Source: Pseudonocardia sp. T1-2H
GTDB taxonomy: Bacteria; Actinomycetota; Actinomycetes; Mycobacteriales; Pseudonocardiaceae
DNA: 64,000 nucleotides
NCBI RefSeq assembly: GCF_038039215.1
Contig: NZ_JBBPCL010000001.1
Span: 1,240,001-1,304,000, forward strand
Reading direction: 5' to 3'
The number at the start of each line of letters is the position of its first letter. The stretch's first letter is position 1. The translations under genes and the position numbers were made by a program. Below are positions 1 to 64,000 of this stretch, piece after piece. Under the pieces are notes generated by a model. The model saw only the letters and a list, made by a program, of their open reading frames with translations, did not search any database and had not been told where the DNA came from.

Positions 1-2733
1 CCCGAGCTTCCGGAACACCTTGCGCAGGTGGTACTCGACGGTGCTCGGGCTGACGAACAGCTGGGCGGCGATCTCCCGGTTCCCTTCTCCACGGCTCACC
101 AGGCAGGCTATGTGTGCCTCCTGGGGAGTGAGCTCCTCGGCCGTTCCCACCTCTCGCTTCCGAGTGCGCTCACCCGTGGCCCGCAGCTCCACGCGCGCCC
201 GCTCGGCGAAGCAGGGCAGGCCCATGCCGTCGAACATGTCGAGGGCTACGCGCAGCTGATCGCGTGCCTCCCGCCGCCGGCGCTGGCGGCGCAACCACTC
301 GCCGTAGACGAGGTGCGCGCGGGCCAGCTGAGGAGCGGCCCGGGTCCGGCCGAGCAGGTGCAGCGCGTCCTCGTATCCCTGCCGGGCATCTGTCGGGGTG
401 GCCAGCAGCGCCCGGGAGCGGGCGAGCAGGCCCAGGGCCAGCGGAGTGCCGGTCGCGCTCGCGCGGTCCGCCAGACGTCGGATCGCGAGTTCTGCCAGGT
501 CCCGCCGACCGGCACGGACGGCGGCCTCCACCAGGTCGGGCAGTGCCTGGGTCCCGACGAGCGGGGTGTCGTCGGTGTACGCCGGATGCAGGCAGCCCAC
601 GGCGAGGCCGTAGTTGCCGAGGCTGATCTCCAGCACGCCGAGGAAGTACGCCGCCATGGCCATCTCACCGGCGGCGCCCCGGCCCGGGGCCTCCCGTGCC
701 ACCGCCGCTGCGGTCGCCCGCGCCTCGGCCTCGCGGCCGCTCAGGCCGAGGGTGAGCAGCGTGTGGGCGCCCGTGGGCGGGACGACACCGGGATTGCCGG
801 TCACCTCCGCCAGTTCGTGCGCCTCGGACTCGGCCGCCCGCGCCGCGGCCAGCCGGCCGGCCGGCCCGTCGACGTAGGCGCTTCGGAAGGCGAGTGCACC
901 GGCCAGCCTGGCCAGCGCGCCGCTCTCGCGGGCACGGTCGATCCAGTCAGCTGTCAGCTGCTCCGTCGAGGCATCATCCAGCAGATCGGCCGCCGAGACA
1001 GCGGCCAGTTCCAGTTTTTGGAGTGTGACGTCGGGGTCGACCTTCTCCGCGAGGAAGGCCTGCACCGTGCGACGCAACACCGGCACGGCCGCCGCATAGT
1101 CACCGGTCACCCGCGCGGTGCAGCCCTCGAGCAGCAGATCGGCGGCCGAGTCCGGGGAGTCGCCCGTGGGTGGCAGATTCCGCGCCGTCCACGCGATCTC
1201 GTGCAGGAGCGGGGCGCTGGGCGCCGAGCCGGCGAACACCGCGGCCTCCAGCGCGGAGAGCAGCGCGTCCCTCGCGGCGCGCGGGTCGAGCGGCCGCAGT
1301 CGCCGTGCAGCGCAGACCAGGGCGGAGGTGGCCTCGGCCACCTGCCCGCGGTGGAACCGGATCCTGCCCTCCAGCAGGGTGGCCTGCGCGGTCGACAGCG
1401 GATCGCGCAGGCCCGTGGCGGCCTCGGCCAGCAGGGCCTCGGCCCGGTTGACCGCCCCGGCGAGCAGGTGGGCCTGCGCTGCCGACAGCCGGCGCTCGGC
1501 CCGCCGCTCCTCGTCGGGGGTCAGCAACGCCGTGCGTTCGAGGAGCGCGGCCGCGGCGGCGTAGCCGCCGCGGCTCCGGCCCTGGTCCGCTGCCGCCTCC
1601 AGCCGGGCGGCGACCCCTTCGTCAGGCGCGGCGGTGGCCGCGGCGAGATGCCAGGCCCAGGGAACTGCGTCGAGCTGCGGATCGCACGCCGCCGCGAGGG
1701 CCCGGTGGGCCGCTCGCTGCTCGTCCGGGGCCGCGGCGTGGTAGACCGCCGAGCGGACGAGCGGGTGGGCGAACCGCACCTCCGGCCAGAAGCCCACCAT
1801 TCCCGCCGCCTCCGCGGCCACCACCGCGGACTCCGGGATGCCCAGCGCGGCGGCCGCCTGCCACAGCCGATCGCCCCGGCCCGGCTGCTCCGCCGCCGCC
1901 AGCAACAGCAGCGTCTGCGTGTTCGTGGGAAGGTCCCGCACGCGCCGCACGAACAGGTCTTCGAGCTGGTGACCGACGGGCAGCGGCTCGGGCAGCGGCA
2001 CCTGTCCGCGCAGTTGCTCTGTGGTCAGGTCGGCTGCGCCCTCGACGATGGCCAGGGGGTTGCCCCCGGTCCCGGCGACGATGCGCTCCGCCACGACCGC
2101 GTCGATGGGCCGGTCGACCGCGGTTGCGAGCAGCTCGTACGCGTCCGGCTCAGGCAGGCCGGCGAGCCGAAGGCCGGGCAACGCCTGCAGGCGCGGGTCC
2201 GGCTCGGCGGTCTCCCGGATCGCGAACAGCATCCCGACAGGGTCGGCCAGCAGCCGGCGGGCCACGAAGCCGAGGACGTCGGCGGACTCGTCGTCCAGCC
2301 ACTGCGCGTCGTCGATCACGCACAGCACCGGCCGGCCCCCGGCCGCGTCCGACAGCAGCGTGAGCACGGCCAGGCTGACCAGGAACGGATCGGCCGGCGG
2401 CCCGCTCTCCAGGCCGAACGCCACGCCCAGCGCCCGTCGCTGCGGCTCCGGCAGCCGGTCCGCGCTGTGCAGGAAAGGAAGGAGCAGCTGGTGGACAGCG
2501 GCGAAGCCCAGGCCGTTCTCCGACTCGACCGCCACCATCCGGACGACCTGCAGGTCCGCGGCGCGCGCGACGGCGTAGTCGAGCAGTGCCGACTTCCCGA
2601 TTCCCGGCTCACCCCGAAGGGCCAGCGCGCCGCACATACCGGCACGCACGCGCTCGAGTACTTCTTCGAGCGCGTGCTTCTCCACGCGGCGGTCGATCAA
2701 CCGCACCGAACGACCGTAGCCCTGATCGCCCAT
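1..2733 (-). CDS. LuxR/MalT-type large ATP-binding transcriptional regulator (3' end outside window)
   Basis: Reading the minus strand from ATG at 2733 gives 911 residues without a stop to the window edge. Residues 41-48 (GEPGIGKS) are a Walker A loop and about 136-147 (VLCVIDDAQWLD) a Walker B strand, the AAA-type ATPase of large LuxR regulators. A long alanine- and leucine-rich helical middle, TPR-like, follows. The last visible residues, beginning LTPQEAHIACLVSRGEGN and then STVEYHLRKVF, are a LuxR-type helix-turn-helix that binds DNA. Only a few residues are missing at the C terminus. The start is set by the need to include the P-loop; no strong ribosome binding site is seen. The ligand and target genes cannot be deduced. 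Confidence 0.9.
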   Translation of the reverse strand, partial: MGDQGYGRSVRLIDRRVEKHALEEVLERVRAGMCGALALRGEPGIGKSALLDYAVARAADLQVVRMVAVESENGLGFAAVHQLLLPFLHSADRLPEPQRRALGVAFGLESGPPADPFLVSLAVLTLLSDAAGGRPVLCVIDDAQWLDDESADVLGFVARRLLADPVGMLFAIRETAEPDPRLQALPGLRLAGLPEPDAYELLATAVDRPIDAVVAERIVAGTGGNPLAIVEGAADLTTEQLRGQVPLPEPLPVGHQLEDLFVRRVRDLPTNTQTLLLLAAAEQPGRGDRLWQAAAALGIPESAVVAAEAAGMVGFWPEVRFAHPLVRSAVYHAAAPDEQRAAHRALAAACDPQLDAVPWAWHLAAATAAPDEGVAARLEAAADQGRSRGGYAAAAALLERTALLTPDEERRAERRLSAAQAHLLAGAVNRAEALLAEAATGLRDPLSTAQATLLEGRIRFHRGQVAEATSALVCAARRLRPLDPRAARDALLSALEAAVFAGSAPSAPLLHEIAWTARNLPPTGDSPDSAADLLLEGCTARVTGDYAAAVPVLRRTVQAFLAEKVDPDVTLQKLELAAVSAADLLDDASTEQLTADWIDRARESGALARLAGALAFRSAYVDGPAGRLAAARAAESEAHELAEVTGNPGVVPPTGAHTLLTLGLSGREAEARATAAAVAREAPGRGAAGEMAMAAYFLGVLEISLGNYGLAVGCLHPAYTDDTPLVGTQALPDLVEAAVRAGRRDLAELAIRRLADRASATGTPLALGLLARSRALLATPTDARQGYEDALHLLGRTRAAPQLARAHLVYGEWLRRQRRRREARDQLRVALDMFDGMGLPCFAERARVELRATGERTRKREVGTAEELTPQEAHIACLVSRGEGNREIAAQLFVSPSTVEYHLRKVFRKLG

Positions 2734-2905
2734 GCGAAGGAAGGCCGAGCGTGGTGACCCCGCCGTGTGCGCGAGCAGACATCGGCGTCGCGGCGCTCCC
2801 GTTGCGTGGGCCACTGCCTGATGCAGAACAACCGCGTGATGTAACCCGGTCGGCCGGACACCGCGGTCTGAACCGCCCTGGCTAGCTCGCCGAGCTGCTC
2901 GTGCA

Positions 2906-3045
2906 CTAATCGCCGTAGCGGTAGCGGCACGCGGCGATACGGATCTCGTCGTCGACGATCTTGTAGATGAGTCGGTGCTCGTCGGTGATGCGTCGCGACC
3001 AGTAGCCGTGGAAGCCGTCCAGTCCGGTCTGCGTGGCGGTCGCGG
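2906..3045 (-). pseudogene. Remnant of a YoeB/Txe-family toxin gene (C-terminal part)
   Basis: The last 40 or so residues before the TAG stop at 2906-2908 ([20 protein letters not shown], then [15 protein letters not shown]) match the C-terminal half of YoeB-family mRNA interferases, including the SRRI-DEHRLIY stretch and the CRYxY end that carries the catalytic His/Tyr region. Upstream the frame loses any resemblance to the toxin and runs into ParA-like sequence in another frame. No start codon, N-terminal half or YefM-type antitoxin gene is visible, so this is a decayed fragment rather than a working toxin. Confidence 0.7.
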
Positions 3046-3069
3046 TGAGCACCCCGACCTGGGCCGGCA

Positions 3070-3215
3070 GCGGCCCGCCGGCGGGCGGGCGATCGATCCG
3101 GCCAAGGCGGTGACGATCGAGGTCTTGCCCACCCCACCCTTCTGGTCGGCCACCAGCGCCACCCGCGCCGGTGCCGCGGACTCCGCCCCCTGCGTGGACG
3201 TGTCGGGGGTTCATC
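3070..3215 (-). pseudogene. Remnant of a ParA-type ATPase gene (Walker A region only)
   Basis: One minus-strand frame reads [20 protein letters not shown], the deviant Walker A motif of ParA/MinD ATPases near their N terminus. After about 20 further residues the frame degenerates (proline/arginine-rich) and runs into the YoeB remnant in a different frame. None of the remaining ParA motifs can be found. It looks like the edge of a lost plasmid-type or integrated element. Confidence 0.6.
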
Positions 3216-3373
3216 ACCACCGCACGTCTGGGCCGCGGCCCAGACGGCCTGCGCCGACCTCGTCCTGGCGGTCCCCCGGGAACCTCGGCGAACTGATCAG
3301 CAAGATCGACACGGAGCGTGTCGGAGCCGGCACCGCACGGGACCGCGTCCGACCGCTGTACTACCGTCCGTCC

Positions 3374-4915
3374 GTGCGGGACGACAGGTTGCCGGTGCTT
3401 CTCGGCGTGGGCCAGGTGCTCGGCAACCGGGACCGGACGGTGGCCGGCGCGCGGGAGCCGTTGCGGCTCGTCGCGGACGCCGTGTCCGCCGCCGGGCAGG
3501 ACACCGGCGCCGGCACCGGCGGTCGGCTGCTCCGCGAGGTCGACTCGATCGCGGTCTCGCACGTCGCCAGCTGGGGATACGACGACCTGGCGGCGAAGCT
3601 CGCCGAGCGGATCGGCGCGGGCCCGTCCCACACGTTCGCCGCGCCCGTCGGCGGGCAGTGGCCCGTCGCGCTCGTGAACACGGCGGCCGCGCGGATCGCC
3701 GCGGGGGAGTCCCGGGTGGCGCTGGTGGCCGGCGGCGAGGCGTCGGCGTCGATGGCCGTGCTGGCCCGCGCGGGCGTGGACCCGGCCGTCGACCTGGGCT
3801 GGAGCGCCGAGCCCGGCGGCCAGCCCGCCTTCGACCCGGACGACCTCGGGAGCGCGGCCATGCAGCTCGCCGGGCTGGTCCTGCCGACGCGCGTGTACCC
3901 GATGGTCGACGCCGCCCTGACCCACGCGCTGGGGGAGAGCCCGGCGCAGGCCCAGGCCTGGTCCGCGGAGCTGTACGCCGGGCTCAGCAAGGTCGCGTCG
4001 GAGAACCCCTGCGCCTGGAACCCGATGGTCACCTCGCCCTCGGACATCCTGCGCGTCGGGCCCGTCAACCGGATGATCTGCGAGCCCTACCCCCTGGCGC
4101 TCAACGCGAACCCGCTGGTGGACATGGCCGCGGCCGTCGTCGTGACGTCGGTGGCCGTGGCCCGCGAGCACGGCGTCCCGGACGAGCGGATGGTGCACGT
4201 CTGGGGCGGCGCGGGTGCGGAGGACGCCGCGGACGTGGTCGCCCGGCCGGACCTGGCGGTCTCGCCGGCGCTCGGGTCGGCGCTGGACCGGACCCTCGCC
4301 GCGGGCGGCCTCGCCACCGCGGACCTCGACGTCCTGGACGTCTACACGCCGTTCCCGGTGGTCCCGCGGCTCGTCGGGCGGCATCTCGGCCTGGCCCTGC
4401 CGGACCTGCTCGGTGTCACCGGCGGGTACTCCGCCTTCGGCGGCCCGCTGTCGTCGTACGGGCTGCACGCCGTCGTCGCCACCGCGCGCCGGCTGCGGGC
4501 GGGGGCCCGGACCGCGCTGGTGCACGGGGGAGGCGGGTATCTGACCCGGCAGCACGCCGTCCTGCTCGGGCGGTCGGCGCACGAGGACGGCTACGTCGGC
4601 GACCCCGTCCCCAAGGACACCGCCGAACCCGGCCCCGCGCCGGTGGTGCTCGCCGACGGGGACGTCCACGAGGTGCGGGTGGAGGCCGGGACCGTGGAGT
4701 ACGACCGCAACGGCCTCCCCACCCAGGGCTTCCTGCTGGCCCGCACGCCGGACGGCCGCCGCCTCGCCGCCGCGACCCCGCGCGGGGACGCCGCCAGCAC
4801 CGCGGTCCTCACCGTCTTCCCCGACGGCCCCACCGCCCCGCCGGGCCCGCACGCCGTCGGCCGCACCGTCCGCGCCACCGTGATCGCCGGCCACGCCCAG
4901 CTCGACCCCGTCTGA
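3374..4915 (+). CDS. Thiolase-like protein (acetyl-CoA acetyltransferase family, type 1 TLP)
   Basis: 513 residues from GTG at 3374. The body has the thiolase fold signature ([31 protein letters not shown] motifs, then [19 protein letters not shown] and [15 protein letters not shown], where the last carries the His region of thiolases). About 85 C-terminal residues rich in beta-strand ([20 protein letters not shown]) match the additional C-terminal domain of actinobacterial thiolase-like proteins, thought to act on acyl-CoA thioesters in lipid or sterol breakdown; the exact substrate is unknown. The gene stands alone. It is followed at once by a repeat array and then by a convergent gene. The start was chosen because homology begins there (LPVLLGVGQ); the frame is open further upstream into decayed DNA. 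Confidence 0.85.
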
Positions 4916-4921
4916 CGCCCC

Positions 4922-4976
4922 CGCGAGTCGCGATCTGAGACCGCGCGAGTCGCGCCACGGAACCGCGCGAGCCGGG
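4922..4976. repeat. 22-base-period array of CGCGAGTCGCG, copy set A (2 exact + 1 degenerate)
   Basis: Exact copies of the 11-mer CGCGAGTCGCG start at 4922 and 4944, and a degenerate copy (CGCGAGCCGGG) starts at 4966, so the period is exactly 22. The 11-base spacers are similar (ATCTGAGACCG, CCACGGAACCG). The 11-mer is an odd palindrome: CGCGA and TCGCG pair around a central G. The array fills the whole gap between two convergent genes. Confidence 0.85.
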
Positions 4977-4977
4977 C

Positions 4978-5721
4978 TCAGCGGGCGCGCCAGTACCCCG
5001 TCGCGTAGACCGCCCGCCGGCCGAGGCCGCGCTCGTTCAGCAGATGAGCCCGGATGTCCTTCACCGCGGCGGACTCGCCCGCGAGCCAGGCCTGACCCTC
5101 ACCCTCGGGCAAGGTCGCCGCCCGCACGGCCTCGACGAGCGGTTCGCCCGCGGGCCGGTTCCCGCGGTGCACCCAGGTCACGTCGGCCTTGCCCGGCAGG
5201 TCCTGTTCCTCACCGGCGTCCGCCACCTCGAGCAGGGCCAGCGCCGGGACGTCCGGCGGCACCGCCTCCAGCACGGTCGCGACGGCGGGCAGCGCGGACT
5301 CGTCCCCGATCACGACGTGGAACGCCGCGGCGGGATCCGGCACCCAGCGTCCGCCGGGCTCGGAGACCCCGACCCACGACCCGGGCTCCGCGGACTGCGC
5401 CCACGCCGCGGCCGGCCCGTAACCGGTGTGCACCACGAAGTCGACGTCCAGCTCACCGGCCGCGGGGTCGAAGCGGCGGACGGTGTAGGTGCGGATGGTC
5501 GGGCGTGCCTCGCCCGCGGGCCAGACGGGTCCGCCGGTGCTGGCGCGGGGGATGGCCGGCCGGTCCTGTCCCTCGACCGGGAAGAACATCTTGATCCGCC
5601 GGTCCGGGCCCTCCCCGGGGAACCCGGCCAGCTCGTCGCCGCCCAGGGTCACGCGGATCATCCGCGGCGTGATGGTGGTGCTGCGCAGGACCTGCAGCAG
5701 GCGGGGGGCCGTCGTCGTCAC
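4978..5721 (-). CDS. Siderophore-interacting FAD-binding protein (ViuB/YqjH type ferric-siderophore reductase family)
   Basis: 247 residues. The N-terminal FAD-binding beta-barrel holds [11 protein letters not shown] (about residue 88), the R-x-Y-[ST] flavin motif, and [10 protein letters not shown]; a C-terminal NAD(P)-binding half ends in [19 protein letters not shown], typical of the family. Such proteins reduce ferric siderophores in the cytoplasm to release iron. I prefer the GTG at 5721 because CACACT lies exactly six bases before it (5728-5733), a leaderless arrangement seen at other genes here; an in-frame GTG at 5727 would add two residues. The TetR gene just upstream on the same strand starts at 6390 and could be co-transcribed, with a 39-base gap. 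Confidence 0.87.
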
Positions 5722-5766
5722 CGGCACAGTGTGCCTCGTGCGCGAAAACCGTTGCCAGGGCGGCGA

Positions 5767-6390
5767 TTACCGCGCACGGGCGCCGGAGGCGCGGCCCTGC
5801 AGACCGGTCCAGGCGAGGTCCATCAGGTACTCCGTGGCGTCCTCGGTCGTGACGCGATTGTCCTGCGCGCGCCAGACCGCCAGCCGCTCGCACGCGCCGA
5901 CGATGACCTGCGCCCAGCCCTGCAGCTGGAGCGGAGCGGCGTCCGGGGCCGCGGCGCCGAGCAGCGCGGCGATGAAGTCGGTCTGCTGCGCCCGGATCCC
6001 CTCGACCGCGTCCGCGGCGATCCTGGCCTCGGAGTACAGCAGCGAGAAGGCGGCGGCGCGCTCGTCGAGGAACTCGAAGAACGCCCGGGTGCCCCGGCGG
6101 AGCATGTCCTCGGGTGTCGTCGCGGCCGCCGCGGCGGTGGCGGTGACCTCGAGCAGCTCGGTCCGGGCCTGTGCGACGCACGCCAGCAGCAGGCCCTCCT
6201 TGGAGCCGAAGTGCGTGTACAGCACGGGCTTGGTGACCCCGACCCGTTCGGCGACGGCGTCCATCGACGCGTTCGCGTACCCGCGCTCGGAGAACACGGC
6301 GACCGCGGCGTCGAGGATCTGCCGCTCGCGCTCCTCGCGGCCGACGCGGCGGCGTCGAGCGGGGGCGGCCTGGGCGGAGCGGGATTCCAC
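5767..6390 (-). CDS. TetR-family transcriptional regulator
   Basis: 207 residues. The N-terminal helix-turn-helix reads ILDAAVAVFSERGYANAS then MDAVAERVGVTKPVLYTHFG, a textbook TetR DNA-binding domain; the C-terminal half is a helical ligand domain. The GTG at 6390 has TAGGGT ending six bases upstream (6397-6402), which suggests a leaderless message. It is divergent from the monooxygenase gene at 6463, and two palindromic sites lie between them. It most likely represses the monooxygenase and perhaps itself. The inducer is unknown. Confidence 0.9.
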   Translation of the reverse strand: MESRSAQAAPARRRRVGREERERQILDAAVAVFSERGYANASMDAVAERVGVTKPVLYTHFGSKEGLLLACVAQARTELLEVTATAAAAATTPEDMLRRGTRAFFEFLDERAAAFSLLYSEARIAADAVEGIRAQQTDFIAALLGAAAPDAAPLQLQGWAQVIVGACERLAVWRAQDNRVTTEDATEYLMDLAWTGLQGRASGARAR

Positions 6391-6414
6391 GGGGGAACCC
6401 TACCCGGATCCAAC

Positions 6415-6441
6415 TTACTCGTGGTAACTTACTGGCGGTAA
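6415..6441. promoter_or_regulatory. Tandem TTAC-N5-GTAA operator, TetR/monooxygenase intergenic region
   Basis: TTACTCGTGGTAA (6415-6427) and TTACTGGCGGTAA (6429-6441) are two copies of the same palindrome, 14 bases apart, in the 72-base gap between the divergent TetR and monooxygenase genes. They sit just upstream of the GAGGAGG ribosome site (6448-6453) of the monooxygenase. This is the expected place and form of a TetR-family operator. Confidence 0.7.
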
Positions 6442-6462
6442 CCCAACGAGGAGGGACCCGGA

Positions 6463-7941
6463 ATGAGCGAGACGACCCCACGTGTCGATCCCGTCACGGT
6501 GGACACCGTCATCGTCGGCAGCGGCTTCGCCGGCCTCGGCGCGGCGGTGAAGCTGGACGAGGCGGGTCGGAGGGACTTCGTCATCCTGGAGAAGGGCGAC
6601 ACCCTCGGCGGTACCTGGCGGGACAACGTCTACCCGGGCTGCGCCTGCGACGTGGAGTCCCACCTCTACTCCTTCTCCTTCTTCCAGAACCCGGAGTGGA
6701 CGCGGACGTTCGCGCGCCAGCCGGAGATCCGGGCCTACCTCGAGAGCGTCGCGGACCGCTACCGCCTGCGGGACCGCATCCGCTTCGGCGTCAAGGTCGC
6801 CGGCGCCGAGTGGGACGGCACCGCGTGGGACGTCCGCACGGACGACGGCACCAGCTACCGTGCGCGCTACGTGCTGTTCGGCACCGGTGCGCTGCACGAC
6901 CCCTTCGTACCCGAGATCGAGGGCCTGGACCGCTTCGCCGGCAAGGCCTTCCACTCGTCGCAGTGGGACCACTCGCACGACCTCGCGGGCAAGCGCGTCG
7001 CCGTCATCGGCACGGGGGCCAGCGCGATCCAGTTCGTGCCCGCGATCGCCCCGGACGTCGAGTCGCTGACGCTCTTCCAGCGCACCGCGCCGTGGGTGCT
7101 GCCCAAGCCGGACCGCGCGATCCCGGAGCGCACCCGCGCCGCGTACCGGCGCCTGCCGCTGCTGCAGACGCTGAACCGGATCGCCCTGTACTGGCGGCAC
7201 GAGGCGTTGGTCGCGGGCTTCCTGCACCCGCGGATCATGAAGCTGGTCCAGGGCCTCGGGCTGAAGTACCTGGACAAGGTCTTCGCCGGCGACGACGAGC
7301 TCAAGCGCAAGGTCACGCCCACGTTCACCATGGGCTGCAAGCGGGTCCTGATGAGCAACGACTACTACCCGGCGCTGCGGCGGGACAACGTCTCCGTCGA
7401 GACCGGGGACATCACCCGGATCACCGAGCGGGGCGTCGTCACCGCGGACGGGGTCGAGCACGAGGTCGACACGATCATCTTCGGGACCGGGTTCAAGGTC
7501 GCGGACGGCATGGCGCAGATGGGCGTCACCGGGCGGGACGGCGTCAAGCTCGTCGACGCGTGGAAGGACGGCTCGGAGGCCCTGCTCGGCACCACGGTCG
7601 CGGGCTTCCCGAACCTGTTCACGATCGTCGGCCCGAACACCGGGCTCGGCCACAGTTCGATGGTGTTCATGGTCGAGTCGCAGGTGAACTACATCCTCGA
7701 CGCGATGCGGACGGTCGACGCCAACCACGCCGTCGCCATCGACACCCGGCAGGACAGTCAGGACGCCTACAACGCGGACCTGCAGCGCCGGCTCGGCAAG
7801 GCGGTGTGGAGCACGGGCGGCTGCGCGAGCTGGTACCTCGACGAGAACGGCCGTAACCGGACCCTGTGGCCCGGCTACACGTTCACCTTCCGCCGCCGGA
7901 CGAAGGCGATCGACCCCGCCCACCACGAGCTCATCGCCTGA
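6463..7941 (+). CDS. Flavin-containing Baeyer-Villiger-type monooxygenase
   Basis: 492 residues. GSGFAGLG at about 19-26 binds FAD, GTGASA at about 183-188 binds NADPH, and between them FAGKAFHSSQWD (158-169) is the type I Baeyer-Villiger fingerprint F-x-G-x3-H-x3-W-[P/D]. Such enzymes insert oxygen next to a ketone or oxidise soft heteroatoms, using NADPH and O2 in the cytoplasm; the substrate cannot be read from sequence. GAGGAGG sits about eight bases before the ATG at 6463. The divergent TetR gene and the tandem palindromes suggest substrate-induced control. Confidence 0.9.
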   Translation: MSETTPRVDPVTVDTVIVGSGFAGLGAAVKLDEAGRRDFVILEKGDTLGGTWRDNVYPGCACDVESHLYSFSFFQNPEWTRTFARQPEIRAYLESVADRYRLRDRIRFGVKVAGAEWDGTAWDVRTDDGTSYRARYVLFGTGALHDPFVPEIEGLDRFAGKAFHSSQWDHSHDLAGKRVAVIGTGASAIQFVPAIAPDVESLTLFQRTAPWVLPKPDRAIPERTRAAYRRLPLLQTLNRIALYWRHEALVAGFLHPRIMKLVQGLGLKYLDKVFAGDDELKRKVTPTFTMGCKRVLMSNDYYPALRRDNVSVETGDITRITERGVVTADGVEHEVDTIIFGTGFKVADGMAQMGVTGRDGVKLVDAWKDGSEALLGTTVAGFPNLFTIVGPNTGLGHSSMVFMVESQVNYILDAMRTVDANHAVAIDTRQDSQDAYNADLQRRLGKAVWSTGGCASWYLDENGRNRTLWPGYTFTFRRRTKAIDPAHHELIA

Positions 7942-7985
7942 GCGCAGCCGAGGAGCGGACATCGAGACTGAGTAGCGTCGGCCGG

Positions 7986-8948
7986 GTGGAAGATCCCTTC
8001 GTCTACTCGATCCCGATGACCACCCGGTTCCGCGGCATCGCGGTCCGGGAGGGCCTGCTGCTGCGCGGCCCGGCGGGCTGGGGCGAGTTCTGTCCCTTCA
8101 CCGAGTACGACGACGCGGAGGCCGCCTCCTGGCTCGCCGCCGCCCGCGAGGCCGCGGACGACGGCTGGCCGGAACCGGTGCGCGACCGTGTCCCGGTCAA
8201 CTGCATCGTCCCGGCGGTCGGTCCGGAGCGGGCGCACGCGCTCGTCCGCGCGTCCGGCTGCTCGACGGCGAAGGTGAAGGTGGCCGACCACCCGGAGTCC
8301 GCTGCCGAGGACCTGGCCCGGGTCGAGGCCGTCCGGGACGCGCTCGGGCCGTCGGGCGCGGTGCGGGTCGACGCCAACGCCCGCTGGGAGGTCGACGAGG
8401 CCGTGGCCGCGATCCGCGCGCTGGACCGCGCGGCGGGCGGGCTGCAGTACGTCGAGCAGCCGTGCCCGTCCATCGAGGAGCTGGCGCTGGTCCGCCGCCG
8501 CGTCGACGTGCCGATCGCCGCCGACGAGTCCATCCGCCGCGCCGAGGACCCGTTGAAGGTCGCGGTGGCCGGCGCCGCGGACGTCGCGATCCTGAAGGTC
8601 GCGCCGCTCGGCGGGGTCCGGCGGGCCCTCGACGTCGCGGAGGCCTGCGGGCTGCCGTGCGTCGTCTCGTCCGCGCTGGAGACGAGCGTCGGGATGGCCG
8701 CGGAGATCGCCCTCGCCGCCGCACTGCCGCGGCTCGACCACGCCTGCGGGCTGGGGACGGGCGCGCTGCTGACCGCGGACGTCGTCGCCCCGGACGCCCG
8801 GCTGACCCCGCGGGACGGGTTCCTGCCCGTGCTGCGACGCGCCCCGGAACCCGTCGCGCGGCAGGGCGTCGCTGCCGATCCCGAGCGCACGACCTGGTGG
8901 CGGGACCGGCTAGAACGGGTGCAGCTCCGCGCGCGCCGCTACCCTTGA
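7986..8948 (+). CDS. menC: o-Succinylbenzoate synthase (menaquinone biosynthesis)
   Basis: 320 residues of the enolase superfamily. It has the KVK motif (96-98), the metal ligands in VDANARW (Asp129), YVEQP (Glu157) and AADES (Asp180), and the second lysine in AILKVAPLGG (Lys204), a pattern typical of actinobacterial MenC. It dehydrates SHCHC to o-succinylbenzoate in menaquinone synthesis. The GTG at 7986 has TAGCGT (7973-7978) seven bases upstream, so it is probably leaderless. No other men gene is in the window. A related dipeptide epimerase or muconate cycloisomerase is a less likely alternative. Confidence 0.88.
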   Translation: MEDPFVYSIPMTTRFRGIAVREGLLLRGPAGWGEFCPFTEYDDAEAASWLAAAREAADDGWPEPVRDRVPVNCIVPAVGPERAHALVRASGCSTAKVKVADHPESAAEDLARVEAVRDALGPSGAVRVDANARWEVDEAVAAIRALDRAAGGLQYVEQPCPSIEELALVRRRVDVPIAADESIRRAEDPLKVAVAGAADVAILKVAPLGGVRRALDVAEACGLPCVVSSALETSVGMAAEIALAAALPRLDHACGLGTGALLTADVVAPDARLTPRDGFLPVLRRAPEPVARQGVAADPERTTWWRDRLERVQLRARRYP

Positions 8949-8954
8949 CCGATC

Positions 8955-9893
8955 ATGTCCGTGGTCGTGGTGGGAGCCGGACTGGCCGGCGTCGCGTGTG
9001 CGCGGGAGGTCGCCGACGCCGGGATCCCCGTGCGCGTCCTGGACCGCGGCCGCGCCCCCGGCGGCCGGATGGCGAGCCGCTGTCACGACGGTCGGCCGAT
9101 CGACACCGGTGCCGCCTACTTCACCGTGCGGGACCCCGGGTTCGCCGAGGTCGTGGCGACCTGGCGGACGGCCGGCCTGGCCCGGCCCTGGACCTCCGAG
9201 CTCGCGGTCCTCGACCACGGGGAGCGGCGCCGGGCGCCCGGGCCGATGCGCTGGGCCGCGCCGCGGGGCCTGTGCAGCCTGGTCGCCGCGCTCGCGGAGG
9301 GGCTCCCGCTGGAGCTGGAGCGTGAGGTGGAGCGGGTCACCGCGGGCCCGACGGTCGACGGGGAACCGGCCGACGTCGTGGTGCTCGCGATGCCGGACCC
9401 ACAGGCCCTGCGCGTCCTCGATCCCCGGCTCGACGCCGTCGCGCTCGCCTCGGGGCGGCCCTGGCGGCCCGTCCTGGCCGTCGCCGCCGAGTACGCCGAT
9501 CGCACCTGGGACGAGCTGCCCGCTGCGTTCGTCAACGACCACCCGGTGCTCTCCCTGATCGCGGACGACGGCGCGCGCCGCGGCGACGACGCCCCCGTGC
9601 TGGTGGCGCACACCGTCTCCGACGTCGCCCGGCGGTTCGACGAGCAGCCGGAGAAGGCGGTCCCGCTCGTCGTCGAGGCGGTGGGGGAGCTGCTCGGGAT
9701 CACCGCACGGCCGGTGTGGACGCACGCCCACCGCTGGCGCTTCGCGTCCCCCGAGCAGGACCGCGACGTGCCCTTCCACCTCGGCGCGGACGGCATCGGG
9801 CTGGCCGGGGACGGCTGGGGCAGCTCCCGGATCGAGACGGCCTGGCGCTCGGGCTCCCTGCTGGGGCGCGAGGTCGTCCGCCGGCTCGGATGA
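8955..9893 (+). CDS. Renalase-like NAD(P)/FAD-dependent oxidoreductase
   Basis: 312 residues. The N terminus MSVVVVGAGLAGVACAREV is a dinucleotide-binding loop, followed by the GG-doublet GRAPGGRMASR, as in flavin amine oxidases and renalase. The C terminus LAGDGWGSSRIETAWRSGS is the flavin-ring-binding end of that family. The protein is shorter than monoamine oxidases and matches the bacterial renalase-like group; its substrate is not known. It starts six bases after menC, and TACCCT overlaps the menC end nine bases before the ATG, so it may have its own leaderless start as well as read-through. Confidence 0.85.
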   Translation: MSVVVVGAGLAGVACAREVADAGIPVRVLDRGRAPGGRMASRCHDGRPIDTGAAYFTVRDPGFAEVVATWRTAGLARPWTSELAVLDHGERRRAPGPMRWAAPRGLCSLVAALAEGLPLELEREVERVTAGPTVDGEPADVVVLAMPDPQALRVLDPRLDAVALASGRPWRPVLAVAAEYADRTWDELPAAFVNDHPVLSLIADDGARRGDDAPVLVAHTVSDVARRFDEQPEKAVPLVVEAVGELLGITARPVWTHAHRWRFASPEQDRDVPFHLGADGIGLAGDGWGSSRIETAWRSGSLLGREVVRRLG

Positions 9894-9926
9894 CCGGAAC
9901 CGGTCCAGCGGGTTAACGTCACCGTC

Positions 9927-11432
9927 ATGGTGGAGCCCGCAACCGTCGGAGGCCTCTCCGACGCCCTCACGCCGGCCGACGCCGACGACCGGCCCTTCGG
10001 TGTCGCGGACTCCGGCGACGCTTTCGCGATGGCGGTCCTCGACGACGCCGGCCGTGCGGTCCTCGCCGAGCTGGCCACCGCGCTGCCCGCGGATCGCGTG
10101 CTCACGGACCCGGACACCGTCCGCCCCTACGTGCACGACGAGGCGGAGTGGGCCGAGCACGGCGCGCCGATCGCCGTCGTCCGGCCGCGCAGCACCGCCG
10201 AGGTCGCGGCCGTCGTGAAAGCCTGCGCGCGGCACCGGGTGGCCGTCGTGCCGCGGGGCGCGGGTACCGGGCTGTCCGGGGGCGCCAACGCCGTCGACGG
10301 CTGTGTGGTCCTGTCCCTGGAACGGATGCGGGACATCGTGGAGATCGATCCGGGCGAGCGGCTCGCCGTCGTCCAGCCCGGGGTCGTGAACGACGACCTG
10401 CGCGCCGCCTGTGCCGAGCAGGGCCTCTGGTACCCGCCGGACCCGGCGAGCGCCCCCTGGTCGACGATCGGCGGCAACGTCGCGACGAACGCCGGCGGCC
10501 TGTGCTGCGTGAAGTACGGCGTGACGGGGGACTACGTACTCGCGCTCGAGGTCGTCACAGCGGCGGGGGAGGTCGTCCGGGTCGGGCGGCGGACCGCGAA
10601 GGGCGTCGCCGGCTACGACCTCGCCGGGCTGTTGGTCGGGTCCGAGGGCACGCTCGCCGTGATCACCGAGATCACCGTGAAGCTGCGGCCGTCGCGCACG
10701 GCGCCGCCGCGTACCGTCGTCGGGTTCTTCGACACCCTCGCCGACTGCGGGGCCGCGGTCGCCGCCGTGACCGCGGCGGGCCTGCAGCCGGCGGCGTTGG
10801 AGCTGATCGACCGGCACTGCCTGCACGCCGTCAACGAGTGGCGCCACGCAGGGCTGCCCGAGGACGCCGCCGCACTGCTCCTCGCGCAGACGGACCTGGC
10901 CGAGCCCGCGGCGGGCGCCGAGGCCGAGGCGATCGCGTCCGCGTTCGAGGCGAACGGCGCCCGGGACGTGATGGTCTCGACGGACCCGGTGGAGGCCGAG
11001 GCCCTGTTCGACGCCCGCCGCCTCGCCTACCCGGCGCTGGAGCAGCGTGGGGACGCGGTGCTCACCGAGGACGTCTGCCTGCCGCGCGGCAGGCTCGCCG
11101 AGATGCTCGCCCGGATCGACGTCATCGCGGACCGGCACGGCACGTTCGTCGCCACCATCGCGCACGCGGGCGATGGCAACCTGCACCCGTTGATCATCGT
11201 CCCGCACGGCGACGCCGAGGCGCGGACCCGCGCGCAGGCCGCGTTCGACGACATCGTCTCGGCGGCGATCGAGCTGGGTGGCACGGTCACCGGCGAGCAC
11301 GGCGTCGGCCTGCTGAAACGCGACGGCATGCGCCGCGAGCTGGACCCGGGCTCGCTGGCGATGCAGCGGGCGATCAAGGCGGCCCTCGACCCCGACGACA
11401 TCCTCAACCCCGGCAAGGTGATCGGCCAGTGA
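9927..11432 (+). CDS. FAD-linked oxidase, GlcD / D-2-hydroxyacid dehydrogenase family
   Basis: 501 residues. The PCMH FAD-binding domain contains PRGAGTGLSGGANAV and GNVATNAGGLCCVKYGVTGD; the C-terminal domain has HAGDGNLHPLI and GEHGVGLLK, the flavin-facing motifs of GlcD and bacterial D-lactate dehydrogenases. It should oxidise a D-2-hydroxyacid (glycolate, lactate or similar) at FAD. TAACGT (9914-9919) lies exactly seven bases before the ATG at 9927, supporting a leaderless start there; the family body begins near an in-frame ATG at 10029, so the first 34 residues are an extension. Its stop overlaps the malonyl-CoA synthetase start by four bases. Confidence 0.87.
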   Translation: MVEPATVGGLSDALTPADADDRPFGVADSGDAFAMAVLDDAGRAVLAELATALPADRVLTDPDTVRPYVHDEAEWAEHGAPIAVVRPRSTAEVAAVVKACARHRVAVVPRGAGTGLSGGANAVDGCVVLSLERMRDIVEIDPGERLAVVQPGVVNDDLRAACAEQGLWYPPDPASAPWSTIGGNVATNAGGLCCVKYGVTGDYVLALEVVTAAGEVVRVGRRTAKGVAGYDLAGLLVGSEGTLAVITEITVKLRPSRTAPPRTVVGFFDTLADCGAAVAAVTAAGLQPAALELIDRHCLHAVNEWRHAGLPEDAAALLLAQTDLAEPAAGAEAEAIASAFEANGARDVMVSTDPVEAEALFDARRLAYPALEQRGDAVLTEDVCLPRGRLAEMLARIDVIADRHGTFVATIAHAGDGNLHPLIIVPHGDAEARTRAQAAFDDIVSAAIELGGTVTGEHGVGLLKRDGMRRELDPGSLAMQRAIKAALDPDDILNPGKVIGQ

Positions 11433-12859
11433 ACACGCTCCTCCCCGCATTCGACGACCCGACCGACAAGCTCGCGCTCCGGTTCCCGGACGGCGAGCTG
11501 ACCTACGCCGAGCTGGCCGGCGTCGCCTCGGACCTCGCCACCCGGCTCGCGGGACACGGGCGCGTCGCGGTGTGGGCGACGTCCACCCTCGGCGCCGCGG
11601 TCGGCATCACCGCCGGGCTGCTCGCCGGGGTGCCGGTCGTGCCGGTGAACCCGAAGGTGGGGGAGCGGGAGCTGGCGCACGTCGTGTCGGACTCGGCGCC
11701 CGAGCTGATCATGGCGGTCCCCGACGTCACGCTCCCGGAGGCGCTGGCCGGGCTGCCGCGCGTCGACGTCGTCACCGACCCGGCCGGGGTGACGCCCGCC
11801 GAGCTGCCGGCCGAGCCCGGGCCCGAGGCGCCCGCACTCGTCGTCTACACGTCGGGGACCACGGGGCCGCCGAAGGGCGCCGTGCTCTCCCGGGGCGCGA
11901 TCGCCGCCAACCTCGACGGGCTCGCCGAGGCCTGGGCCTGGACCGGCGACGACGTCCTCACCCACGCCTTGCCGATCTTCCACGTGCACGGGCTGGTGCT
12001 CGGCACCGTCGGCCCGCTGCGCCGCGGCGGCAGCCTGCACCATCTCGGCGCGATCGACGGCCAGGTCCTCGCGGCGGCGGTCGACGGCGGCGCGACGCTC
12101 GTCTTCGGCGTCCCCACGCACTACCACCGGCTCGCCGCGGACCTCGAGGCCGACGCCGCGCTGGCCGCGTCCGTGGGCCGCGCCCGGCTGCTGGTCTCCG
12201 GGTCGGCTGCGCTCACCGCCGTCGACCACTCGCGGATCGAGAAGGCGACCGGGCTGGGGGTCCGGGAGCGCTACGGGCTCACCGAGACGCTGATCGTCAC
12301 CGCCGCGCGGGCGGACGAGCCCGCGGAGGTGGGGGCGGTCGGGCGTCCGGTGCCCGGGACCGAGGTGCGGCTCGCGCCCCTGCCCGAGGCCGAGGGCGAC
12401 GACGAGGGACTCGGCTCCGTGGAGGTCCGTGGCCCGAGCCTGTTCTCCGGCTACCTCAATCTGCCCGAGGCCAGCGTGGCCTCGCAGACCGCCGACGGCT
12501 GGTTCGCCACCGGGGACATCGCCCGCTGGACGCCGTCCGGCGCGCTCGCGATCGTCGGCCGCAAGGCCACGGACCTGATCAAGTCCGGCGGGTACAAGAT
12601 CGGCGCGGGCGAGATCGAGAACGCGTTGCTGGAGCACCCGGACGTCGCGGAGACCGCGGTCATCGGCGTCCCGGACGACGACCTGGGCCAGCGGATCGTC
12701 GCGTTCGTGGTGCCCGTGGGCGACGCCCCGGAGCCCAAGGTGCTCATCGACCACGTCGCGAGCCTGATCGCCCCGCACAAGCGGCCGCGCGAGATCCGGT
12801 ACGTGGAGTCGCTGCCGCGCAACGCGATGGGCAAGGTGCAGAAGAAGCTACTCTCCTGA
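11429..12859 (+). CDS. matB: Malonyl-CoA synthetase (MatB-like acyl-CoA ligase)
   Basis: 476 residues from a GTG that overlaps the preceding TGA. ANL-family motifs are clear: YTSGTTGPPKGAVLSRGAIA (ATP grip), RYGLTETL, then TGDIARW, and GRKATDLIKSGGYKIGAGEI near the C terminus with the A10 lysine in LPRNAMGKVQKK. The protein follows Streptomyces MatB closely in layout (RVAVWATSTLGAAVGITAGL, PLFHVHGLVLGTVGPLRRGG-like segment), so malonate or methylmalonate plus CoA to the thioester is the likely reaction. No malonyl-CoA decarboxylase lies nearby; the partner is the upstream FAD oxidase, which is translationally coupled. A repeat array follows the stop directly. Confidence 0.85.
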   Translation: MNTLLPAFDDPTDKLALRFPDGELTYAELAGVASDLATRLAGHGRVAVWATSTLGAAVGITAGLLAGVPVVPVNPKVGERELAHVVSDSAPELIMAVPDVTLPEALAGLPRVDVVTDPAGVTPAELPAEPGPEAPALVVYTSGTTGPPKGAVLSRGAIAANLDGLAEAWAWTGDDVLTHALPIFHVHGLVLGTVGPLRRGGSLHHLGAIDGQVLAAAVDGGATLVFGVPTHYHRLAADLEADAALAASVGRARLLVSGSAALTAVDHSRIEKATGLGVRERYGLTETLIVTAARADEPAEVGAVGRPVPGTEVRLAPLPEAEGDDEGLGSVEVRGPSLFSGYLNLPEASVASQTADGWFATGDIARWTPSGALAIVGRKATDLIKSGGYKIGAGEIENALLEHPDVAETAVIGVPDDDLGQRIVAFVVPVGDAPEPKVLIDHVASLIAPHKRPREIRYVESLPRNAMGKVQKKLLS

Positions 12860-12865
12860 ACCCCG

Positions 12866-12964
12866 CGCGAGTCGCGCTCCAGAACCCCGCGAGTCGCGCT
12901 CTCGAACCCCGCGAGTCGGGGTGTGAGACCGCGCGAGTCGCGCTCCGGGATCGCGCGAGTCGCG
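12866..12964. repeat. 22-base-period array of CGCGAGTCGCG, copy set B (4 exact + 1 near-exact)
   Basis: CGCGAGTCGCG starts at 12866, 12888, 12932 and 12954, with a one-mismatch copy (CGCGAGTCGGG) at 12910, so all five are exactly 22 bases apart. The 11-base spacers share a GAACCC/GAGACCG-like end. The array begins seven bases after the malonyl-CoA synthetase stop and ends about 70 bases before the CYTH/CHAD gene. It uses the same unit and period as the array at 4922-4976. Confidence 0.9.
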
Positions 12965-13032
12965 CTGGTCCGGGCGTGTGACCGCCTCCGTCCGGACGTT
13001 TCGCGGACCCGGCGACTCGGGCACTCAGCTCC

Positions 13033-14596
13033 ATGAGCCGCCGCGACCCCACGACCCGGACCACCACCGACCCGGCCGAGACCCACGTCGGCACCACCTA
13101 CCGCGGTCCCGCCGCCGCCGGTGCACCCCGTCTCGCCGATCTCGAAGGGGTGCGTCCGGGCCGGGCGTCCGCGGGCGAGGTGCGCGAGACCGAGCGCTAC
13201 GACACGGCCGACCTCCGGCTGGCGACACAGGGCATCGTGCTCGCCGTGTACCGCGAGAACGACGCCGAGTACTGGCGTCTCGACCTCCCGGACGCGGGCG
13301 AGGGCGAGCGGCTGCAGGTACCCGTCACGCCGTCGGAGGTGGAGGGCGTCGACCCGGAGCTCCCCGCCGAGCTCGACGAGCTGGTGCGCGGCGCCCGCCG
13401 CGGTGCGGAGGTGCGGCCCGTCGGCCGCATCCGGCGCGTGCGGACGCGTACCCCCCTGCGCGCCGCCCGCCGCCCGGTCGGTGAGCTGATCCGCGACGAG
13501 GTGCAGGTGGCGACCCTCGGCTCCTCGACGACCGTGGAGAACTGGTCCGAGACGGAGGTCAGGCTGACCCTCTCCGCGCCCGCCGGCCTCGCCGAGAAGC
13601 TCACCGCCCGCCTCGCCGAGACCGGGATGGAGCCGGCACCCTCCGGCGCCGACGCCGAGCTCGACCGGCTGCTCCGCGTCGGGGCTCCGGCCGCTCCCCG
13701 TCGCCGTCTCGACAAGAAGGGCTCCGCCGGAGCCGTCGTCCTCGGCTACGTCGCCGAGCACGTCGACGCGCTGGCCGACGCCGACCTCCTCGCCCGCCGC
13801 GGCGACGACGAGGGCGTGCACCAGATGCGCGTGGCCGCCCGCCGCCTGCGCAGCGCCCTGCAGAACTTCCCGACGGTGCTGGACCGGGAGCGCACCCGCC
13901 CGCTCGTCGACGAGCTGCGCCACCTCGGTCAGCAGCTCGCCCCGGCGCGGGACCTGAAGGTCGTCGAGGAGCGGATCACCGCCGCCGTCGCGGAGACCGA
14001 CGACGCGCTCGTGCTGGGGCCGGTGCGGGCCCGCGTCACCAAGCACTTCGCCCGGCCCCGGGAGGAGGCGCGCGCCGCCGTCCTCACCGAGCTCGACGGC
14101 GAGCGCTACGCCGCGTTGCGGAGCGCGCTCGAGCGGTTGTTGCAGGACCCGCCGCTGACCGGGGCCGCCGCACGTCCGGCGCGCAAGGAACTGCCGGTCC
14201 TGGAGAAGAAGGCGCAGCGGCGCTTCGACAAGCGGCTCGACGCCGCGCTCGACACACTCACGACCGGGGACGCCGAAGCCGGCGACACCGCCGTCCACGA
14301 GGCCCGCAAGGCCGGCAAGCGGCTGCGCTACGCCGCCGAGGTCACCCGGGCGCCCGGCATGAAGCTCGGCAGGAAGGACCGGAAGAAGGCGAAGGCCCAC
14401 GCGAAGCAGCTGAAGTCCGTCCACCAGGCGCTCGGTGAGCACCAGGACACGGTGGTCTCCCGCCGCACGCTCCGGGAAGCTCGGCGCGGCCGCGCACGCC
14501 GCGGGGGAGAACGGCTTCACCTTCGGCCTCCTGCACGGCCGGGACCAGGCCATCGCGGAGCGTATCGAGGAGACCCTGCCGCAGATGCGCTCCTGA
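13033..14596 (+). CDS. CYTH-CHAD domain protein (apparent frameshift near the 3' end)
   Basis: The N-terminal half is a CYTH-like triphosphate tunnel domain (ERYDTADLRLATQGIVLAVY, a strand pattern rich in E and R). The C-terminal half is a CHAD domain with conserved histidines (DDEGVHQMRVAARRLRSAL and DTAVHEARKAGKRLRYAAEV), linked to polyphosphate binding. Read as given, the frame runs to 14670 with a nonsense tail. Removing one A at 14477-14478 restores the CHAD ending, ELGAAAHAAGENGFTFGLLH and so on, stopping at TGA 14594-14596, before the next gene. I therefore place the end at 14596 and regard the indel as a probable sequence error. Confidence 0.8.
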
Positions 14597-14653
14597 TGCG
14601 TCCCGCCACTCGAGCAGCGGCGGAGATCGCCCGCCGATGGCACGATCACACCC

Positions 14654-15667
14654 GTGAGCGATCCCCGTGACCCGGTGGCCGACCTCCGCCGCATCGCGTT
14701 CCTGCTCGAACGCGCGCACGAGTCGACCTACCGGGTCCGCGCCTTCCGCACCGCCGCCGCGGCCCTGCGCGGCAAGGACCCGGACGAGCTCGCGGCGCTG
14801 GCCCGGTCCGGGGAGCTGGTCAAGCTCAAGGGCGTCGGCGAGGTGACGGCCCGGTGTGTGGCCGAGTCCCTGACCGGCGAGGAGCCGGTGTACCTGCGCC
14901 GGTTGGAGGCCACCGACGGCGTCGAGCGCGTCCAGGCCGCGATCGACCTCCGGGACACGATCAAGGGCGACTGTCACAGCCACACCGACGCGTCCGACGG
15001 CGGGTCGCCGCTGTGGGAGATGGTCGAGACGGCGATCGGCCTGGGGCACGACTACCTCGTGATCACCGACCATTCGCCGCGGCTCACGGTCGCGAACGGC
15101 CTCTCCGCCGAGCGCCTGAGGAAGCAGATCGAGCAGATCGCCGAGATCAACGCGGGGCTGCGCGGCTTCCGGATCCTCACCGGCATCGAGGTCGACATCC
15201 TCGACGACGGCGCCCTCGACCAGCAGGAGGACCTGCTCGCCGAGCTCGACGTCGTGGTCGCCAGCGTGCACTCCAAGCTCCGCATGCCCCGCGCGGAGAT
15301 GACCGAACGGATGCTCACCGCCGTCGCGAACCCGCATGTCGACGTCCTGGGGCACTGCACCGGGCGGATGGTCACCGGCAACCGCAAGCGCCCGGAGTCG
15401 GACTTCGACGCGGAGGCCGTGTTCGCCGCCTGCGCGGAGTACGGCACGGCGGTGGAGATCAACTCGCGGCCGGAGCGGCTGGACCCGCCGAAGCGCCTGC
15501 TCCGCCTGGCCGTCGAGGCGGGCTGCGAGTTCACGATCGACACGGACGCCCACGCGCCCGGTCAGCTCGACTGGCTGGACAACGGCTGCTCCCGCGCGGT
15601 CCTCTGCGGCGTCCCGACCGAGCGGGTCCGCAACACCCGGGACGCCGAGGCCCTCCTCGCCCGATGA
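14654..15667 (+). CDS. PHP-domain metal-dependent phosphoesterase (PolX-like, with helix-hairpin-helix)
   Basis: 337 residues. The N-terminal 90 or so residues resemble the helical and HhH part of DNA polymerase X (YRVRAFRTAAAAL, then LKGVGEVTARCVAESL). The rest is a PHP domain with metal-binding histidines in GDCHSHTDASDGG, VITDHSPR, ASVHSKLR, DVLGHCTGR and the final DTDAHAP. There is no nucleotidyl-transferase palm, so it is not a complete PolX; a DNA- or nucleotide-directed phosphatase is the usual reading. The GTG at 14654 begins the conserved part, and CACGAT ends seven bases upstream. Confidence 0.85.
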   Translation: MSDPRDPVADLRRIAFLLERAHESTYRVRAFRTAAAALRGKDPDELAALARSGELVKLKGVGEVTARCVAESLTGEEPVYLRRLEATDGVERVQAAIDLRDTIKGDCHSHTDASDGGSPLWEMVETAIGLGHDYLVITDHSPRLTVANGLSAERLRKQIEQIAEINAGLRGFRILTGIEVDILDDGALDQQEDLLAELDVVVASVHSKLRMPRAEMTERMLTAVANPHVDVLGHCTGRMVTGNRKRPESDFDAEAVFAACAEYGTAVEINSRPERLDPPKRLLRLAVEAGCEFTIDTDAHAPGQLDWLDNGCSRAVLCGVPTERVRNTRDAEALLAR

Positions 15668-15695
15668 CCTCCTTCCCCCGGTGACCAGGCCGGAA

Positions 15696-15712
15696 CCCCT
15701 CGGCTCGAGGGG
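15696..15712. terminator. Hairpin between convergent PHP and ECF sigma genes
   Basis: CCCCTCG and CGAGGGG pair around GCT (7-base stem, 3-base loop) in the 47-base gap between two convergent stop codons. There is no T tail, as is common for actinobacterial terminators. Confidence 0.5.
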
Positions 15713-15714
15713 CC

Positions 15715-16971
15715 TCACGTCCGGCGGAGGGAGTCCAGGCGGGCGGTGAGGAAGCGGCGTTCGGGATCGTTGCCGACGAGCTCCAGGGCTCGCCGGTAGG
15801 CCTGCGCGGCCTCGCTGGTGCGGCCGAGGCGGAGGAGGAGATCCGCGCGGGCGGCGGGGTAGAGGTGGTGGGTGCGCAGGCGGGGCTCGTCGGCGAGCGC
15901 GTCGAGCAGGACCAGCCCGGCGGCGGGGCCGTCGCGCATCGCCACCGCGACCGCCCGGTTCAGCGCGACCAGCGGCGAGGGCGCGATCCGGGCCAGCACG
16001 TCGTAGAGCGCGACGATCTGCGGCCAGTCCGTCGTCGCGACGTCCACGGCCTCGTCGTGCAGCGCGGCGATGGCTGCCTGCACCGCGTACGGGCCGACCG
16101 GCCCTCCGGTCAGGGCCCGCACCACCAGCTCGCGGCCCTCCTCGATCAGCGTGCGGTCCCACCGGCCGCGGTCCTGGTCGTCGAGCAGGATCAGGTCGCC
16201 GTCCGGACCGGTGCGGGCGTCGCGCCGGGCGTGCACCAGCAGCATCAGCGCGAGCAGCCCGGTGACCTCCTGCTCGCGCGGCAGCAGCCGGTGCAGGATC
16301 CGGGCGAGCCGGATCGCCTCGAGCGCGAGGTCGACGCGCAGCAGCTCCGGCCCCTCGCTCGCCGCGTAGCCCTCGGTGAAGACCAGGTAGACGACGCGGA
16401 GCACGCCTGGCAACCGGTCCGGCAGCTCGTCGGCCCCGGGGACGCGGAACGGGATGCGGGCGTCGCGGATCTTGCGCTTCGCCCGGACGATCCGCTGCGC
16501 CATCGTCGCCGGTTCGACCAGGAACGCACGGGCGACCTCCGGCGTGGTCAGCCCGGCGAGGCACCGCAGGGTCAGCGCGACCTGCGACTCCCCGGGCAGC
16601 GCGGGGTGGCAGCAGGTGAAGAACAGCCGGAGGCGTTCGTCGGGAATCCCGTCGTCCGGCTCGTCGGGGGCGCCGGGGTCGGTGCGGTCGGCCTCGGCCT
16701 GCAGGATCGCGACCCGCTCTGCGTAGGCGCGGTCCCGGCGGAGCCGGTCCACCGCGCGTCGACGGGCGGTGGTCAGCAGCCAGGCCCCCGGCTTGTCGGG
16801 CACCCCGTCGGCCGGCCAGTGCACCAGCGCCGCCTCGATCGCGTCGGAGGCGACCTCCTCGGCCAGGTCGAGGTCGCCGAAGCGGCGCACCAGGGAGGCG
16901 AGCAGCCGGCCCCGTTCCTCCCGGAACACGGCCTCCACCGAGGTCCCGGCGCCGGCTGCTCCCTCGGACAC
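15715..16971 (-). CDS. ECF RNA polymerase sigma factor with C-terminal helical extension (ECF42-like)
   Basis: 418 residues. Region 2 includes RRFGDLDLAEEVASDAIEAA and PGAWLLTTARRRAVDRLRRD; region 4 includes LTLRCLAGLTTPEVARAFLV and MAQRIVRAKRKIRDA. A long C-terminal helical, TPR-like part (LYDVLARIAPSPLVALNRAV) makes it about twice the size of an ordinary ECF factor and is typical of the group paired with YCII/DGPF proteins. No anti-sigma gene is present. The YCII gene lies directly upstream on the same strand, 11 bases away, so the two form an operon. The signal sensed is not known; the extension probably controls activity. Confidence 0.9.
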   Translation of the reverse strand: MSEGAAGAGTSVEAVFREERGRLLASLVRRFGDLDLAEEVASDAIEAALVHWPADGVPDKPGAWLLTTARRRAVDRLRRDRAYAERVAILQAEADRTDPGAPDEPDDGIPDERLRLFFTCCHPALPGESQVALTLRCLAGLTTPEVARAFLVEPATMAQRIVRAKRKIRDARIPFRVPGADELPDRLPGVLRVVYLVFTEGYAASEGPELLRVDLALEAIRLARILHRLLPREQEVTGLLALMLLVHARRDARTGPDGDLILLDDQDRGRWDRTLIEEGRELVVRALTGGPVGPYAVQAAIAALHDEAVDVATTDWPQIVALYDVLARIAPSPLVALNRAVAVAMRDGPAAGLVLLDALADEPRLRTHHLYPAARADLLLRLGRTSEAAQAYRRALELVGNDPERRFLTARLDSLRRT

Positions 16972-16982
16972 GGACGGACCCG

Positions 16983-17336
16983 TCAGCGGAACTCGACGAC
17001 CGGACGCACCTCGACGGCCCCACCCGCGGCCGTCGCCGGGCAGCGGCCCGCCCAGCCGAGCGCGGAGTCGAGGTCCGGGAGGTCGAGGACGTAGTAGCCG
17101 CCCAGGACCTCGCGGGTCTCGGCGAACGGGCCGTCGGTCGTCTCGGGTGACCCGTTCCCGGCGCCGCGCACCGTCGTCGCGCTCGCGGGGCCGTGCAGCG
17201 CGTCACCGGCGACGCGGATCCCGGCGTCGGCGACGGCCTTGTCGTAGGAGACCCAGGCCTCGTTCATGTCCCGGGGCTCGGTGCCGGCGGGGGGCTCGGG
17301 GGCCTCCGGAACGTAGATCAGCAGCATGTACTTCAC
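16983..17336 (-). CDS. YCII-related (DGPF-domain) protein, partner of the ECF sigma factor
   Basis: 117 residues from GTG at 17336 (MKYMLLIYV start). The signature TTDGPFAETREVLGGYYVLD is the DGPF motif of YCII-like ferredoxin-fold proteins. Genes of this family very often precede ECF42-type sigma genes, as here with an 11-base gap. It may be a small enzyme or a regulator of the sigma factor; its biochemical role is unsettled. Confidence 0.88.
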   Translation of the reverse strand: MKYMLLIYVPEAPEPPAGTEPRDMNEAWVSYDKAVADAGIRVAGDALHGPASATTVRGAGNGSPETTDGPFAETREVLGGYYVLDLPDLDSALGWAGRCPATAAGGAVEVRPVVEFR

Positions 17337-17431
17337 GGCTCGACTCCTGTCGCTCGTCGTGCACGGCGGGGTGCCGCACAGCATGACGACGAACGCGCCG
17401 TCCCGGAATCGACAGCGGCCCGGAACCTTCC

Positions 17432-17854
17432 TCAGGCGAGCTCGAAGTCCGCGAAGTCGAAGCCCGGCGAGACCACACAGGTGACGAGCGCCGGCTCGCT
17501 GCCGAGTCGCCGCGCGGACTGCCAGTGCCCGCCCGGGACCTCGTGCTGCGGGCGGGCCCCGGCGGACGGGGGACCGAGGGTGAGGGGCCGGCCGGGGTGC
17601 GGCGCCTCGCCGTCCCCGCCCGGGACGAGCGCCACGATCGAGCCGGAGTGCCAGCACCACAGCTCGGCCGAGCGCACCCGGTGCCACCGTGACTCCCCGT
17701 CGAGCAGGTAGAGGATCGCGGTGGCGCTCGGTCGCGGGCCGTGGTCGGTCTCGAGAGTCACCGGCGAGGTCCAGGTGCGCCGGAAGTACCCGCCCTCGGG
17801 ATGGGGTTCCAGGTCGAGGGCGAGGGCGAGCGCCGGGACGGAGGTTCCTGCCAT
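17432..17854 (-). CDS. Cupin_5 / DUF985 family protein
   Basis: 140 residues from ATG at 17854. LDLEPHPEGGYFRRTWTSPV at the N terminus is the family hallmark, followed by ATAILYLLDGESRWHRVRSA and ELWCWHSG, strands of a single cupin barrel with candidate metal- or ligand-binding His/Glu residues, and a C terminus of VVSPGFDFADFELA. The family's substrate is not established. It is divergent from the GH16 gene and 95 bases upstream of the YCII gene on the same strand. Confidence 0.85.
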   Translation of the reverse strand: MAGTSVPALALALDLEPHPEGGYFRRTWTSPVTLETDHGPRPSATAILYLLDGESRWHRVRSAELWCWHSGSIVALVPGGDGEAPHPGRPLTLGPPSAGARPQHEVPGGHWQSARRLGSEPALVTCVVSPGFDFADFELA

Positions 17855-18053
17855 GGCGCGCAGTCTCGCCTCCCCGCGCGCCGTTGTCGCGCTCTGTGAC
17901 GAAAATTGTGTTACCCAGAGTAGTTGAACGATGCCGCACGATCTGTCACCCCTCGATCGTGCGCCACTCGACCAGGTGGCAGAACTGGCGTCGCTCACGA
18001 TCTGCGGTGAAATGGGCACAGTCCTGAGACGCGAGAGACGGGAGGTGCCCACG

Positions 18054-18968
18054 GTGCGGATGCTGCTTACGTCCCGATCGGTGGCCGTGGTGCTCGGCGC
18101 CTGCGCGCTGGTCGCGGTCACCGGTGCGGCCTCGCCCGCGTCCGCCGCCGAGCCGGCGCCACCCGGGGCGGTCCGGCCCGCCGAACCCGTCGCGCCAGGA
18201 CCGCCGGCGGCGCCGTCGAAGTGCACGACGACGACGTCGGAGAAGCTCGGCTGGGGCGAGCCCACCCGCACCTCGGACTTCGACGGCCCCACCCTGCCGC
18301 CGGACTGGCACGCCTACGGCCCCGAGCCTGGCCACGCGAAGAAGGGCACCCGGACGCCCGACGCGGTCACCCTCGAGGACGGTGTCGTCACGATCACCGG
18401 GCAGCAGGACGGCACCACCGGCGCGATCAGCTGGCACCCCGGGCAGCGCTACGGCCGCTGGGAGGGGTGCGTGAAGGCCGACCCCGGCAAGGGCGGCTAC
18501 AACGCGCTGTTCCTGCTCTGGCCCGTGGCGGAGGACTTCCCGGTCGGCGGGGAGATCGACTGGATGGAGATCACCTCCGACGACCGGCAGAAGACCAGCT
18601 TCTTCCTGCACTACGGCGCCCAGAACGACCAGGAGTACGGCTCGGTGCGCCACGACGCCACCGAGTGGAACGCCTGGGCCGTCGAGTGGACCCCGGAGGA
18701 GATCACGGCGTACGTCAACGGCAAGGAGTGGTACTCCACCACCGAGACCTCGCACTTCCCGCCGGGGCCGATGAACATGACGATGCAGCTGGACTACTTC
18801 CCGCCCGCGGGCGGGAGCACGGCGATGCACATGGACTGGGCGAAGCAGTGGGCGCTGCCCGAGAGCGAGCCCGCCCAGCTGTCACTCGGCCCGGGCGAGC
18901 CCGCGACCGGCCAGCCGCGCGACTACCCGCAGCACAAGCCGCGGCCGCTCGACCAGATCCGGCAGTAG
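18054..18968 (+). CDS. Secreted glycoside hydrolase family 16 protein
   Basis: 304 residues. GGAGG (18041-18045) lies eight bases before the GTG at 18054, which fixes the start. The N terminus (MLLTSRSVAVVLGACALVAV followed by GAASPASAAEP) is a signal peptide with an AxA site, so the enzyme is exported. The catalytic GH16 motif is GGEIDWMEITSDD (E-x-D-x-x-E), and aromatic residues line the expected groove (NALFLLWPVAEDFP, WNAWAVEWTPEEI). Substrates of the family are beta-1,3/1,4-glucans and related polymers; which one is not readable. A proline-rich linker precedes the catalytic domain and about 40 residues follow it. Confidence 0.87.
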   Translation: MRMLLTSRSVAVVLGACALVAVTGAASPASAAEPAPPGAVRPAEPVAPGPPAAPSKCTTTTSEKLGWGEPTRTSDFDGPTLPPDWHAYGPEPGHAKKGTRTPDAVTLEDGVVTITGQQDGTTGAISWHPGQRYGRWEGCVKADPGKGGYNALFLLWPVAEDFPVGGEIDWMEITSDDRQKTSFFLHYGAQNDQEYGSVRHDATEWNAWAVEWTPEEITAYVNGKEWYSTTETSHFPPGPMNMTMQLDYFPPAGGSTAMHMDWAKQWALPESEPAQLSLGPGEPATGQPRDYPQHKPRPLDQIRQ

Positions 18969-18978
18969 CCCCCCGAAC

Positions 18979-19027
18979 TCGTGGGCAGCGGGGACGCAAG
19001 AACTGGGGCCGTCCCCGCTGTCCACGA
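18979..19027. terminator. Strong bidirectional hairpin between GH16 and PfkB kinase genes
   Basis: Bases 18979-18996 pair with 19010-19027 over 18 positions, all Watson-Crick except one G-T, around a 13-base loop. It lies between the convergent stops of the two genes and should end transcription from either side. Confidence 0.75.
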
Positions 19028-19043
19028 CCTACCGCTGTGGGGC

Positions 19044-20018
19044 CTACCCGTGCGCGGCGGCCTCGAGCTCGGCCGCGGTGGGCGGGTTCGCCCCGCGGCG
19101 CGAGCAGGTGATCGCGGCCGCCGTGACACACTCCTCGAGCACCTCGTCGAGCGTGACGACGTCGATGTCGCGCAGCGCGGTGCGCGCCCCCGGGCCGAGC
19201 AGGCCGCGTCGGTGCAGGCCCGCGAGCAGCGCCGCGGTGAAGCTGTCCCCGGCGCCGACCGTGTCGACGACGTCGACCGCCCGTCCCGGCAGCGTCGTCC
19301 GGATCCCCGTCGCGGTCCCGGCCAGCACGCCGTCGGCGCCGAGCGTGACCGCGACGATCGACGGCCCGCGGCCCAGCCAGTCGTCGACGACCTGCCCGGG
19401 CGGGGTGTCCGGCACCAGCCAGCGCAGGTCCTCGTCGCTGACCTTCACCACGTCCGCGGTGCCGAGCACCTCGTGCACCCCGCGCAGGACGTCCGCCGGG
19501 TCCCCCATCAGCAACGGACGGCAGTTGGGGTCGTAGCTGATCGTCGCGGTCGCCGCCGCCTTGGCCAGCAGCTCCCGCAACACGGTCGCACCCGGTTCGG
19601 CGGTCAACGCGAGCGAGCCGGAGTGCACGGCGACCACGGAGCCGTCCACCGCGCCGCTGAGCTCGTCCGGGGTCCACTGCCAGTCCGCGGTCCCCGAGAT
19701 CCGGAAGTCGTAGGTCGCCTGGCCGTCCTCGGACAGCTCGACCAGCGCGAGCGACGACGGCTCCTGGGCCCGCACGACGTGCCCGAGGTCGACGCCGTTG
19801 CTTTCGAGATGCGCCCGCAGCCGGACGCCGAGCAGGTCGTCCGCGATCCGCGCCAGCATCCGGGCCGGGACGCCGAGGCGGGACAGTCCGACCGCCACGT
19901 TCGCCGGGCTGCCGCCGGGGGCGAACTCGAAGTACCCCTCGGCCGGCGCCGGCACGATGTCGACGAGCGCCTCCCCTGCGACGGCGATGACGGCCTGGTC
20001 CGGGGCTGCACTCTTCAC
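19044..20018 (-). CDS. PfkB-family carbohydrate kinase (fructokinase/ribokinase type)
   Basis: 324 residues from GTG at 20018, which has GGAG eight bases upstream; an open frame extends to 20075 but without support. PfkB signatures are FAPGGSPANVAVGLSRLGVP near the N terminus and VDVVDTVGAGDSFTAALLAG near the C terminus, which contains the anion hole and the catalytic Asp of GAGD. It phosphorylates a sugar or nucleoside with ATP; fructose is a fair guess from overall resemblance, but no sugar operon surrounds it. It is convergent with GH16. Confidence 0.88.
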   Translation of the reverse strand: MKSAAPDQAVIAVAGEALVDIVPAPAEGYFEFAPGGSPANVAVGLSRLGVPARMLARIADDLLGVRLRAHLESNGVDLGHVVRAQEPSSLALVELSEDGQATYDFRISGTADWQWTPDELSGAVDGSVVAVHSGSLALTAEPGATVLRELLAKAAATATISYDPNCRPLLMGDPADVLRGVHEVLGTADVVKVSDEDLRWLVPDTPPGQVVDDWLGRGPSIVAVTLGADGVLAGTATGIRTTLPGRAVDVVDTVGAGDSFTAALLAGLHRRGLLGPGARTALRDIDVVTLDEVLEECVTAAAITCSRRGANPPTAAELEAAAHG

Positions 20019-20103
20019 CGGGGACTCCTTCGTCGGGTGACCCGGCCCGGTCGGGTTCGGCCGGGGCGCGTCCACTCTGCCACGTCCCGGACCGCCCCGG
20101 TCG

Positions 20104-20547
20104 TCATCCCTCGACGGTTCGCGCGAGATTGTCCAGGACCCCGGCGTAGATGCGGGCCAGGCCCTTGGGTGCGAAGGTCTTCTCGAAGAAGCCGCCGATG
20201 CCGCCCGCGCCGTTCCAGGTCGTGGTGATGGTGACGGTGCTCGCGGCGTCCCCGGCCGGCGCGACGGTCCATGTCGTCACCATCGAGGAGTTCGCGTCCG
20301 TCTCGACGAGCTGTCCCGGGGTCGGCTCACTGACCTGGACCTTGACGTCACGGACGCGCTTCTTCGTCGCCTGCAGCTTCCACGCGGCGGTGGTGCCGGC
20401 ACCGGTGCCGCCGGTCGTCACGGAGTAGTCGCTGTACTGCTCGGTGAGGATCGCCGGGCGGGTCACCGTGTAGTCGGCGACGGCTGCGCGGACGCGGTCG
20501 GCGGGGGCGGGAACGGTGCGCTCGGCGGTCGCGGTTACCTGTGCCAT
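20104..20547 (-). CDS. SRPBCC-family (START-like) protein
   Basis: 147 residues from ATG at 20547. The first strand and helix (TATAERTVPAPADRVRAAVA) and the closing amphipathic helix (GGIGGFFEKTFAPKGLARIY) fit the helix-grip fold of polyketide cyclase/lipid-binding proteins. These usually bind a hydrophobic ligand; none can be named. It is divergent from the CobW gene with an 86-base gap. Confidence 0.82.
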   Translation of the reverse strand: MAQVTATAERTVPAPADRVRAAVADYTVTRPAILTEQYSDYSVTTGGTGAGTTAAWKLQATKKRVRDVKVQVSEPTPGQLVETDANSSMVTTWTVAPAGDAASTVTITTTWNGAGGIGGFFEKTFAPKGLARIYAGVLDNLARTVEG

Positions 20548-20633
20548 GACTCCATCCTGCCGTTCGCCGGTCCGTCGGCCGTCCCGGCCCGTCAAGTGCC
20601 GGTCCACGGGCGCGGGCGTGGTAGTCACTAGGC

Positions 20634-21644
20634 GTGCGGAGGATCCCGGTGATCGTCGTCGCCGGTTTCCTGGGCTCCGGCAAGACCACGATGCTCAACC
20701 ACCTGCTCGCGAACTCGCTCGACGCGAGGATCGGCGTGGTGGTCAACGACTTCGGCGCCATCGGCATCGACGCGATGCGCCTGGCCGGCAGCGCGGACGC
20801 GATGGTCTCCCTCGGCAACGGGTGCCTGTGCTGCGCGGTCGGTGAGGACGGCGTCGCGGCGCTGCTGGACCGGCTGGCGAGGCGCAAGGACGAGATCGAC
20901 GTCATCGTGATCGAGGCCAGCGGCATCGCGGACCCGGGCACGCTGGTCCAGCTCGTGCTCACCGCCGGGAACCCGCACCTCGTCTACGGCGGGCTGGTCG
21001 AGGTCGTGGACGTCACGGAGTTCGAGGCGACGCGGCGGAAGCACCCGGAGGTGGACAGGCACCTCGCGCTCGCGGACCTGCTCGTGCTGAACAAGGTCGA
21101 CCGGGTGGACCCCGGGAAGGTCTGGCGGGTCCGGCGGCTGTGCCGGGCGGCCAACGGGCTCGCCCCGATCGTCCCGGCGCGCCACGGCGCCGTCGATCCG
21201 CGGCTGCTGTTCGACATCGAGATCGTCCCCGGCCGGCAACTGCTGCTGGGGGAGGGCGGCGCGGACGACGGCGATGACCACTCGGGGCACCTGCACGCCG
21301 CGTACGACAGCGTCGCGTTCACCTCCGACGTCCCGATGGACCCGCAGCGCCTGCTGGACCTGCTCGACGCGCGCCCCGCCGGCGTCTACCGGATCAAGGG
21401 CATCGTCGCGTTCGGCGCGTCGCGGCCGGAGAAGTACACGCTGCACACCGTCGGCCGCTACATCCGGTTCCGGCGGGACCGCTGGGCGTCCGGGGAGGCC
21501 CGTCGGACCAGCCTGGTGCTCATCGGATCGGGCCTCGACGCGGACATGGTGGACTCCGGACTGCGGGGCTGCGTCGCGGACGCCGACACCAGGACGGACC
21601 CGGACGCCATGCTCCCGGTGCACCGCTACACCTTCGGACGGTGA
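20634..21644 (+). CDS. CobW/P47K-family GTPase (metal chaperone type)
   Basis: 336 residues from GTG at 20634. GFLGSGKTTMLNHLL is Walker A, EASGIADPG is the Walker B/switch region and LLVLNKVDRVD is the NKxD guanine-binding motif. GNGCLCCAVG carries the CxCC metal site. A short His-rich run (DDGDDHSGHLHAAYDS) precedes the CobW C-terminal domain. Such GTPases hand metals, often zinc or cobalt, to client enzymes. There is no Zur or cobalamin gene beside it and no obvious Zur box, so the metal and client are open. Confidence 0.88.
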   Translation: MRRIPVIVVAGFLGSGKTTMLNHLLANSLDARIGVVVNDFGAIGIDAMRLAGSADAMVSLGNGCLCCAVGEDGVAALLDRLARRKDEIDVIVIEASGIADPGTLVQLVLTAGNPHLVYGGLVEVVDVTEFEATRRKHPEVDRHLALADLLVLNKVDRVDPGKVWRVRRLCRAANGLAPIVPARHGAVDPRLLFDIEIVPGRQLLLGEGGADDGDDHSGHLHAAYDSVAFTSDVPMDPQRLLDLLDARPAGVYRIKGIVAFGASRPEKYTLHTVGRYIRFRRDRWASGEARRTSLVLIGSGLDADMVDSGLRGCVADADTRTDPDAMLPVHRYTFGR

Positions 21645-21682
21645 TCCGGATCCGCCCGCAGGCGCGGGCGTAATCTCGGTTC

Positions 21683-22777
21683 GTGATCGCGCGCTCCCTG
21701 CGGATCCGAGCCCTGAGACTCGCGTTGCGCCTGCTCTTCGGCCTGCCGCACCCGATCAAACGGCTCCTGGCGGGGCCGGCCGTGCGGTTGGAGGACCAAC
21801 TGCTGGACCTGGACCTGCAGCTGCTCATCAGGGCCGGCGACCTGCTCGCGCGCAGCGGCCCGGCGGGTGACGCCGCGATGGCCGAGCAGCGCAGACAGGC
21901 GGACGAGGCGGCCGAGCTGGCCGCCGAGGGGCTCTTCGACGACGTCGTCATCCGGGACTTCACGGTCCCCGGCGCGGACGGCTCGGTGCCGGCCCGGCTC
22001 TACGTCCCGCCCGGCCTCGACGGGCGGTCCGGCCTGCTCGTCTACTACCACGGCGGGGGTTTCGTGCTGGGCAGCATCGCCTCGGCCGATCCGCTCTGCC
22101 GGCTGCTCGCGGCGCAGGCCGGGGTCCGGGTGCTGTCGGTGGAGTACCGGCTCGCGCCCGAGCACCCGTACCCGGCCGCCCTCGACGACGCCATCGCGGC
22201 GTACCGGTATGCGGCGGAACGCGCCGAGTGGCTGGGCGCGGACCCGGACCTGATCGCGGTCGGCGGGGACAGCGCGGGGGCGAACCTCGCGCTGGTCGTC
22301 GCGCACCAGCAGGCGCTGAGCCGCGGCCGCGTGCCCTCGTTCGTCGTCGCCTTGTACCCGGCGACGGACGCCGGGCGCACGGGTGGCTCGCGGATCAGCT
22401 TCGGTCGCGGTTTCGGGATCACCACGGACTACCTGACCGAGCTCGAGCAGATGTACCTGCCGGACGGCGTCCCCGCCGACGACGCACGCGGCGCGATCCT
22501 GCGGGCGGACGACCTGTCGGCCATGCCGCCGGTGTACCTGTCGACGGCCGGTTTCGACCCGTTGCGCGACGAGGGCGAGGAGCTGGCCGAACGGCTGCGC
22601 GAGGCGGGCGTCCCGGTCGTCGCGCGGCGGTTCGCCGGGCTCCTGCACGGCTACGCCAGCTTCACCGCGATCAGCCGCGCCGCCCACGACGCCACGTTCG
22701 ACGCCGCCAGCGCGCTGCGGGCCGCCCTGGCACTCGTCGGCAGCCTCCGGGAGCAGAGGCAGCGGCAGAGCGCCTGA
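21683..22777 (+). CDS. Alpha/beta hydrolase, hormone-sensitive-lipase (family IV) esterase
   Basis: 364 residues. GLLVYYHGGGFVLGS holds the HGGG oxyanion motif, and GGDSAGANLALVV is the nucleophile elbow (GDSAG), both typical of family IV esterases. The His is in GLLHGYASF and the acid precedes it (STAGFDPLRDEGEELAERLR). About 90 N-terminal residues form a helical cap. TAATCT (21671-21676) ends six bases before the GTG at 21683, so the message is probably leaderless. The natural ester is unknown. Confidence 0.88.
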   Translation: MIARSLRIRALRLALRLLFGLPHPIKRLLAGPAVRLEDQLLDLDLQLLIRAGDLLARSGPAGDAAMAEQRRQADEAAELAAEGLFDDVVIRDFTVPGADGSVPARLYVPPGLDGRSGLLVYYHGGGFVLGSIASADPLCRLLAAQAGVRVLSVEYRLAPEHPYPAALDDAIAAYRYAAERAEWLGADPDLIAVGGDSAGANLALVVAHQQALSRGRVPSFVVALYPATDAGRTGGSRISFGRGFGITTDYLTELEQMYLPDGVPADDARGAILRADDLSAMPPVYLSTAGFDPLRDEGEELAERLREAGVPVVARRFAGLLHGYASFTAISRAAHDATFDAASALRAALALVGSLREQRQRQSA

Positions 22778-22843
22778 CGGAGCGCTGTCGTGAGCGTCAC
22801 GTTTAGCCGACGTAACTCGACGTCGTCACAATCGATGATGTGA

Positions 22844-23464
22844 GTGGCGGCCGGTGAGGGCCGCCGTCACGGCAGCACGATCGAGTACGAGGCGATGAAC
22901 GAGTTCGTCAAGGGTGCGCCGGCAGACCGCCTGCCGACGTTGGTCCGGACCACGCAGGGCTACCGGGTCTTCGATCCCGCGCTGGTCGCGGGGAGCCATT
23001 ATCAGATCGACGAACACGGGACGCTCGTCTACACGAGGCTGCCGGCCGGGAGCGTGGCGCTGACCGTGCTCGTCCTGTCCGCGGTGGCCGCGCTGTCCCT
23101 CGGCGACGGCTGGCTCTCGATCGCGGGGTGGATGGCGGCCGGGCTGGTCGTGGCCACGGCACTGGCCGGCGTCGCGCTCTCGCTCGTGCACGCCGTCAGC
23201 AGCCCGGAACGGCGCTACCGGCGGCTGCACGGCGACGCGTCGTACACCCGGGACGTCGTGGAGCGCGGCACGCAGGCCTGGCGGCTCTGCGAGCAGGCCG
23301 AGCGCCTCGCCGCGACCCGCTCGTGGATCATCGGCTCGGTCGACTCCTCCCGCTCGCTGCCCGCCCTGCTCTGGGCCGGGGTCGCCGGCGAGGACGCGGC
23401 CGCGGAGGCGGTGGACCGCCTGGTGAACCCCACCACGGGCCCGCCCCTGCCCGCCCCTGCCTGA
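22844..23464 (+). CDS. Hypothetical membrane protein with two transmembrane segments
   Basis: 206 residues if started at GTG 22844. An in-frame ATG at 22895 (MNEFVKGAP) with a weak GAGG two bases before it is a good alternative and would give 189. Two adjacent hydrophobic segments (SVALTVLVLSAVAALSL and IAGWMAAGLVVATALAGVAL) are followed by a cytoplasm-like helical region with RYRRLHGDASY and AATRSWIIGSVDSSRSLPAL. I do not recognise the family. The gene is convergent with the cyclase gene. Confidence 0.6.
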   Translation: MAAGEGRRHGSTIEYEAMNEFVKGAPADRLPTLVRTTQGYRVFDPALVAGSHYQIDEHGTLVYTRLPAGSVALTVLVLSAVAALSLGDGWLSIAGWMAAGLVVATALAGVALSLVHAVSSPERRYRRLHGDASYTRDVVERGTQAWRLCEQAERLAATRSWIIGSVDSSRSLPALLWAGVAGEDAAAEAVDRLVNPTTGPPLPAPA

Positions 23465-23495
23465 CGGCTCCCGGACCTGGCGCAACCACCGGCGC

Positions 23496-24557
23496 CTACG
23501 CCCGCCGGTGCCGGCCCGGCCGGCCCTGGTCCGGCACCGGGCGAGCGGGGGCCGTCCGGTCCGAGCCGTGCCGCGCACCGTCGCCCCGCCGTCGCCGTTT
23601 CTGCTCGTACATCGCCTCGTCCGCGGCCTGCCAGGCGCCGGGGAAGCCGGTGACGACGCTGTACGGGGCGTGCCCGAACGAGCCCGCCACGCCGGCCGTC
23701 GCCATCGCGCGCTCGGCGCGGGCCACCAGCTCGCCGGCCTGCTCGGGCGTCGCGCCGACGGCGACGATGCCGAACTCGTCGCCGCCGAGCCGGGCCAGGA
23801 CGTCGCCCTTGCGGACCGTCCCGGCCAGCACGGTGGCGGCGCGCCGGATGTGGCGGTCCCCGGCCTCGTGCCCCTGGGTGTCGTTGACGCTCTTCAGGTG
23901 GTCGAGGTCCAGCACCACGACGCACGCGGGGTCGCCGAAGCGGCGGAACCGCTGCTCCTCCTGCCGCAGGTACCGGTCCCAGCCGCGGCGGTTCAACAGC
24001 CCGGTCAGCGCGTCGACCTCGGCCTCGCGCCGGGCCTGCTCGAGCTCGCGGGCGATCGCGGTGGCGCGCAGGTCGGACTCGAGCACCGCGGACAACAGGC
24101 TGGAGAGCAGGTCCAGCAGCGGCCCGTGCTCGGTCAGCGAGACCGGCTTGCGGTGCGGGTCGAAGCCGCAGACCGTGCCGAACAGCTCGCCGTCGGGCTG
24201 GACGATCGGCGTGCCGATGTAGGAGCTGATCTCGATCGGGGCGTGGGTGGCGGCCGCCGCGTACTCCGGGACGGCGGAGACGTCCGGCGCGATCCGCGGA
24301 GCCGTGCCCGAGACCATCCACTGGCACATCGAGCCGGCGTAGTCGACCTCCGCGCCGTGCGTGATCGGGTACGCGTCGCCGTCGGTCGCGAGGACGATCT
24401 GCCGTCCGCTCGCGATCCGGGTGACCGCCCACATCCCCATCGGGGCGACGTCGGAGAGGTGACGGACGACGAGTTCGCAGGCCGTGTCGAACGCGCGCGC
24501 CGGCAGCAGGTGGGCCGCCACCTGCATCGACGTGCTCGCGTTCGGCCTCACGGGCAT
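23496..24557 (-). CDS. GAF-GGDEF diguanylate cyclase
   Basis: 353 residues from ATG at 24557. A GAF-type sensor (YAGSMCQWMVSGTAPRIAPD, then ISSYIGTPIVQPDGELFGTV) leads through a helical linker to a GGDEF domain: VDALTGLLNRRGWDRYLRQE, VVLDLDHLKSVNDTQGHEAG and VLARLGGDEFGIVAVG. The active-site GGDEF is intact, so it should make cyclic di-GMP in response to a small molecule bound by the GAF domain. No RxxD inhibitory site stands five residues before GGDEF. TAGGGT (24563-24568) lies five bases before the start, suggesting a leaderless message. Confidence 0.9.
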   Translation of the reverse strand: MPVRPNASTSMQVAAHLLPARAFDTACELVVRHLSDVAPMGMWAVTRIASGRQIVLATDGDAYPITHGAEVDYAGSMCQWMVSGTAPRIAPDVSAVPEYAAAATHAPIEISSYIGTPIVQPDGELFGTVCGFDPHRKPVSLTEHGPLLDLLSSLLSAVLESDLRATAIARELEQARREAEVDALTGLLNRRGWDRYLRQEEQRFRRFGDPACVVVLDLDHLKSVNDTQGHEAGDRHIRRAATVLAGTVRKGDVLARLGGDEFGIVAVGATPEQAGELVARAERAMATAGVAGSFGHAPYSVVTGFPGAWQAADEAMYEQKRRRRGDGARHGSDRTAPARPVPDQGRPGRHRRA

Positions 24558-24602
24558 CAGGCACCCTAACTTTCGGCGGGAGCCGGGCGCATCGGTCACA
24601 CC

Positions 24603-24794
24603 GTGAACCACTCGTCGTCCCACCTGCGCGAAGGGGTCGCGACGGCTCTCCGGATCTCCCTGACCCTCGACTCCACGAGCCCCGGCCGCCCGCGCGGGTT
24701 CCGGAAGCTCGCCCTCGGCTACGAGGCCGAACCGCTGCCCGCGCCGTTCCGGACCCGCGAGGACGCTGCGGACAACGAGTTCTGCGTCGCCTGA
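24603..24794 (+). CDS. Possible small protein, 63 residues, unknown
   Basis: GTG 24603 opens a frame in the 313-base gap between the divergent cyclase and PadR genes. Third codon positions are almost all G or C, as in real genes here. No domain, membrane segment or ribosome site is evident (the product ends REDAADNEFCVA). It may be a genuine small gene or chance; the rest of the gap holds only the PadR operator. Confidence 0.3.
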   Translation: MNHSSSHLREGVATALRISLTLDSTSPGRPRGFRKLALGYEAEPLPAPFRTREDAADNEFCVA

Positions 24795-24822
24795 ACGACA
24801 CGCCGGTACCCCCGTTCGCGTG

Positions 24823-24843
24823 CTACTGCGTGATGCGCAGTAG
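24823..24843. promoter_or_regulatory. PadR operator candidate: CTACTGCG-N5-CGCAGTAG
   Basis: A perfect inverted repeat with 8-base arms (24823-24830 and 24836-24843) around TGATG lies 27 bases before the GTG of the PadR gene. Its position and symmetry fit autoregulation by PadR. Confidence 0.7.
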
Positions 24844-24870
24844 TGTGCGTCGCGGAGAAGGGGGGCGGCC

Positions 24871-25191
24871 GTGGACACGAGTCAGCTGCTCAAGGGCGTG
24901 CTCGATCTGGCGGTGCTGGCGGTGCTGGAGCGGGCGGACGGCTACGGCTACGAGGTGGTCCGTGGCCTGCGGGCGGCAGGCCTGCCGGACGTCGGGGACG
25001 CGTCCGTCTACGGAACCCTGCGCCGCCTGTACAACGCGGGTCTGCTCACGTCGTACGTGATGCCGAGCGAGGAGGGTCCGCACCGCAAGTACTACAGCCT
25101 GAACGGCCCGGGCCGGGAGCGGTTGAAGGAGAGCGTCGAGACCTGGCAGGCGTTCGCCAGGACCATGGAAGGCTTGGTGAAAGCGGCATGA
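24871..25191 (+). CDS. PadR-family transcriptional regulator
   Basis: 106 residues. The winged helix is plain: LLKGVLDLAVLAVLERADGY, YEVVRGLRAAGLP, ASVYGTLRRLYNAGLLTSYV, and the PadR wing EEGPHRKYYSLNGPGRERL. GGAGAAGG lies upstream of the GTG at 24871. The stop overlaps the ATG of the next gene (ATGA, 25188-25191), so it is coupled to the HAAS-type membrane protein, the standard PadR-DUF1700 pairing. It probably represses this operon through the palindrome at 24823. Confidence 0.92.
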   Translation: MDTSQLLKGVLDLAVLAVLERADGYGYEVVRGLRAAGLPDVGDASVYGTLRRLYNAGLLTSYVMPSEEGPHRKYYSLNGPGRERLKESVETWQAFARTMEGLVKAA

Positions 25192-26380
25192 CGTCGGAGA
25201 ACAGTGTCGTCGGGGACGAGCCCACCGTCCGGATCGCGGCGGACCCGGCACCTGCGGACCGCTACCTGGACGGCGTGCGGGTGGCTCTCGCGGACCTGCC
25301 GGCGTCCGAGGTCGCCGAGATCCTCGACGACGTGCGTGCGCATCTCGCCGACCTCACCGCGGAACTCGACGGCCCCGGGGACTTCGAGACGCTCACCGGC
25401 CGGCTCGGCGGTCCGGACGCCTATGCCGCCGAGCTGCGGTCCGCTGCCGGGTATCCGGCTCCTCCCGGGCCTCCGGAGAAGGTGCGGTCGCGCGCGGCGG
25501 CCGGGCGGTTCGCCGTCGCGCTGCTCGTCCTGGCCACGCTGTTCCTGCTGGCCGGAGGGTTGGGCGAGGTCCCATCGCTGGTGCTGTTCGGGATCCTGGC
25601 CGGGCTGGTGGCGCTGCCCGTGGTGCTGCCCGACGGGCCCCGTGTCCCGTCCGCGGTGGGGCTGCCGGAGGTGCGCCGGTTCGCCGCCGCCCGTCCCGGG
25701 CGGACTCACCCTGGCGCGGAGCAGCGGGATTCCTGACGAGCCTGCAGCCGGCCTGGTGGGTCGTCCGCGGGGTGATCGCGTCCGCGCTCGCGGTCCGGAT
25801 CTTCGCCGACTCGCAGGTGTCGGTGATCGTGCTGGTGTCGTTGCTGACGGTACCGCTCTCGGTGTGGGTGGGGCACCTGTCCCGGCGGGACCGCCGCTGG
25901 CTGTGGGGAGTCGTCCCGCTCAACGGCCTGGCCGCGGGTCTGGCCGTCGCGGCGGCGATGGCGGGCTCGCTCGGCGCGCCGTCGTCCTACGCGAGCTACT
26001 CGCCGCCGTCGCTGCCGGGGCTCTGGCAGGACTCGCGCCGCGAGATCCGGGACATCCGCCCGGTCGACGCGAACGGGACGCCGCTGACCGGCGTCTACCT
26101 GTTCGACCAGGACGGACGCCCGATCGACACCGGCAACACCTCGGGCTGCGAGGACGAGGGCACCTCGGCGAGCGGGACCACAATGGCCGCCGCGCGGTCC
26201 GCCCGCCCGTATCCGCGGGGCGTCGTCGAGTTCGACGATCGCACCGGGCGCTGCCGGAGCGTCCCGCCCGGACCGCTGGTGGTGGCGGTCCCGTCCGCCG
26301 CCCCGTCGGTCGCTCCGACCGCGGTGCCCAGGTCGGGATCGAGCTCGGCCGCGCTCCCGACCCCGGCGCCGCCGCGTTGA
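25188..26380 (+). CDS. HAAS/DUF1700-type membrane protein (apparent frameshift in the middle)
   Basis: The N-terminal 85 residues (YLDGVRVALADLPASEVAEI, then the FETLTGRLGGPDAYAAELR segment) are a HAAS signalling domain. Transmembrane segments follow. As given, the first frame ends at 25736 in a meaningless tail, while another frame continues from about 25700 with GFLTSLQPAWWVVRG, the sequence expected next in this family, and runs through more membrane segments and a soluble C-terminal part to 26380. Restoring one G in the GGG run at 25698-25700 joins them. I therefore treat 25188-26380 as one gene of about 397 codons. It is the membrane partner of the coupled PadR regulator; its target is unknown. 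Confidence 0.75.
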
Positions 26381-26442
26381 GAACCTGACCCGCCGTACCG
26401 GCACCCCTGGGGAGGGGTGATCGCCGAGGAACGGGTCTTCAT

Positions 26443-26484
26443 CGGGCCGTGCCGGCGCATCGGGGGATGCGCCGGCACGGCCCG
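26443..26484. terminator. Perfect 19-base-stem hairpin after the PadR operon
   Basis: Bases 26443-26461 are exactly complementary to 26466-26484 around a GGGG loop. It stands 60 bases after the membrane-protein stop and 100 bases before the ANTAR gene. It has no T tail. Confidence 0.8.
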
Positions 26485-26585
26485 CCCGAGGTGCCGGGTC
26501 GACCTCGGTGGGCGAGTGTGCGAGGACGGGGTACGTAGGCTGGCGGCGGTCCGGCCGCCAACCACGTTGGAACAGAGGAGAGCCG

Positions 26586-27328
26586 ATGTCGACCCGTGAT
26601 CCGCAGGGGAGCTCGCGCCTCCGGGCCCGGTCGTTGCCGAGTTCGTCGCGCTCGCCGAGAAGCTGCTCGACGCACCCACCGTGCAGGATGTGCTGGAACG
26701 CATCGCCGAGGCCGCTCTGCGGGTGGTGCCCGGCGCCGACGTCGTCAGCGTCTCCCTGCGGGCCCCCGACGGCACGCTCGACACCCCTGCGACCACCGAC
26801 GCGATCGGCATTCGGCTCGACGAGCTGCAGAACGAGTTCGACGAGGGCCCCTGCCTGGACGCGAGCCGCATCCCGGGAATCGGGATCGCGTTCTCGGCGG
26901 ATCTGCCGGCGGGGGAGGGCTTCGCGAAGTGGGGCCCGGCGGCGGCCGAGCTCGGGATTGAGAGCGTGATGGCGATCGGCCTGTTCCCCGCGCAGGACCC
27001 GCCGCGGGTCGGGTCGCTCAACGTCTACTCGCGGCGCCGCGGGGGCCTCTCGGAGGCGGACCGCGACGCCGCGCTGGTCCTGGCCGCGCACGCTGCCGTT
27101 GCGCTCGCGGGCACGCTCGCCACCGGCCGGGCGGAGCTGGAGGTGGTCCAGCTCAAGGAGGCCCTACGCAGCCGGGACGTGATCGGCCAGGCCAAGGGGA
27201 TCCTGATGGAACGCCGCGGCATCGACGAGGCCGAGGCGTTCGACGTCCTGAAGGCGGCGTCGCAGTCGCTCAACGTCAAGCTCGCCCGGCTCGCCGAGAT
27301 CCTCGCGACGCGCCGCGCGGAGCTCTGA
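26586..27328 (+). CDS. GAF-ANTAR regulator (apparent frameshift near the start)
   Basis: A GAF domain (VLERIAEAALRVVPGADVVS, FDEGPCLDASRIPGIG) is followed by a C-terminal ANTAR domain (VIGQAKGILMERRGIDEAEA, FDVLKAASQSLNVKLARLAE), which binds paired RNA hairpins to relieve termination. GAGGAG (26575-26580) sits five bases before ATG 26586, but that frame leaves the family after eight codons. The GAF frame itself has a stop at about 26598 and no good start before GTG 26681. Adding one G to GGGG at 26606-26609 joins ATG 26586 to AEFVALAEKLLDAPTVQDV in frame. I annotate the joined gene, about 247 residues. Its RNA targets are unknown. Confidence 0.78.
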
Positions 27329-28097
27329 CCGGCGCCCGGGCCGGCCGGCGTAGCGGAGCGCGGTCCGGGGGCGCGCCCTCGGCGTTCCTGGCCTCGACGA
27401 GCGCCGGGCCTCGACGAGCCGGCTCCGGGAGAGGACCGGCTCTCCGACCGCGCCTCTCGGGTATCAGGCCCGCACGACCTCGACGTCGTCGAAGCCCTCG
27501 CCTCTCGACGGCGGGACCAGCTTCCGGTCCGCGGCGAGCACTCCCACGAGCGGCACCCGCGCCCGGCCGATCCGCCGCTCGTTGCGAGCCAGACAGAAGC
27601 TCGAGGGGCACGACCACGCCCGGCACCACCGGCCGGGACGCCGACAGCGCCCGCGATCAGCTCAGGAAGCTGCTGGAGCGTGACGCCCCGCTCTCGTTCT
27701 CGCGTGGACGTGCTGACGCTGCGGTACAGCGACCCCGAGACGTTGTCCGACAGGGACTTGACGACGGCGGCCCACAAGGTCGCCGAGGACCGTGGGCGGG
27801 TCGTCCTGACCGCACGAGGGCATTCCTGCGTGAGCTGCTCGACCGATACCGGCCGGAATGCGGACCATCGGGCCGCCCGCGTGGGTGAGGGATCTGCTAG
27901 TCCGGCGGCATGCGGAGTCGGCCCGACGGGGTCTTCCCGTCGACGAACGTCAGACTCCGCGACCCGGACAACACCCGCGAGCAGCAACGGAGCGAATGCC
28001 GCGGTGGCGTTGGACGCGTTCGGCCCGCGAAGCGCGGGGTACACGCCGGGGAGGATCTCGGCCTCTCGACCGGGTCGTCGTGATGACTGCGTCTGAG
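27329..28097. other. Gene-poor, probably decayed stretch between ANTAR gene and tRNA-Arg
   Basis: No convincing gene. Short protein-like pieces appear in mixed frames: on the minus strand LARNERRIGRARVPLVGVLA ends at a stop near 27474, and on the plus strand LRYSDPETLSDRDLTTAAHK followed by VAEDRGRVVLTARGH lies near 27720-27830. They do not connect into a reading frame with normal codon use. A weak hairpin (27416-27442) lies at the left end. The stretch looks like eroded insert DNA next to the tRNA; I cannot name the original genes. Confidence 0.5.
27416..27442. terminator. Possible terminator hairpin downstream of the ANTAR gene
   Basis: GAGCCGG and CCGGCTC pair with a 13-base loop, 88 bases after the ANTAR stop. 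The stem is short. Confidence 0.35.
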
Positions 28098-28171
28098 TGC
28101 CCCCGGCAGGATTCGAACCTGCGACCTAGAGATTAGAAGGCTCTTGCTCTATCCAGCTGAGCTACGAGGGC
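28098..28171 (-). tRNA. tRNA-Arg (anticodon UCU)
   Basis: On the minus strand the acceptor GCCCTCG (from 28171) pairs with CGGGGGC (28105-28099, allowing one G-T), the D arm has GCTC and GAGC, the T arm GCAGG-TTCGAAT-CCTGC, and the anticodon loop CTTCTAA gives TCT. The anticodon stem has one C-T mismatch at its loop end. The discriminator is A; CCA is not encoded. It reads AGA codons, which are rare in this GC-rich genome. A possible -10 (TACCCT, complement of 28201-28206) lies upstream. Confidence 0.95.
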
Positions 28172-28333
28172 GTGCTGCTCCGAGGGAGCTGCGGCATACG
28201 AGGGTAGCGGGTCGATGCGCTAGGGCCGAACGGCCGCCGGGAGTGGCCCCCGTCCGTGCGATCCACCGAAAGCGGGCGACCGTTGGTGGTGTCGCCTGCA
28301 ACGAAGAGCGCACCCTAGATCCATACTATGTGA

Positions 28334-29131
28334 ATGGCACTGGCACTCCGCTCCGCGATCGGCTCCGACGTCGGTCGCCGTCGCTCGGCGAACCAGGACT
28401 CGGCGACGGCCGGCGACCGGCTGCTGGCGGTGGCGGACGGAATGGGCGGACACGCCCACGGCGAGGTGGCCAGCGCGCTCACCATCGCCGCGCTCACGAC
28501 CCTCGACGACCGGCTCCCCGACGACCTCGGCGCCGTCGATCTGCAGGCGGAGCTCGGTGCCGCCGTCCAGGACGCGTCGAACCGGTTGGCCGCCCACGCG
28601 GAGCAGGACCCGGACACCCTCGGCATGGGCACCACCGTGGTCGCGCTGCTGTTCGACGGCACGCACCTCGGTCTCGCCCACGTCGGCGACTCCCGGATCT
28701 ACCGGCTGAGCGGGGGCAGGCTCCAACAGATCACGCACGACCACACGATGGTGCAGCAGCTCGTCGACGAAGGGCAGATCACGCCGGAGGAGGCACTGAC
28801 CCACCCGCGCCGCTCCGTCCTGATGCGTGCGCTCAGCACGGATCACCCACCGGAGCCGGACCTCCTCCTGCTCGAGCCGGAGGTGGGCGAGCGCTACCTG
28901 CTCTGCTCGGACGGCGTGACCGCCGTGCTGCCGGACAACGTCGTCGGCGAGATCCTGGCCTCGTTCCCGGACCCGGACGAGGCGGTCGCGCAGCTCATCG
29001 CCCTGTCCAACGAGGGCGGCGGACCGGACAACATCACCTGCGTCGTGGTCGACGTCGTCGACGAGCCGGACGCACAGCCGCAGGGCCGGCGGATCGTGGG
29101 GGCGGCGGCCGAGGTGGCCGACCTGCTCTGA
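28334..29131 (+). CDS. PP2C-family serine/threonine protein phosphatase
   Basis: 265 residues. Metal-binding motifs are all present: RRSANQDSATAGDRLLAVAD (with VADGMGGHAHGE), GMGTTVVALLF, LAHVGDSRIYRL, LLCSDGVTAVL and GGPDNITCVVV. There is no membrane segment or sensor domain, so it is a free cytoplasmic PstP/PphA-type catalytic domain. CATACT or TACTAT lies 4-6 bases before ATG 28334, suggesting a leaderless start. No kinase gene is adjacent. Confidence 0.9.
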   Translation: MALALRSAIGSDVGRRRSANQDSATAGDRLLAVADGMGGHAHGEVASALTIAALTTLDDRLPDDLGAVDLQAELGAAVQDASNRLAAHAEQDPDTLGMGTTVVALLFDGTHLGLAHVGDSRIYRLSGGRLQQITHDHTMVQQLVDEGQITPEEALTHPRRSVLMRALSTDHPPEPDLLLLEPEVGERYLLCSDGVTAVLPDNVVGEILASFPDPDEAVAQLIALSNEGGGPDNITCVVVDVVDEPDAQPQGRRIVGAAAEVADLL

Positions 29132-29155
29132 GCCGCGCCTCCGTGCCGGACACCG

Positions 29156-29788
29156 TCATCGTCTCGCCACCAGCCGGCGGAGCGCGACGGGCAGGGATCC
29201 CCCCGCGAGCGGTGTCAGCACCTCCGCGTCGACGAGCCCGGGCGGCCGCAGGCCGGCGGTTCCCAGGGCAGCGGGTGCGCCTCGCGCGGCGGCCTCGTCC
29301 GGCAGCGGCAGGAAGAAGAGCGCGCGGTCGTCCTTGAGCACGGCGAAGTCGGCCGAGGTGAGCAACCAGCCGGCGTGGTCCAGCCCCGCCGAGTTCGGCC
29401 AGCTGCCGCCGAGCGCGCGCCGGACGCCGGCCGTCCGCAGTTCCGCGAACGAGCGCACCGTCCCCGACGGGACCACCGCGACGAGCGTGCCCGCCGGACG
29501 GAGCACTCGTCTGAGCTCGGCGAACAGTGCGTCCGGCCGGGGCACCAGCGGGAGGACGAGGGACAGCAGGAGGGTGTCCACGGCGTCGTCGGCCAAGGGA
29601 AGCGTCTCCGGACGCACGGCCGCCGTCCGCCCGTCGATGCGCAGCCGGCTCCCACCGTCCCCGAGTTCGACGAGGGCGCGGTCGCGCGGCAACGCGGCGC
29701 GGACCCAGTCCGCCGCGGATCCCCTGCGTCCCGCGAGGGACGCCAGGAGCGGCGGCCCCACCGCGTCGGACACCTCGTTCTGCCTCAC
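29156..29788 (-). CDS. Class I SAM-dependent methyltransferase-like protein
   Basis: 210 residues from GTG at 29788. The motif order fits the C-terminal half of a small-molecule methyltransferase: TLPLADDAVDTLLLSLVLPL (post-II), LFAELRRVLRPAGTLVAVVP (post-III). The usual glycine-rich SAM loop is replaced by LVELGDGGSRLRIDGR, so binding may be weak or altered. CACACT lies seven bases before the GTG. It is divergent from the CopD-CtaG gene. Substrate unknown. Confidence 0.7.
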   Translation of the reverse strand: MRQNEVSDAVGPPLLASLAGRRGSAADWVRAALPRDRALVELGDGGSRLRIDGRTAAVRPETLPLADDAVDTLLLSLVLPLVPRPDALFAELRRVLRPAGTLVAVVPSGTVRSFAELRTAGVRRALGGSWPNSAGLDHAGWLLTSADFAVLKDDRALFFLPLPDEAAARGAPAALGTAGLRPPGLVDAEVLTPLAGGSLPVALRRLVARR

Positions 29789-29832
29789 GGGCCGCAGTGT
29801 GGCAGCGGGCACCGACGGAAATGCCACCACCG

Positions 29833-29855
29833 CCCGCGGACCGTCGGTCCGCGGG
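29833..29855. promoter_or_regulatory. Perfect inverted repeat in the CopD-CtaG promoter
   Basis: CCCGCGGACC (29833-29842) and GGTCCGCGGG (29846-29855) flank GTC. The right arm ends three bases before a -10-like TAGCCT (29858-29863) that itself lies six bases before ATG 29870. The repeat therefore covers the -35/-10 spacer, as an operator would. A terminator role is less likely because the flanking genes are divergent. Confidence 0.55.
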
Positions 29856-29869
29856 CATAGCCTGGATCC

Positions 29870-32044
29870 ATGGCGCAGACCACCGCCGAGCCGGTGACCG
29901 GCCCGAACGGTTCCGAACACTCCGGGAGGAGCAGGCCCGCCTCCGGCATCTGGGGCCTCGTCGGCCTCGGGGCCGCTGTCGCGGCACTCGTCGCGGCGGG
30001 GCTCGTCGCCCTCACCGGAGCCCGACCCGCCGCGAACCTCGGTCTCTCCGAACCCGGGCCCCTGACCGACCTCGGGCTGCCCGCCGTGCGCGCCCTCGCG
30101 GAGGTGAGCGCGGCGCTCGCCATCGGCTCGCTCCTCTTCGCCGCGTTCCTGGTGCCGCCCCAACGCAGCGGCTATCTCGACGTCGCGGGCTACCGGGCGG
30201 TGCGCGCGGCGTCGTACGCCGCCGGCGCGTGGGCGGTCGCGGGCTTCCTGATGGTGCCGCTGACGATGTCGGACGCGCTGGGCAGACCGGTTGCGCGCGT
30301 CCTGGACCTCGGCCTGCTCGTGGACCTGTTGCCCAAGGTCGACGGTCCGTCGTCATGGTTGCTGACGGCGATCGTCGCGCTCCTGGTGCTGGTCGCCTGC
30401 CGCCTGGTGCTGAGCTGGGGCTGGACCGTGCTCGCGTTCGGGTTGTCGCTGCTCGGCCCGCTGCCGGTGGCGCTCACCGGGCACTCGGCCGCAGGCGGTT
30501 CGCACGACGTCGCGACGAACAGCCTCGTCATGCATGTCCTGGCCGCGTCACTCTGGGTCGGTGGTCTGGTCGCGGTGCTGGTGCTCGCGGCGGCGAACGG
30601 TTCGACGTCCGGCGAGGCACTCCCGGTGGCCGTGCGCCGGTTCTCGAGAGTCGCCTTCTGGTGCTGGTTGGTGCTCGCGGCCACGGGGGTGATCAACGCG
30701 CTGGTGCGCGTGCCGATCGACTACCTCCTCGGCACGACGTACGGGACGTTGCTGCTGGGGAAGACCGTCGCGCTGCTGGTGCTCGGCGGCCTGGGAGCAC
30801 TCCACCGCAGGTACTCGGTGGACGCCGTGGCCCGGGGGGAGCGCGGCGCTCTGCTGCGGTTCGGTGGCGTCGAAGTGCTGATCATGCTGGCGACGGTCGG
30901 GCTGGCCGTCGCGTTGGGCCGCAGCGCTCCGCCGAGCACGGGGGCCGCGCCGCCGTCCCGGACCGAGGTGGTGCTCGGCTACGACCTCGCCGGCCCGCCG
31001 ACGCTCGCGCGTCTCGCCTTCGACTGGCGGTTCGACCTGGTGTTCGGCAGCCTCGCGATCCTGCTCGCCGTGCTCTACCTGCGGGGGGTCGTCAGGCTCC
31101 GGCGGCGTGGCGACCACTGGCCCGCGGGCCGCACGATCTCCTGGTTGCTCGGCTGCGTGGTCATGCTGATCGCCACGAGCTCGGGCATCGGCAAGTACGC
31201 GCCGGCGATGTTCAGCGTGCACATGGGCAGCCACATGATGCTGTCGATGCTGACGCCGATCCTGCTGGTCCTGGGGGCGCCGGTGACGCTGGCACTGAGA
31301 GCGTTGCCCGCGGTGGGACGCGGGGGAGTGCCGGGGCCCCGGGAGTGGCTGCTGGCGGGGGTCCACTCGCCGGTGTCCCGATGGCTCACGCATCCGCTGG
31401 TGACGCTCCCGCTGTTCGTGGGGACGTACTACGCGCTGTACTTCTCGGACCTCTTCGGCTGGGCGCTCACCGAGCACTGGGCGCACGTCGCGATGAACGC
31501 GCACTTCCTGCTCGTGGGGTTCCTGTTCTTCTGGCCGTTGGTGGGCATCGACCCGTCGCCACGTCGCCTGCAGCCGGTCGTCCGGCTCGCCGTCGTGTTC
31601 GCGTCGCTGCCGTTCCACGCGTTCTTCGGCGTCGCGCTGATGAGTACGAAGGCGGTGATCGGCGCGGAGTTCTACCGAGCGCTGGCCCTGCCCTGGGTGA
31701 CGGACCCGCTCGCGGACCAGAAATTGGGTGGCGGCCTGGCCTGGGCCTCCGGTGAAGGCCCGCTGCTCATCGTCATCCTCGCGCTGCTGATCCAGTGGTC
31801 GCGCCAGGACGAACGGTCCGCCCGACGCGATGATCGTCGGGCGGACGCGGACGGCGACGAGGACCTGCAGGCGTACAACGCCATGCTGCGCCGCCTGGCG
31901 ACGGGAACCGCTACGCCCGGCGCGGCCGAAAATTCTCGGAAGAATTTTCCGGACGCGAACGTTGACGACGAACGACGGTCGGACGACGTCGCAGAGGCTT
32001 CGGACGGCCCGGAAACCGAACGATCGGGCCAGGTCAGCGGCTGA
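29870..32044 (+). CDS. CopD-CtaG fusion: copper transport / cytochrome c oxidase assembly membrane protein
   Basis: 724 residues with some 14 hydrophobic segments. The first half is a CopD domain (NSLVMHVLAASLWVGGLVAV, then VAFWCWLVLAATGVINALVR), a predicted copper importer. The second half is caa3-type CtaG (GIGKYAPAMFSVHMGSHMML, MLTPILLVLGAPVTLAL, LTEHWAHVAMNAHFLLVGFL), linked to copper delivery to cytochrome oxidase. The fusion is a known actinobacterial form. About 75 hydrophilic C-terminal residues follow the last helix. The start fits a leaderless promoter (TAGCCT, six bases upstream). Confidence 0.9.
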   Translation: MAQTTAEPVTGPNGSEHSGRSRPASGIWGLVGLGAAVAALVAAGLVALTGARPAANLGLSEPGPLTDLGLPAVRALAEVSAALAIGSLLFAAFLVPPQRSGYLDVAGYRAVRAASYAAGAWAVAGFLMVPLTMSDALGRPVARVLDLGLLVDLLPKVDGPSSWLLTAIVALLVLVACRLVLSWGWTVLAFGLSLLGPLPVALTGHSAAGGSHDVATNSLVMHVLAASLWVGGLVAVLVLAAANGSTSGEALPVAVRRFSRVAFWCWLVLAATGVINALVRVPIDYLLGTTYGTLLLGKTVALLVLGGLGALHRRYSVDAVARGERGALLRFGGVEVLIMLATVGLAVALGRSAPPSTGAAPPSRTEVVLGYDLAGPPTLARLAFDWRFDLVFGSLAILLAVLYLRGVVRLRRRGDHWPAGRTISWLLGCVVMLIATSSGIGKYAPAMFSVHMGSHMMLSMLTPILLVLGAPVTLALRALPAVGRGGVPGPREWLLAGVHSPVSRWLTHPLVTLPLFVGTYYALYFSDLFGWALTEHWAHVAMNAHFLLVGFLFFWPLVGIDPSPRRLQPVVRLAVVFASLPFHAFFGVALMSTKAVIGAEFYRALALPWVTDPLADQKLGGGLAWASGEGPLLIVILALLIQWSRQDERSARRDDRRADADGDEDLQAYNAMLRRLATGTATPGAAENSRKNFPDANVDDERRSDDVAEASDGPETERSGQVSG
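31928..31949 (+). repeat. AT-rich inverted repeat inside the 3' end of the CopD-CtaG gene
   Basis: GAAAATTCT (31928-31936) and AGAATTTTC (31941-31949) pair perfectly around CGGA. It lies within the hydrophilic tail coding region and is much richer in A and T than anything near it. Confidence 0.6.
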
Positions 32045-32158
32045 CGCACGGTGCCTTCCGGGCCGACCGTTCGTCGCTCGGGGCCCCCGTGGCGATGGAC
32101 TGCACTGGCCGGCTGATCGGCCTGTTTTCGCAGGTCAGACCCCAAGTAGGGGGGCGAT

Positions 32159-32188
32159 TTGACGGCCCCGGAAGCCCCTGTGTAACTT
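32159..32188 (+). promoter_or_regulatory. rrn promoter P1
   Basis: TTGACG (32159-32164), an 18-base spacer and TAACTT (32183-32188) form a sigma-70-type promoter about 390 bases before the 16S gene. Confidence 0.65.
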
Positions 32189-32333
32189 TCTCTTCGTCGC
32201 CAGGAACGGACAGCACGACAGACCGGGACGAGCTCTTCGGCCCAGAGTCAGGGTCCGGGATGTGGGTGGCGAGCTTCCGGTTGGTGGTCCCTCCTGGTGG
32301 GGGAAGATCGGCCGGGCGCGGGAACTTCAGGGG

Positions 32334-32362
32334 TTGACGCCGCTGGGGGGCTTGCGTAACAT
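32334..32362 (+). promoter_or_regulatory. rrn promoter P2
   Basis: TTGACG (32334-32339), a 17-base spacer and TAACAT (32357-32362) give a near-ideal vegetative promoter about 220 bases before 16S. The transcribed leader that follows holds TTTGAGAACTCAACAGTGTG, the kind of boxA-bearing leader found before actinobacterial 16S genes. Apart from the two promoters, the 536 bases between 32045 and 32580 contain no gene. Confidence 0.8.
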
Positions 32363-32580
32363 AAGAGAGTTGCCTCAGGCCGGGTTGGTCTGGTAGGCTT
32401 CTGACAGACGGAGCCCCGGAGCTGGTTGCGAGACCGGTGATGGTGTGCGGGTGTCTTTTGAGAACTCAACAGTGTGTCGAGCTTGTTTTCTTGTTTGGTG
32501 GTTTTTGTGCCAGATGAGTTCGGCCGGCGTGGGACCCCGTCCCTGATGCGTCGGTCGGCATTTTTTTGTAGGGCCAGTTT

Positions 32581-37627
<5,047 letters not shown>

Positions 37628-37782
37628 TGACCCTGAGCACACAACCCTCATCACCCGATACCCCGGGAAAACCGGGGGTTCGGGGGTGGCGGGTTGGTGT
37701 TCGACCCGGGTCGGTTTCCCGTTTTCGGGTTCGAGGTTTCTCGAATCCGGTGGGGGTCGGGGCGGGGATAGGTGAATAGTGT

Positions 37783-37901
37783 TGTCGGTGGTTTTGGCGG
37801 AGCGGGGAACGCCCGGTCCCATCCCGAACCCGGAAGCTAAGCCCTCCAGCGCCGATGGTACTGCACTCGTCAGGGTGTGGGAGAGTAGGTCGCCGCCGAC
37901 A
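37783..37901 (+). rRNA. rrf: 5S ribosomal RNA
   Basis: 119 bases; TGTCGGTGG at the 5' end pairs with CCGCCGACA at the 3' end. It contains CCCATCCCGAACCCGGAAGC and GATGGTACTGCACTCG, standard 5S loops. It is preceded by a 178-base spacer after 23S. Confidence 0.96.
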
Positions 37902-37912
37902 TTCAACCTGGG

Positions 37913-37953
37913 AATGGTCCCGTAGCTTCGGCTACGGGACCATTTCTGCATTT
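37913..37953 (+). terminator. rrn operon intrinsic terminator
   Basis: A perfect 14-base stem (37913-37926 with 37931-37944) closes a TTCG tetraloop and is followed by TCTGCATTT, 11 bases after 5S. It is one of the few hairpins here with a T-rich tail. Confidence 0.93.
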
Positions 37954-38301
37954 CCGAGAAACCCCCGGGCGTGGGCGCGTCGATGCCCGCCGCGTCCGCC
38001 ACCGAGGCGAAACCGTCGCCGCGCACGCAGTTCTCCGGTCCGGCTGGACTTGCCTACAAGTGCTCTGTCCCCCGGGCCGCGGACATCGCGGTTCACCCCC
38101 GGAGCGGACGTTCCGGCGATGCCAGCAGGGGCGGGCAATCCTCGCACGAGCAGCCGACACTCTCGGCGGAAGCAGTCCTGCGGGGACTCGTTCATCCACA
38201 TCCCGCCTCAAGCATCCACAGGAACACGATCGGTCTCCTCGACGGCCCTCATCCGGGCAATGCTCGATGCGTCGCAACGAACGACGGATCGGAGCAAGGG
38301 C
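37954..38301. other. Intergenic stretch between rrn terminator and ssb
   Basis: 348 bases. The ssb frame stays open through most of it, but there is no start codon with support and no SSB-like sequence until 38302. I see no RNA gene or clear promoter box. Confidence 0.5.
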
Positions 38302-38883
38302 ATGAACGAGATGAAGACGACCGTGGTGGGCAACATCGTGAACGTCGTGAGCCGGAAACGTCTGAACGACGGCACCGAGCTGGCGAGCTTCCGGATCGCG
38401 CACAACCATCGCCGGCTGGACCGGCAGACCGGTGAGTGGACGGAGGTGGCTACGACCTTCATCTCCGTCACGTGCTGGCGCAGGCTGGGCCAGAACGTCC
38501 TCGCGACGTTCGCGAAGGGCGACCCGGTCATCGTCCACGGACGCCTGCAGACGCGGGAGTACGAGAAGGACGGCCAGACCCGCCTTTCGGTGGAGATGGA
38601 GGCCGAGGCCGTCGGGCCGGACCTGAACCGCTGCACCGCCGCCGTCACGCGGACGAGGCGCGACCAGCCCCTTCCGGCCCCGGGAGAGCACCAGGACGGC
38701 TCGCCACGGGACGCCACGGAACGAGACGGCCTCGCCGAGCTCCGGCCGGTCACCGGCATGCCGGACCGGTCGGAACCCTTCGACGACTACGGCGACGAGC
38801 CGTTCGACGAGGCCCGCGAGCGCTCCGGGCTCGACGACCTGGCGGATCTGGCCGAGGCGGGCGTACCGGCCGGAAGGTCCTGA
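38302..38883 (+). CDS. ssb: Single-stranded DNA-binding protein (second SSB type)
   Basis: 193 residues from ATG 38302, with GGAG seven bases upstream. The OB-fold is clear: TTVVGNIVNVVSRKRLNDGT, ELASFRIAHNHRRLDRQTGE and FISVTCWRRLGQNVLATFAK, then GDPVIVHGRLQTREY. The C-terminal tail is acidic but ends VPAGRS and lacks the DDDIPF-type tip that recruits replication partners in the main SSB, so this is likely a paralogue such as those used in competence, recombination or sporulation. It is 24 bases upstream of ettA. Confidence 0.88.
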   Translation: MNEMKTTVVGNIVNVVSRKRLNDGTELASFRIAHNHRRLDRQTGEWTEVATTFISVTCWRRLGQNVLATFAKGDPVIVHGRLQTREYEKDGQTRLSVEMEAEAVGPDLNRCTAAVTRTRRDQPLPAPGEHQDGSPRDATERDGLAELRPVTGMPDRSEPFDDYGDEPFDEARERSGLDDLADLAEAGVPAGRS

Positions 38884-38907
38884 GCAGGCCGAACTACCAT
38901 CGTTGTC

Positions 38908-40584
38908 GTGGCGGAGTTCATCTACACCATGAGAAATGTGCGCAAGGCGCACGGCGACAAGGTCATCCTCGAGAACGCGTCGATCAGCTTCTATCCGGGG
39001 GCGAAGATCGGCGTCGTCGGGCCGAACGGCGCCGGTAAGTCCAGCGTGCTGAAGATCATGGCGGGGCTGGACCAACCGAACAACGGCGACGCGATCCTCG
39101 CGCCCGGGGCGACGGTCGGGATCCTGCAGCAGGAGCCCCCTCTGAACGAGGAGAAGACCGTCCTCGGGAACGTGGAGGAGGGCGTCGGAGAGATCAAGCA
39201 GAAGCTCGACCGGTACGAGGCGATCGCCGAACAGATGGCGACGGACTACTCGGACGCGCTGATGGAGGAGATGGGCCAGCTCCAGGAGGAGCTGGACCAC
39301 GCGGACGCGTGGGACCTCGGTTCGCAGCTCGAGCAGGCGATGGACGCCCTGCGCTGCCCGCCGGGGGATGCCGACGTCAAGCTCCTCTCCGGTGGGGAGC
39401 GGCGCCGTGTGGCGCTCTGCAAGCTGTTGCTCTCCCGGCCGGACCTGCTGCTGCTCGACGAGCCGACGAACCACCTGGACGCGGAGAGCGTCCTGTGGCT
39501 CGAGCAGTTCCTCAGCAGCTACCCCGGTGCCGTGCTCGCGGTCACCCACGACCGGTACTTCCTCGACAACGTCGCCCAGTGGATCCTCGAGCTGGACCGC
39601 GGCCGGACCTTCCCGTACGAGGGGAACTACTCGACGTACCTGGAGAAGAAGGGGGAGCGGCTCGCCGTCCAGGGCAAGAAGGACGCCAAGCTGCAGAAGC
39701 GCCTCAAGGAGGAGCTGGCCTGGGTCCGCTCGAACCCGAAGGCCCGGCAGGCGAAGAGCCGTTCGCGGCTCGACCGGTACGAGGAGATGGCGGCGGAGGC
39801 GGACCGCACCCGCAAACTGGACTTCGAGGAGATCCAGATCCCGCCGGGTCCGCGTCTGGGCAGCACCGTCGTCGAGGTCGCGCACCTGGACAAGGGCTTC
39901 GACGGGCGCCAGCTGATCAAGGACCTGTCCTTCACGCTGCCGCGCAACGGCATCGTCGGCGTGATCGGCCCGAACGGTGTCGGGAAGACGACGCTGTTCA
40001 AGACGATCGTCGGGCTCGAGCAGCCGGACTCGGGGATCGTGAAGGTCGGGGACACGGTTCACCTTTCCTACGTCGACCAGAACCGTGCCGGCATCGACCC
40101 CAAGAAGAACGTCTGGGAGGTCGTCTCGGACGGGCTGGACTACATCCAGGTCGGCCAGACGGAGATGCCGTCCCGGGCCTACGTGGCGGCGTTCGGGTTC
40201 AAGGGCCCGGACCAGCAGAAGCCGGCGGGTGTCCTCTCCGGCGGTGAGCGGAACCGGCTGAACCTCGCGCTCACGCTCAAGCAGGGCGGGAACCTGATCC
40301 TGCTCGACGAGCCGACGAACGACCTGGACGTCGAGACGCTGGGGTCGCTGGAGAACGCGCTCGAGCAGTTCCCGGGCTGCGCGGTCGTGATCTCCCACGA
40401 CCGCTGGTTCCTGGACCGCGTCGTCACCCACATCCTCGCGTGGGAGGGCACGGACGAGAACCCGGCGGCCTGGTTCTGGTTCGAGGGCAACTTCGAGTCC
40501 TACGAGAAGAACAAGGTGGAACGCCTCGGGGCGGAGGCCGCGCGACCGCACCGTGTCACGCACCGTAAGCTCACTCGCGACTGA
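38908..40584 (+). CDS. ettA: Energy-dependent translational throttle protein EttA (ABC-F)
   Basis: 558 residues, the usual EttA length. Two ABC cassettes: VVGPNGAGKSS with LSGGERRRVALCKLLLSRPD and LLLLDEPTNHLDAES; then GVIGPNGVGKTT with LSGGERNRLNLALTLKQGG and LILLDEPTNDLDVET. The P-site-tRNA-interaction linker lies between them (LAWVRSNPKARQAKSRSRLD). There are no membrane segments; it binds the ribosomal E site and couples translation start to ATP/ADP. TACCAT (38895-38900) lies exactly seven bases before GTG 38908, so it may be leaderless even though ssb is close. Confidence 0.95.
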   Translation: MAEFIYTMRNVRKAHGDKVILENASISFYPGAKIGVVGPNGAGKSSVLKIMAGLDQPNNGDAILAPGATVGILQQEPPLNEEKTVLGNVEEGVGEIKQKLDRYEAIAEQMATDYSDALMEEMGQLQEELDHADAWDLGSQLEQAMDALRCPPGDADVKLLSGGERRRVALCKLLLSRPDLLLLDEPTNHLDAESVLWLEQFLSSYPGAVLAVTHDRYFLDNVAQWILELDRGRTFPYEGNYSTYLEKKGERLAVQGKKDAKLQKRLKEELAWVRSNPKARQAKSRSRLDRYEEMAAEADRTRKLDFEEIQIPPGPRLGSTVVEVAHLDKGFDGRQLIKDLSFTLPRNGIVGVIGPNGVGKTTLFKTIVGLEQPDSGIVKVGDTVHLSYVDQNRAGIDPKKNVWEVVSDGLDYIQVGQTEMPSRAYVAAFGFKGPDQQKPAGVLSGGERNRLNLALTLKQGGNLILLDEPTNDLDVETLGSLENALEQFPGCAVVISHDRWFLDRVVTHILAWEGTDENPAAWFWFEGNFESYEKNKVERLGAEAARPHRVTHRKLTRD

Positions 40585-40665
40585 GGGCCACACCGCCGCG
40601 TGATGCGGTGGTCGTGCGAGGTGCCGGACGGACCCGGATCGACGGGGTACACGGGAGGCTGCTGC

Positions 40666-43600
40666 GTGGCGACCACGGGTATTCGGAGCGAGGCGGGCGA
40701 CGAGTTCTCGGGAGGTGCTCTCCTCCCCGTCGCCGCCTCGTTGCGCTGGAGCCGACCGGACCTCACGGCCGGGATCGCCGAGCACGTGGCCCAGCGGTCC
40801 CTGGCCAAAGGGGACCGGCCGCTGTGGCTCGCCGCCTCCGGGTGGTACGTCCACGGCCGGTCCGCGACCGGTGACGGGCGTGAGGCCGCTGCGGACGTCG
40901 TGGACCGGTTGCGGACCATGGCCCGGCGCGGAGCGCTGATCACGTCCGACGGCGTCCGGCTCTGCGTCGAGCTCGCCGGGCTCGCCCAGGAGAACGGCGA
41001 CGTGGCGGACGCCCGCGCGCTCGCCTCCGTCGCGCTGGAGGCGGCGGACGGTTCCGCCGAGCTGGAACTGGACGCGCTCGTCGTGCTCGTCCGGTGTGCG
41101 CTGGCGGACGAGGCGAAGGGCGTCGACGAGCTGCTCGCGCGGGCACGCACGGCCTCGATGCGGTTGCCCGGCCAGGGGCCTGCAGCGGTGTACGCGCTGG
41201 TCATGGCCGCGGTTCAGCGGGCGGCCGGCAGATGCGACGACGCCGTCTCGGCGGCCGTCGACGGCCTTCGGCAGCTCGGCGTGCTGCCCTCCGAAGAGGC
41301 CACCGTCGCCCTGTGCGGGCACCTGGCCGACGCCCTCGGCGCCCAGTGGATCGGCACCCTGCTCGATCACGACCGCGTCCACGAGGCGCGGGCCGCCGCG
41401 GAGTCGATCAGCGGGGCCCGGACCGGTGGCCTGCCCAGCCGGCAGGCGGTCCAGCTGCGGCTCTCGATCGCTCGGGCCACGGCCGGAGACGTCGATTCCA
41501 CACGGCGGGGGCTGGCTGAGGCGGCGGAAATGGCGGCGGCCGCGAACACGCCGTCGCTGGTGTCCGCATGCCGGACCGCGCTCGCCGGGCTCGAGGAGCA
41601 GGCCGCCAACGTCGAGGCTGCGCTCGCGTCCATGCGCGCGGGCGTCGCGGCCGAACGCACGGACCAGGAACGAGGACGCCGCTTCCGGGCGCTGCTCACC
41701 ACCCTGGGCGCACCGGACTCCTGGGAGGCCGCTCCGAGCCGTCGGGAACCGCAGCGGGACCAGGTGGAGGCGACGCGGACGGGCGGACGGCGCCGCGCCG
41801 CGTCCGGTGACGATGAGCGACGGCTCGTGGCCGTGCCGGCGGCCGACGGAGCCTTGCCCGGAAATCGGGAAGAGACGCCCGCGCCCGCTCGGACGTCGAC
41901 CCCTGCGTCGGATCCGGTGGCCGCCGAGGTCCCGGCTCGCCCCCCGCGCCGCCGCCGTGCGGCTCCGCAGCCCGGCGCCGAGGGGGAGGCGCGCGACGTG
42001 CTGCGCGAGCTGCTGAAGGGCTCGCCGCTCGGGGACGCTCTCGCGGCCGAGCTCCGAGCCGACGGCCTCCTGGCGCACGACGGACTGACGAACGGTCACC
42101 ACGTGAACGGTGACCTGGCCGGCCAGGAGCGGGCGAACGACGGCCCGTCGCGCAACGGCTCCGCGGAAGGTGCCGCTGAGGTCAGCGGTACACGGGGTGG
42201 CGACGCGCCGAAGAATGGTGTCGAGGGCGCCCGGACCGAGGGCGCCCGGACCGAGGGCGCCCGGACCCCTGGCGGCGGCAGCCGCAGCGGCGCGACCGCC
42301 GGCACCGGCAGCGATGGCCTCCGCGTACCGAGCGAGGACGCGAGAGACTCCGAGACTCAGAGCGAGGCCCCCGCGGACATCCGAACCGGTCGCCGTCGGA
42401 GGTCCGCGTCGGTGTCCGACGGCTCCGAGCGCAACGGTCACCGTGCGACCGGGACACCCGGACGGGGTGCGGCAACGGTCGACGACAGCGCCACGGAGGC
42501 GAGCTCGTCCGTCCCGGCGGAGGGTGCGAGCGACTGGCTGCGCGCGGCCATCGCCGAACTCGATCGCGTATGGGGGTCGCCCGCGGGCTCGGACAGCGTG
42601 ACCCCGGGCCGTGCCGCGCCGGACACAGCGGCTCAGGACCCCCCAGGCCGGGCTCGCATGGCTGTCGAGCCGACGGACCAGGACGCAACAGCGCCCGCGG
42701 CCCGTCATTCGTCGGGTCCGGACACCGACCGACATGTGGACGCCGAGCAGACCTCCGACGAGATCCCGGTCGCGAAGGGCGGGCGGGCAACGCGTCACGC
42801 CACCTCGGGCGCCCGTGCCACGGGCGAGCACCTGACCAGCTCGGATGACGCACGTGGTGCTGCTGGTTCTGCCGCCCGGCACGGCTCCCGCGGCGCGGCC
42901 GACACGAACGACGAGGTCGACGACCGCGAGCCGGACGGCCGTGGCACAGGTGCCGGCGAGCAGTTCACCCGGTCGGCCTTCGGCAGTTCGGTCGTCGTCG
43001 ACCTCGTCCGGGGCGACGAGCGGATGACCACCCGGCCTGCGCAGGAAGCGCTGCGGGGACTGACCGAACGGATCCGGGAGCACCTGCCCGTCCACGCGGG
43101 CGTGCGGGACGACGGGCCGGACGAACTGGTCGTCGTGCTTCCCGGACACGGCCGGGCCGCGACCGCGGCGTGGTTGCACCCTGTGCTGCGCGAGCTCGCG
43201 GACCACCTCGACCCGGCCCACGGCCTGGCGGGGGCGCGGTTGCGGGGCAGCGTCCACGGCACGGACGGCCGCGCCGGCGTGCAGCTCATCCAGGACATCG
43301 TGGCCTCCGCCGAGCCCGCGCGACGGCGGCACCCCACCGCGGACGACTCCGACGGGCTCAGGGACGGTGGCCTCACGGACGGTGGCCTCACGGACAGCGG
43401 GCTCAGGGACGGCGACCTCGCGGACGGCGGCCTCCGGGACGGTGGGCCGTCGGACAGCGGCGCGGTGGACGGCAGCCAGGCGGACGAGCAGGGCCGGACG
43501 AGCGAGGACACCCGGGCCGAGGGCGACGATGCGCGGCGCACCCCTGGTCGGCGGGCCAGACGCCGGGCGGCTGCGGGCGATCCGCTCGGGCCGGCGAGCT

Positions 43601-44598
43601 ACGTGCTCGGCGAGTTCTCGGGCTCCGCGGCGGAGGAGGAGAGCGGGCCGCTGCTCGGTGACCTTCTCTACCGGGAAGCGAGCGGAGCCGTCGCGGAGAC
43701 ATCGGTCCCTGGGCCCTCCGGCTCAGCCACGGACATCGGTGACACGTCGGGACGAGCGGGCGCGGGCCGCCGGCGCCGCGACGAGACGGCCGACGGGGAG
43801 CGGTCGGAGGGTCTCGCGTCGCGCAACGGGCGCCACGACGGCGACGAGCCGAGCGGCCGGCGTGCCCGCAGGGAGACTGCCGGCCACGGACCGGCGTCTG
43901 CTGAGCGCGAGGGTTCCGACGCCGAAGGCACGCCGGCCGAGAACTCCACACGGTCCGTGACTCTCCGTGCATCCGGGTCGCGTCGCCGTCGCGCGGACGA
44001 CAGCTCGTTCCACATCTCGGATCTGGAGATCCGGCCCGGCAGCGGAGGGCGGCGGCACCGCGACGACGAGGAGAGCGTCGAGTCCGGGCGTCCGCGACGT
44101 GGGGCGGACGTGGCCGACCCGACGGATGCACCGACACCGATTCGCGGTTCCCGGCAGCCCGCGGAGGACGGCGCCGAGGGCGGTCGCCGGCGCCGCCGGT
44201 CGCGGGACGTCTCCGCGGACACAGTGGACGGCGCCGACCTCCCGGCGGACGGCCCGCGCCCCGGAGACGACGGCGCTCGGAACGGCGAGGAGACCGGCCG
44301 GGCGGCTGCCGGCCGGGAGGACGCCGGCCGGGCGGACGCGATCCCGGCTGAGGGGAGCCGGGCAGACACGAACCGGCCAGACCGGAGCCGAACGGACCCG
44401 AGCCGGACGGACGAGAGCAGCCCGGCCCAGGCCAGCACCGACCGGGACGACACCGACCGGGACGACACGGACGACGACCCCGCCAGCAAGCGCCCCGGCA
44501 AAACGCCCGCCACCTCGGACGACCCCACCGATTTCGGGGAGAATCTCGGCCTCGGTGACCTGCTCGCCGGAGCCCTGGCCGCCTACCGGGGGCTCTGA
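40666..44598 (+). CDS. Very large, mostly disordered protein of unknown function
   Basis: 1310 residues from GTG 40666, which has GGGAGG (40653-40658) seven bases upstream; an open frame from 40600 lacks such a site. About 350 N-terminal residues are alanine-rich and helical, TPR-like (ARALASVALEAADGSAELEL, AAVYALVMAAVQRAAGRCDD). Then come long low-complexity runs rich in R, D, G, S, E. At about 770-890 is a folded island (SSVVVDLVRGDERMTTRPA to GVQLIQDIV) whose DGPDELVVVLPGHGRAATA recalls a GGDEF-type half with a degraded active site. Short pentapeptide repeats follow, then more disorder, and a conserved-looking end (FGENLGLGDLLAGALAAYR). It lies between ettA and glutamate dehydrogenase. No function can be assigned. 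Confidence 0.8.
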   Translation: MATTGIRSEAGDEFSGGALLPVAASLRWSRPDLTAGIAEHVAQRSLAKGDRPLWLAASGWYVHGRSATGDGREAAADVVDRLRTMARRGALITSDGVRLCVELAGLAQENGDVADARALASVALEAADGSAELELDALVVLVRCALADEAKGVDELLARARTASMRLPGQGPAAVYALVMAAVQRAAGRCDDAVSAAVDGLRQLGVLPSEEATVALCGHLADALGAQWIGTLLDHDRVHEARAAAESISGARTGGLPSRQAVQLRLSIARATAGDVDSTRRGLAEAAEMAAAANTPSLVSACRTALAGLEEQAANVEAALASMRAGVAAERTDQERGRRFRALLTTLGAPDSWEAAPSRREPQRDQVEATRTGGRRRAASGDDERRLVAVPAADGALPGNREETPAPARTSTPASDPVAAEVPARPPRRRRAAPQPGAEGEARDVLRELLKGSPLGDALAAELRADGLLAHDGLTNGHHVNGDLAGQERANDGPSRNGSAEGAAEVSGTRGGDAPKNGVEGARTEGARTEGARTPGGGSRSGATAGTGSDGLRVPSEDARDSETQSEAPADIRTGRRRRSASVSDGSERNGHRATGTPGRGAATVDDSATEASSSVPAEGASDWLRAAIAELDRVWGSPAGSDSVTPGRAAPDTAAQDPPGRARMAVEPTDQDATAPAARHSSGPDTDRHVDAEQTSDEIPVAKGGRATRHATSGARATGEHLTSSDDARGAAGSAARHGSRGAADTNDEVDDREPDGRGTGAGEQFTRSAFGSSVVVDLVRGDERMTTRPAQEALRGLTERIREHLPVHAGVRDDGPDELVVVLPGHGRAATAAWLHPVLRELADHLDPAHGLAGARLRGSVHGTDGRAGVQLIQDIVASAEPARRRHPTADDSDGLRDGGLTDGGLTDSGLRDGDLADGGLRDGGPSDSGAVDGSQADEQGRTSEDTRAEGDDARRTPGRRARRRAAAGDPLGPASYVLGEFSGSAAEEESGPLLGDLLYREASGAVAETSVPGPSGSATDIGDTSGRAGAGRRRRDETADGERSEGLASRNGRHDGDEPSGRRARRETAGHGPASAEREGSDAEGTPAENSTRSVTLRASGSRRRRADDSSFHISDLEIRPGSGGRRHRDDEESVESGRPRRGADVADPTDAPTPIRGSRQPAEDGAEGGRRRRRSRDVSADTVDGADLPADGPRPGDDGARNGEETGRAAAGREDAGRADAIPAEGSRADTNRPDRSRTDPSRTDESSPAQASTDRDDTDRDDTDDDPASKRPGKTPATSDDPTDFGENLGLGDLLAGALAAYRGL
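43354..43473 (+). repeat. Eight tandem 15-base (pentapeptide) repeats
   Basis: Encodes GLRDG-GLTDG-GLTDS-GLRDG then DLADG-GLRDG-GPSDS-GAVDG inside the large disordered protein. A second short set (EGART, three times) lies at about 42229-42260. Likely slippage-prone. Confidence 0.75.
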
Positions 44599-44604
44599 CG
44601 ACGT

Positions 44605-44632
44605 GGCGACGACCCGTCGACGGGCCGTCGCC
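44605..44632 (+). terminator. Hairpin after the large disordered protein gene
   Basis: Bases 44605-44632 form a palindrome with one A-C mismatch in a 14-base half (GGCGACG outer arm, CCCGTCGACGGG core), seven bases after the stop codon. No T tail. Confidence 0.6.
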
Positions 44633-44708
44633 CCGCCATCCCCGCGCCCCTCGGTAGGGCTAGGGTTGGTGGGGTTCTGTCACCCCCTGTAGTCCCCCGG
44701 AGCACTGT

Positions 44709-47700
44709 GTGATGAGCCGAGCCCGTGAGCAGACAACCGCCGCGGAGTCGGCCGACGACGAGAGTGCCCGTCTCGTCCGGCTGTACACGCGCCACACCCC
44801 CGAACCCGAACGCCTCCCGGACGACGTCGCTCCCCTCGCCGACATCGCGACCGTCGCGCGCGAGCAGCGCCTCGTCGCGCAGCGCCGCCTCGCCGGCGAA
44901 CCTCTGGTCGAGGTCCGGGCGGCGGACGGCGCGATCGTCGTCGAGATCGTCACCGACGACATGCCGTTCCTCGTCCAGTCCGTCCTCGCGGGCGTCGGCC
45001 GCGTCGGCAGCGCGGCCCGGCGACTGCTGCACCCGATCGTCGTCGTGCGCCGCACCGTCACCGGCGAGATCCGCGAGATCCTCACCGAGGCGGACCCGGA
45101 CGCACCGCCCGCCGGCTCGCTGGCCGAGTCCTGGATGCGCCTGGACCTGCAGCCGACGGACGGCCTCTCGCCCGACCGGCTGCGGGACGAGCTGCTGCGC
45201 ACCCTGCACGACGTGCGGGAGGTCGTCGAGGACAGCGACCGCATGCTGGTGCGGATGCGGGACCTGGCGGACGAGCTGCTCGCCGAGGAGCTCCTGCCAC
45301 GGGGGGTCGTGGCGGGGCCCGGCTCGGAGCGGGACGACCTCGCGCAATTCCTGCGCTGGCTCACCGACGACGGCCACTTCACGTTCCTCGGCTACCGTCA
45401 CTACGTCGTCGACGGCAGCGGGGACGGCACCGCGCTGCGCCCCGAGCTCGCGTCCGGGCTCGGCGTGCTGCGCCGGGACAGCCTCGTCGCCCGCTCCTTC
45501 GCCCCGGACACCGGCGAGACCAGCCGCAAGGACCTGCTGATCCTCACCCGGGCCAGCGTCCCGAGCCGGGTGCTCCGCCCGGTCTTCCCGTACTACGTCG
45601 GCATCCGCACGTTCGACCACGAGGGCAACGCCACCGGCGAGCACCGCTTCCTCGGCATGCTCACCGTCCCCGCGCTGCACGAGAACGTGCTGGACATCCC
45701 GCTCGTCGCCCGGCGGGTCCGCGGCGCGATCCGCCGGGCCGGCTACCCGATGGACTCCTACTCGGGGCAGCAGATGCTGGAGGTGCTCTCCACGCTGCCG
45801 CGGGAGGAGCTGTTCAGCTCCACCGAGCAGACCCTGCACGACGTCGCGACGGGTGTCCTCGCGATGGCGGGACGGCGGGCGGTGCGGGTATTCCTGCGCC
45901 GGGACCCGTACCGCCGTTTCGTGTCCTGCCTGGTCTTCCTGCCGCGGGACCGCTACACGACGACGAGCCGGCTGGCGATGGCGGACGTCCTGGCCCGCCA
46001 CCTCGGCGGCACCGGTTCGGACTACACCGCGCGGGTCAGCGAGGCGAACCTCGCGCTCGTCCACTTCACCGTGCAGACGGACCCGTCGCGGCCGGCGGCG
46101 GAGGTGGACCTGCAGACGCTGCAGGACGAGCTCACCGAGGCCGCCCGCACCTGGGACGACCGGCTGATCGACCGGATCGGGACCAAGGTCGGGTCCGTCC
46201 CCGGGCTGCTCGCCGGCATCCCGGAGTCCTACAAGGCGGCGGTGCCCCCGGCCCGCGCGGTCGACGACCTGCGACGCCTGCTGGCCCTCCCCGAGAAGGG
46301 CTTCGACGTCCGGCTGCACCGCGAGGTCCGGCACGGCGGCTCGGGTGGCGACGTCACGGACACGGACCTGCGGCTCACCCTCTACCTGGCGGACTCGCCG
46401 GTCACGCTGACCCGGATCCTGCCGACGTTGCAGTACCTCGGCGTCGAGGTGGTGGACGAGCACCCGTCGGAGTTCGTGCTGCCGGACGGCCGCCGGTGCT
46501 GGCTCTACGATTTCGGCCTGCGGGTCGACTCCGCCGGGACCGATCCGGTCTACGCCCCCGACCGCGTCGAGCTCGACTTCTGCGCCGCGTTCCGCGCCGC
46601 CTGGTCCGGCGAGGCCGAGCCGGACCGCTTCAGCGCGCTCGTCCTGCGCGCGGGCCTGCACTGGCGGGAGGCTGCGGTCCTGCGCGCCTACGCCCGCTAC
46701 TCCCGGCAGGTCGGCAGCACGTTCGGCGCGCAGTACATGGCGGACACGCTCCTCGCCCAGCCCGAGGTCGCCCGCGCCCTGGTCAGCCTGTTCCGCGCCC
46801 GGTTCGACCCGACGCTCGCCGAGGACACCCGGGACAAGGCGCACGAGGAGGCCCTCTCCCGCGTCACCACGCTGATCGACGAGGTCACGGGCCTGGACGC
46901 GGACCGCATCCTCCGCGGCTACCTCGCGATGATCACCGCGACGCTGCGGACGAACTGGTTCCGCGAGCGCCCCTTCTTCTCCTTCAAGATCGACCCGAGC
47001 GCGGTGCCGGACATGCCCGCACCCCGCCCGCGGTTCGAGATCTTCGTGTACTCGCCCCGCGTCGAGGGCGTGCACCTGCGGTTCGGGCCGGTCGCGCGCG
47101 GCGGCCTGCGCTGGTCGGACCGCCCGCAGGACTTCCGCACCGAGATCCTCGGCCTCGTCAAGGCGCAGGCCGTGAAGAACGCCGTGATCGTGCCCGTCGG
47201 CGCCAAGGGCGGCTTCGTCGTGCGCGCCGCGCGGCCGGATCCGGCGGAGGTCGAGGCGTGCTACCGGACCTTCATCTCCGGGTTGCTGGACGTCACGGAC
47301 AACCTCGTGGGCGGGGAGACCGTGCCACCGCCGGACGTCGTGCGGCACGACGGGGACGACTCCTATCTCGTCGTCGCGGCGGACAAGGGCACGGCGAAGT
47401 TCTCCGACGTCGCCAACGAGGTCGCGGCGTCCTACGACTTCTGGCTCGGCGACGCGTTCGCCTCCGGCGGCTCGGTCGGCTACGACCACAAGGCCATGGG
47501 CATCACGGCCAAGGGCGCCTGGGAGAGCGTGAAGCGGCACTTCCTCGAGCTCGGGGTGGACACGCAGAGCCAGGAGATCACGGTCGTCGGCGTCGGGGAC
47601 ATGTCCGGTGACGTCTTCGGGAATGGGATGCTGCTGTCCGAGCACATCCGGCTCGTCGCGGCGTTCGACCACCGGCACGTCTTCGTGGACCCGACGCCGG

Positions 47701-49487
47701 ACGCCGCGCGGGGCTTCGCCGAGCGCGCCCGGCTGTTCGCGCTGCCCCGCTCGTCCTGGGACGACTACGACCGGTCCGCGATCAGCCCCGGTGGCGGGGT
47801 GTGGCCGCGTACCGCGAAGTCCGTGCCGGTCGGGCCGGAGATGCGCGAGGCTCTCGGCCTGCCCGCGCACGTCACCAGGCTCAGCCCGCCGGAGCTGATC
47901 CACGCCATCCTGCTCTCGCCCGCGGACCTGCTGTGGAACGGCGGGATCGGCACCTACGTGAAGGCGAGCACCGAGACTCACGCGGCCGCGGGCGACAAGG
48001 CCAACGACGCGATCCGCGTCGACGGCCGGGAGCTGCGGGTCAAGGTCGTCGGCGAGGGCGGCAACCTCGGCCTCACCCAGCGCGGGCGCATCGAGTTCGC
48101 CCGCGCCGGCGGCCGGGTCAACACCGACGCGATCGACAACTCCGCCGGGGTGGACTGCTCGGACCACGAGGTCAACATCAAGATCCTGCTGGACCGGCTG
48201 GTGGCGGCGGGGCAGCTGGGGCACGAGGACCGCAACGCGCTGCTCGTGGAGATGACGGACGAGGTGTCCGCACTCGTCCTGCAGGACAACGTGGACCAGA
48301 ACGCGGTGCTGGGGGTGGGGCGCTCGCACGCCGGGGAGATGGCCAACGTGCACGCCCGGCTCGTCGCGGACCTGGAGGAACGCACCGGGCTCGACCGTGC
48401 CCTGGAGGTGCTGCCGGACCAGGCGCGGTTCGCCGCCCTGGAGGCGGCCGGCGAGGGCCTGAGCAGCCCCAGCTTCTCCACGCTGCTGGCCCACACCAAG
48501 CTGGACCTGACGCACCGGCTGCTGGACACGGAGCTGCCGGAGGTCCCGGCGTTCGCCGCCCGGCTCGCCGAGTACTTCCCGCGCCCGCTCCGCGCGCGGT
48601 TCGCCGACGCGATCTCGCGGCACCCGCTGCGCCGGGAGATCGTCGGGACGATGCTTGTCAACGAGATGGTCGACGGCGGCGGCCTGACGTACACGTTCCG
48701 CCTCGGCGAGGAGACCTCCGCCGGCCCGTCGGACGCGGTGCGCGCCTACGCCGTGACGACGCACGTGTTCGACCTGCCGCAGCTGTGGGAGGAGGCACGC
48801 TCGGCCGGGTTGCCGGTGGCCGTCGCGGACCGGATCGTGCGCGAGTCCCGGCGGCTGCTGGACCGGGCGTCGCGCTGGTTCCTGGCCAACCGGCCGCAGC
48901 CGCTCGCCGTCGGCGCCGAGACCGCCCGGTTCGGCGGCAAGGTCCGGGACCTGCGGGACCGGCTGCCGGAGCTGCTCGTCGGCCGCGAGCGGGACCAGGT
49001 CGCCGCGCGGATCGAGGGGCTGGTCGGCGAGGGCGTGCCGGAGGCGCTCGCGATCCGCTCCGCCACGGCGCTGCACAGCTACGCGCTGCTGGACGTCGTC
49101 GAGCTGGTCGAGCTGTCCGAGCGGGACAGCGAGCCGCGGGAGCCCCTCGAGGTCGCGACGCTGTACTACGCGCTCTCGGACCACCTCGGCGTCGACGTCG
49201 CGCAGACCTCGGTCAGCGCGCTGCCGCGCGGGGACCGCTGGCACCAGCTCGCCCGGCTGGCGCTGCGGGACGACCTCTACGGCTCGCTGCGCTCGATCAC
49301 CCTCGACGCGCTGCGCGAGGCCGCGCCCGGGACGCCGGTCCGGGAGGCCATCACCCAGTGGGAGCGGGCGAACGCGTCGAAGCTGGTCCGGGCGCGGGCG
49401 GCGCTGCAGGAGATCGCGGGTGCGGGACAGCTGGACCTGGCCACGCTCTCGGTGGTGTCCCGACAGCTGCGGGGGCTCGCCCGATAG
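44709..49487 (+). CDS. gdh: NAD-specific glutamate dehydrogenase, large (GDH-180) type
   Basis: 1592 residues, the normal size of this family. A long N-terminal regulatory region with ACT-like segments (VEIVTDDMPFLVQSVLAGVG; HFTFLGYRHYVV; TLYLADSPVTLTRILPTLQY) precedes the catalytic domain: GPVARGGLRWSDRPQDFRTE, ILGLVKAQAVKNAVIVPVGA and KGGFVVRAARP hold the substrate-binding lysines, and VGVGDMSGDVFGNGMLLSEH is the NAD-binding loop. It oxidatively deaminates glutamate to 2-oxoglutarate. GGAG lies six bases before GTG 44709 and nine before ATG 44712; either may be the start. The downstream hydrolase follows within 15 bases, suggesting an operon. Confidence 0.95.
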   Translation: MMSRAREQTTAAESADDESARLVRLYTRHTPEPERLPDDVAPLADIATVAREQRLVAQRRLAGEPLVEVRAADGAIVVEIVTDDMPFLVQSVLAGVGRVGSAARRLLHPIVVVRRTVTGEIREILTEADPDAPPAGSLAESWMRLDLQPTDGLSPDRLRDELLRTLHDVREVVEDSDRMLVRMRDLADELLAEELLPRGVVAGPGSERDDLAQFLRWLTDDGHFTFLGYRHYVVDGSGDGTALRPELASGLGVLRRDSLVARSFAPDTGETSRKDLLILTRASVPSRVLRPVFPYYVGIRTFDHEGNATGEHRFLGMLTVPALHENVLDIPLVARRVRGAIRRAGYPMDSYSGQQMLEVLSTLPREELFSSTEQTLHDVATGVLAMAGRRAVRVFLRRDPYRRFVSCLVFLPRDRYTTTSRLAMADVLARHLGGTGSDYTARVSEANLALVHFTVQTDPSRPAAEVDLQTLQDELTEAARTWDDRLIDRIGTKVGSVPGLLAGIPESYKAAVPPARAVDDLRRLLALPEKGFDVRLHREVRHGGSGGDVTDTDLRLTLYLADSPVTLTRILPTLQYLGVEVVDEHPSEFVLPDGRRCWLYDFGLRVDSAGTDPVYAPDRVELDFCAAFRAAWSGEAEPDRFSALVLRAGLHWREAAVLRAYARYSRQVGSTFGAQYMADTLLAQPEVARALVSLFRARFDPTLAEDTRDKAHEEALSRVTTLIDEVTGLDADRILRGYLAMITATLRTNWFRERPFFSFKIDPSAVPDMPAPRPRFEIFVYSPRVEGVHLRFGPVARGGLRWSDRPQDFRTEILGLVKAQAVKNAVIVPVGAKGGFVVRAARPDPAEVEACYRTFISGLLDVTDNLVGGETVPPPDVVRHDGDDSYLVVAADKGTAKFSDVANEVAASYDFWLGDAFASGGSVGYDHKAMGITAKGAWESVKRHFLELGVDTQSQEITVVGVGDMSGDVFGNGMLLSEHIRLVAAFDHRHVFVDPTPDAARGFAERARLFALPRSSWDDYDRSAISPGGGVWPRTAKSVPVGPEMREALGLPAHVTRLSPPELIHAILLSPADLLWNGGIGTYVKASTETHAAAGDKANDAIRVDGRELRVKVVGEGGNLGLTQRGRIEFARAGGRVNTDAIDNSAGVDCSDHEVNIKILLDRLVAAGQLGHEDRNALLVEMTDEVSALVLQDNVDQNAVLGVGRSHAGEMANVHARLVADLEERTGLDRALEVLPDQARFAALEAAGEGLSSPSFSTLLAHTKLDLTHRLLDTELPEVPAFAARLAEYFPRPLRARFADAISRHPLRREIVGTMLVNEMVDGGGLTYTFRLGEETSAGPSDAVRAYAVTTHVFDLPQLWEEARSAGLPVAVADRIVRESRRLLDRASRWFLANRPQPLAVGAETARFGGKVRDLRDRLPELLVGRERDQVAARIEGLVGEGVPEALAIRSATALHSYALLDVVELVELSERDSEPREPLEVATLYYALSDHLGVDVAQTSVSALPRGDRWHQLARLALRDDLYGSLRSITLDALREAAPGTPVREAITQWERANASKLVRARAALQEIAGAGQLDLATLSVVSRQLRGLAR

Positions 49488-49501
49488 AGGAGAGTCGGCC
49501 G

Positions 49502-50200
49502 ATGAGTCACGGCGCCCCGGGGAGTCGGAGAAGGGTGACCACCTTCCTGCTCATCCCCGGGGCCGGCGGCGCTGGTACTGGCACCTCGTGAGCGCCGAGG
49601 GCGAGCCGTCGCGGCCACGAACCGATCGCCGTCGACCTTCCCGCGGCGGACGAGACGGCCGGTTGGCCCGAGTACAGCGAGGCGTCGCTGGCGGCCCTCG
49701 GGGACCGGAGCGAACCGGTCGTCGTCGCGCAGTCGATGGGGGCCTTCACCGGGCCCCTGGTCTGCGCGCGGATCCCGGCCCGCCGGCTCGTCCTGGCCAA
49801 CCCGATGGTGCCGGCCCCCGGCGAGACCGCGGGGGAGTGGTGGGGCGCGACCGGGCAGGAACAGGCGCGCAAGGAGGCCGGCTTCGGGCCCCTGGACATG
49901 CCGGGGGACTTCTTCCACGACGTCCCGCAGGACGTGACCGACGAGGCGATGGCCGGCGGGGACCAGCCGCAGTCCGGCTTCTCGTTCGCCCAGCCCTGGC
50001 CGCTGGACGCCTGGCCGGACGTGCCCACGTCGGTGGTCCAGGGCGTCGACGACAGGTTGTTCCCGCTGGAGTTCCAGCGCCGCGTCGTGCGCGAGCGGCT
50101 CGGGCTGGAGCTGCACGAGGCCCCGGGCGGGCACCTGATGGCGCTGAGCCGCCCGGTGGAGTTCACGGACGTCCTGCTGGGCCTGGTGACCGGCGGGTAA
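49502..50200 (+). pseudogene. Alpha/beta hydrolase gene broken by two apparent frameshifts
   Basis: From ATG 49502 (or GTG 49535, VTTFLLIPGAGG, the usual family start) the frame stops after 29 codons at 49591. A second frame continues as WYWHLVSAEGEP, and a third from about 49605 carries GHEPIAVDLPAADETAGWPE and VVVAQSMGAFTGPLVC, with the nucleophile in QSMGA, to TAA at 50200. The rest looks intact (PTSVVQGVDDRLFPLEFQRR, then GGHLMALSRP with the His). One missing C near 49574 and a second indel near 49600 would restore a single esterase or hydrolase of about 220 residues. It is either a recent pseudogene or a sequence error; only the 3' part (49736-50200) would be predicted as a gene as given. 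Confidence 0.7.
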
Positions 50201-50223
50201 CCGCGGTTTGAGAGGCTTGCGGC

Positions 50224-50658
50224 GTGGCTCGCTACGTCGCGCACGTCCCCCTGCGCTGGACCGATCAGGACTCCTACCGCCACGTCAACCACGCCCGGAC
50301 GGTCACGCTCCTCGAGGAGGCCCGGATCGGACTGCTGTTCACCGAGGCGTCCGCGGCGGGAGTCGGCTCCTTCGGCGGCGGCCTGCTGGTCGCGGGCCTC
50401 GAGGTCGACTACCGGCGGCAGATCCCGTACCGGGCGCAACCGCTGCGGGTGACGATGGCCGTGCGGCAGCTGCGCGCGGCCTCGTTCACCATCGACTACG
50501 ACCTGCATGACGGGCCGGACGAGGACTCCCCTGTCGCGGCCGTCGGCGTGACCCGGATGGCGATGGTCGATCTCGCGGCGCAGCGCCCGCGCCGGCTGAC
50601 CCCGGAGGAACGCGCGTTCCTGCAGCGCTGGGCGGACACTCCGGCGGTCGTGTCGTGA
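50224..50658 (+). CDS. Acyl-CoA thioesterase, hotdog fold (4HBT family)
   Basis: 144 residues from GTG 50224. The signature LRWTDQDSYRHVNHARTVTL contains the catalytic Asp/Asn region and HVNHA motif of 4-hydroxybenzoyl-CoA-thioesterase-like proteins. It hydrolyses acyl-CoA in the cytoplasm; chain preference is not readable. Its TGA overlaps the GTG of the next gene by four bases. Confidence 0.9.
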   Translation: MARYVAHVPLRWTDQDSYRHVNHARTVTLLEEARIGLLFTEASAAGVGSFGGGLLVAGLEVDYRRQIPYRAQPLRVTMAVRQLRAASFTIDYDLHDGPDEDSPVAAVGVTRMAMVDLAAQRPRRLTPEERAFLQRWADTPAVVS

Positions 50659-51305
50659 CCCTGCGGCTCGCCGACCCGTCCGAGCGGGACGACCTCGGCG
50701 CGTTCACCGCGCGCGTCGTCCGCCTCGACCAGACCGCCCAGGTCACGCTCCGGGCGTCGGCGCACCGGGTGACGGCCTGGGCCGCCACCCCCTTCGACGT
50801 CCTGGCCACCCGCTCCGTCGCCGGCGTCATGGAGCCGGACGAGGTCACCGTCGACGCGACCGCGCTGCTCACCGCCCTGGCGGTGGACCGGTCCGAGGAG
50901 ATCGACCCGGGCCCGGGGTTCGGGCTGTGGGCGGGGGAGCTGCCGCCGGACAGGGGCTGGGCGCCCGTCGACGACGTCCCGGCCGCCGAGCTGGAGCAGC
51001 TCACCGAACGGGGGCTCGCGCTGGCGCGGGAGCACGGCAGCGCCCACGGGCCGCCGTCGTCCCTGCTGGACCAGACGGTGCTGACGGTGACCGGCTCCGG
51101 GGTGCGGGGCGGGGTCAAGGTGCCGATGCGGGCGCTGTTCGCGCTGTCCGGGATGGGGTTCCTCGGGGGCGCGGACACTGGGGCCGGTCCGGCGGGGGAG
51201 ACCCCGGTGGTGCGGATCTCGGCGACGGGCTCGTGGATGCGCCTGGACGCCCGCTACGGCGCGGTCGTCCGGCGGCGGGTCCTCAGCCTGCCCCTCTTCA
51301 CGTAG
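50655..51305 (+). CDS. Conserved actinobacterial hypothetical protein
   Basis: 216 residues from GTG 50655, coupled to the thioesterase. No membrane segment or known motif; the N-terminal part (VTLRASAHRVTAWAATPFDV) and the segment DQTVLTVTGSGVRGGVKVPM look like folded alpha/beta structure. I recall such a gene near glutamate dehydrogenase in related genomes, but no function. It is convergent with the glucosidase. Confidence 0.75.
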   Translation: MTLRLADPSERDDLGAFTARVVRLDQTAQVTLRASAHRVTAWAATPFDVLATRSVAGVMEPDEVTVDATALLTALAVDRSEEIDPGPGFGLWAGELPPDRGWAPVDDVPAAELEQLTERGLALAREHGSAHGPPSSLLDQTVLTVTGSGVRGGVKVPMRALFALSGMGFLGGADTGAGPAGETPVVRISATGSWMRLDARYGAVVRRRVLSLPLFT

Positions 51306-51327
51306 CCCCACCTGCCGGAACGGCCGA

Positions 51328-52866
51328 TCAGGTGAGCCAGGCCGCCGCGTTCGGCGGGAGTTCCCCGTCCACCAGCGGCACGCTCGTGAGCAGGACGTCC
51401 CCCGGCGGCAGCGGCACCGGGACCGACGAGGCGTTGAGGGCGCAGACCAGCGTCGAGGCGCTGCGGCGGAAGGCGAAGCAGCCGGGCGGGGCGCCGTACC
51501 ACTCCACCGCGTCCCCGGCGAAGCCCGGATGGTTCGCCCGCAGCTCCAGGGCGCGCCGGTACAGGGAGAGCGTCGAGCCCACGTCCTCCAGCTGTGCCGC
51601 CACGGTGAGCCGGCCGTACTCCTGCGGCATCGGCAGCCACGCGGCGCCGGTGGTGAACCCGTACCCGGGGGGCTCGGCGTCCCAGGGCATCGGGACCCGA
51701 CACCCGTCGCGGCCGCGGCCCGAGGGGTCCTGCAGCACCTCCTCCGCCAGCTCGACGTCCGGCAGGCCCAGCTCCTCGCCCTCGTACAGGTACACCGAGC
51801 CGGGCAGGGCCAGCACGACCAGCGCCATCGCCCGGGCCCGCGCGGTGCCGACGTCGCCGCCGCCGTAGCGGGTCACCGCCCGCGGGACGTCGTGGTTCGC
51901 GAGCGTCCAGGTGGGCTCCGCCCCGACGCCCGCGAAGGTCGCGAGGGTGCGGTCGATCGCGGCCCGGACGGCGTCGGCCTCGAACGGCGCGTGCAGCAGC
52001 CGGAACCCGAACGCCTGGTGCAGCTCGTCCGGACGCACGTACCGGGCGAACGCCTCGTCGTCGCCGACCAGCACCTCGCCGACGGCCATCCGACCGGGGT
52101 AGTGGTCCAGCACGGCGCGGATCATCCGGTGGACGTCGTGGACGCCCGGATCGTCGAAGCGGGGGTCGTTGTCCCGGTCCCCGAGCGGGGTCCAGCCGGG
52201 CTGGCGCAGGTCGTCCGGCAGGGTCTCCGGCTTGGCCATCCCGTGGGCGACGTCGATGCGGAACCCGTCGACGCCGCGGTCCGCCCAGAACCGGATCGTC
52301 TTCTCCGTGTCCGCCCAGACCTCCGGGTTGGTCCAGTCGAGGTCCGGCTGGTCGGCGGTGAAGAGGTGCATGTACCACTCGCCGGGCTCGCCACCGGGGC
52401 CCGGCACGTGGGTCCACGCCGGACCGCCGAAGACGCTGCGCCAGTTGTTCGGCGGCTCGGCCCCGTTCCGGCCGCGGCCCGGCCGGAAGTGGTAGCGGGC
52501 CCGCTCGGGGCTGCCCGGCGCGGACTCCACCGCCCCGCGGAACCACTCGTGCTCGGTCGACGTGTGGTTGCCGACGAGGTCCACGACCACCTGCATGCCG
52601 CGCCGATGCGCCTCGGCGAGCAGGGCGTCGAACGACTCCAGGTCCCCGAACAGCGGGTCGACGTCCCGGGGGTCCGCCACGTCGTAGCCGTGGTCGACCA
52701 TGGGGGAGCGGTAGAACGGGGTCAGCCAGAGCGCGTCGACGCCGAGGAGTTCCAGGTAGCCGAGCCGGCCCCGGATGCCGTTGAGATCGCCCACCCCGTC
52801 ACCGTCGGAGTCGGCGAAGCTACGGACGTAGACCTCGTAGACGACCGCCTCCTGCCACCACCGCAC
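51328..52866 (-). CDS. GH13 alpha-glucosidase / oligo-1,6-glucosidase type
   Basis: 512 residues from GTG 52864-52866. The TIM-barrel motifs are complete: VVVDLVGNHTS (about 100), GFRIDVAHG with the nucleophile Asp205, AVGEVLV with acid/base Glu264, and TLANHD with Asp326. The N terminus (WWQEAVVYEVYVRSFADSDG) matches intracellular alpha-glucosidases. There is no signal peptide, so it acts on imported oligosaccharides or cytoplasmic glucans. CAGGAT lies six bases before the GTG. The globin gene lies upstream on the same strand. Confidence 0.9.
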   Translation of the reverse strand: MRWWQEAVVYEVYVRSFADSDGDGVGDLNGIRGRLGYLELLGVDALWLTPFYRSPMVDHGYDVADPRDVDPLFGDLESFDALLAEAHRRGMQVVVDLVGNHTSTEHEWFRGAVESAPGSPERARYHFRPGRGRNGAEPPNNWRSVFGGPAWTHVPGPGGEPGEWYMHLFTADQPDLDWTNPEVWADTEKTIRFWADRGVDGFRIDVAHGMAKPETLPDDLRQPGWTPLGDRDNDPRFDDPGVHDVHRMIRAVLDHYPGRMAVGEVLVGDDEAFARYVRPDELHQAFGFRLLHAPFEADAVRAAIDRTLATFAGVGAEPTWTLANHDVPRAVTRYGGGDVGTARARAMALVVLALPGSVYLYEGEELGLPDVELAEEVLQDPSGRGRDGCRVPMPWDAEPPGYGFTTGAAWLPMPQEYGRLTVAAQLEDVGSTLSLYRRALELRANHPGFAGDAVEWYGAPPGCFAFRRSASTLVCALNASSVPVPLPPGDVLLTSVPLVDGELPPNAAAWLT

Positions 52867-52905
52867 ACGATCATCCTGCCAAATCCGCAGCCGGAATCCC
52901 GCTTT

Positions 52906-53289
52906 TCAGACCTGTGAGTTGACCATGCTCGCGGCCGCGTACTCCAGGTAGTTCCACAGTTGCGCACGGTGCGGCTCGTCGAGCTCCGCCTCGTCGACGG
53001 CGATCCGCATGCACCGCAGCCACGCGTCCCGCTGGAGCGGCCCGACCGTGAACGGGGAGTGCCGCATGCGCAGCCGGGGGTGCCCGCGCTGCTCCGAATA
53101 GGTGCGCGGGCCGCCCCAGTACTGCTCCAGGAACATCCGGAGCCGGTTCTCGGCGGGGCCCAGGTCCTCCTCCGGATACAGCGGCCGGAGGATCTCGTCG
53201 ACGGCGACCTGTTCGTAGAAGCGGTGGACGATCTGGTGGAAGATCTTCTCACCGCCCACCTCGGCATAGAAGTTCTGTGGTGCGCTCAC
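52906..53289 (-). CDS. glbO: Truncated hemoglobin, group II (GlbO-like)
   Basis: 127 residues. [20 protein letters not shown] begins the fold; [20 protein letters not shown] holds the CD1/CD-E residues and the proximal helix is [19 protein letters not shown] with the heme-ligand His. The Tyr and Trp positions fit group II. It binds O2 or NO in the cytoplasm. GTG 53289 was chosen because it starts the family. It sits 18 bases from the MscS stop and 39 bases before the glucosidase start, all on the minus strand. Confidence 0.93.
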
Positions 53290-53307
53290 TCCTACAGTCT
53301 CCCCGGC

Positions 53308-54333
53308 TCAGCTCGCCGCGGCACCGTCGGCTGCGCCACGGGTGGCGAACGGCCCGGGCCGGGGCATGTTGTGCTCGTCGAACTCGTCGGTGATGGCGGC
53401 ATTCAGCGCGCGCTGCACGGCGAACTGCCTGCCCGGGTTGACCTTGACGGTCAGCCGCAGCGTGACACCCTCCGCGGTCACCTTCTCGACGCCCAGGACC
53501 TCCGGCGGCTCGAGCACGTCGTCCTTGATGTCCTCACCCTCGACCCGGCTCGCGGCGATGCGGCCGGCGAGCTCGCCCGCCTGCGTCATGTCCGCGGTGT
53601 GCGCCAGCGGCAGGTCGACGACGGCGACGGCGTAGCCCTGCGACTTGTTGCCGACGCGCAGGATCTCGCCGTTGCGGACGTACCAGACCGTGCCCTGATG
53701 GTCCCGCACCGTGGTGATCCGCAGGCCGACCGTCTCGACGACGCCGCTGGCCTCGCCCAGGTCCACGATGTCCCCGACGCCGTACTGGTCCTCGAGGAGC
53801 ATGAACATGCCGGACAGGAAGTCCCGGACCAGGTTCTGCGCGCCGAAGCCGACGGCGACGCCGACGATCCCGGCCGAGGCCAGGATCGGCCCGAGGGCCA
53901 CCCCGAACTCGGCGAGGATCATCACCGCGGCGATCAGCAGCACCACCGCGGACGTGATCGAGCGCAGCACCGAGCCGATCGTCCGGGCCCGCTGCGCGCG
54001 CCGCGCGGTGACCAGCGGGTTCGCCCCGGCCCGGAGCCGCTTCGGGGCGCGGCCCAGAAGCTTGGTGACGTGCCCGTTGGTGGCGCCCGCGACGAGGCGG
54101 GTGATGGAGCGATGCAGCAGGTGCCGGACCCCCAGGGCGATGACCAGGATGAGGACGATCCGCAGGGTGGGCGTCACGACCGCGTCCGCGGCGCTGGCCA
54201 GCGACCCGTTGTTCGTCCAGTGGTAGAAGCGGGCGCACCAGCTGGCGGGGGCGGCGGTGCAGGCGGGGGGTTCGGCGAGGGCGGTCTGCACCGCGTCGGG
54301 GATGGTCGCCGGGATCGGGGTTGCAGGGGTCAT
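53308..54333 (-). CDS. MscS-family mechanosensitive ion channel
   Basis: 341 residues from ATG 54333. Membrane segments at about 55-75 and 120-165 include the pore helix ILASAGIVGVAVGFGAQNLV followed by RDFLSGMFMLLEDQYGVGDI, the signature of MscS. The cytoplasmic beta domain (GVVETVGLRITTVRDHQGTV) and alpha/beta domain complete it. It releases solutes on hypo-osmotic shock. The ATG overlaps the stop of the upstream peptidase gene (ATGA), so the two are coupled. Confidence 0.92.
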   Translation of the reverse strand: MTPATPIPATIPDAVQTALAEPPACTAAPASWCARFYHWTNNGSLASAADAVVTPTLRIVLILVIALGVRHLLHRSITRLVAGATNGHVTKLLGRAPKRLRAGANPLVTARRAQRARTIGSVLRSITSAVVLLIAAVMILAEFGVALGPILASAGIVGVAVGFGAQNLVRDFLSGMFMLLEDQYGVGDIVDLGEASGVVETVGLRITTVRDHQGTVWYVRNGEILRVGNKSQGYAVAVVDLPLAHTADMTQAGELAGRIAASRVEGEDIKDDVLEPPEVLGVEKVTAEGVTLRLTVKVNPGRQFAVQRALNAAITDEFDEHNMPRPGPFATRGAADGAAAS

Positions 54334-56447
54334 ACGAGCTCCAGACCGGTGTGGGCGGCGAGGAAGGCGAGCGTGTCCACCGACAGCGCGACGCTGCGGG
54401 AGATCGAGCGGGCGCCGTGCCCGACGTCGGTCTCGCGGCGGAACAGGACGGGACGGGTCGTGACCTCGCCCGTGGTGGCGTCCTGCAGCGCCGCGCACAT
54501 CTTGCGGGCGTGCAGCGGGTCCACCCGGGAGTCCGACTCGAACACGGTGAACAGCACGGCGGGGTATTCGATGCCGCCCTGCACCTGGTGGTAGGGCGAG
54601 TAGGAGAGCAGCCAGCCGAGCTCGTCGGCGTCCGCGGCCGTGCCGTACTCGTCGTTCCAGGTGCGGCCGAGGGAGAACTCCTCGTAGCGCACCATGTCCA
54701 GCAGCGGCGCCGAGCAGACCACGGCGCGGTAGAGGTCCGGGCGCTGGACGAGCGCCGCGCCGACGAGGAGGCCGCCGTTGGAGCCGCCGGAGATACCGAG
54801 CTGCCCGGGCGTCGTGGTGCCGGAGGCGATGAGGGACTCCGCGGCGGCGTGGAAGTCGTCGAAGACGTTCTGCTTCCGCCCGCGGTTGCCCGCGCGGTGC
54901 CACTCCTCGCCCTCCTCGCCGCCTCCCCGGAGGCTGACCAGCGCGTACGCGCCGCCCGCCGCGACCCAGGCCAGCGCGGACGACGTGTACGCCGGCTCGC
55001 GGCTGATCCCGAACCCGCCGTAGCCGGTCACCATCGCCGGCCACGGGCCCTCGCCGGTGGCGGGCGTGACGACGAACATCCGGACGGTCGTGCCGTCCCG
55101 GGAGGTGAACTCGCGCTGCTCGGTGCGCACGTCCGGGACGGTCACGTCCCCGGGCGCGGTGCTCTCCAGGACCGTCTCCCCGCTCACCCGGTCGTACCGG
55201 TGCACCTGCGGCGGCGTGACCAGGTCCGTCCAACCGATCCAGAGGGAGCCGTCGCGTTGCGGGGTGTCCCGGTCCGGCACCGTCAGCCCGGTCAGCGAGC
55301 CGGTGCCGGGGAGCGGCACGGTGCCCCGGGGCGTCCCGTCGACGTCGTGCAGGGCCAGCTCCGCGACGGCGTGCCGCGCGCGGGCGAGCACGAGCTGCGG
55401 TTCCTGCCCGCTCCCGGGCGCGGGCTCCAACCAGCGGACGCCCTCCAGGACGGACTCCGGGTCCTCGCCGACGAGGTCCCGCCAGTGCTCGCGGCCGGGC
55501 GTGCGGGGGTCGGTGACGGCGAGCTTCCAGCGCGGGGCGCCGTCGGTGGTGTGCAGGTACAGGCGGTCGTCGCGGTCGACCCAGGCGACGGCGCGGACGT
55601 CGTCGGCCTGGGTGAGGATCGTGGTCAGCTCCGCCGTCCTGCCGGCGCCCAGCTCGGTGATCCACAGGCTGTCCCGGCGGGCCGTGCCGACGTTCGCGCT
55701 GACGATCAGCCACCGGCCGTCCCGGGAGACCCGGACGCCGTAGTAGGTGTGGTCCTCGTAGAGCCCCGAGCCGGTGACCAGCGAGTCCTGCTCCGTCGGG
55801 GCGCCGACGCGGTGCCGCCAGATCCGCCGGTGGAAGTCGTCCTGGCCCTCGCCCATCTCGCCGGGGGCGACCTTGCGGACGAAGAAGAACTCGTCCCCGC
55901 CCGGCATCCAGGACACTGCGGAGTAGCGGCAGCGGTCGATCGGTCCGTCGACGAGCTCCCCGGACTCGACGTCCAGGACGTACAGCACGGACTGCTCGTC
56001 GCCGCCCGCGGAGACCTGGTAGGCGACCCGGCGGCCCTCGAGGTCCGGCACCCAGCTGTCCAGCGTGGTGAGCCCGGTGGGGTCCAGCACCATCGGGTCC
56101 AGCAGCGCCTTCTCGACCCCGTCCGGGCTGCGCGTGTAGATCACCGCGTGCTCCTGGCCCGGCTCGCGGCGGGAGAAGAACGCCCGGCCGGCGCGCCAGA
56201 GCGGCACCGAGATCGACCCCGCGGAGAGCAGGGCGCGCAGCCGGGCGTCCAGGACGTCCCGGCCGGGGAGGGCGTCGAGCAGGCCGCGGGCCAGGTCGTC
56301 CTGCGCGGCCGACCACTCGCGGGTGCGCGGGTCCTCGGGGTCCTCGAGCCAGCGGTACGGATCGGCGACGCGGTGCCCGTGCAGCTCCTCGACGAGATCG
56401 AGCCGTTCTGCGCCCGGATAGGGGCGGGTCCGTTCGGGCGTGCTCAC
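54330..56447 (-). CDS. Prolyl oligopeptidase family serine peptidase (S9A)
   Basis: 705 residues, the usual size. The N-terminal beta-propeller starts VADPYRWLEDPEDPRTREW. The C-terminal hydrolase domain has GYGGFGISREPAYTSSALAW, the nucleophile in GISGGSNGGLLVGAALVQRP, the acid in SDSRVDPLHARKMCA and the His in DVGHGARS. It cleaves short peptides after proline in the cytoplasm; no signal peptide is seen. TACGCT lies eight bases before GTG 56447, consistent with a leaderless start. Confidence 0.92.
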   Translation of the reverse strand: MSTPERTRPYPGAERLDLVEELHGHRVADPYRWLEDPEDPRTREWSAAQDDLARGLLDALPGRDVLDARLRALLSAGSISVPLWRAGRAFFSRREPGQEHAVIYTRSPDGVEKALLDPMVLDPTGLTTLDSWVPDLEGRRVAYQVSAGGDEQSVLYVLDVESGELVDGPIDRCRYSAVSWMPGGDEFFFVRKVAPGEMGEGQDDFHRRIWRHRVGAPTEQDSLVTGSGLYEDHTYYGVRVSRDGRWLIVSANVGTARRDSLWITELGAGRTAELTTILTQADDVRAVAWVDRDDRLYLHTTDGAPRWKLAVTDPRTPGREHWRDLVGEDPESVLEGVRWLEPAPGSGQEPQLVLARARHAVAELALHDVDGTPRGTVPLPGTGSLTGLTVPDRDTPQRDGSLWIGWTDLVTPPQVHRYDRVSGETVLESTAPGDVTVPDVRTEQREFTSRDGTTVRMFVVTPATGEGPWPAMVTGYGGFGISREPAYTSSALAWVAAGGAYALVSLRGGGEEGEEWHRAGNRGRKQNVFDDFHAAAESLIASGTTTPGQLGISGGSNGGLLVGAALVQRPDLYRAVVCSAPLLDMVRYEEFSLGRTWNDEYGTAADADELGWLLSYSPYHQVQGGIEYPAVLFTVFESDSRVDPLHARKMCAALQDATTGEVTTRPVLFRRETDVGHGARSISRSVALSVDTLAFLAAHTGLELV

Positions 56448-56499
56448 GCGTCGGGAGCGTACGTCACCCGATCAGGGTCGCCGGGAGGCGGTTGCCGCC

Positions 56500-56859
56500 C
56501 TAAGGACGCCGCAGGCTCAGCTCGGCGAGCTCCGCACCCGTCAGCTCGGTGGTCTCGTGCGCGTCCGGTGCCCCGGGGGTGATGACCAGCGCCATCCCGG
56601 CGAACCCGCCGACCTGGGCGAGGACCCGGCAGGGCGACGCCTCCACGATGGTCACCGGCTCGCCGCGGAACCACCAGCGCTCGGCCAGCACGCCCAGCCC
56701 GAGCCGGTGCAGCTCGGCCACGGCCGACCCCTCGTCCACGGCCGTGCCGAGCTCACCCCCGAACACCGTGAGGTAGCGCCAGCTCCCGGCGCCGTCCGGC
56801 TCGACGAAGCCGATCAGCTCCTCGTCGTCCCGGCGGACCTCGGCGCGGTAGGCGGTCAT
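56500..56859 (-). CDS. Hypothetical small protein
   Basis: 119 residues from ATG 56859, with GGAGGAG eight bases upstream, so the start is well supported. The sequence (ELIGFVEPDGAGSWRYLTVF, then AERWWFRGEPVTIVEASP) looks like a compact alpha/beta protein of the kind often found in actinobacteria. I do not recognise a function. Confidence 0.7.
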   Translation of the reverse strand: MTAYRAEVRRDDEELIGFVEPDGAGSWRYLTVFGGELGTAVDEGSAVAELHRLGLGVLAERWWFRGEPVTIVEASPCRVLAQVGGFAGMALVITPGAPDAHETTELTGAELAELSLRRP

Positions 56860-56936
56860 GGTTCGGCTCCTCCCGGGTCCGTCGGTGTGCGGTCGGGAGT
56901 CAGGGTGCGCGGCCGGGCCGCGCCGCAGCAACGGAT

Positions 56937-57584
56937 TTACCGCCGCGTGACGTGCTCCGGGACGGCCCGACCTGCCGGGACGTGCTCGTCCGGGACGGGC
57001 ACGCCGAAGGTCGGGAGGACGGGGAGGACGCCGGCCCAGACGTCGTCGGTGATGTCCTCCTCGTCGTCGCCGGGTGGGCCGGTGCGGACCTTGACGCTCG
57101 CCTCGGCGAGGTCCATCGCGAGGACCGCGGTGGCGGCCAGCTCCCGGCGCGACGGGGTGCGCGCGTGCTCCCAGGAGCCGGGCGCGAGGTGCTCGACGAT
57201 CGCCCGCAGCGAGTCCCGGCGCTCGGTCTCGTCCGTGACCGGGCGCGCGGTGCCGTGGACGACCGCGCTGCGGTAGTTCATCGAGAAGTGGAAGACCGCG
57301 CGGGCGTAGACGATCCCGTCGAGGTGGGTGACCGTGAGGCAGGCCGGCATCTCGCCGGAGCGCAGCCAGCGCGCGCCGGAGGAGCCGTGCACGTAGATCG
57401 TGTCGCCGATGCGGCCGTAGCCGGTGGGGAGCACGACGGGCGCCCCGTCCGCGACGAACCCGAAGTGGCACACGAGACCGGCGTCCAGCACGGCGTAGAG
57501 GTCCGCGCGGTCGGTGCGGGCGCGCTCGCCGAGCCGGCCGAGCGTGCTGCGTCCGGTGGGGGACAGGGGGGTCGTGGTGGTCAC
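56937..57584 (-). CDS. PNPOx-like flavin-binding protein (NimA/PPOX class)
   Basis: 215 residues. LYAVLDAGLVCHFGFVADGA and PTGYGRIGDTIYVHGSSGAR are the split-barrel strands of pyridoxamine-phosphate-oxidase-like proteins; the FHFSMNYRSAVVHGTARPV segment fits the NimA/YcdH branch. CACACT lies six bases before GTG 57584. It is divergent from a MocR-family gene. This arrangement is common for PdxR-type regulators and suggests a vitamin B6 or flavin role, not proven here. Confidence 0.85.
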   Translation of the reverse strand: MTTTTPLSPTGRSTLGRLGERARTDRADLYAVLDAGLVCHFGFVADGAPVVLPTGYGRIGDTIYVHGSSGARWLRSGEMPACLTVTHLDGIVYARAVFHFSMNYRSAVVHGTARPVTDETERRDSLRAIVEHLAPGSWEHARTPSRRELAATAVLAMDLAEASVKVRTGPPGDDEEDITDDVWAGVLPVLPTFGVPVPDEHVPAGRAVPEHVTRR

Positions 57585-57655
57585 CTCCCGAGTGTGCGCC
57601 GCGGTGGTGGCATCCTGGGAGAGCCATTCCCGCTCGGATCGAGGAGGCCAATCCG

Positions 57656-59035
57656 GTGGACGTCCCGCCGATCGTGCTCGACCGCTCCGGCGCCGAGCCC
57701 CTCGCCGTGCAGCTCGCCGGGGCGCTGCGCGGGGCCGCGGCGGGCGGCACGCTGCGCGCGGGGGACCGGCTGCCCTCGACGCGCGCGCTCGCCGCCACCC
57801 TCGGCCTGAGCCGGACGGTCACCGCCGCCGCCTACGAGCAGCTGCTCGCCGAGGGCTGGGTCGAGGGCAGGGTGGGCGCGGGCACCTACGTGACGACGGC
57901 GCCGCCGGCTCGGCTCCCGGCCCGGCGGCGTGAGGACGCAGGCGCCACCGAGGCGGACCTGGTCGTGATGCGTGCCGGCGTCCCGTGCACCGAGGTGCTC
58001 GATCGCGGAGCCTGGCGCCGGGCCTGGCGGGCGGCCGCCGACCCCGCGCCGGACACCGAGCCCAGGCCGGAGGGGTTGCCGGAGTTCCGGGCGGCCGTCG
58101 TCGAGCATCTGCTGCGGCACCGGGGCCTCGCCGCGGACCCGGCGGACGTCCTCGCCACCGGCGGCAGCACGGGCGCGATCGCCGAGGTCGCCCGGACGCT
58201 CCCCGCGGGCGCCGTCGTCGCCGTCGAGGAGCCGGGGTACCAACGGGCCGCCAGCGGGCTGCGGTCCGCCGGGCTGCGCGTCGTCGGGGTCCCGGTCGAC
58301 GACGCGGGCCTGGTCGTGGACGCGCTCCCGGCCGGGCTCGCCGCCGTCTACTGCACGCCCGCGCACCAGTTCCCGCTCGGCGGGCGGCTGCCCGCGTCCC
58401 GGCGGGTCGCGCTGGTCGAGCGGGCCAGGGCGGCCGGGTTCGTGGTCCTCGAGGACGACTACGACGGCGAGCTGCGCTACGACGTCGCCCCGCTGCCGCT
58501 GCTCGCGGCGCTCGGCCCGGACGTCGTCGCGCACTTCGGGACCACCAGCAAGATCCTCACGCCGACGCTCGGCGCGGGCTGGCTCGTCGCCCCGCCCGCC
58601 GTGCGCGAGGCGGTGCTACGGGAACGCGAACGCACCGGCAGCCGGCCCGCGCCGGCCGGGCAACGGGTGGTCACGGCGTTCGCGGCGGCGGGGGACCTGG
58701 CGCGGCACCTCCGGCGGCTGCGCCGCGAGCTGGCCGGCCGGCGGGCGGCGGTGGTCGAGGCGTTGGCCGGGATCACGGTGCTGGGCGACGAGGCGGGTGC
58801 GCACGTCGTCGTCCCGCTGCCGGACGTCGCCGCGGAACGGGCGGTGCTGCGCAGGGCCGAGGCAGCCGGGATCGCGCTCGACGGGCTCGAGCGCCACCAC
58901 GCCGCCACGTCGACGCCGGGGATCGTGCTCGGCTACGCGGGCTCGACCCGCGCCGAGCTGCGGGCTGCGCTCCCGCACGTCGCAGCGATACTCCGGGAGG
59001 CGATGTCCGGGGTGCCCGACCCCGTTCCCCGGTGA
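57656..59035 (+). CDS. MocR/PdxR-type GntR-aminotransferase fusion regulator
   Basis: 459 residues from GTG 57656, with GAGGAGG at 57641-57647. The N-terminal winged helix is GntR (LRAGDRLPSTRALAATLGLS, AAYEQLLAEGWVEGRVGAGT). The rest is a fold-I aminotransferase: DDYDGELRYDVAPLPLL and FGTTSKILTPTLGAGW, with the PLP lysine in TSKIL. These regulators bind PLP and control vitamin B6 or related genes. The divergent PNPOx-type gene 71 bases away is the likely target; GGGA-N7-TCCC lies in that gap. Confidence 0.9.
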   Translation: MDVPPIVLDRSGAEPLAVQLAGALRGAAAGGTLRAGDRLPSTRALAATLGLSRTVTAAAYEQLLAEGWVEGRVGAGTYVTTAPPARLPARRREDAGATEADLVVMRAGVPCTEVLDRGAWRRAWRAAADPAPDTEPRPEGLPEFRAAVVEHLLRHRGLAADPADVLATGGSTGAIAEVARTLPAGAVVAVEEPGYQRAASGLRSAGLRVVGVPVDDAGLVVDALPAGLAAVYCTPAHQFPLGGRLPASRRVALVERARAAGFVVLEDDYDGELRYDVAPLPLLAALGPDVVAHFGTTSKILTPTLGAGWLVAPPAVREAVLRERERTGSRPAPAGQRVVTAFAAAGDLARHLRRLRRELAGRRAAVVEALAGITVLGDEAGAHVVVPLPDVAAERAVLRRAEAAGIALDGLERHHAATSTPGIVLGYAGSTRAELRAALPHVAAILREAMSGVPDPVPR

Positions 59036-59112
59036 CGAACCGGGCGGGCGCGCCTACGGTCTGGGCGTGTCCACCCGCTCCGACCTCCCGCCGGACAGCC
59101 CGCTGTGGCACG

Positions 59113-59976
59113 GTGCCGCACGGCGAGCTCCGGGACAGCGCGGGGCAGCGCGTCCACTACACGCGCGGCGGGAGCGGCCCGCCGGTCGTCTGCCTGCACG
59201 GGTGGCCGGGCTTCTGGATCGACTACCGGTGCCTGCGCCCGCTGCTGGAGCCGGACGCGGACGTCGTCGCGATCGACCTCCGCGGATTCGGCGGCTCCAT
59301 GGACGCGGAGCTGCACGCGGACCACTTCGGCCGGGCCGCGCAGGTCGGCGTGGTGCGGGACGTGTTCGACGCGCTGGGGATCGCGCGGGCGGTGCTGGTC
59401 GGCTACGACGTCGGCTCGTCCGTCGCGATCCAGTTCGCCCGGGAGTCCCCGGAGCGGGTGACCGGCCTGGTACTCGGCAACCCGATGCATCCGGCGTCCG
59501 CGCCGCTCGCGCTGGAGCCGGACCACCGCGGGGAGTTCTGGTACCAGGACTTCCACCAGCTGCGGCTGGCCGACGAGCTCGTCGACGGCCGGCCGGAGGC
59601 GGTGCTGTCCTACCTGCGGCACTTCTACGGGCACTGGGGCCATCGGCCCGCGGCCTTCCACCCGGACCACCTCGACGACCTGGTGCGCGCCTACGCCCGC
59701 CCGGGCGCGTTCTCGCGCAGCGTGAACTGGTACCGCTCGGGCTCGTCGACGGTCTTCGCCGCGCTCGCGGCCCGGGACGCGGAGTTCCCGCCGCCGGTCG
59801 CCGTCCCCGCGTCGGTGCTCTGGGGTGCGGCCGACCCGCTGTACCCGCCGACGTTCGCCGAGGGCCTGGAGAAGACCCTGCCGGGCCACACGCTCCGGGT
59901 GCTCGACGACGTCGGCCACTTCATCCCGCTCGAGGCCCCGGACGAGACGGCCGAGGCGGTCCACCGGTTCCTCTAG
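59113..59976 (+). CDS. Alpha/beta hydrolase (haloalkane dehalogenase / epoxide hydrolase-like)
   Basis: 287 residues. VVCLHGWPGFWIDYRCLRPL has the HGxP oxyanion motif, VGYDVGSSVAIQFARE the Asp nucleophile (GYDVGS), and DDVGHFIPLEAP the His. An Asp nucleophile points to epoxide or haloalkane hydrolysis rather than an esterase. I start at GTG 59113 in this frame. TACGGT (59055-59060) stands six bases before another GTG at 59067, whose frame (STRSDLPPDSPLWHG) would run straight into this one if a single base near 59112 were altered, so the true start may be 59067 with an indel. Confidence 0.8.
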   Translation: MPHGELRDSAGQRVHYTRGGSGPPVVCLHGWPGFWIDYRCLRPLLEPDADVVAIDLRGFGGSMDAELHADHFGRAAQVGVVRDVFDALGIARAVLVGYDVGSSVAIQFARESPERVTGLVLGNPMHPASAPLALEPDHRGEFWYQDFHQLRLADELVDGRPEAVLSYLRHFYGHWGHRPAAFHPDHLDDLVRAYARPGAFSRSVNWYRSGSSTVFAALAARDAEFPPPVAVPASVLWGAADPLYPPTFAEGLEKTLPGHTLRVLDDVGHFIPLEAPDETAEAVHRFL

Positions 59977-59979
59977 TGC

Positions 59980-62669
59980 TCAGTCGCCCGCGATCGGCAT
60001 CGGTGCGGTGCGGGGGCGGCGGGGCGTGCCCACGGCGCCGAGCTGCACGTCCGCCGTGGTGGTCCCGGATCCCGTGAGGTCCACCCGGGCCACCCCGGGC
60101 AGGTGCACGCTCGTCGTGACCGTGTAGCTGCCGGGCATGAGCTCGGGGACGCGGTAGCCGCCGTCGTTCCCGCTCGTGGCGGTCGCGACGACCGTCCCCT
60201 CGACGTCGACGACCGTGATCATCGCGTTCGGCAGGGGCTGCCCGTCCGGGCCGGTGACCTGTCCGGCGAGGCCGCCGGCGGCGCTGATCGCCAGCTCCAC
60301 CGGCACCGACGCCTCGGCGACGACGTGCACCGACGTGGCCTGAGGCGCCCGGCCCGCGAGGGTGGCGGTGATCGTCGTCGGGCCGACGGGCAGGCCCTCC
60401 ATCCGGAAGGTGCCGTCGGGGTCCGTGACGGCCCGGCCGGTCAGCCGGCCCGCCGCGTCGAGCGCCAGCACCGTCACGCCGGGGACCCCGGCCGGGCCGC
60501 TCCCGCTGCGGACGATGCCGTGCACCGCGCCGTCGCCGCGCAGGTCGAAGTCCTGCCGCGCGCCCCGGCCGTCGAGCGTCACCGCGGCGACCTCGGGCCG
60601 GAAGCCCGGCGCGGTCGCGACGACCATGAACGTGCCGGCGCCGAGCCCGAAGAGCGCGTACCCGCCCGCCGGGTCGACCTGGGTGCGCCCGACCTGACGA
60701 CCGTCCGGTGCGGTCACGGTGACGATGCCCTGCGCGATCGCGGTGCCGTGCGGGGTGCGCAGCGCGCCGACGAGCGACCCGGCCGTTTCCGGCTCGGCGG
60801 GCGCGGGCGCCCCGGCCAGGCCCGGCGCCCCCACAGCCCCGACGGCGGCCGTGGCCACCGCGCCCCTGTGGGCGCCGACGTCCCCGTAGAGGCCCTGCTC
60901 GTCGACGAGCTCGCCGCCCTCGGCCGCGAGCGCGGCCCGACGGGCTCGTGCGAGGCGCCCGGGACGACCCGCTTGCCGGTGAACGCCGAGGCGACCGCGG
61001 CGACCAGGCAGGCGATCACGGCGAACCAGAACGCCGCGGTCAGGCCGTCGGAGAACGGGCCGGAGATCAGGTTCGGGAAGAAGCTGCGCCCGGTGAGGAA
61101 CGCGGCCTGGTCCGGCGGGATGACCTTCAGGACGTCGCCGAGCAGCTCCTGGACCGGGTTGTAGCCCAGGAACGCCGCGAACAGCACGCCGACGGGCGGT
61201 AGGGCCGCGATCCGGCTCGCGTCCGCCGCGGGCACGCCGTGCTGCAGCAGCCCGCTCTCCATCACCGACGGCAGGTGGCTCGACAGGCCGGCGATCATGA
61301 GGCTGAAGAAGAAGCCGATCGACAGCACCATGGCGGAGTTCTGGAACGTCGCGGTCATGCCGGCACCCGCGCCGCGGGAGTCGGCCGGCAACGCGTTCAT
61401 GATCTCGGCCCGGTTGGGCGAGGAGAACAGGCCCATGCCGAGGCCGTTGAGCAGCAGGACCAGCGCGAAGACCCAGTAGTCGAAGTCCACCGGCAGCAGC
61501 TCGAGGAGCAGGAAGCTGACGGCGCTGATCACCATGCCGCCGGTGGTGAACAGCTTCGCGCCGTACTTGTCGGACAGCCAGCCCGAGATCGGCGCGGCGA
61601 TCAGGAAGCCGATCGTCAGCGGGAGCATGTAGACACCCGCCCAGAGGGGCGTCTGCTCGAAGCTGTAGCCGTGCTGGGGCAGCCAGATGCCCTGCAGCCA
61701 GATGATGAGCACGAACTGGAGGCCACCGCGGCCGAGCGAGGCGAGCAGGTTGGCCAGGTTGCCCAGGGTGAAGGGCCGGTTCCGGAACAGCGAGAGCTCG
61801 AAGAGCGGCTTCGCGACCTTGGTCTCGATGACGCCGAACCCGATCAGCACGACGACGCCGCCGATGATGCAACCGAGCACCATCGGGCTCGTCCAGCCCA
61901 TGGTGTGGCCGCCGTAGGGCTGGATGCCGTAGGTGATGCCCACCAGCACGGCGATGAGCCCCACCGCGAAGGTGATGTTGCCCCACCAGTCCATCTTGGC
62001 GGGCTGGCGGTTGCCGTTGTCCTTGAGCTTCAGGTACGCCCAGATCGTGCCGAAGACGCCGAACGGCACGGACACGAAGAAGACGAGGTGCCAGTTCACC
62101 GGGCCGAGCAGGCCGCCGATGACCAGGCCGAGGAACGAGCCGGCGATCGCCGCGACCCCGTTGATGCCCAGCGCCGTCCCGCGCTGGCGGACGGGGAACG
62201 CGTCGGTGAGGATCGCGCTGGAGTTCGCCATCAGGAACGCGCCGCCGACGCCCTGCACGATGCGCCAGCCGATGAGCCACATCGCGGCCGCGTCGCCCTG
62301 TTGCCAGGTGATCCCGAGGAACACCGAGGCGATCGCGAAGATCGCGAAGCCCATGTTGTACATCCGGACCCGGCCGAACATGTCGCCGAGCCGCCCGAAG
62401 CCGACCACCAGCACCGCGGTGACGACCAGGAAGCCCATGATCATCCATAGCAGGTAGCCGGTGTTGGACGGCTGGAGCGGGTTGATCCCGATGCCGCGGA
62501 AGATGTCCGGCAGCGCGATGAGCACGATCGACGAGTTGATGGTCGCCATGAGCATGCCCAACGTGGTGTTGGACAGCGCGATCCACTTGTAGCGGGGGTC
62601 AGGCTCGTCCTGGCCGCCACCGGCCCGGTCGAGCACTGCCGACTGTTCGGCTGGCACGAGGCCTCCCAC
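59980..62669 (-). CDS. MFS multidrug-type transporter fused to carboxypeptidase-regulatory-like repeats (apparent frameshift at the junction)
   Basis: The first 580 or so residues are a 14-helix drug:H+ antiporter (TTLGMLMATINSSIVLIALP, VVGFGRLGDMFGRVRMYNMG with motif A, WRIVQGVGGAFLMANSSAI). A different frame then supplies a linker (GELVDEQGLYGDVGA) and three repeats of about 80 residues with the CarboxypepD_reg pattern (GIVTVTAPDGRQVGRTQVDP, GGYALFGLGAGTF; VTDPDGTFRMEGLPVGPTTI; SGNDGGYRVPELMPGSYTV), ending at 59980. One base restored in the G/C run at 60934-60938 joins both into about 896 residues. The repeats would lie on one face of the membrane, purpose unknown. GTG 62669 or 62657 may be the start. 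Confidence 0.78.
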
Positions 62670-62786
62670 CCGAAACTCGATGATTAGTTGTCTCAGGCTA
62701 ACTGTTGCATCGTGCCACGGTCGAGCCCGCAGTTCCCGGAGAGGCCGTGGGATGCCCCACAGTGGAATCGGTCCAGAGTCCCGTGG

Positions 62787-63221
62787 TCAAGCGTTTCCGT
62801 AGACCCGGACCGGCTCGACCAGAACCGCCACCCGCCCCTCCTCCCGCATCACCCGGTCGTAGGTGTCCCAGTCGTCGTGCGTGCCACCGGCGGCCTCGAA
62901 GACCGCGCGGAGCAACAGTCGCAGCGTCTCCGCATCGACGTCCCCGGGCCCGATCAGCTCGCTCGTCCCGTCCACGGCGGCCCAGCGCCAGCCCGCCCGC
63001 CAGAGCACCGAGGTCGCCGGCCGGGCACGCAGGTTGCGGAGCTTCACCTGTCCGTAGGTGACGTACCCGACCACCGGCTCCCCCCTCGTCGGATGGTCGA
63101 GGACCCCGGCGTTGACCAGCGACGAGTGCGGGGTCCCGTCCGCGCGGACGACGGCCACGCTCGCCAGGCCGCTGTCCTTGCGGACGATGTGCCGGACGGC
63201 TTCCAGATCTTGTGCGCTCAC
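62787..63221 (-). CDS. PPOX-class FMN/F420-binding protein
   Basis: 144 residues. [20 protein letters not shown] and [20 protein letters not shown], followed by [18 protein letters not shown], are typical of actinobacterial pyridoxamine-oxidase-like proteins that use FMN or F420. CACACT lies six bases before GTG 63219-63221. Its substrate is unknown. It is divergent from the D-alanine ligase gene. Confidence 0.85.
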
Positions 63222-63275
63222 GCCCCGAGTGTGGCACGCGCCACCCTTGGGGACCGTGGCCTACGCTCGCCGGTC

Positions 63276-64000
63276 ATGAGCGACGCCCACGTGGACAGCA
63301 CCGCCCGAACCGACCGTGTGCGGGTGGCGGTCGTCTTCGGTGGCCGCAGTTCCGAGCACGCGATCTCCTGCGTCTCGGCGGGAAGCGTCCTTGCGCACCT
63401 GGACCGCGAGAGGTTCGACGTCGTGCCGGTCGGCATCGCGCGGGACGGTTCCTGGGTGCTGGGCACGGACGATCCGTCGGTGCTGCGGATCTCCGGACGC
63501 ACGCTGCCCGAGGTCGACGGCTCGGCCGCCGCCCTCGTCCTGCCGGGGGACCCGACCCGCGGCGGCCTCGTCCGGCTGGACCCCGAGCACGCGGGCGAGG
63601 TGCTCGCGGGGGTCGACGTCGTGTTCCCCGTGCTGCACGGCCCCTTCGGCGAGGACGGCACGGTGCAGGGCCTGCTGGAGATGGCCGGCCTGCCCTACGT
63701 GGGCGCCGGGGTGCTCGCCAGCGCGGCGGGCATGGACAAGGAGTTCACCAAGAAGCTGCTGGCCGCGGCCGGGATCCCGGCGGGCCGGCTCGTCGTGCTG
63801 CGGCGCGGGACCGCGACCCTGACCGAGGCCGAGCGTGCGGACCTCGGCCTGCCGGTGTTCGTGAAGCCCGCGCGGGCGGGCTCGTCGGTCGGGATCACGA
63901 AGGTGTCGGACTGGGCGGACCTCGACGCCGCGATCGCCACCGCCCGCGAGCACGACCCGAAGGTGCTGGTCGAGGCGGCCGTCGTCGGCCGCGAGATCGA
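63276..64000 (+). CDS. ddl: D-alanine-D-alanine ligase (5' part; runs off the right edge)
   Basis: 241 residues are visible. [20 protein letters not shown] is the Ddl N-terminal signature; [20 protein letters not shown] and [20 protein letters not shown] carry substrate and ATP-grasp residues; [17 protein letters not shown] is the ATP-binding strand. It joins two D-alanines in the cytoplasm for peptidoglycan. TACGCT lies eight bases before ATG 63276, suggesting a leaderless message. Confidence 0.95.

What the first reader, a model, noticed from the sequence alone, without database searches (positions are those of the whole stretch)
4922..12964. Two intergenic arrays of CGCGAGTCGCG at an exact 22-base period
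Seen directly: copies start at 4922, 4944, (4966) and at 12866, 12888, (12910), 12932, 12954, where brackets mark degenerate copies. The 11-mer is an odd palindrome with a central G and the spacers are 11 bases, so dyads fall on the same DNA face about every two helical turns. Both arrays start 6-7 bases after a stop codon and are never inside genes. Possible roles: a protein-binding array, a bidirectional transcription stop, or a mobile repeat element. I do not know a named family that matches. It is not CRISPR: unit and spacer are too short and the spacers are similar.
Basis: seen in the sequence. Interest (0 to 1): 0.72.

Follow-up and report, generated by a model that had tools for sequence, protein, structure and literature searches.

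The report
Self-renewing 22-base repeats after genes
The two odd repeat clusters belong to a large tandem-repeat family, apparently unnamed, that sits just behind the ends of genes in many Pseudonocardia and some related bacteria, with one unit nearly always every 22 bases while the letters between keep changing, which leaves a simple and testable question open: what holds the spacing and copies the units?

Summary
CGCGAGTCGCG recurs at exactly 22 bases in both places; 56 exact pairs lie in the whole genome, none of the reversed pattern. By its relatives the genome is a Pseudonocardia (inferred). The wider signature is GCGAGTC at a 22-base period with a species-specific remainder. Its triple form GCGAGT-N16 is in 41 of 62 genomes of the genus and 29 of 328 others of the family, 12 of 45 genera. 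Of 64 intergenic arrays examined here none lies between divergent genes, about 18 expected; many start within 15 bases of a stop codon. Positions persist in near relatives (15 of 23, 17 of 24), less in a farther one (3 of 21), while unit number and spacers change and spacers stay alike within a genome. No Y1/RAYT transposase was found in this genome. Array RNA folds no better than other gene ends. Best reading: a RAYT-free repeat family, re-copied within each genome, whose rigid period points to phased protein binding on DNA. No such protein is known; a neutral or selfish repeat is nearly as likely.

The parts
4922..4976 (+). Array 1: three 22-base units (cores at 4922, 4944, degenerate 4966) between two convergent genes
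12866..12964 (+). Array 2: five 22-base units (cores at 12866, 12888, 12910 with one mismatch, 12932, 12954) between two co-directional genes; the orthologous place has 22-spaced cores in G026 and G055 and a single core in G031
   Evidence: TRF reports period 22, 5.1 copies
3407..4915 (+). Upstream gene of array 1 (weak thiolase-like matches; start uncertain)
4978..5727 (-). Convergent neighbour of array 1 (siderophore-interacting FAD protein)
11429..12859 (+). Upstream gene of array 2 (AMP-binding enzyme)
13033..14670 (+). Downstream gene of array 2 (CHAD domain protein)

Best explanation
An intergenic repeat family of the Pseudonocardiaceae: tandem arrays of a 22-base unit (GCGAGTC plus a species-specific remainder) that live downstream of stop codons. 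SHOWN: the strict period, the 3'-end niche, the absence from divergent regions in this genome, the retention of positions between close relatives, the change of unit number and spacer there, and the likeness of spacers within one genome. INFERRED: units are multiplied and homogenised by recombination or slippage between arrays, not by a REP transposase; and the period is held because each unit is a binding site for a chromosomal DNA-binding protein that lines up on one face of the helix about every two turns and marks or insulates the ends of transcription units. No such protein is identified.
For: Period: 213 of 222 neighbouring intergenic cores 14-32 bases apart are at exactly 22, while neighbouring spacers differ at 562 of 2198 sites; in the same 824 kb TRF gives 58 of 83 intergenic rows of at least 2.5 copies at period 22 and 6 at 44, against 2 of 83 coding rows at 22. 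Arrays with other cores also use 22 (GCGAGTTTGCC, GCGAGTTGT, GATTCAGTCACT). Niche: 39 tandem, 25 convergent, 0 divergent of 64 intergenic arrays, while 31,411 of 114,523 intergenic bases are divergent; in tandem regions the median distance is 28 bases to the upstream stop and 110 to the next start. Concerted evolution: spacer identity 0.75 within arrays, 0.62 between arrays of one genome, 0.46 between genomes; 0 of 300 label shuffles reach the observed value, 173 arrays of 11 genomes. Position, for 26 of this genome's longest arrays: 22-spaced cores at 15 of 23 orthologous gene ends in G026, 17 of 24 in G055, 3 of 21 in G031, against 15 of 560 gene ends in stretches of four array-bearing relatives. 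Sense array behind ileS in 12 of 22 array-bearing relatives with a readable end, 0 of 4 with no CGAGTCG pairs (the script counted 23, but the contig of G052 ends at the gene).
Against: No binding protein was found or tested. A copied unit carries its length along, so a constant period need not mean binding: 9 off-length spacings compare with perhaps 17-34 expected from the indel-to-substitution ratio of the flanks (14 to 233, coding included, my estimate), a modest deficit. The genus and family searches looked only for period 22. Orientation is not fixed: within 15 bases of a stop 73 sense and 34 anti over all genomes. Divergent arrays do exist elsewhere, 11 of 308. Two turns of 10.5 bases make 21, not 22 (recalled).
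Confidence: 0.42

Rival explanations
1. Neutral or selfish tandem repeat: units spread by slippage and ectopic recombination and have no function; they pile up behind stop codons because elsewhere they would damage promoters or proteins.
For: Concerted evolution and fast turnover; positions fade with distance, 3 of 21 in G031; 21 of 62 genus genomes have no GCGAGT triple; G017 and G027, with no CGAGTCG pair, still carry complete ileS and glmM matches. Hugged stop codons show no preference for TGA: 76 of 107 over all genomes against 592 of 740 in this genome.
Against: Does not by itself explain starts within 3-15 bases of the stop, the sense excess there (73 to 34), the recurrence behind ileS, or one period for different cores.
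Confidence: 0.36
2. RNA-level transcription terminator: neighbouring or inverted palindromes fold into hairpins that stop transcription, in both directions between convergent genes.
For: 3'-end niche; close [-][+] array pairs with a GC-rich centre look able to form long stems (read by eye); behind ileS 4 of 9 array-less relatives with room have a very strong hairpin (z -6.5 to -9.5) where 12 others have an array; in sliding windows 15 of 55 arrays reach z -3 or lower.
Against: Three-unit stretches fold close to shuffles: mean z -0.51 in this genome (first 14 runs, 3 below -2) against -1.31 for 40 core-free gene ends (13 below -2); other genomes vary, and a few single runs fall below -2. Arrays are not more folded than other gene ends in the window test either: mean -2.34 for 55 arrays, -1.54 for 15 array-less orthologues (p 0.13), -2.07 for 60 core-free ends of this genome (p 0.12), so the ileS contrast does not generalise. 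Units without the palindrome form arrays too.
Confidence: 0.15
3. A transcript-level loading site for Rho or another RNA-binding protein.
For: Arrays start right after stops, more often in sense, and three-unit stretches are little structured.
Against: The transcript strand is not C-rich: skew above 0 in 60 of 107 stop-hugging arrays; sense arrays are G-rich in several genomes, and some genomes are mostly reversed.
Confidence: 0.05
4. REP/BIME elements moved by a RAYT (Y1) transposase.
For: Short extragenic repeats in high copy, inverted pairs, species-specific sequence; two of the five genomes with Y1_Tnp carry arrays (G020 53 pairs, G022 108).
Against: Y1_Tnp is found in 5 of 62 genomes of the genus and not in this one; the other three of the five have 12, 3 and 0 pairs. 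Genomes with 290 or more pairs, such as G018, G016 and G025, have no match.
Confidence: 0.02

Closest known systems
REP / BIME / REPIN elements (PMC2817692: abstract; PMC3116915: abstract and its section on tandem REPs)
   Same: Short extragenic repeats, high copy, often inverted pairs, sometimes in tandem arrays; species-specific and fast changing; binding sites for proteins in some species.
   Different: No RAYT found in this genome; 22-base unit with a rigid tandem period; the palindrome is not kept across species. Terminal tags were not tested.
GTAG/CGTC-tagged palindromic repeats (PMC3733652: passages)
   Same: Lie close to genes and can supply stop codons; some are reiterated in tandem.
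   Different: Stem-loops with a terminal tag; Pseudonocardia, Amycolatopsis, Saccharopolyspora and Actinosynnema are not named in the main text held.
TAACTGA heptamer direct repeats of Beggiatoaceae (PMC4679880: abstract and passages)
   Same: Short core repeated in intergenic sets over a genome; function unknown, protein binding suggested.
   Different: A 7-base direct repeat, mostly just upstream of start codons in the main genome.
MIRU / VNTR loci of mycobacteria (recalled, not read)
   Same: Intergenic tandem repeats of variable copy number in a related group, near gene ends.
   Different: Units of roughly 50-100 bases (recalled); here 22 bases, and no preference for TGA stops.

Membership tests
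REP/BIME with RAYT | Cognate Y1 tyrosine transposase in genomes with the repeat | tested here: not met
   PF01797 in 5 of 62 genus genomes, none in the window's genome; 5 of 14 control genomes ring
REP/BIME with RAYT | High-copy extragenic repeats | tested here: met
   258 CGAGTCG pairs at 22 bases in this genome; 64 of 69 arrays examined lie outside predicted ORFs
REP/BIME with RAYT | Conserved imperfect palindrome able to form a stem-loop | tested here: not met
   Species-weighted over 33 groups, position +4 is C 0.52 and G 0.48 although -4 is G 0.98; units GCGAGTCCCCC and GCGAGTCGTACC elsewhere; folding like other gene ends
CRISPR | Repeats of 24-48 bases with non-repetitive spacers, and cas genes | tested here: not met
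   Whole unit 22 bases, spacers 0.75 alike within arrays; cas genes were not searched
Intrinsic terminator | Transcript hairpin more stable than expected and than other gene ends | tested here: not met
   Mean z -0.51 against -1.31 for core-free gene ends; no significant difference in the window test
Known structured RNA (Rfam) | Match at gathering score | tested here: not met
   Four loci, 80,000 bases: only TPP and glycine riboswitches; the window was not in the answered call
Phased DNA-binding array | Constant spacing while spacer letters vary | tested here: met
   213 of 222 spacings at 22 with 562 of 2198 spacer sites different between neighbours
Phased DNA-binding array | A protein that binds it | not testable with these tools
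   No experiment possible; no candidate gene was found, and none was searched for as a binder

The most novel reading that the evidence does not exclude
Most of the genus and parts of up to a dozen other genera of the family share an undescribed repeat system in which a fast-evolving DNA-binding factor and its phased 22-base sites co-evolve, the sites being re-copied through the genome by an unknown, transposase-free mechanism and acting as non-hairpin boundaries at the ends of transcription units.
Probability: 0.22. Interest if true: 0.82.

Novelty: new variant of a known kind. Interest (0 to 1): 0.62.

Why it matters
It is a genome-wide repeat whose exact period persists while its letters are rewritten, seen in 70 of 390 genomes of its family, a family known for antibiotic producers (recalled). 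No description of it appeared in the listings of the searches made here (of, 15 of 62 papers and, 10 of 495 were listed). It would make two questions testable: how bacteria homogenise dispersed repeats without a known transposase, and whether GC-rich actinomycetes mark gene ends with bound DNA rather than RNA hairpins.

Tried and rejected
Chance or local duplication: rejected by whole-genome counts. REP with RAYT: not supported. A mobile element with a body between inverted arrays: inner sequences of pairs more than 150 bases apart gave only two short weak matches, 57 and 42 bases at 75-79%. Strict orientation with transcription: the table of exact 11-mers suggested it; the wider count did not bear it out (tandem 88 sense, 55 anti). 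C-rich Rho loading: not supported. TGA-specific insertion: not supported. Array and hairpin as alternatives: seen behind ileS, not in the wider test. Rfam: nothing at arrays in four loci. Papers: searches gave relatives in kind only; the three papers are on human and fly genes by their titles, and I did not open them.

Error corrected: searches placed some stop codons wrongly (the query's own stop sign was aligned), so that G026 seemed to lack the ileS array; one search repeats both tables with this mended. My note carries the old error.

Limits: genes were called by a small script of mine, not a standard caller. The genome stretches were chosen around copies. In some searches I used 26 of 30 gene ends made, those with the most units; 3, 2 and 5 of the 26 were dropped for G026, G055 and G031 for want of a match or of length, among them ileS in G031, which does have an array. 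One search counts 22-spaced CGAGTC or GACTCG; a lone such 6-mer is common (29 of 198 gene ends in G009, 37 of 201 in array-free G017), so 'at least one core' (21 of 23, 21 of 24, 10 of 21) says little. Of the background stretches, G004's ileS and glmM regions and G017's ileS region were chosen on purpose, the others at round positions. Searches used only runs or loci that met their filters (in one search, ends with a lone core or a gap under 55 bases were left out). The split of orientation by genome group (68 to 15, and 5 to 19 for CNS-004, CNS-139, G022, G049) was made. Some family genomes have only 1-5 hits, and in G704 the reversed control (42) exceeds the pattern (26).

Full report
What is there. 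In the whole genome, 7.0 Mb in three contigs, the exact pair CGCGAGTCGCG-N11-CGCGAGTCGCG occurs 56 times and its mirror pattern never; the single 11-mer occurs 145 times against 30. Of 120 named stretches with the same pair (80 printed, the rest seen) most are Pseudonocardia; four are Saccharothrix and one Amycolatopsis, and a few are drafts filed elsewhere. That the window's genome is a Pseudonocardia is inferred from this and from its genus-mates.

The real signature. The shorter core CGAGTCG at 22 bases gives 258 pairs in this genome and at least one in 43 of 62 genomes of the genus; 36 of the 62 have 12 or more, while the mirror control reaches 3 at most. GCGAGT three times at 22 bases is met in 41 of 62 genus genomes and in 70 of 390 family genomes, 13 of 46 genera, the 62 included. 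In an order-wide draw 6 of 397 genomes match, one of them outside the family with a single hit. With one vote per genome, 21 genomes of seven other genera give a unit near GCGAGTC-S-N-A-C-G-T-T-C-N-G-G-N-C-S-C; its first six letters were fixed by the search and those after the seventh are weaker. The palindrome CGCGAGTCGCG is thus one form of the unit, not its essence. Some genomes hold 22-base arrays with other cores, and some have almost none: 200 kb of G017 gave no intergenic period-22 repeat and G027 one, while G004, without CGAGTCG pairs, has GCGAGTCTCCC arrays.

Period. Of 634 same-orientation core distances up to 140 bases in the 824 kb held, 589 are multiples of 22. Of neighbouring intergenic cores 14-32 bases apart, 213 of 222 are at 22, while neighbouring spacers differ at 562 of 2198 sites.

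Place. Of 69 arrays of two or more cores in these stretches 39 lie between co-directional genes, 25 between convergent ones, 5 inside predicted ORFs and none between divergent genes, where about 18 of 64 would be expected by length. Over all loci held at that time 11 of 308 arrays were divergent, 30 lay at locus edges and 21 inside ORFs. Of 316 arrays with an upstream gene end, 107 start within 15 bases of the stop, 73 in sense and 34 anti. The anti cases concentrate in CNS-004, CNS-139 and G022; with these and G049 set apart after the fact, the counts are 68 to 15 and 5 to 19. In the CNS-004 and CNS-139 loci that I printed, two arrays often stand back to back around a GC-rich centre.

History. 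I compared 26 of this genome's array-bearing gene ends, those with the most units, with three relatives. In G026, whose flanks are 91-99% identical, 15 of 23 orthologous ends have 22-spaced cores; in G055 17 of 24; in G031 3 of 21. In stretches of four array-bearing relatives the background is 4 of 198, 4 of 90, 4 of 96 and 3 of 176 gene ends, and 0 of 406 in G017 and G027. At the same places unit number changes, for instance from 11 to 2 or 10 to 3 cores within 400 bases, and the spacer type is often another. The 3' end of ileS has a sense array in 12 of 22 array-bearing relatives with a readable end and in 0 of 4 without CGAGTCG pairs; glmM in 4 of 23 and 0 of 4. Spacers are most alike within an array (0.75), then within a genome (0.62), then between genomes (0.46), and 0 of 300 shuffles of genome labels reach the observed mean. 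So the places are semi-stable and the contents are rewritten in concert.

Mechanism. A Y1 transposase was not found in this genome and is rare in the genus. Inverted arrays enclose no common body, only two short weak matches. Three-unit array RNA folds close to shuffles and less than core-free gene ends; in sliding windows arrays (55, mean z -2.34) are not significantly different from array-less orthologues (15, -1.54, p 0.13) or from core-free ends (60, -2.07, p 0.12). Behind ileS, 4 of 9 array-less relatives with room have strong hairpins, which would suit a terminator role, but the wider test did not bear it out. A rigid period with free letters is what phased binding on DNA would need; copying alone would also give it in part. 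I therefore hold a phased, protein-bound repeat spread by recombination only slightly above a functionless one.

Known kinds. REP/BIME elements are nearest in niche and abundance (PMC2817692, abstract; PMC3116915, abstract and the section on tandem REPs), but the defining enzyme and the conserved stem-loop fail here. TAACTGA repeats (PMC4679880, abstract and passages) are similar in being unexplained intergenic direct repeats. None of the listings showed a description of 22-base arrays in this family; the library lacks most subscription papers.

Noticed in passing
G349, G493, G498, G502, G587, G704: The mirror control pattern TGAGCG at 22 bases is met 6 to 46 times in these family members, so yet another core seems to use the same period.
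   Followed up: no
L080, L096, L174: Array-bearing contigs filed under Pseudomonadota, Microbacteriaceae and Phycisphaerales draft genomes; perhaps misbinned contigs of this family.
   Followed up: no
L267 (G009), just after ileS: Arrays of GGCGAGTTTGCC at 22 bases in both orientations that, unlike the other ileS arrays, fold strongly (z -4.25).
   Followed up: partly
L059:11876-11988 and L042:6012-6114: TPP and glycine riboswitches in stretches that also hold arrays.
   Followed up: no
window 42222-44472: Several 15-base-period repeats close together.
   Followed up: no
L256 (G025) after ileS: Very stable hairpin (z -9.46) where several relatives have an array.
   Followed up: partly
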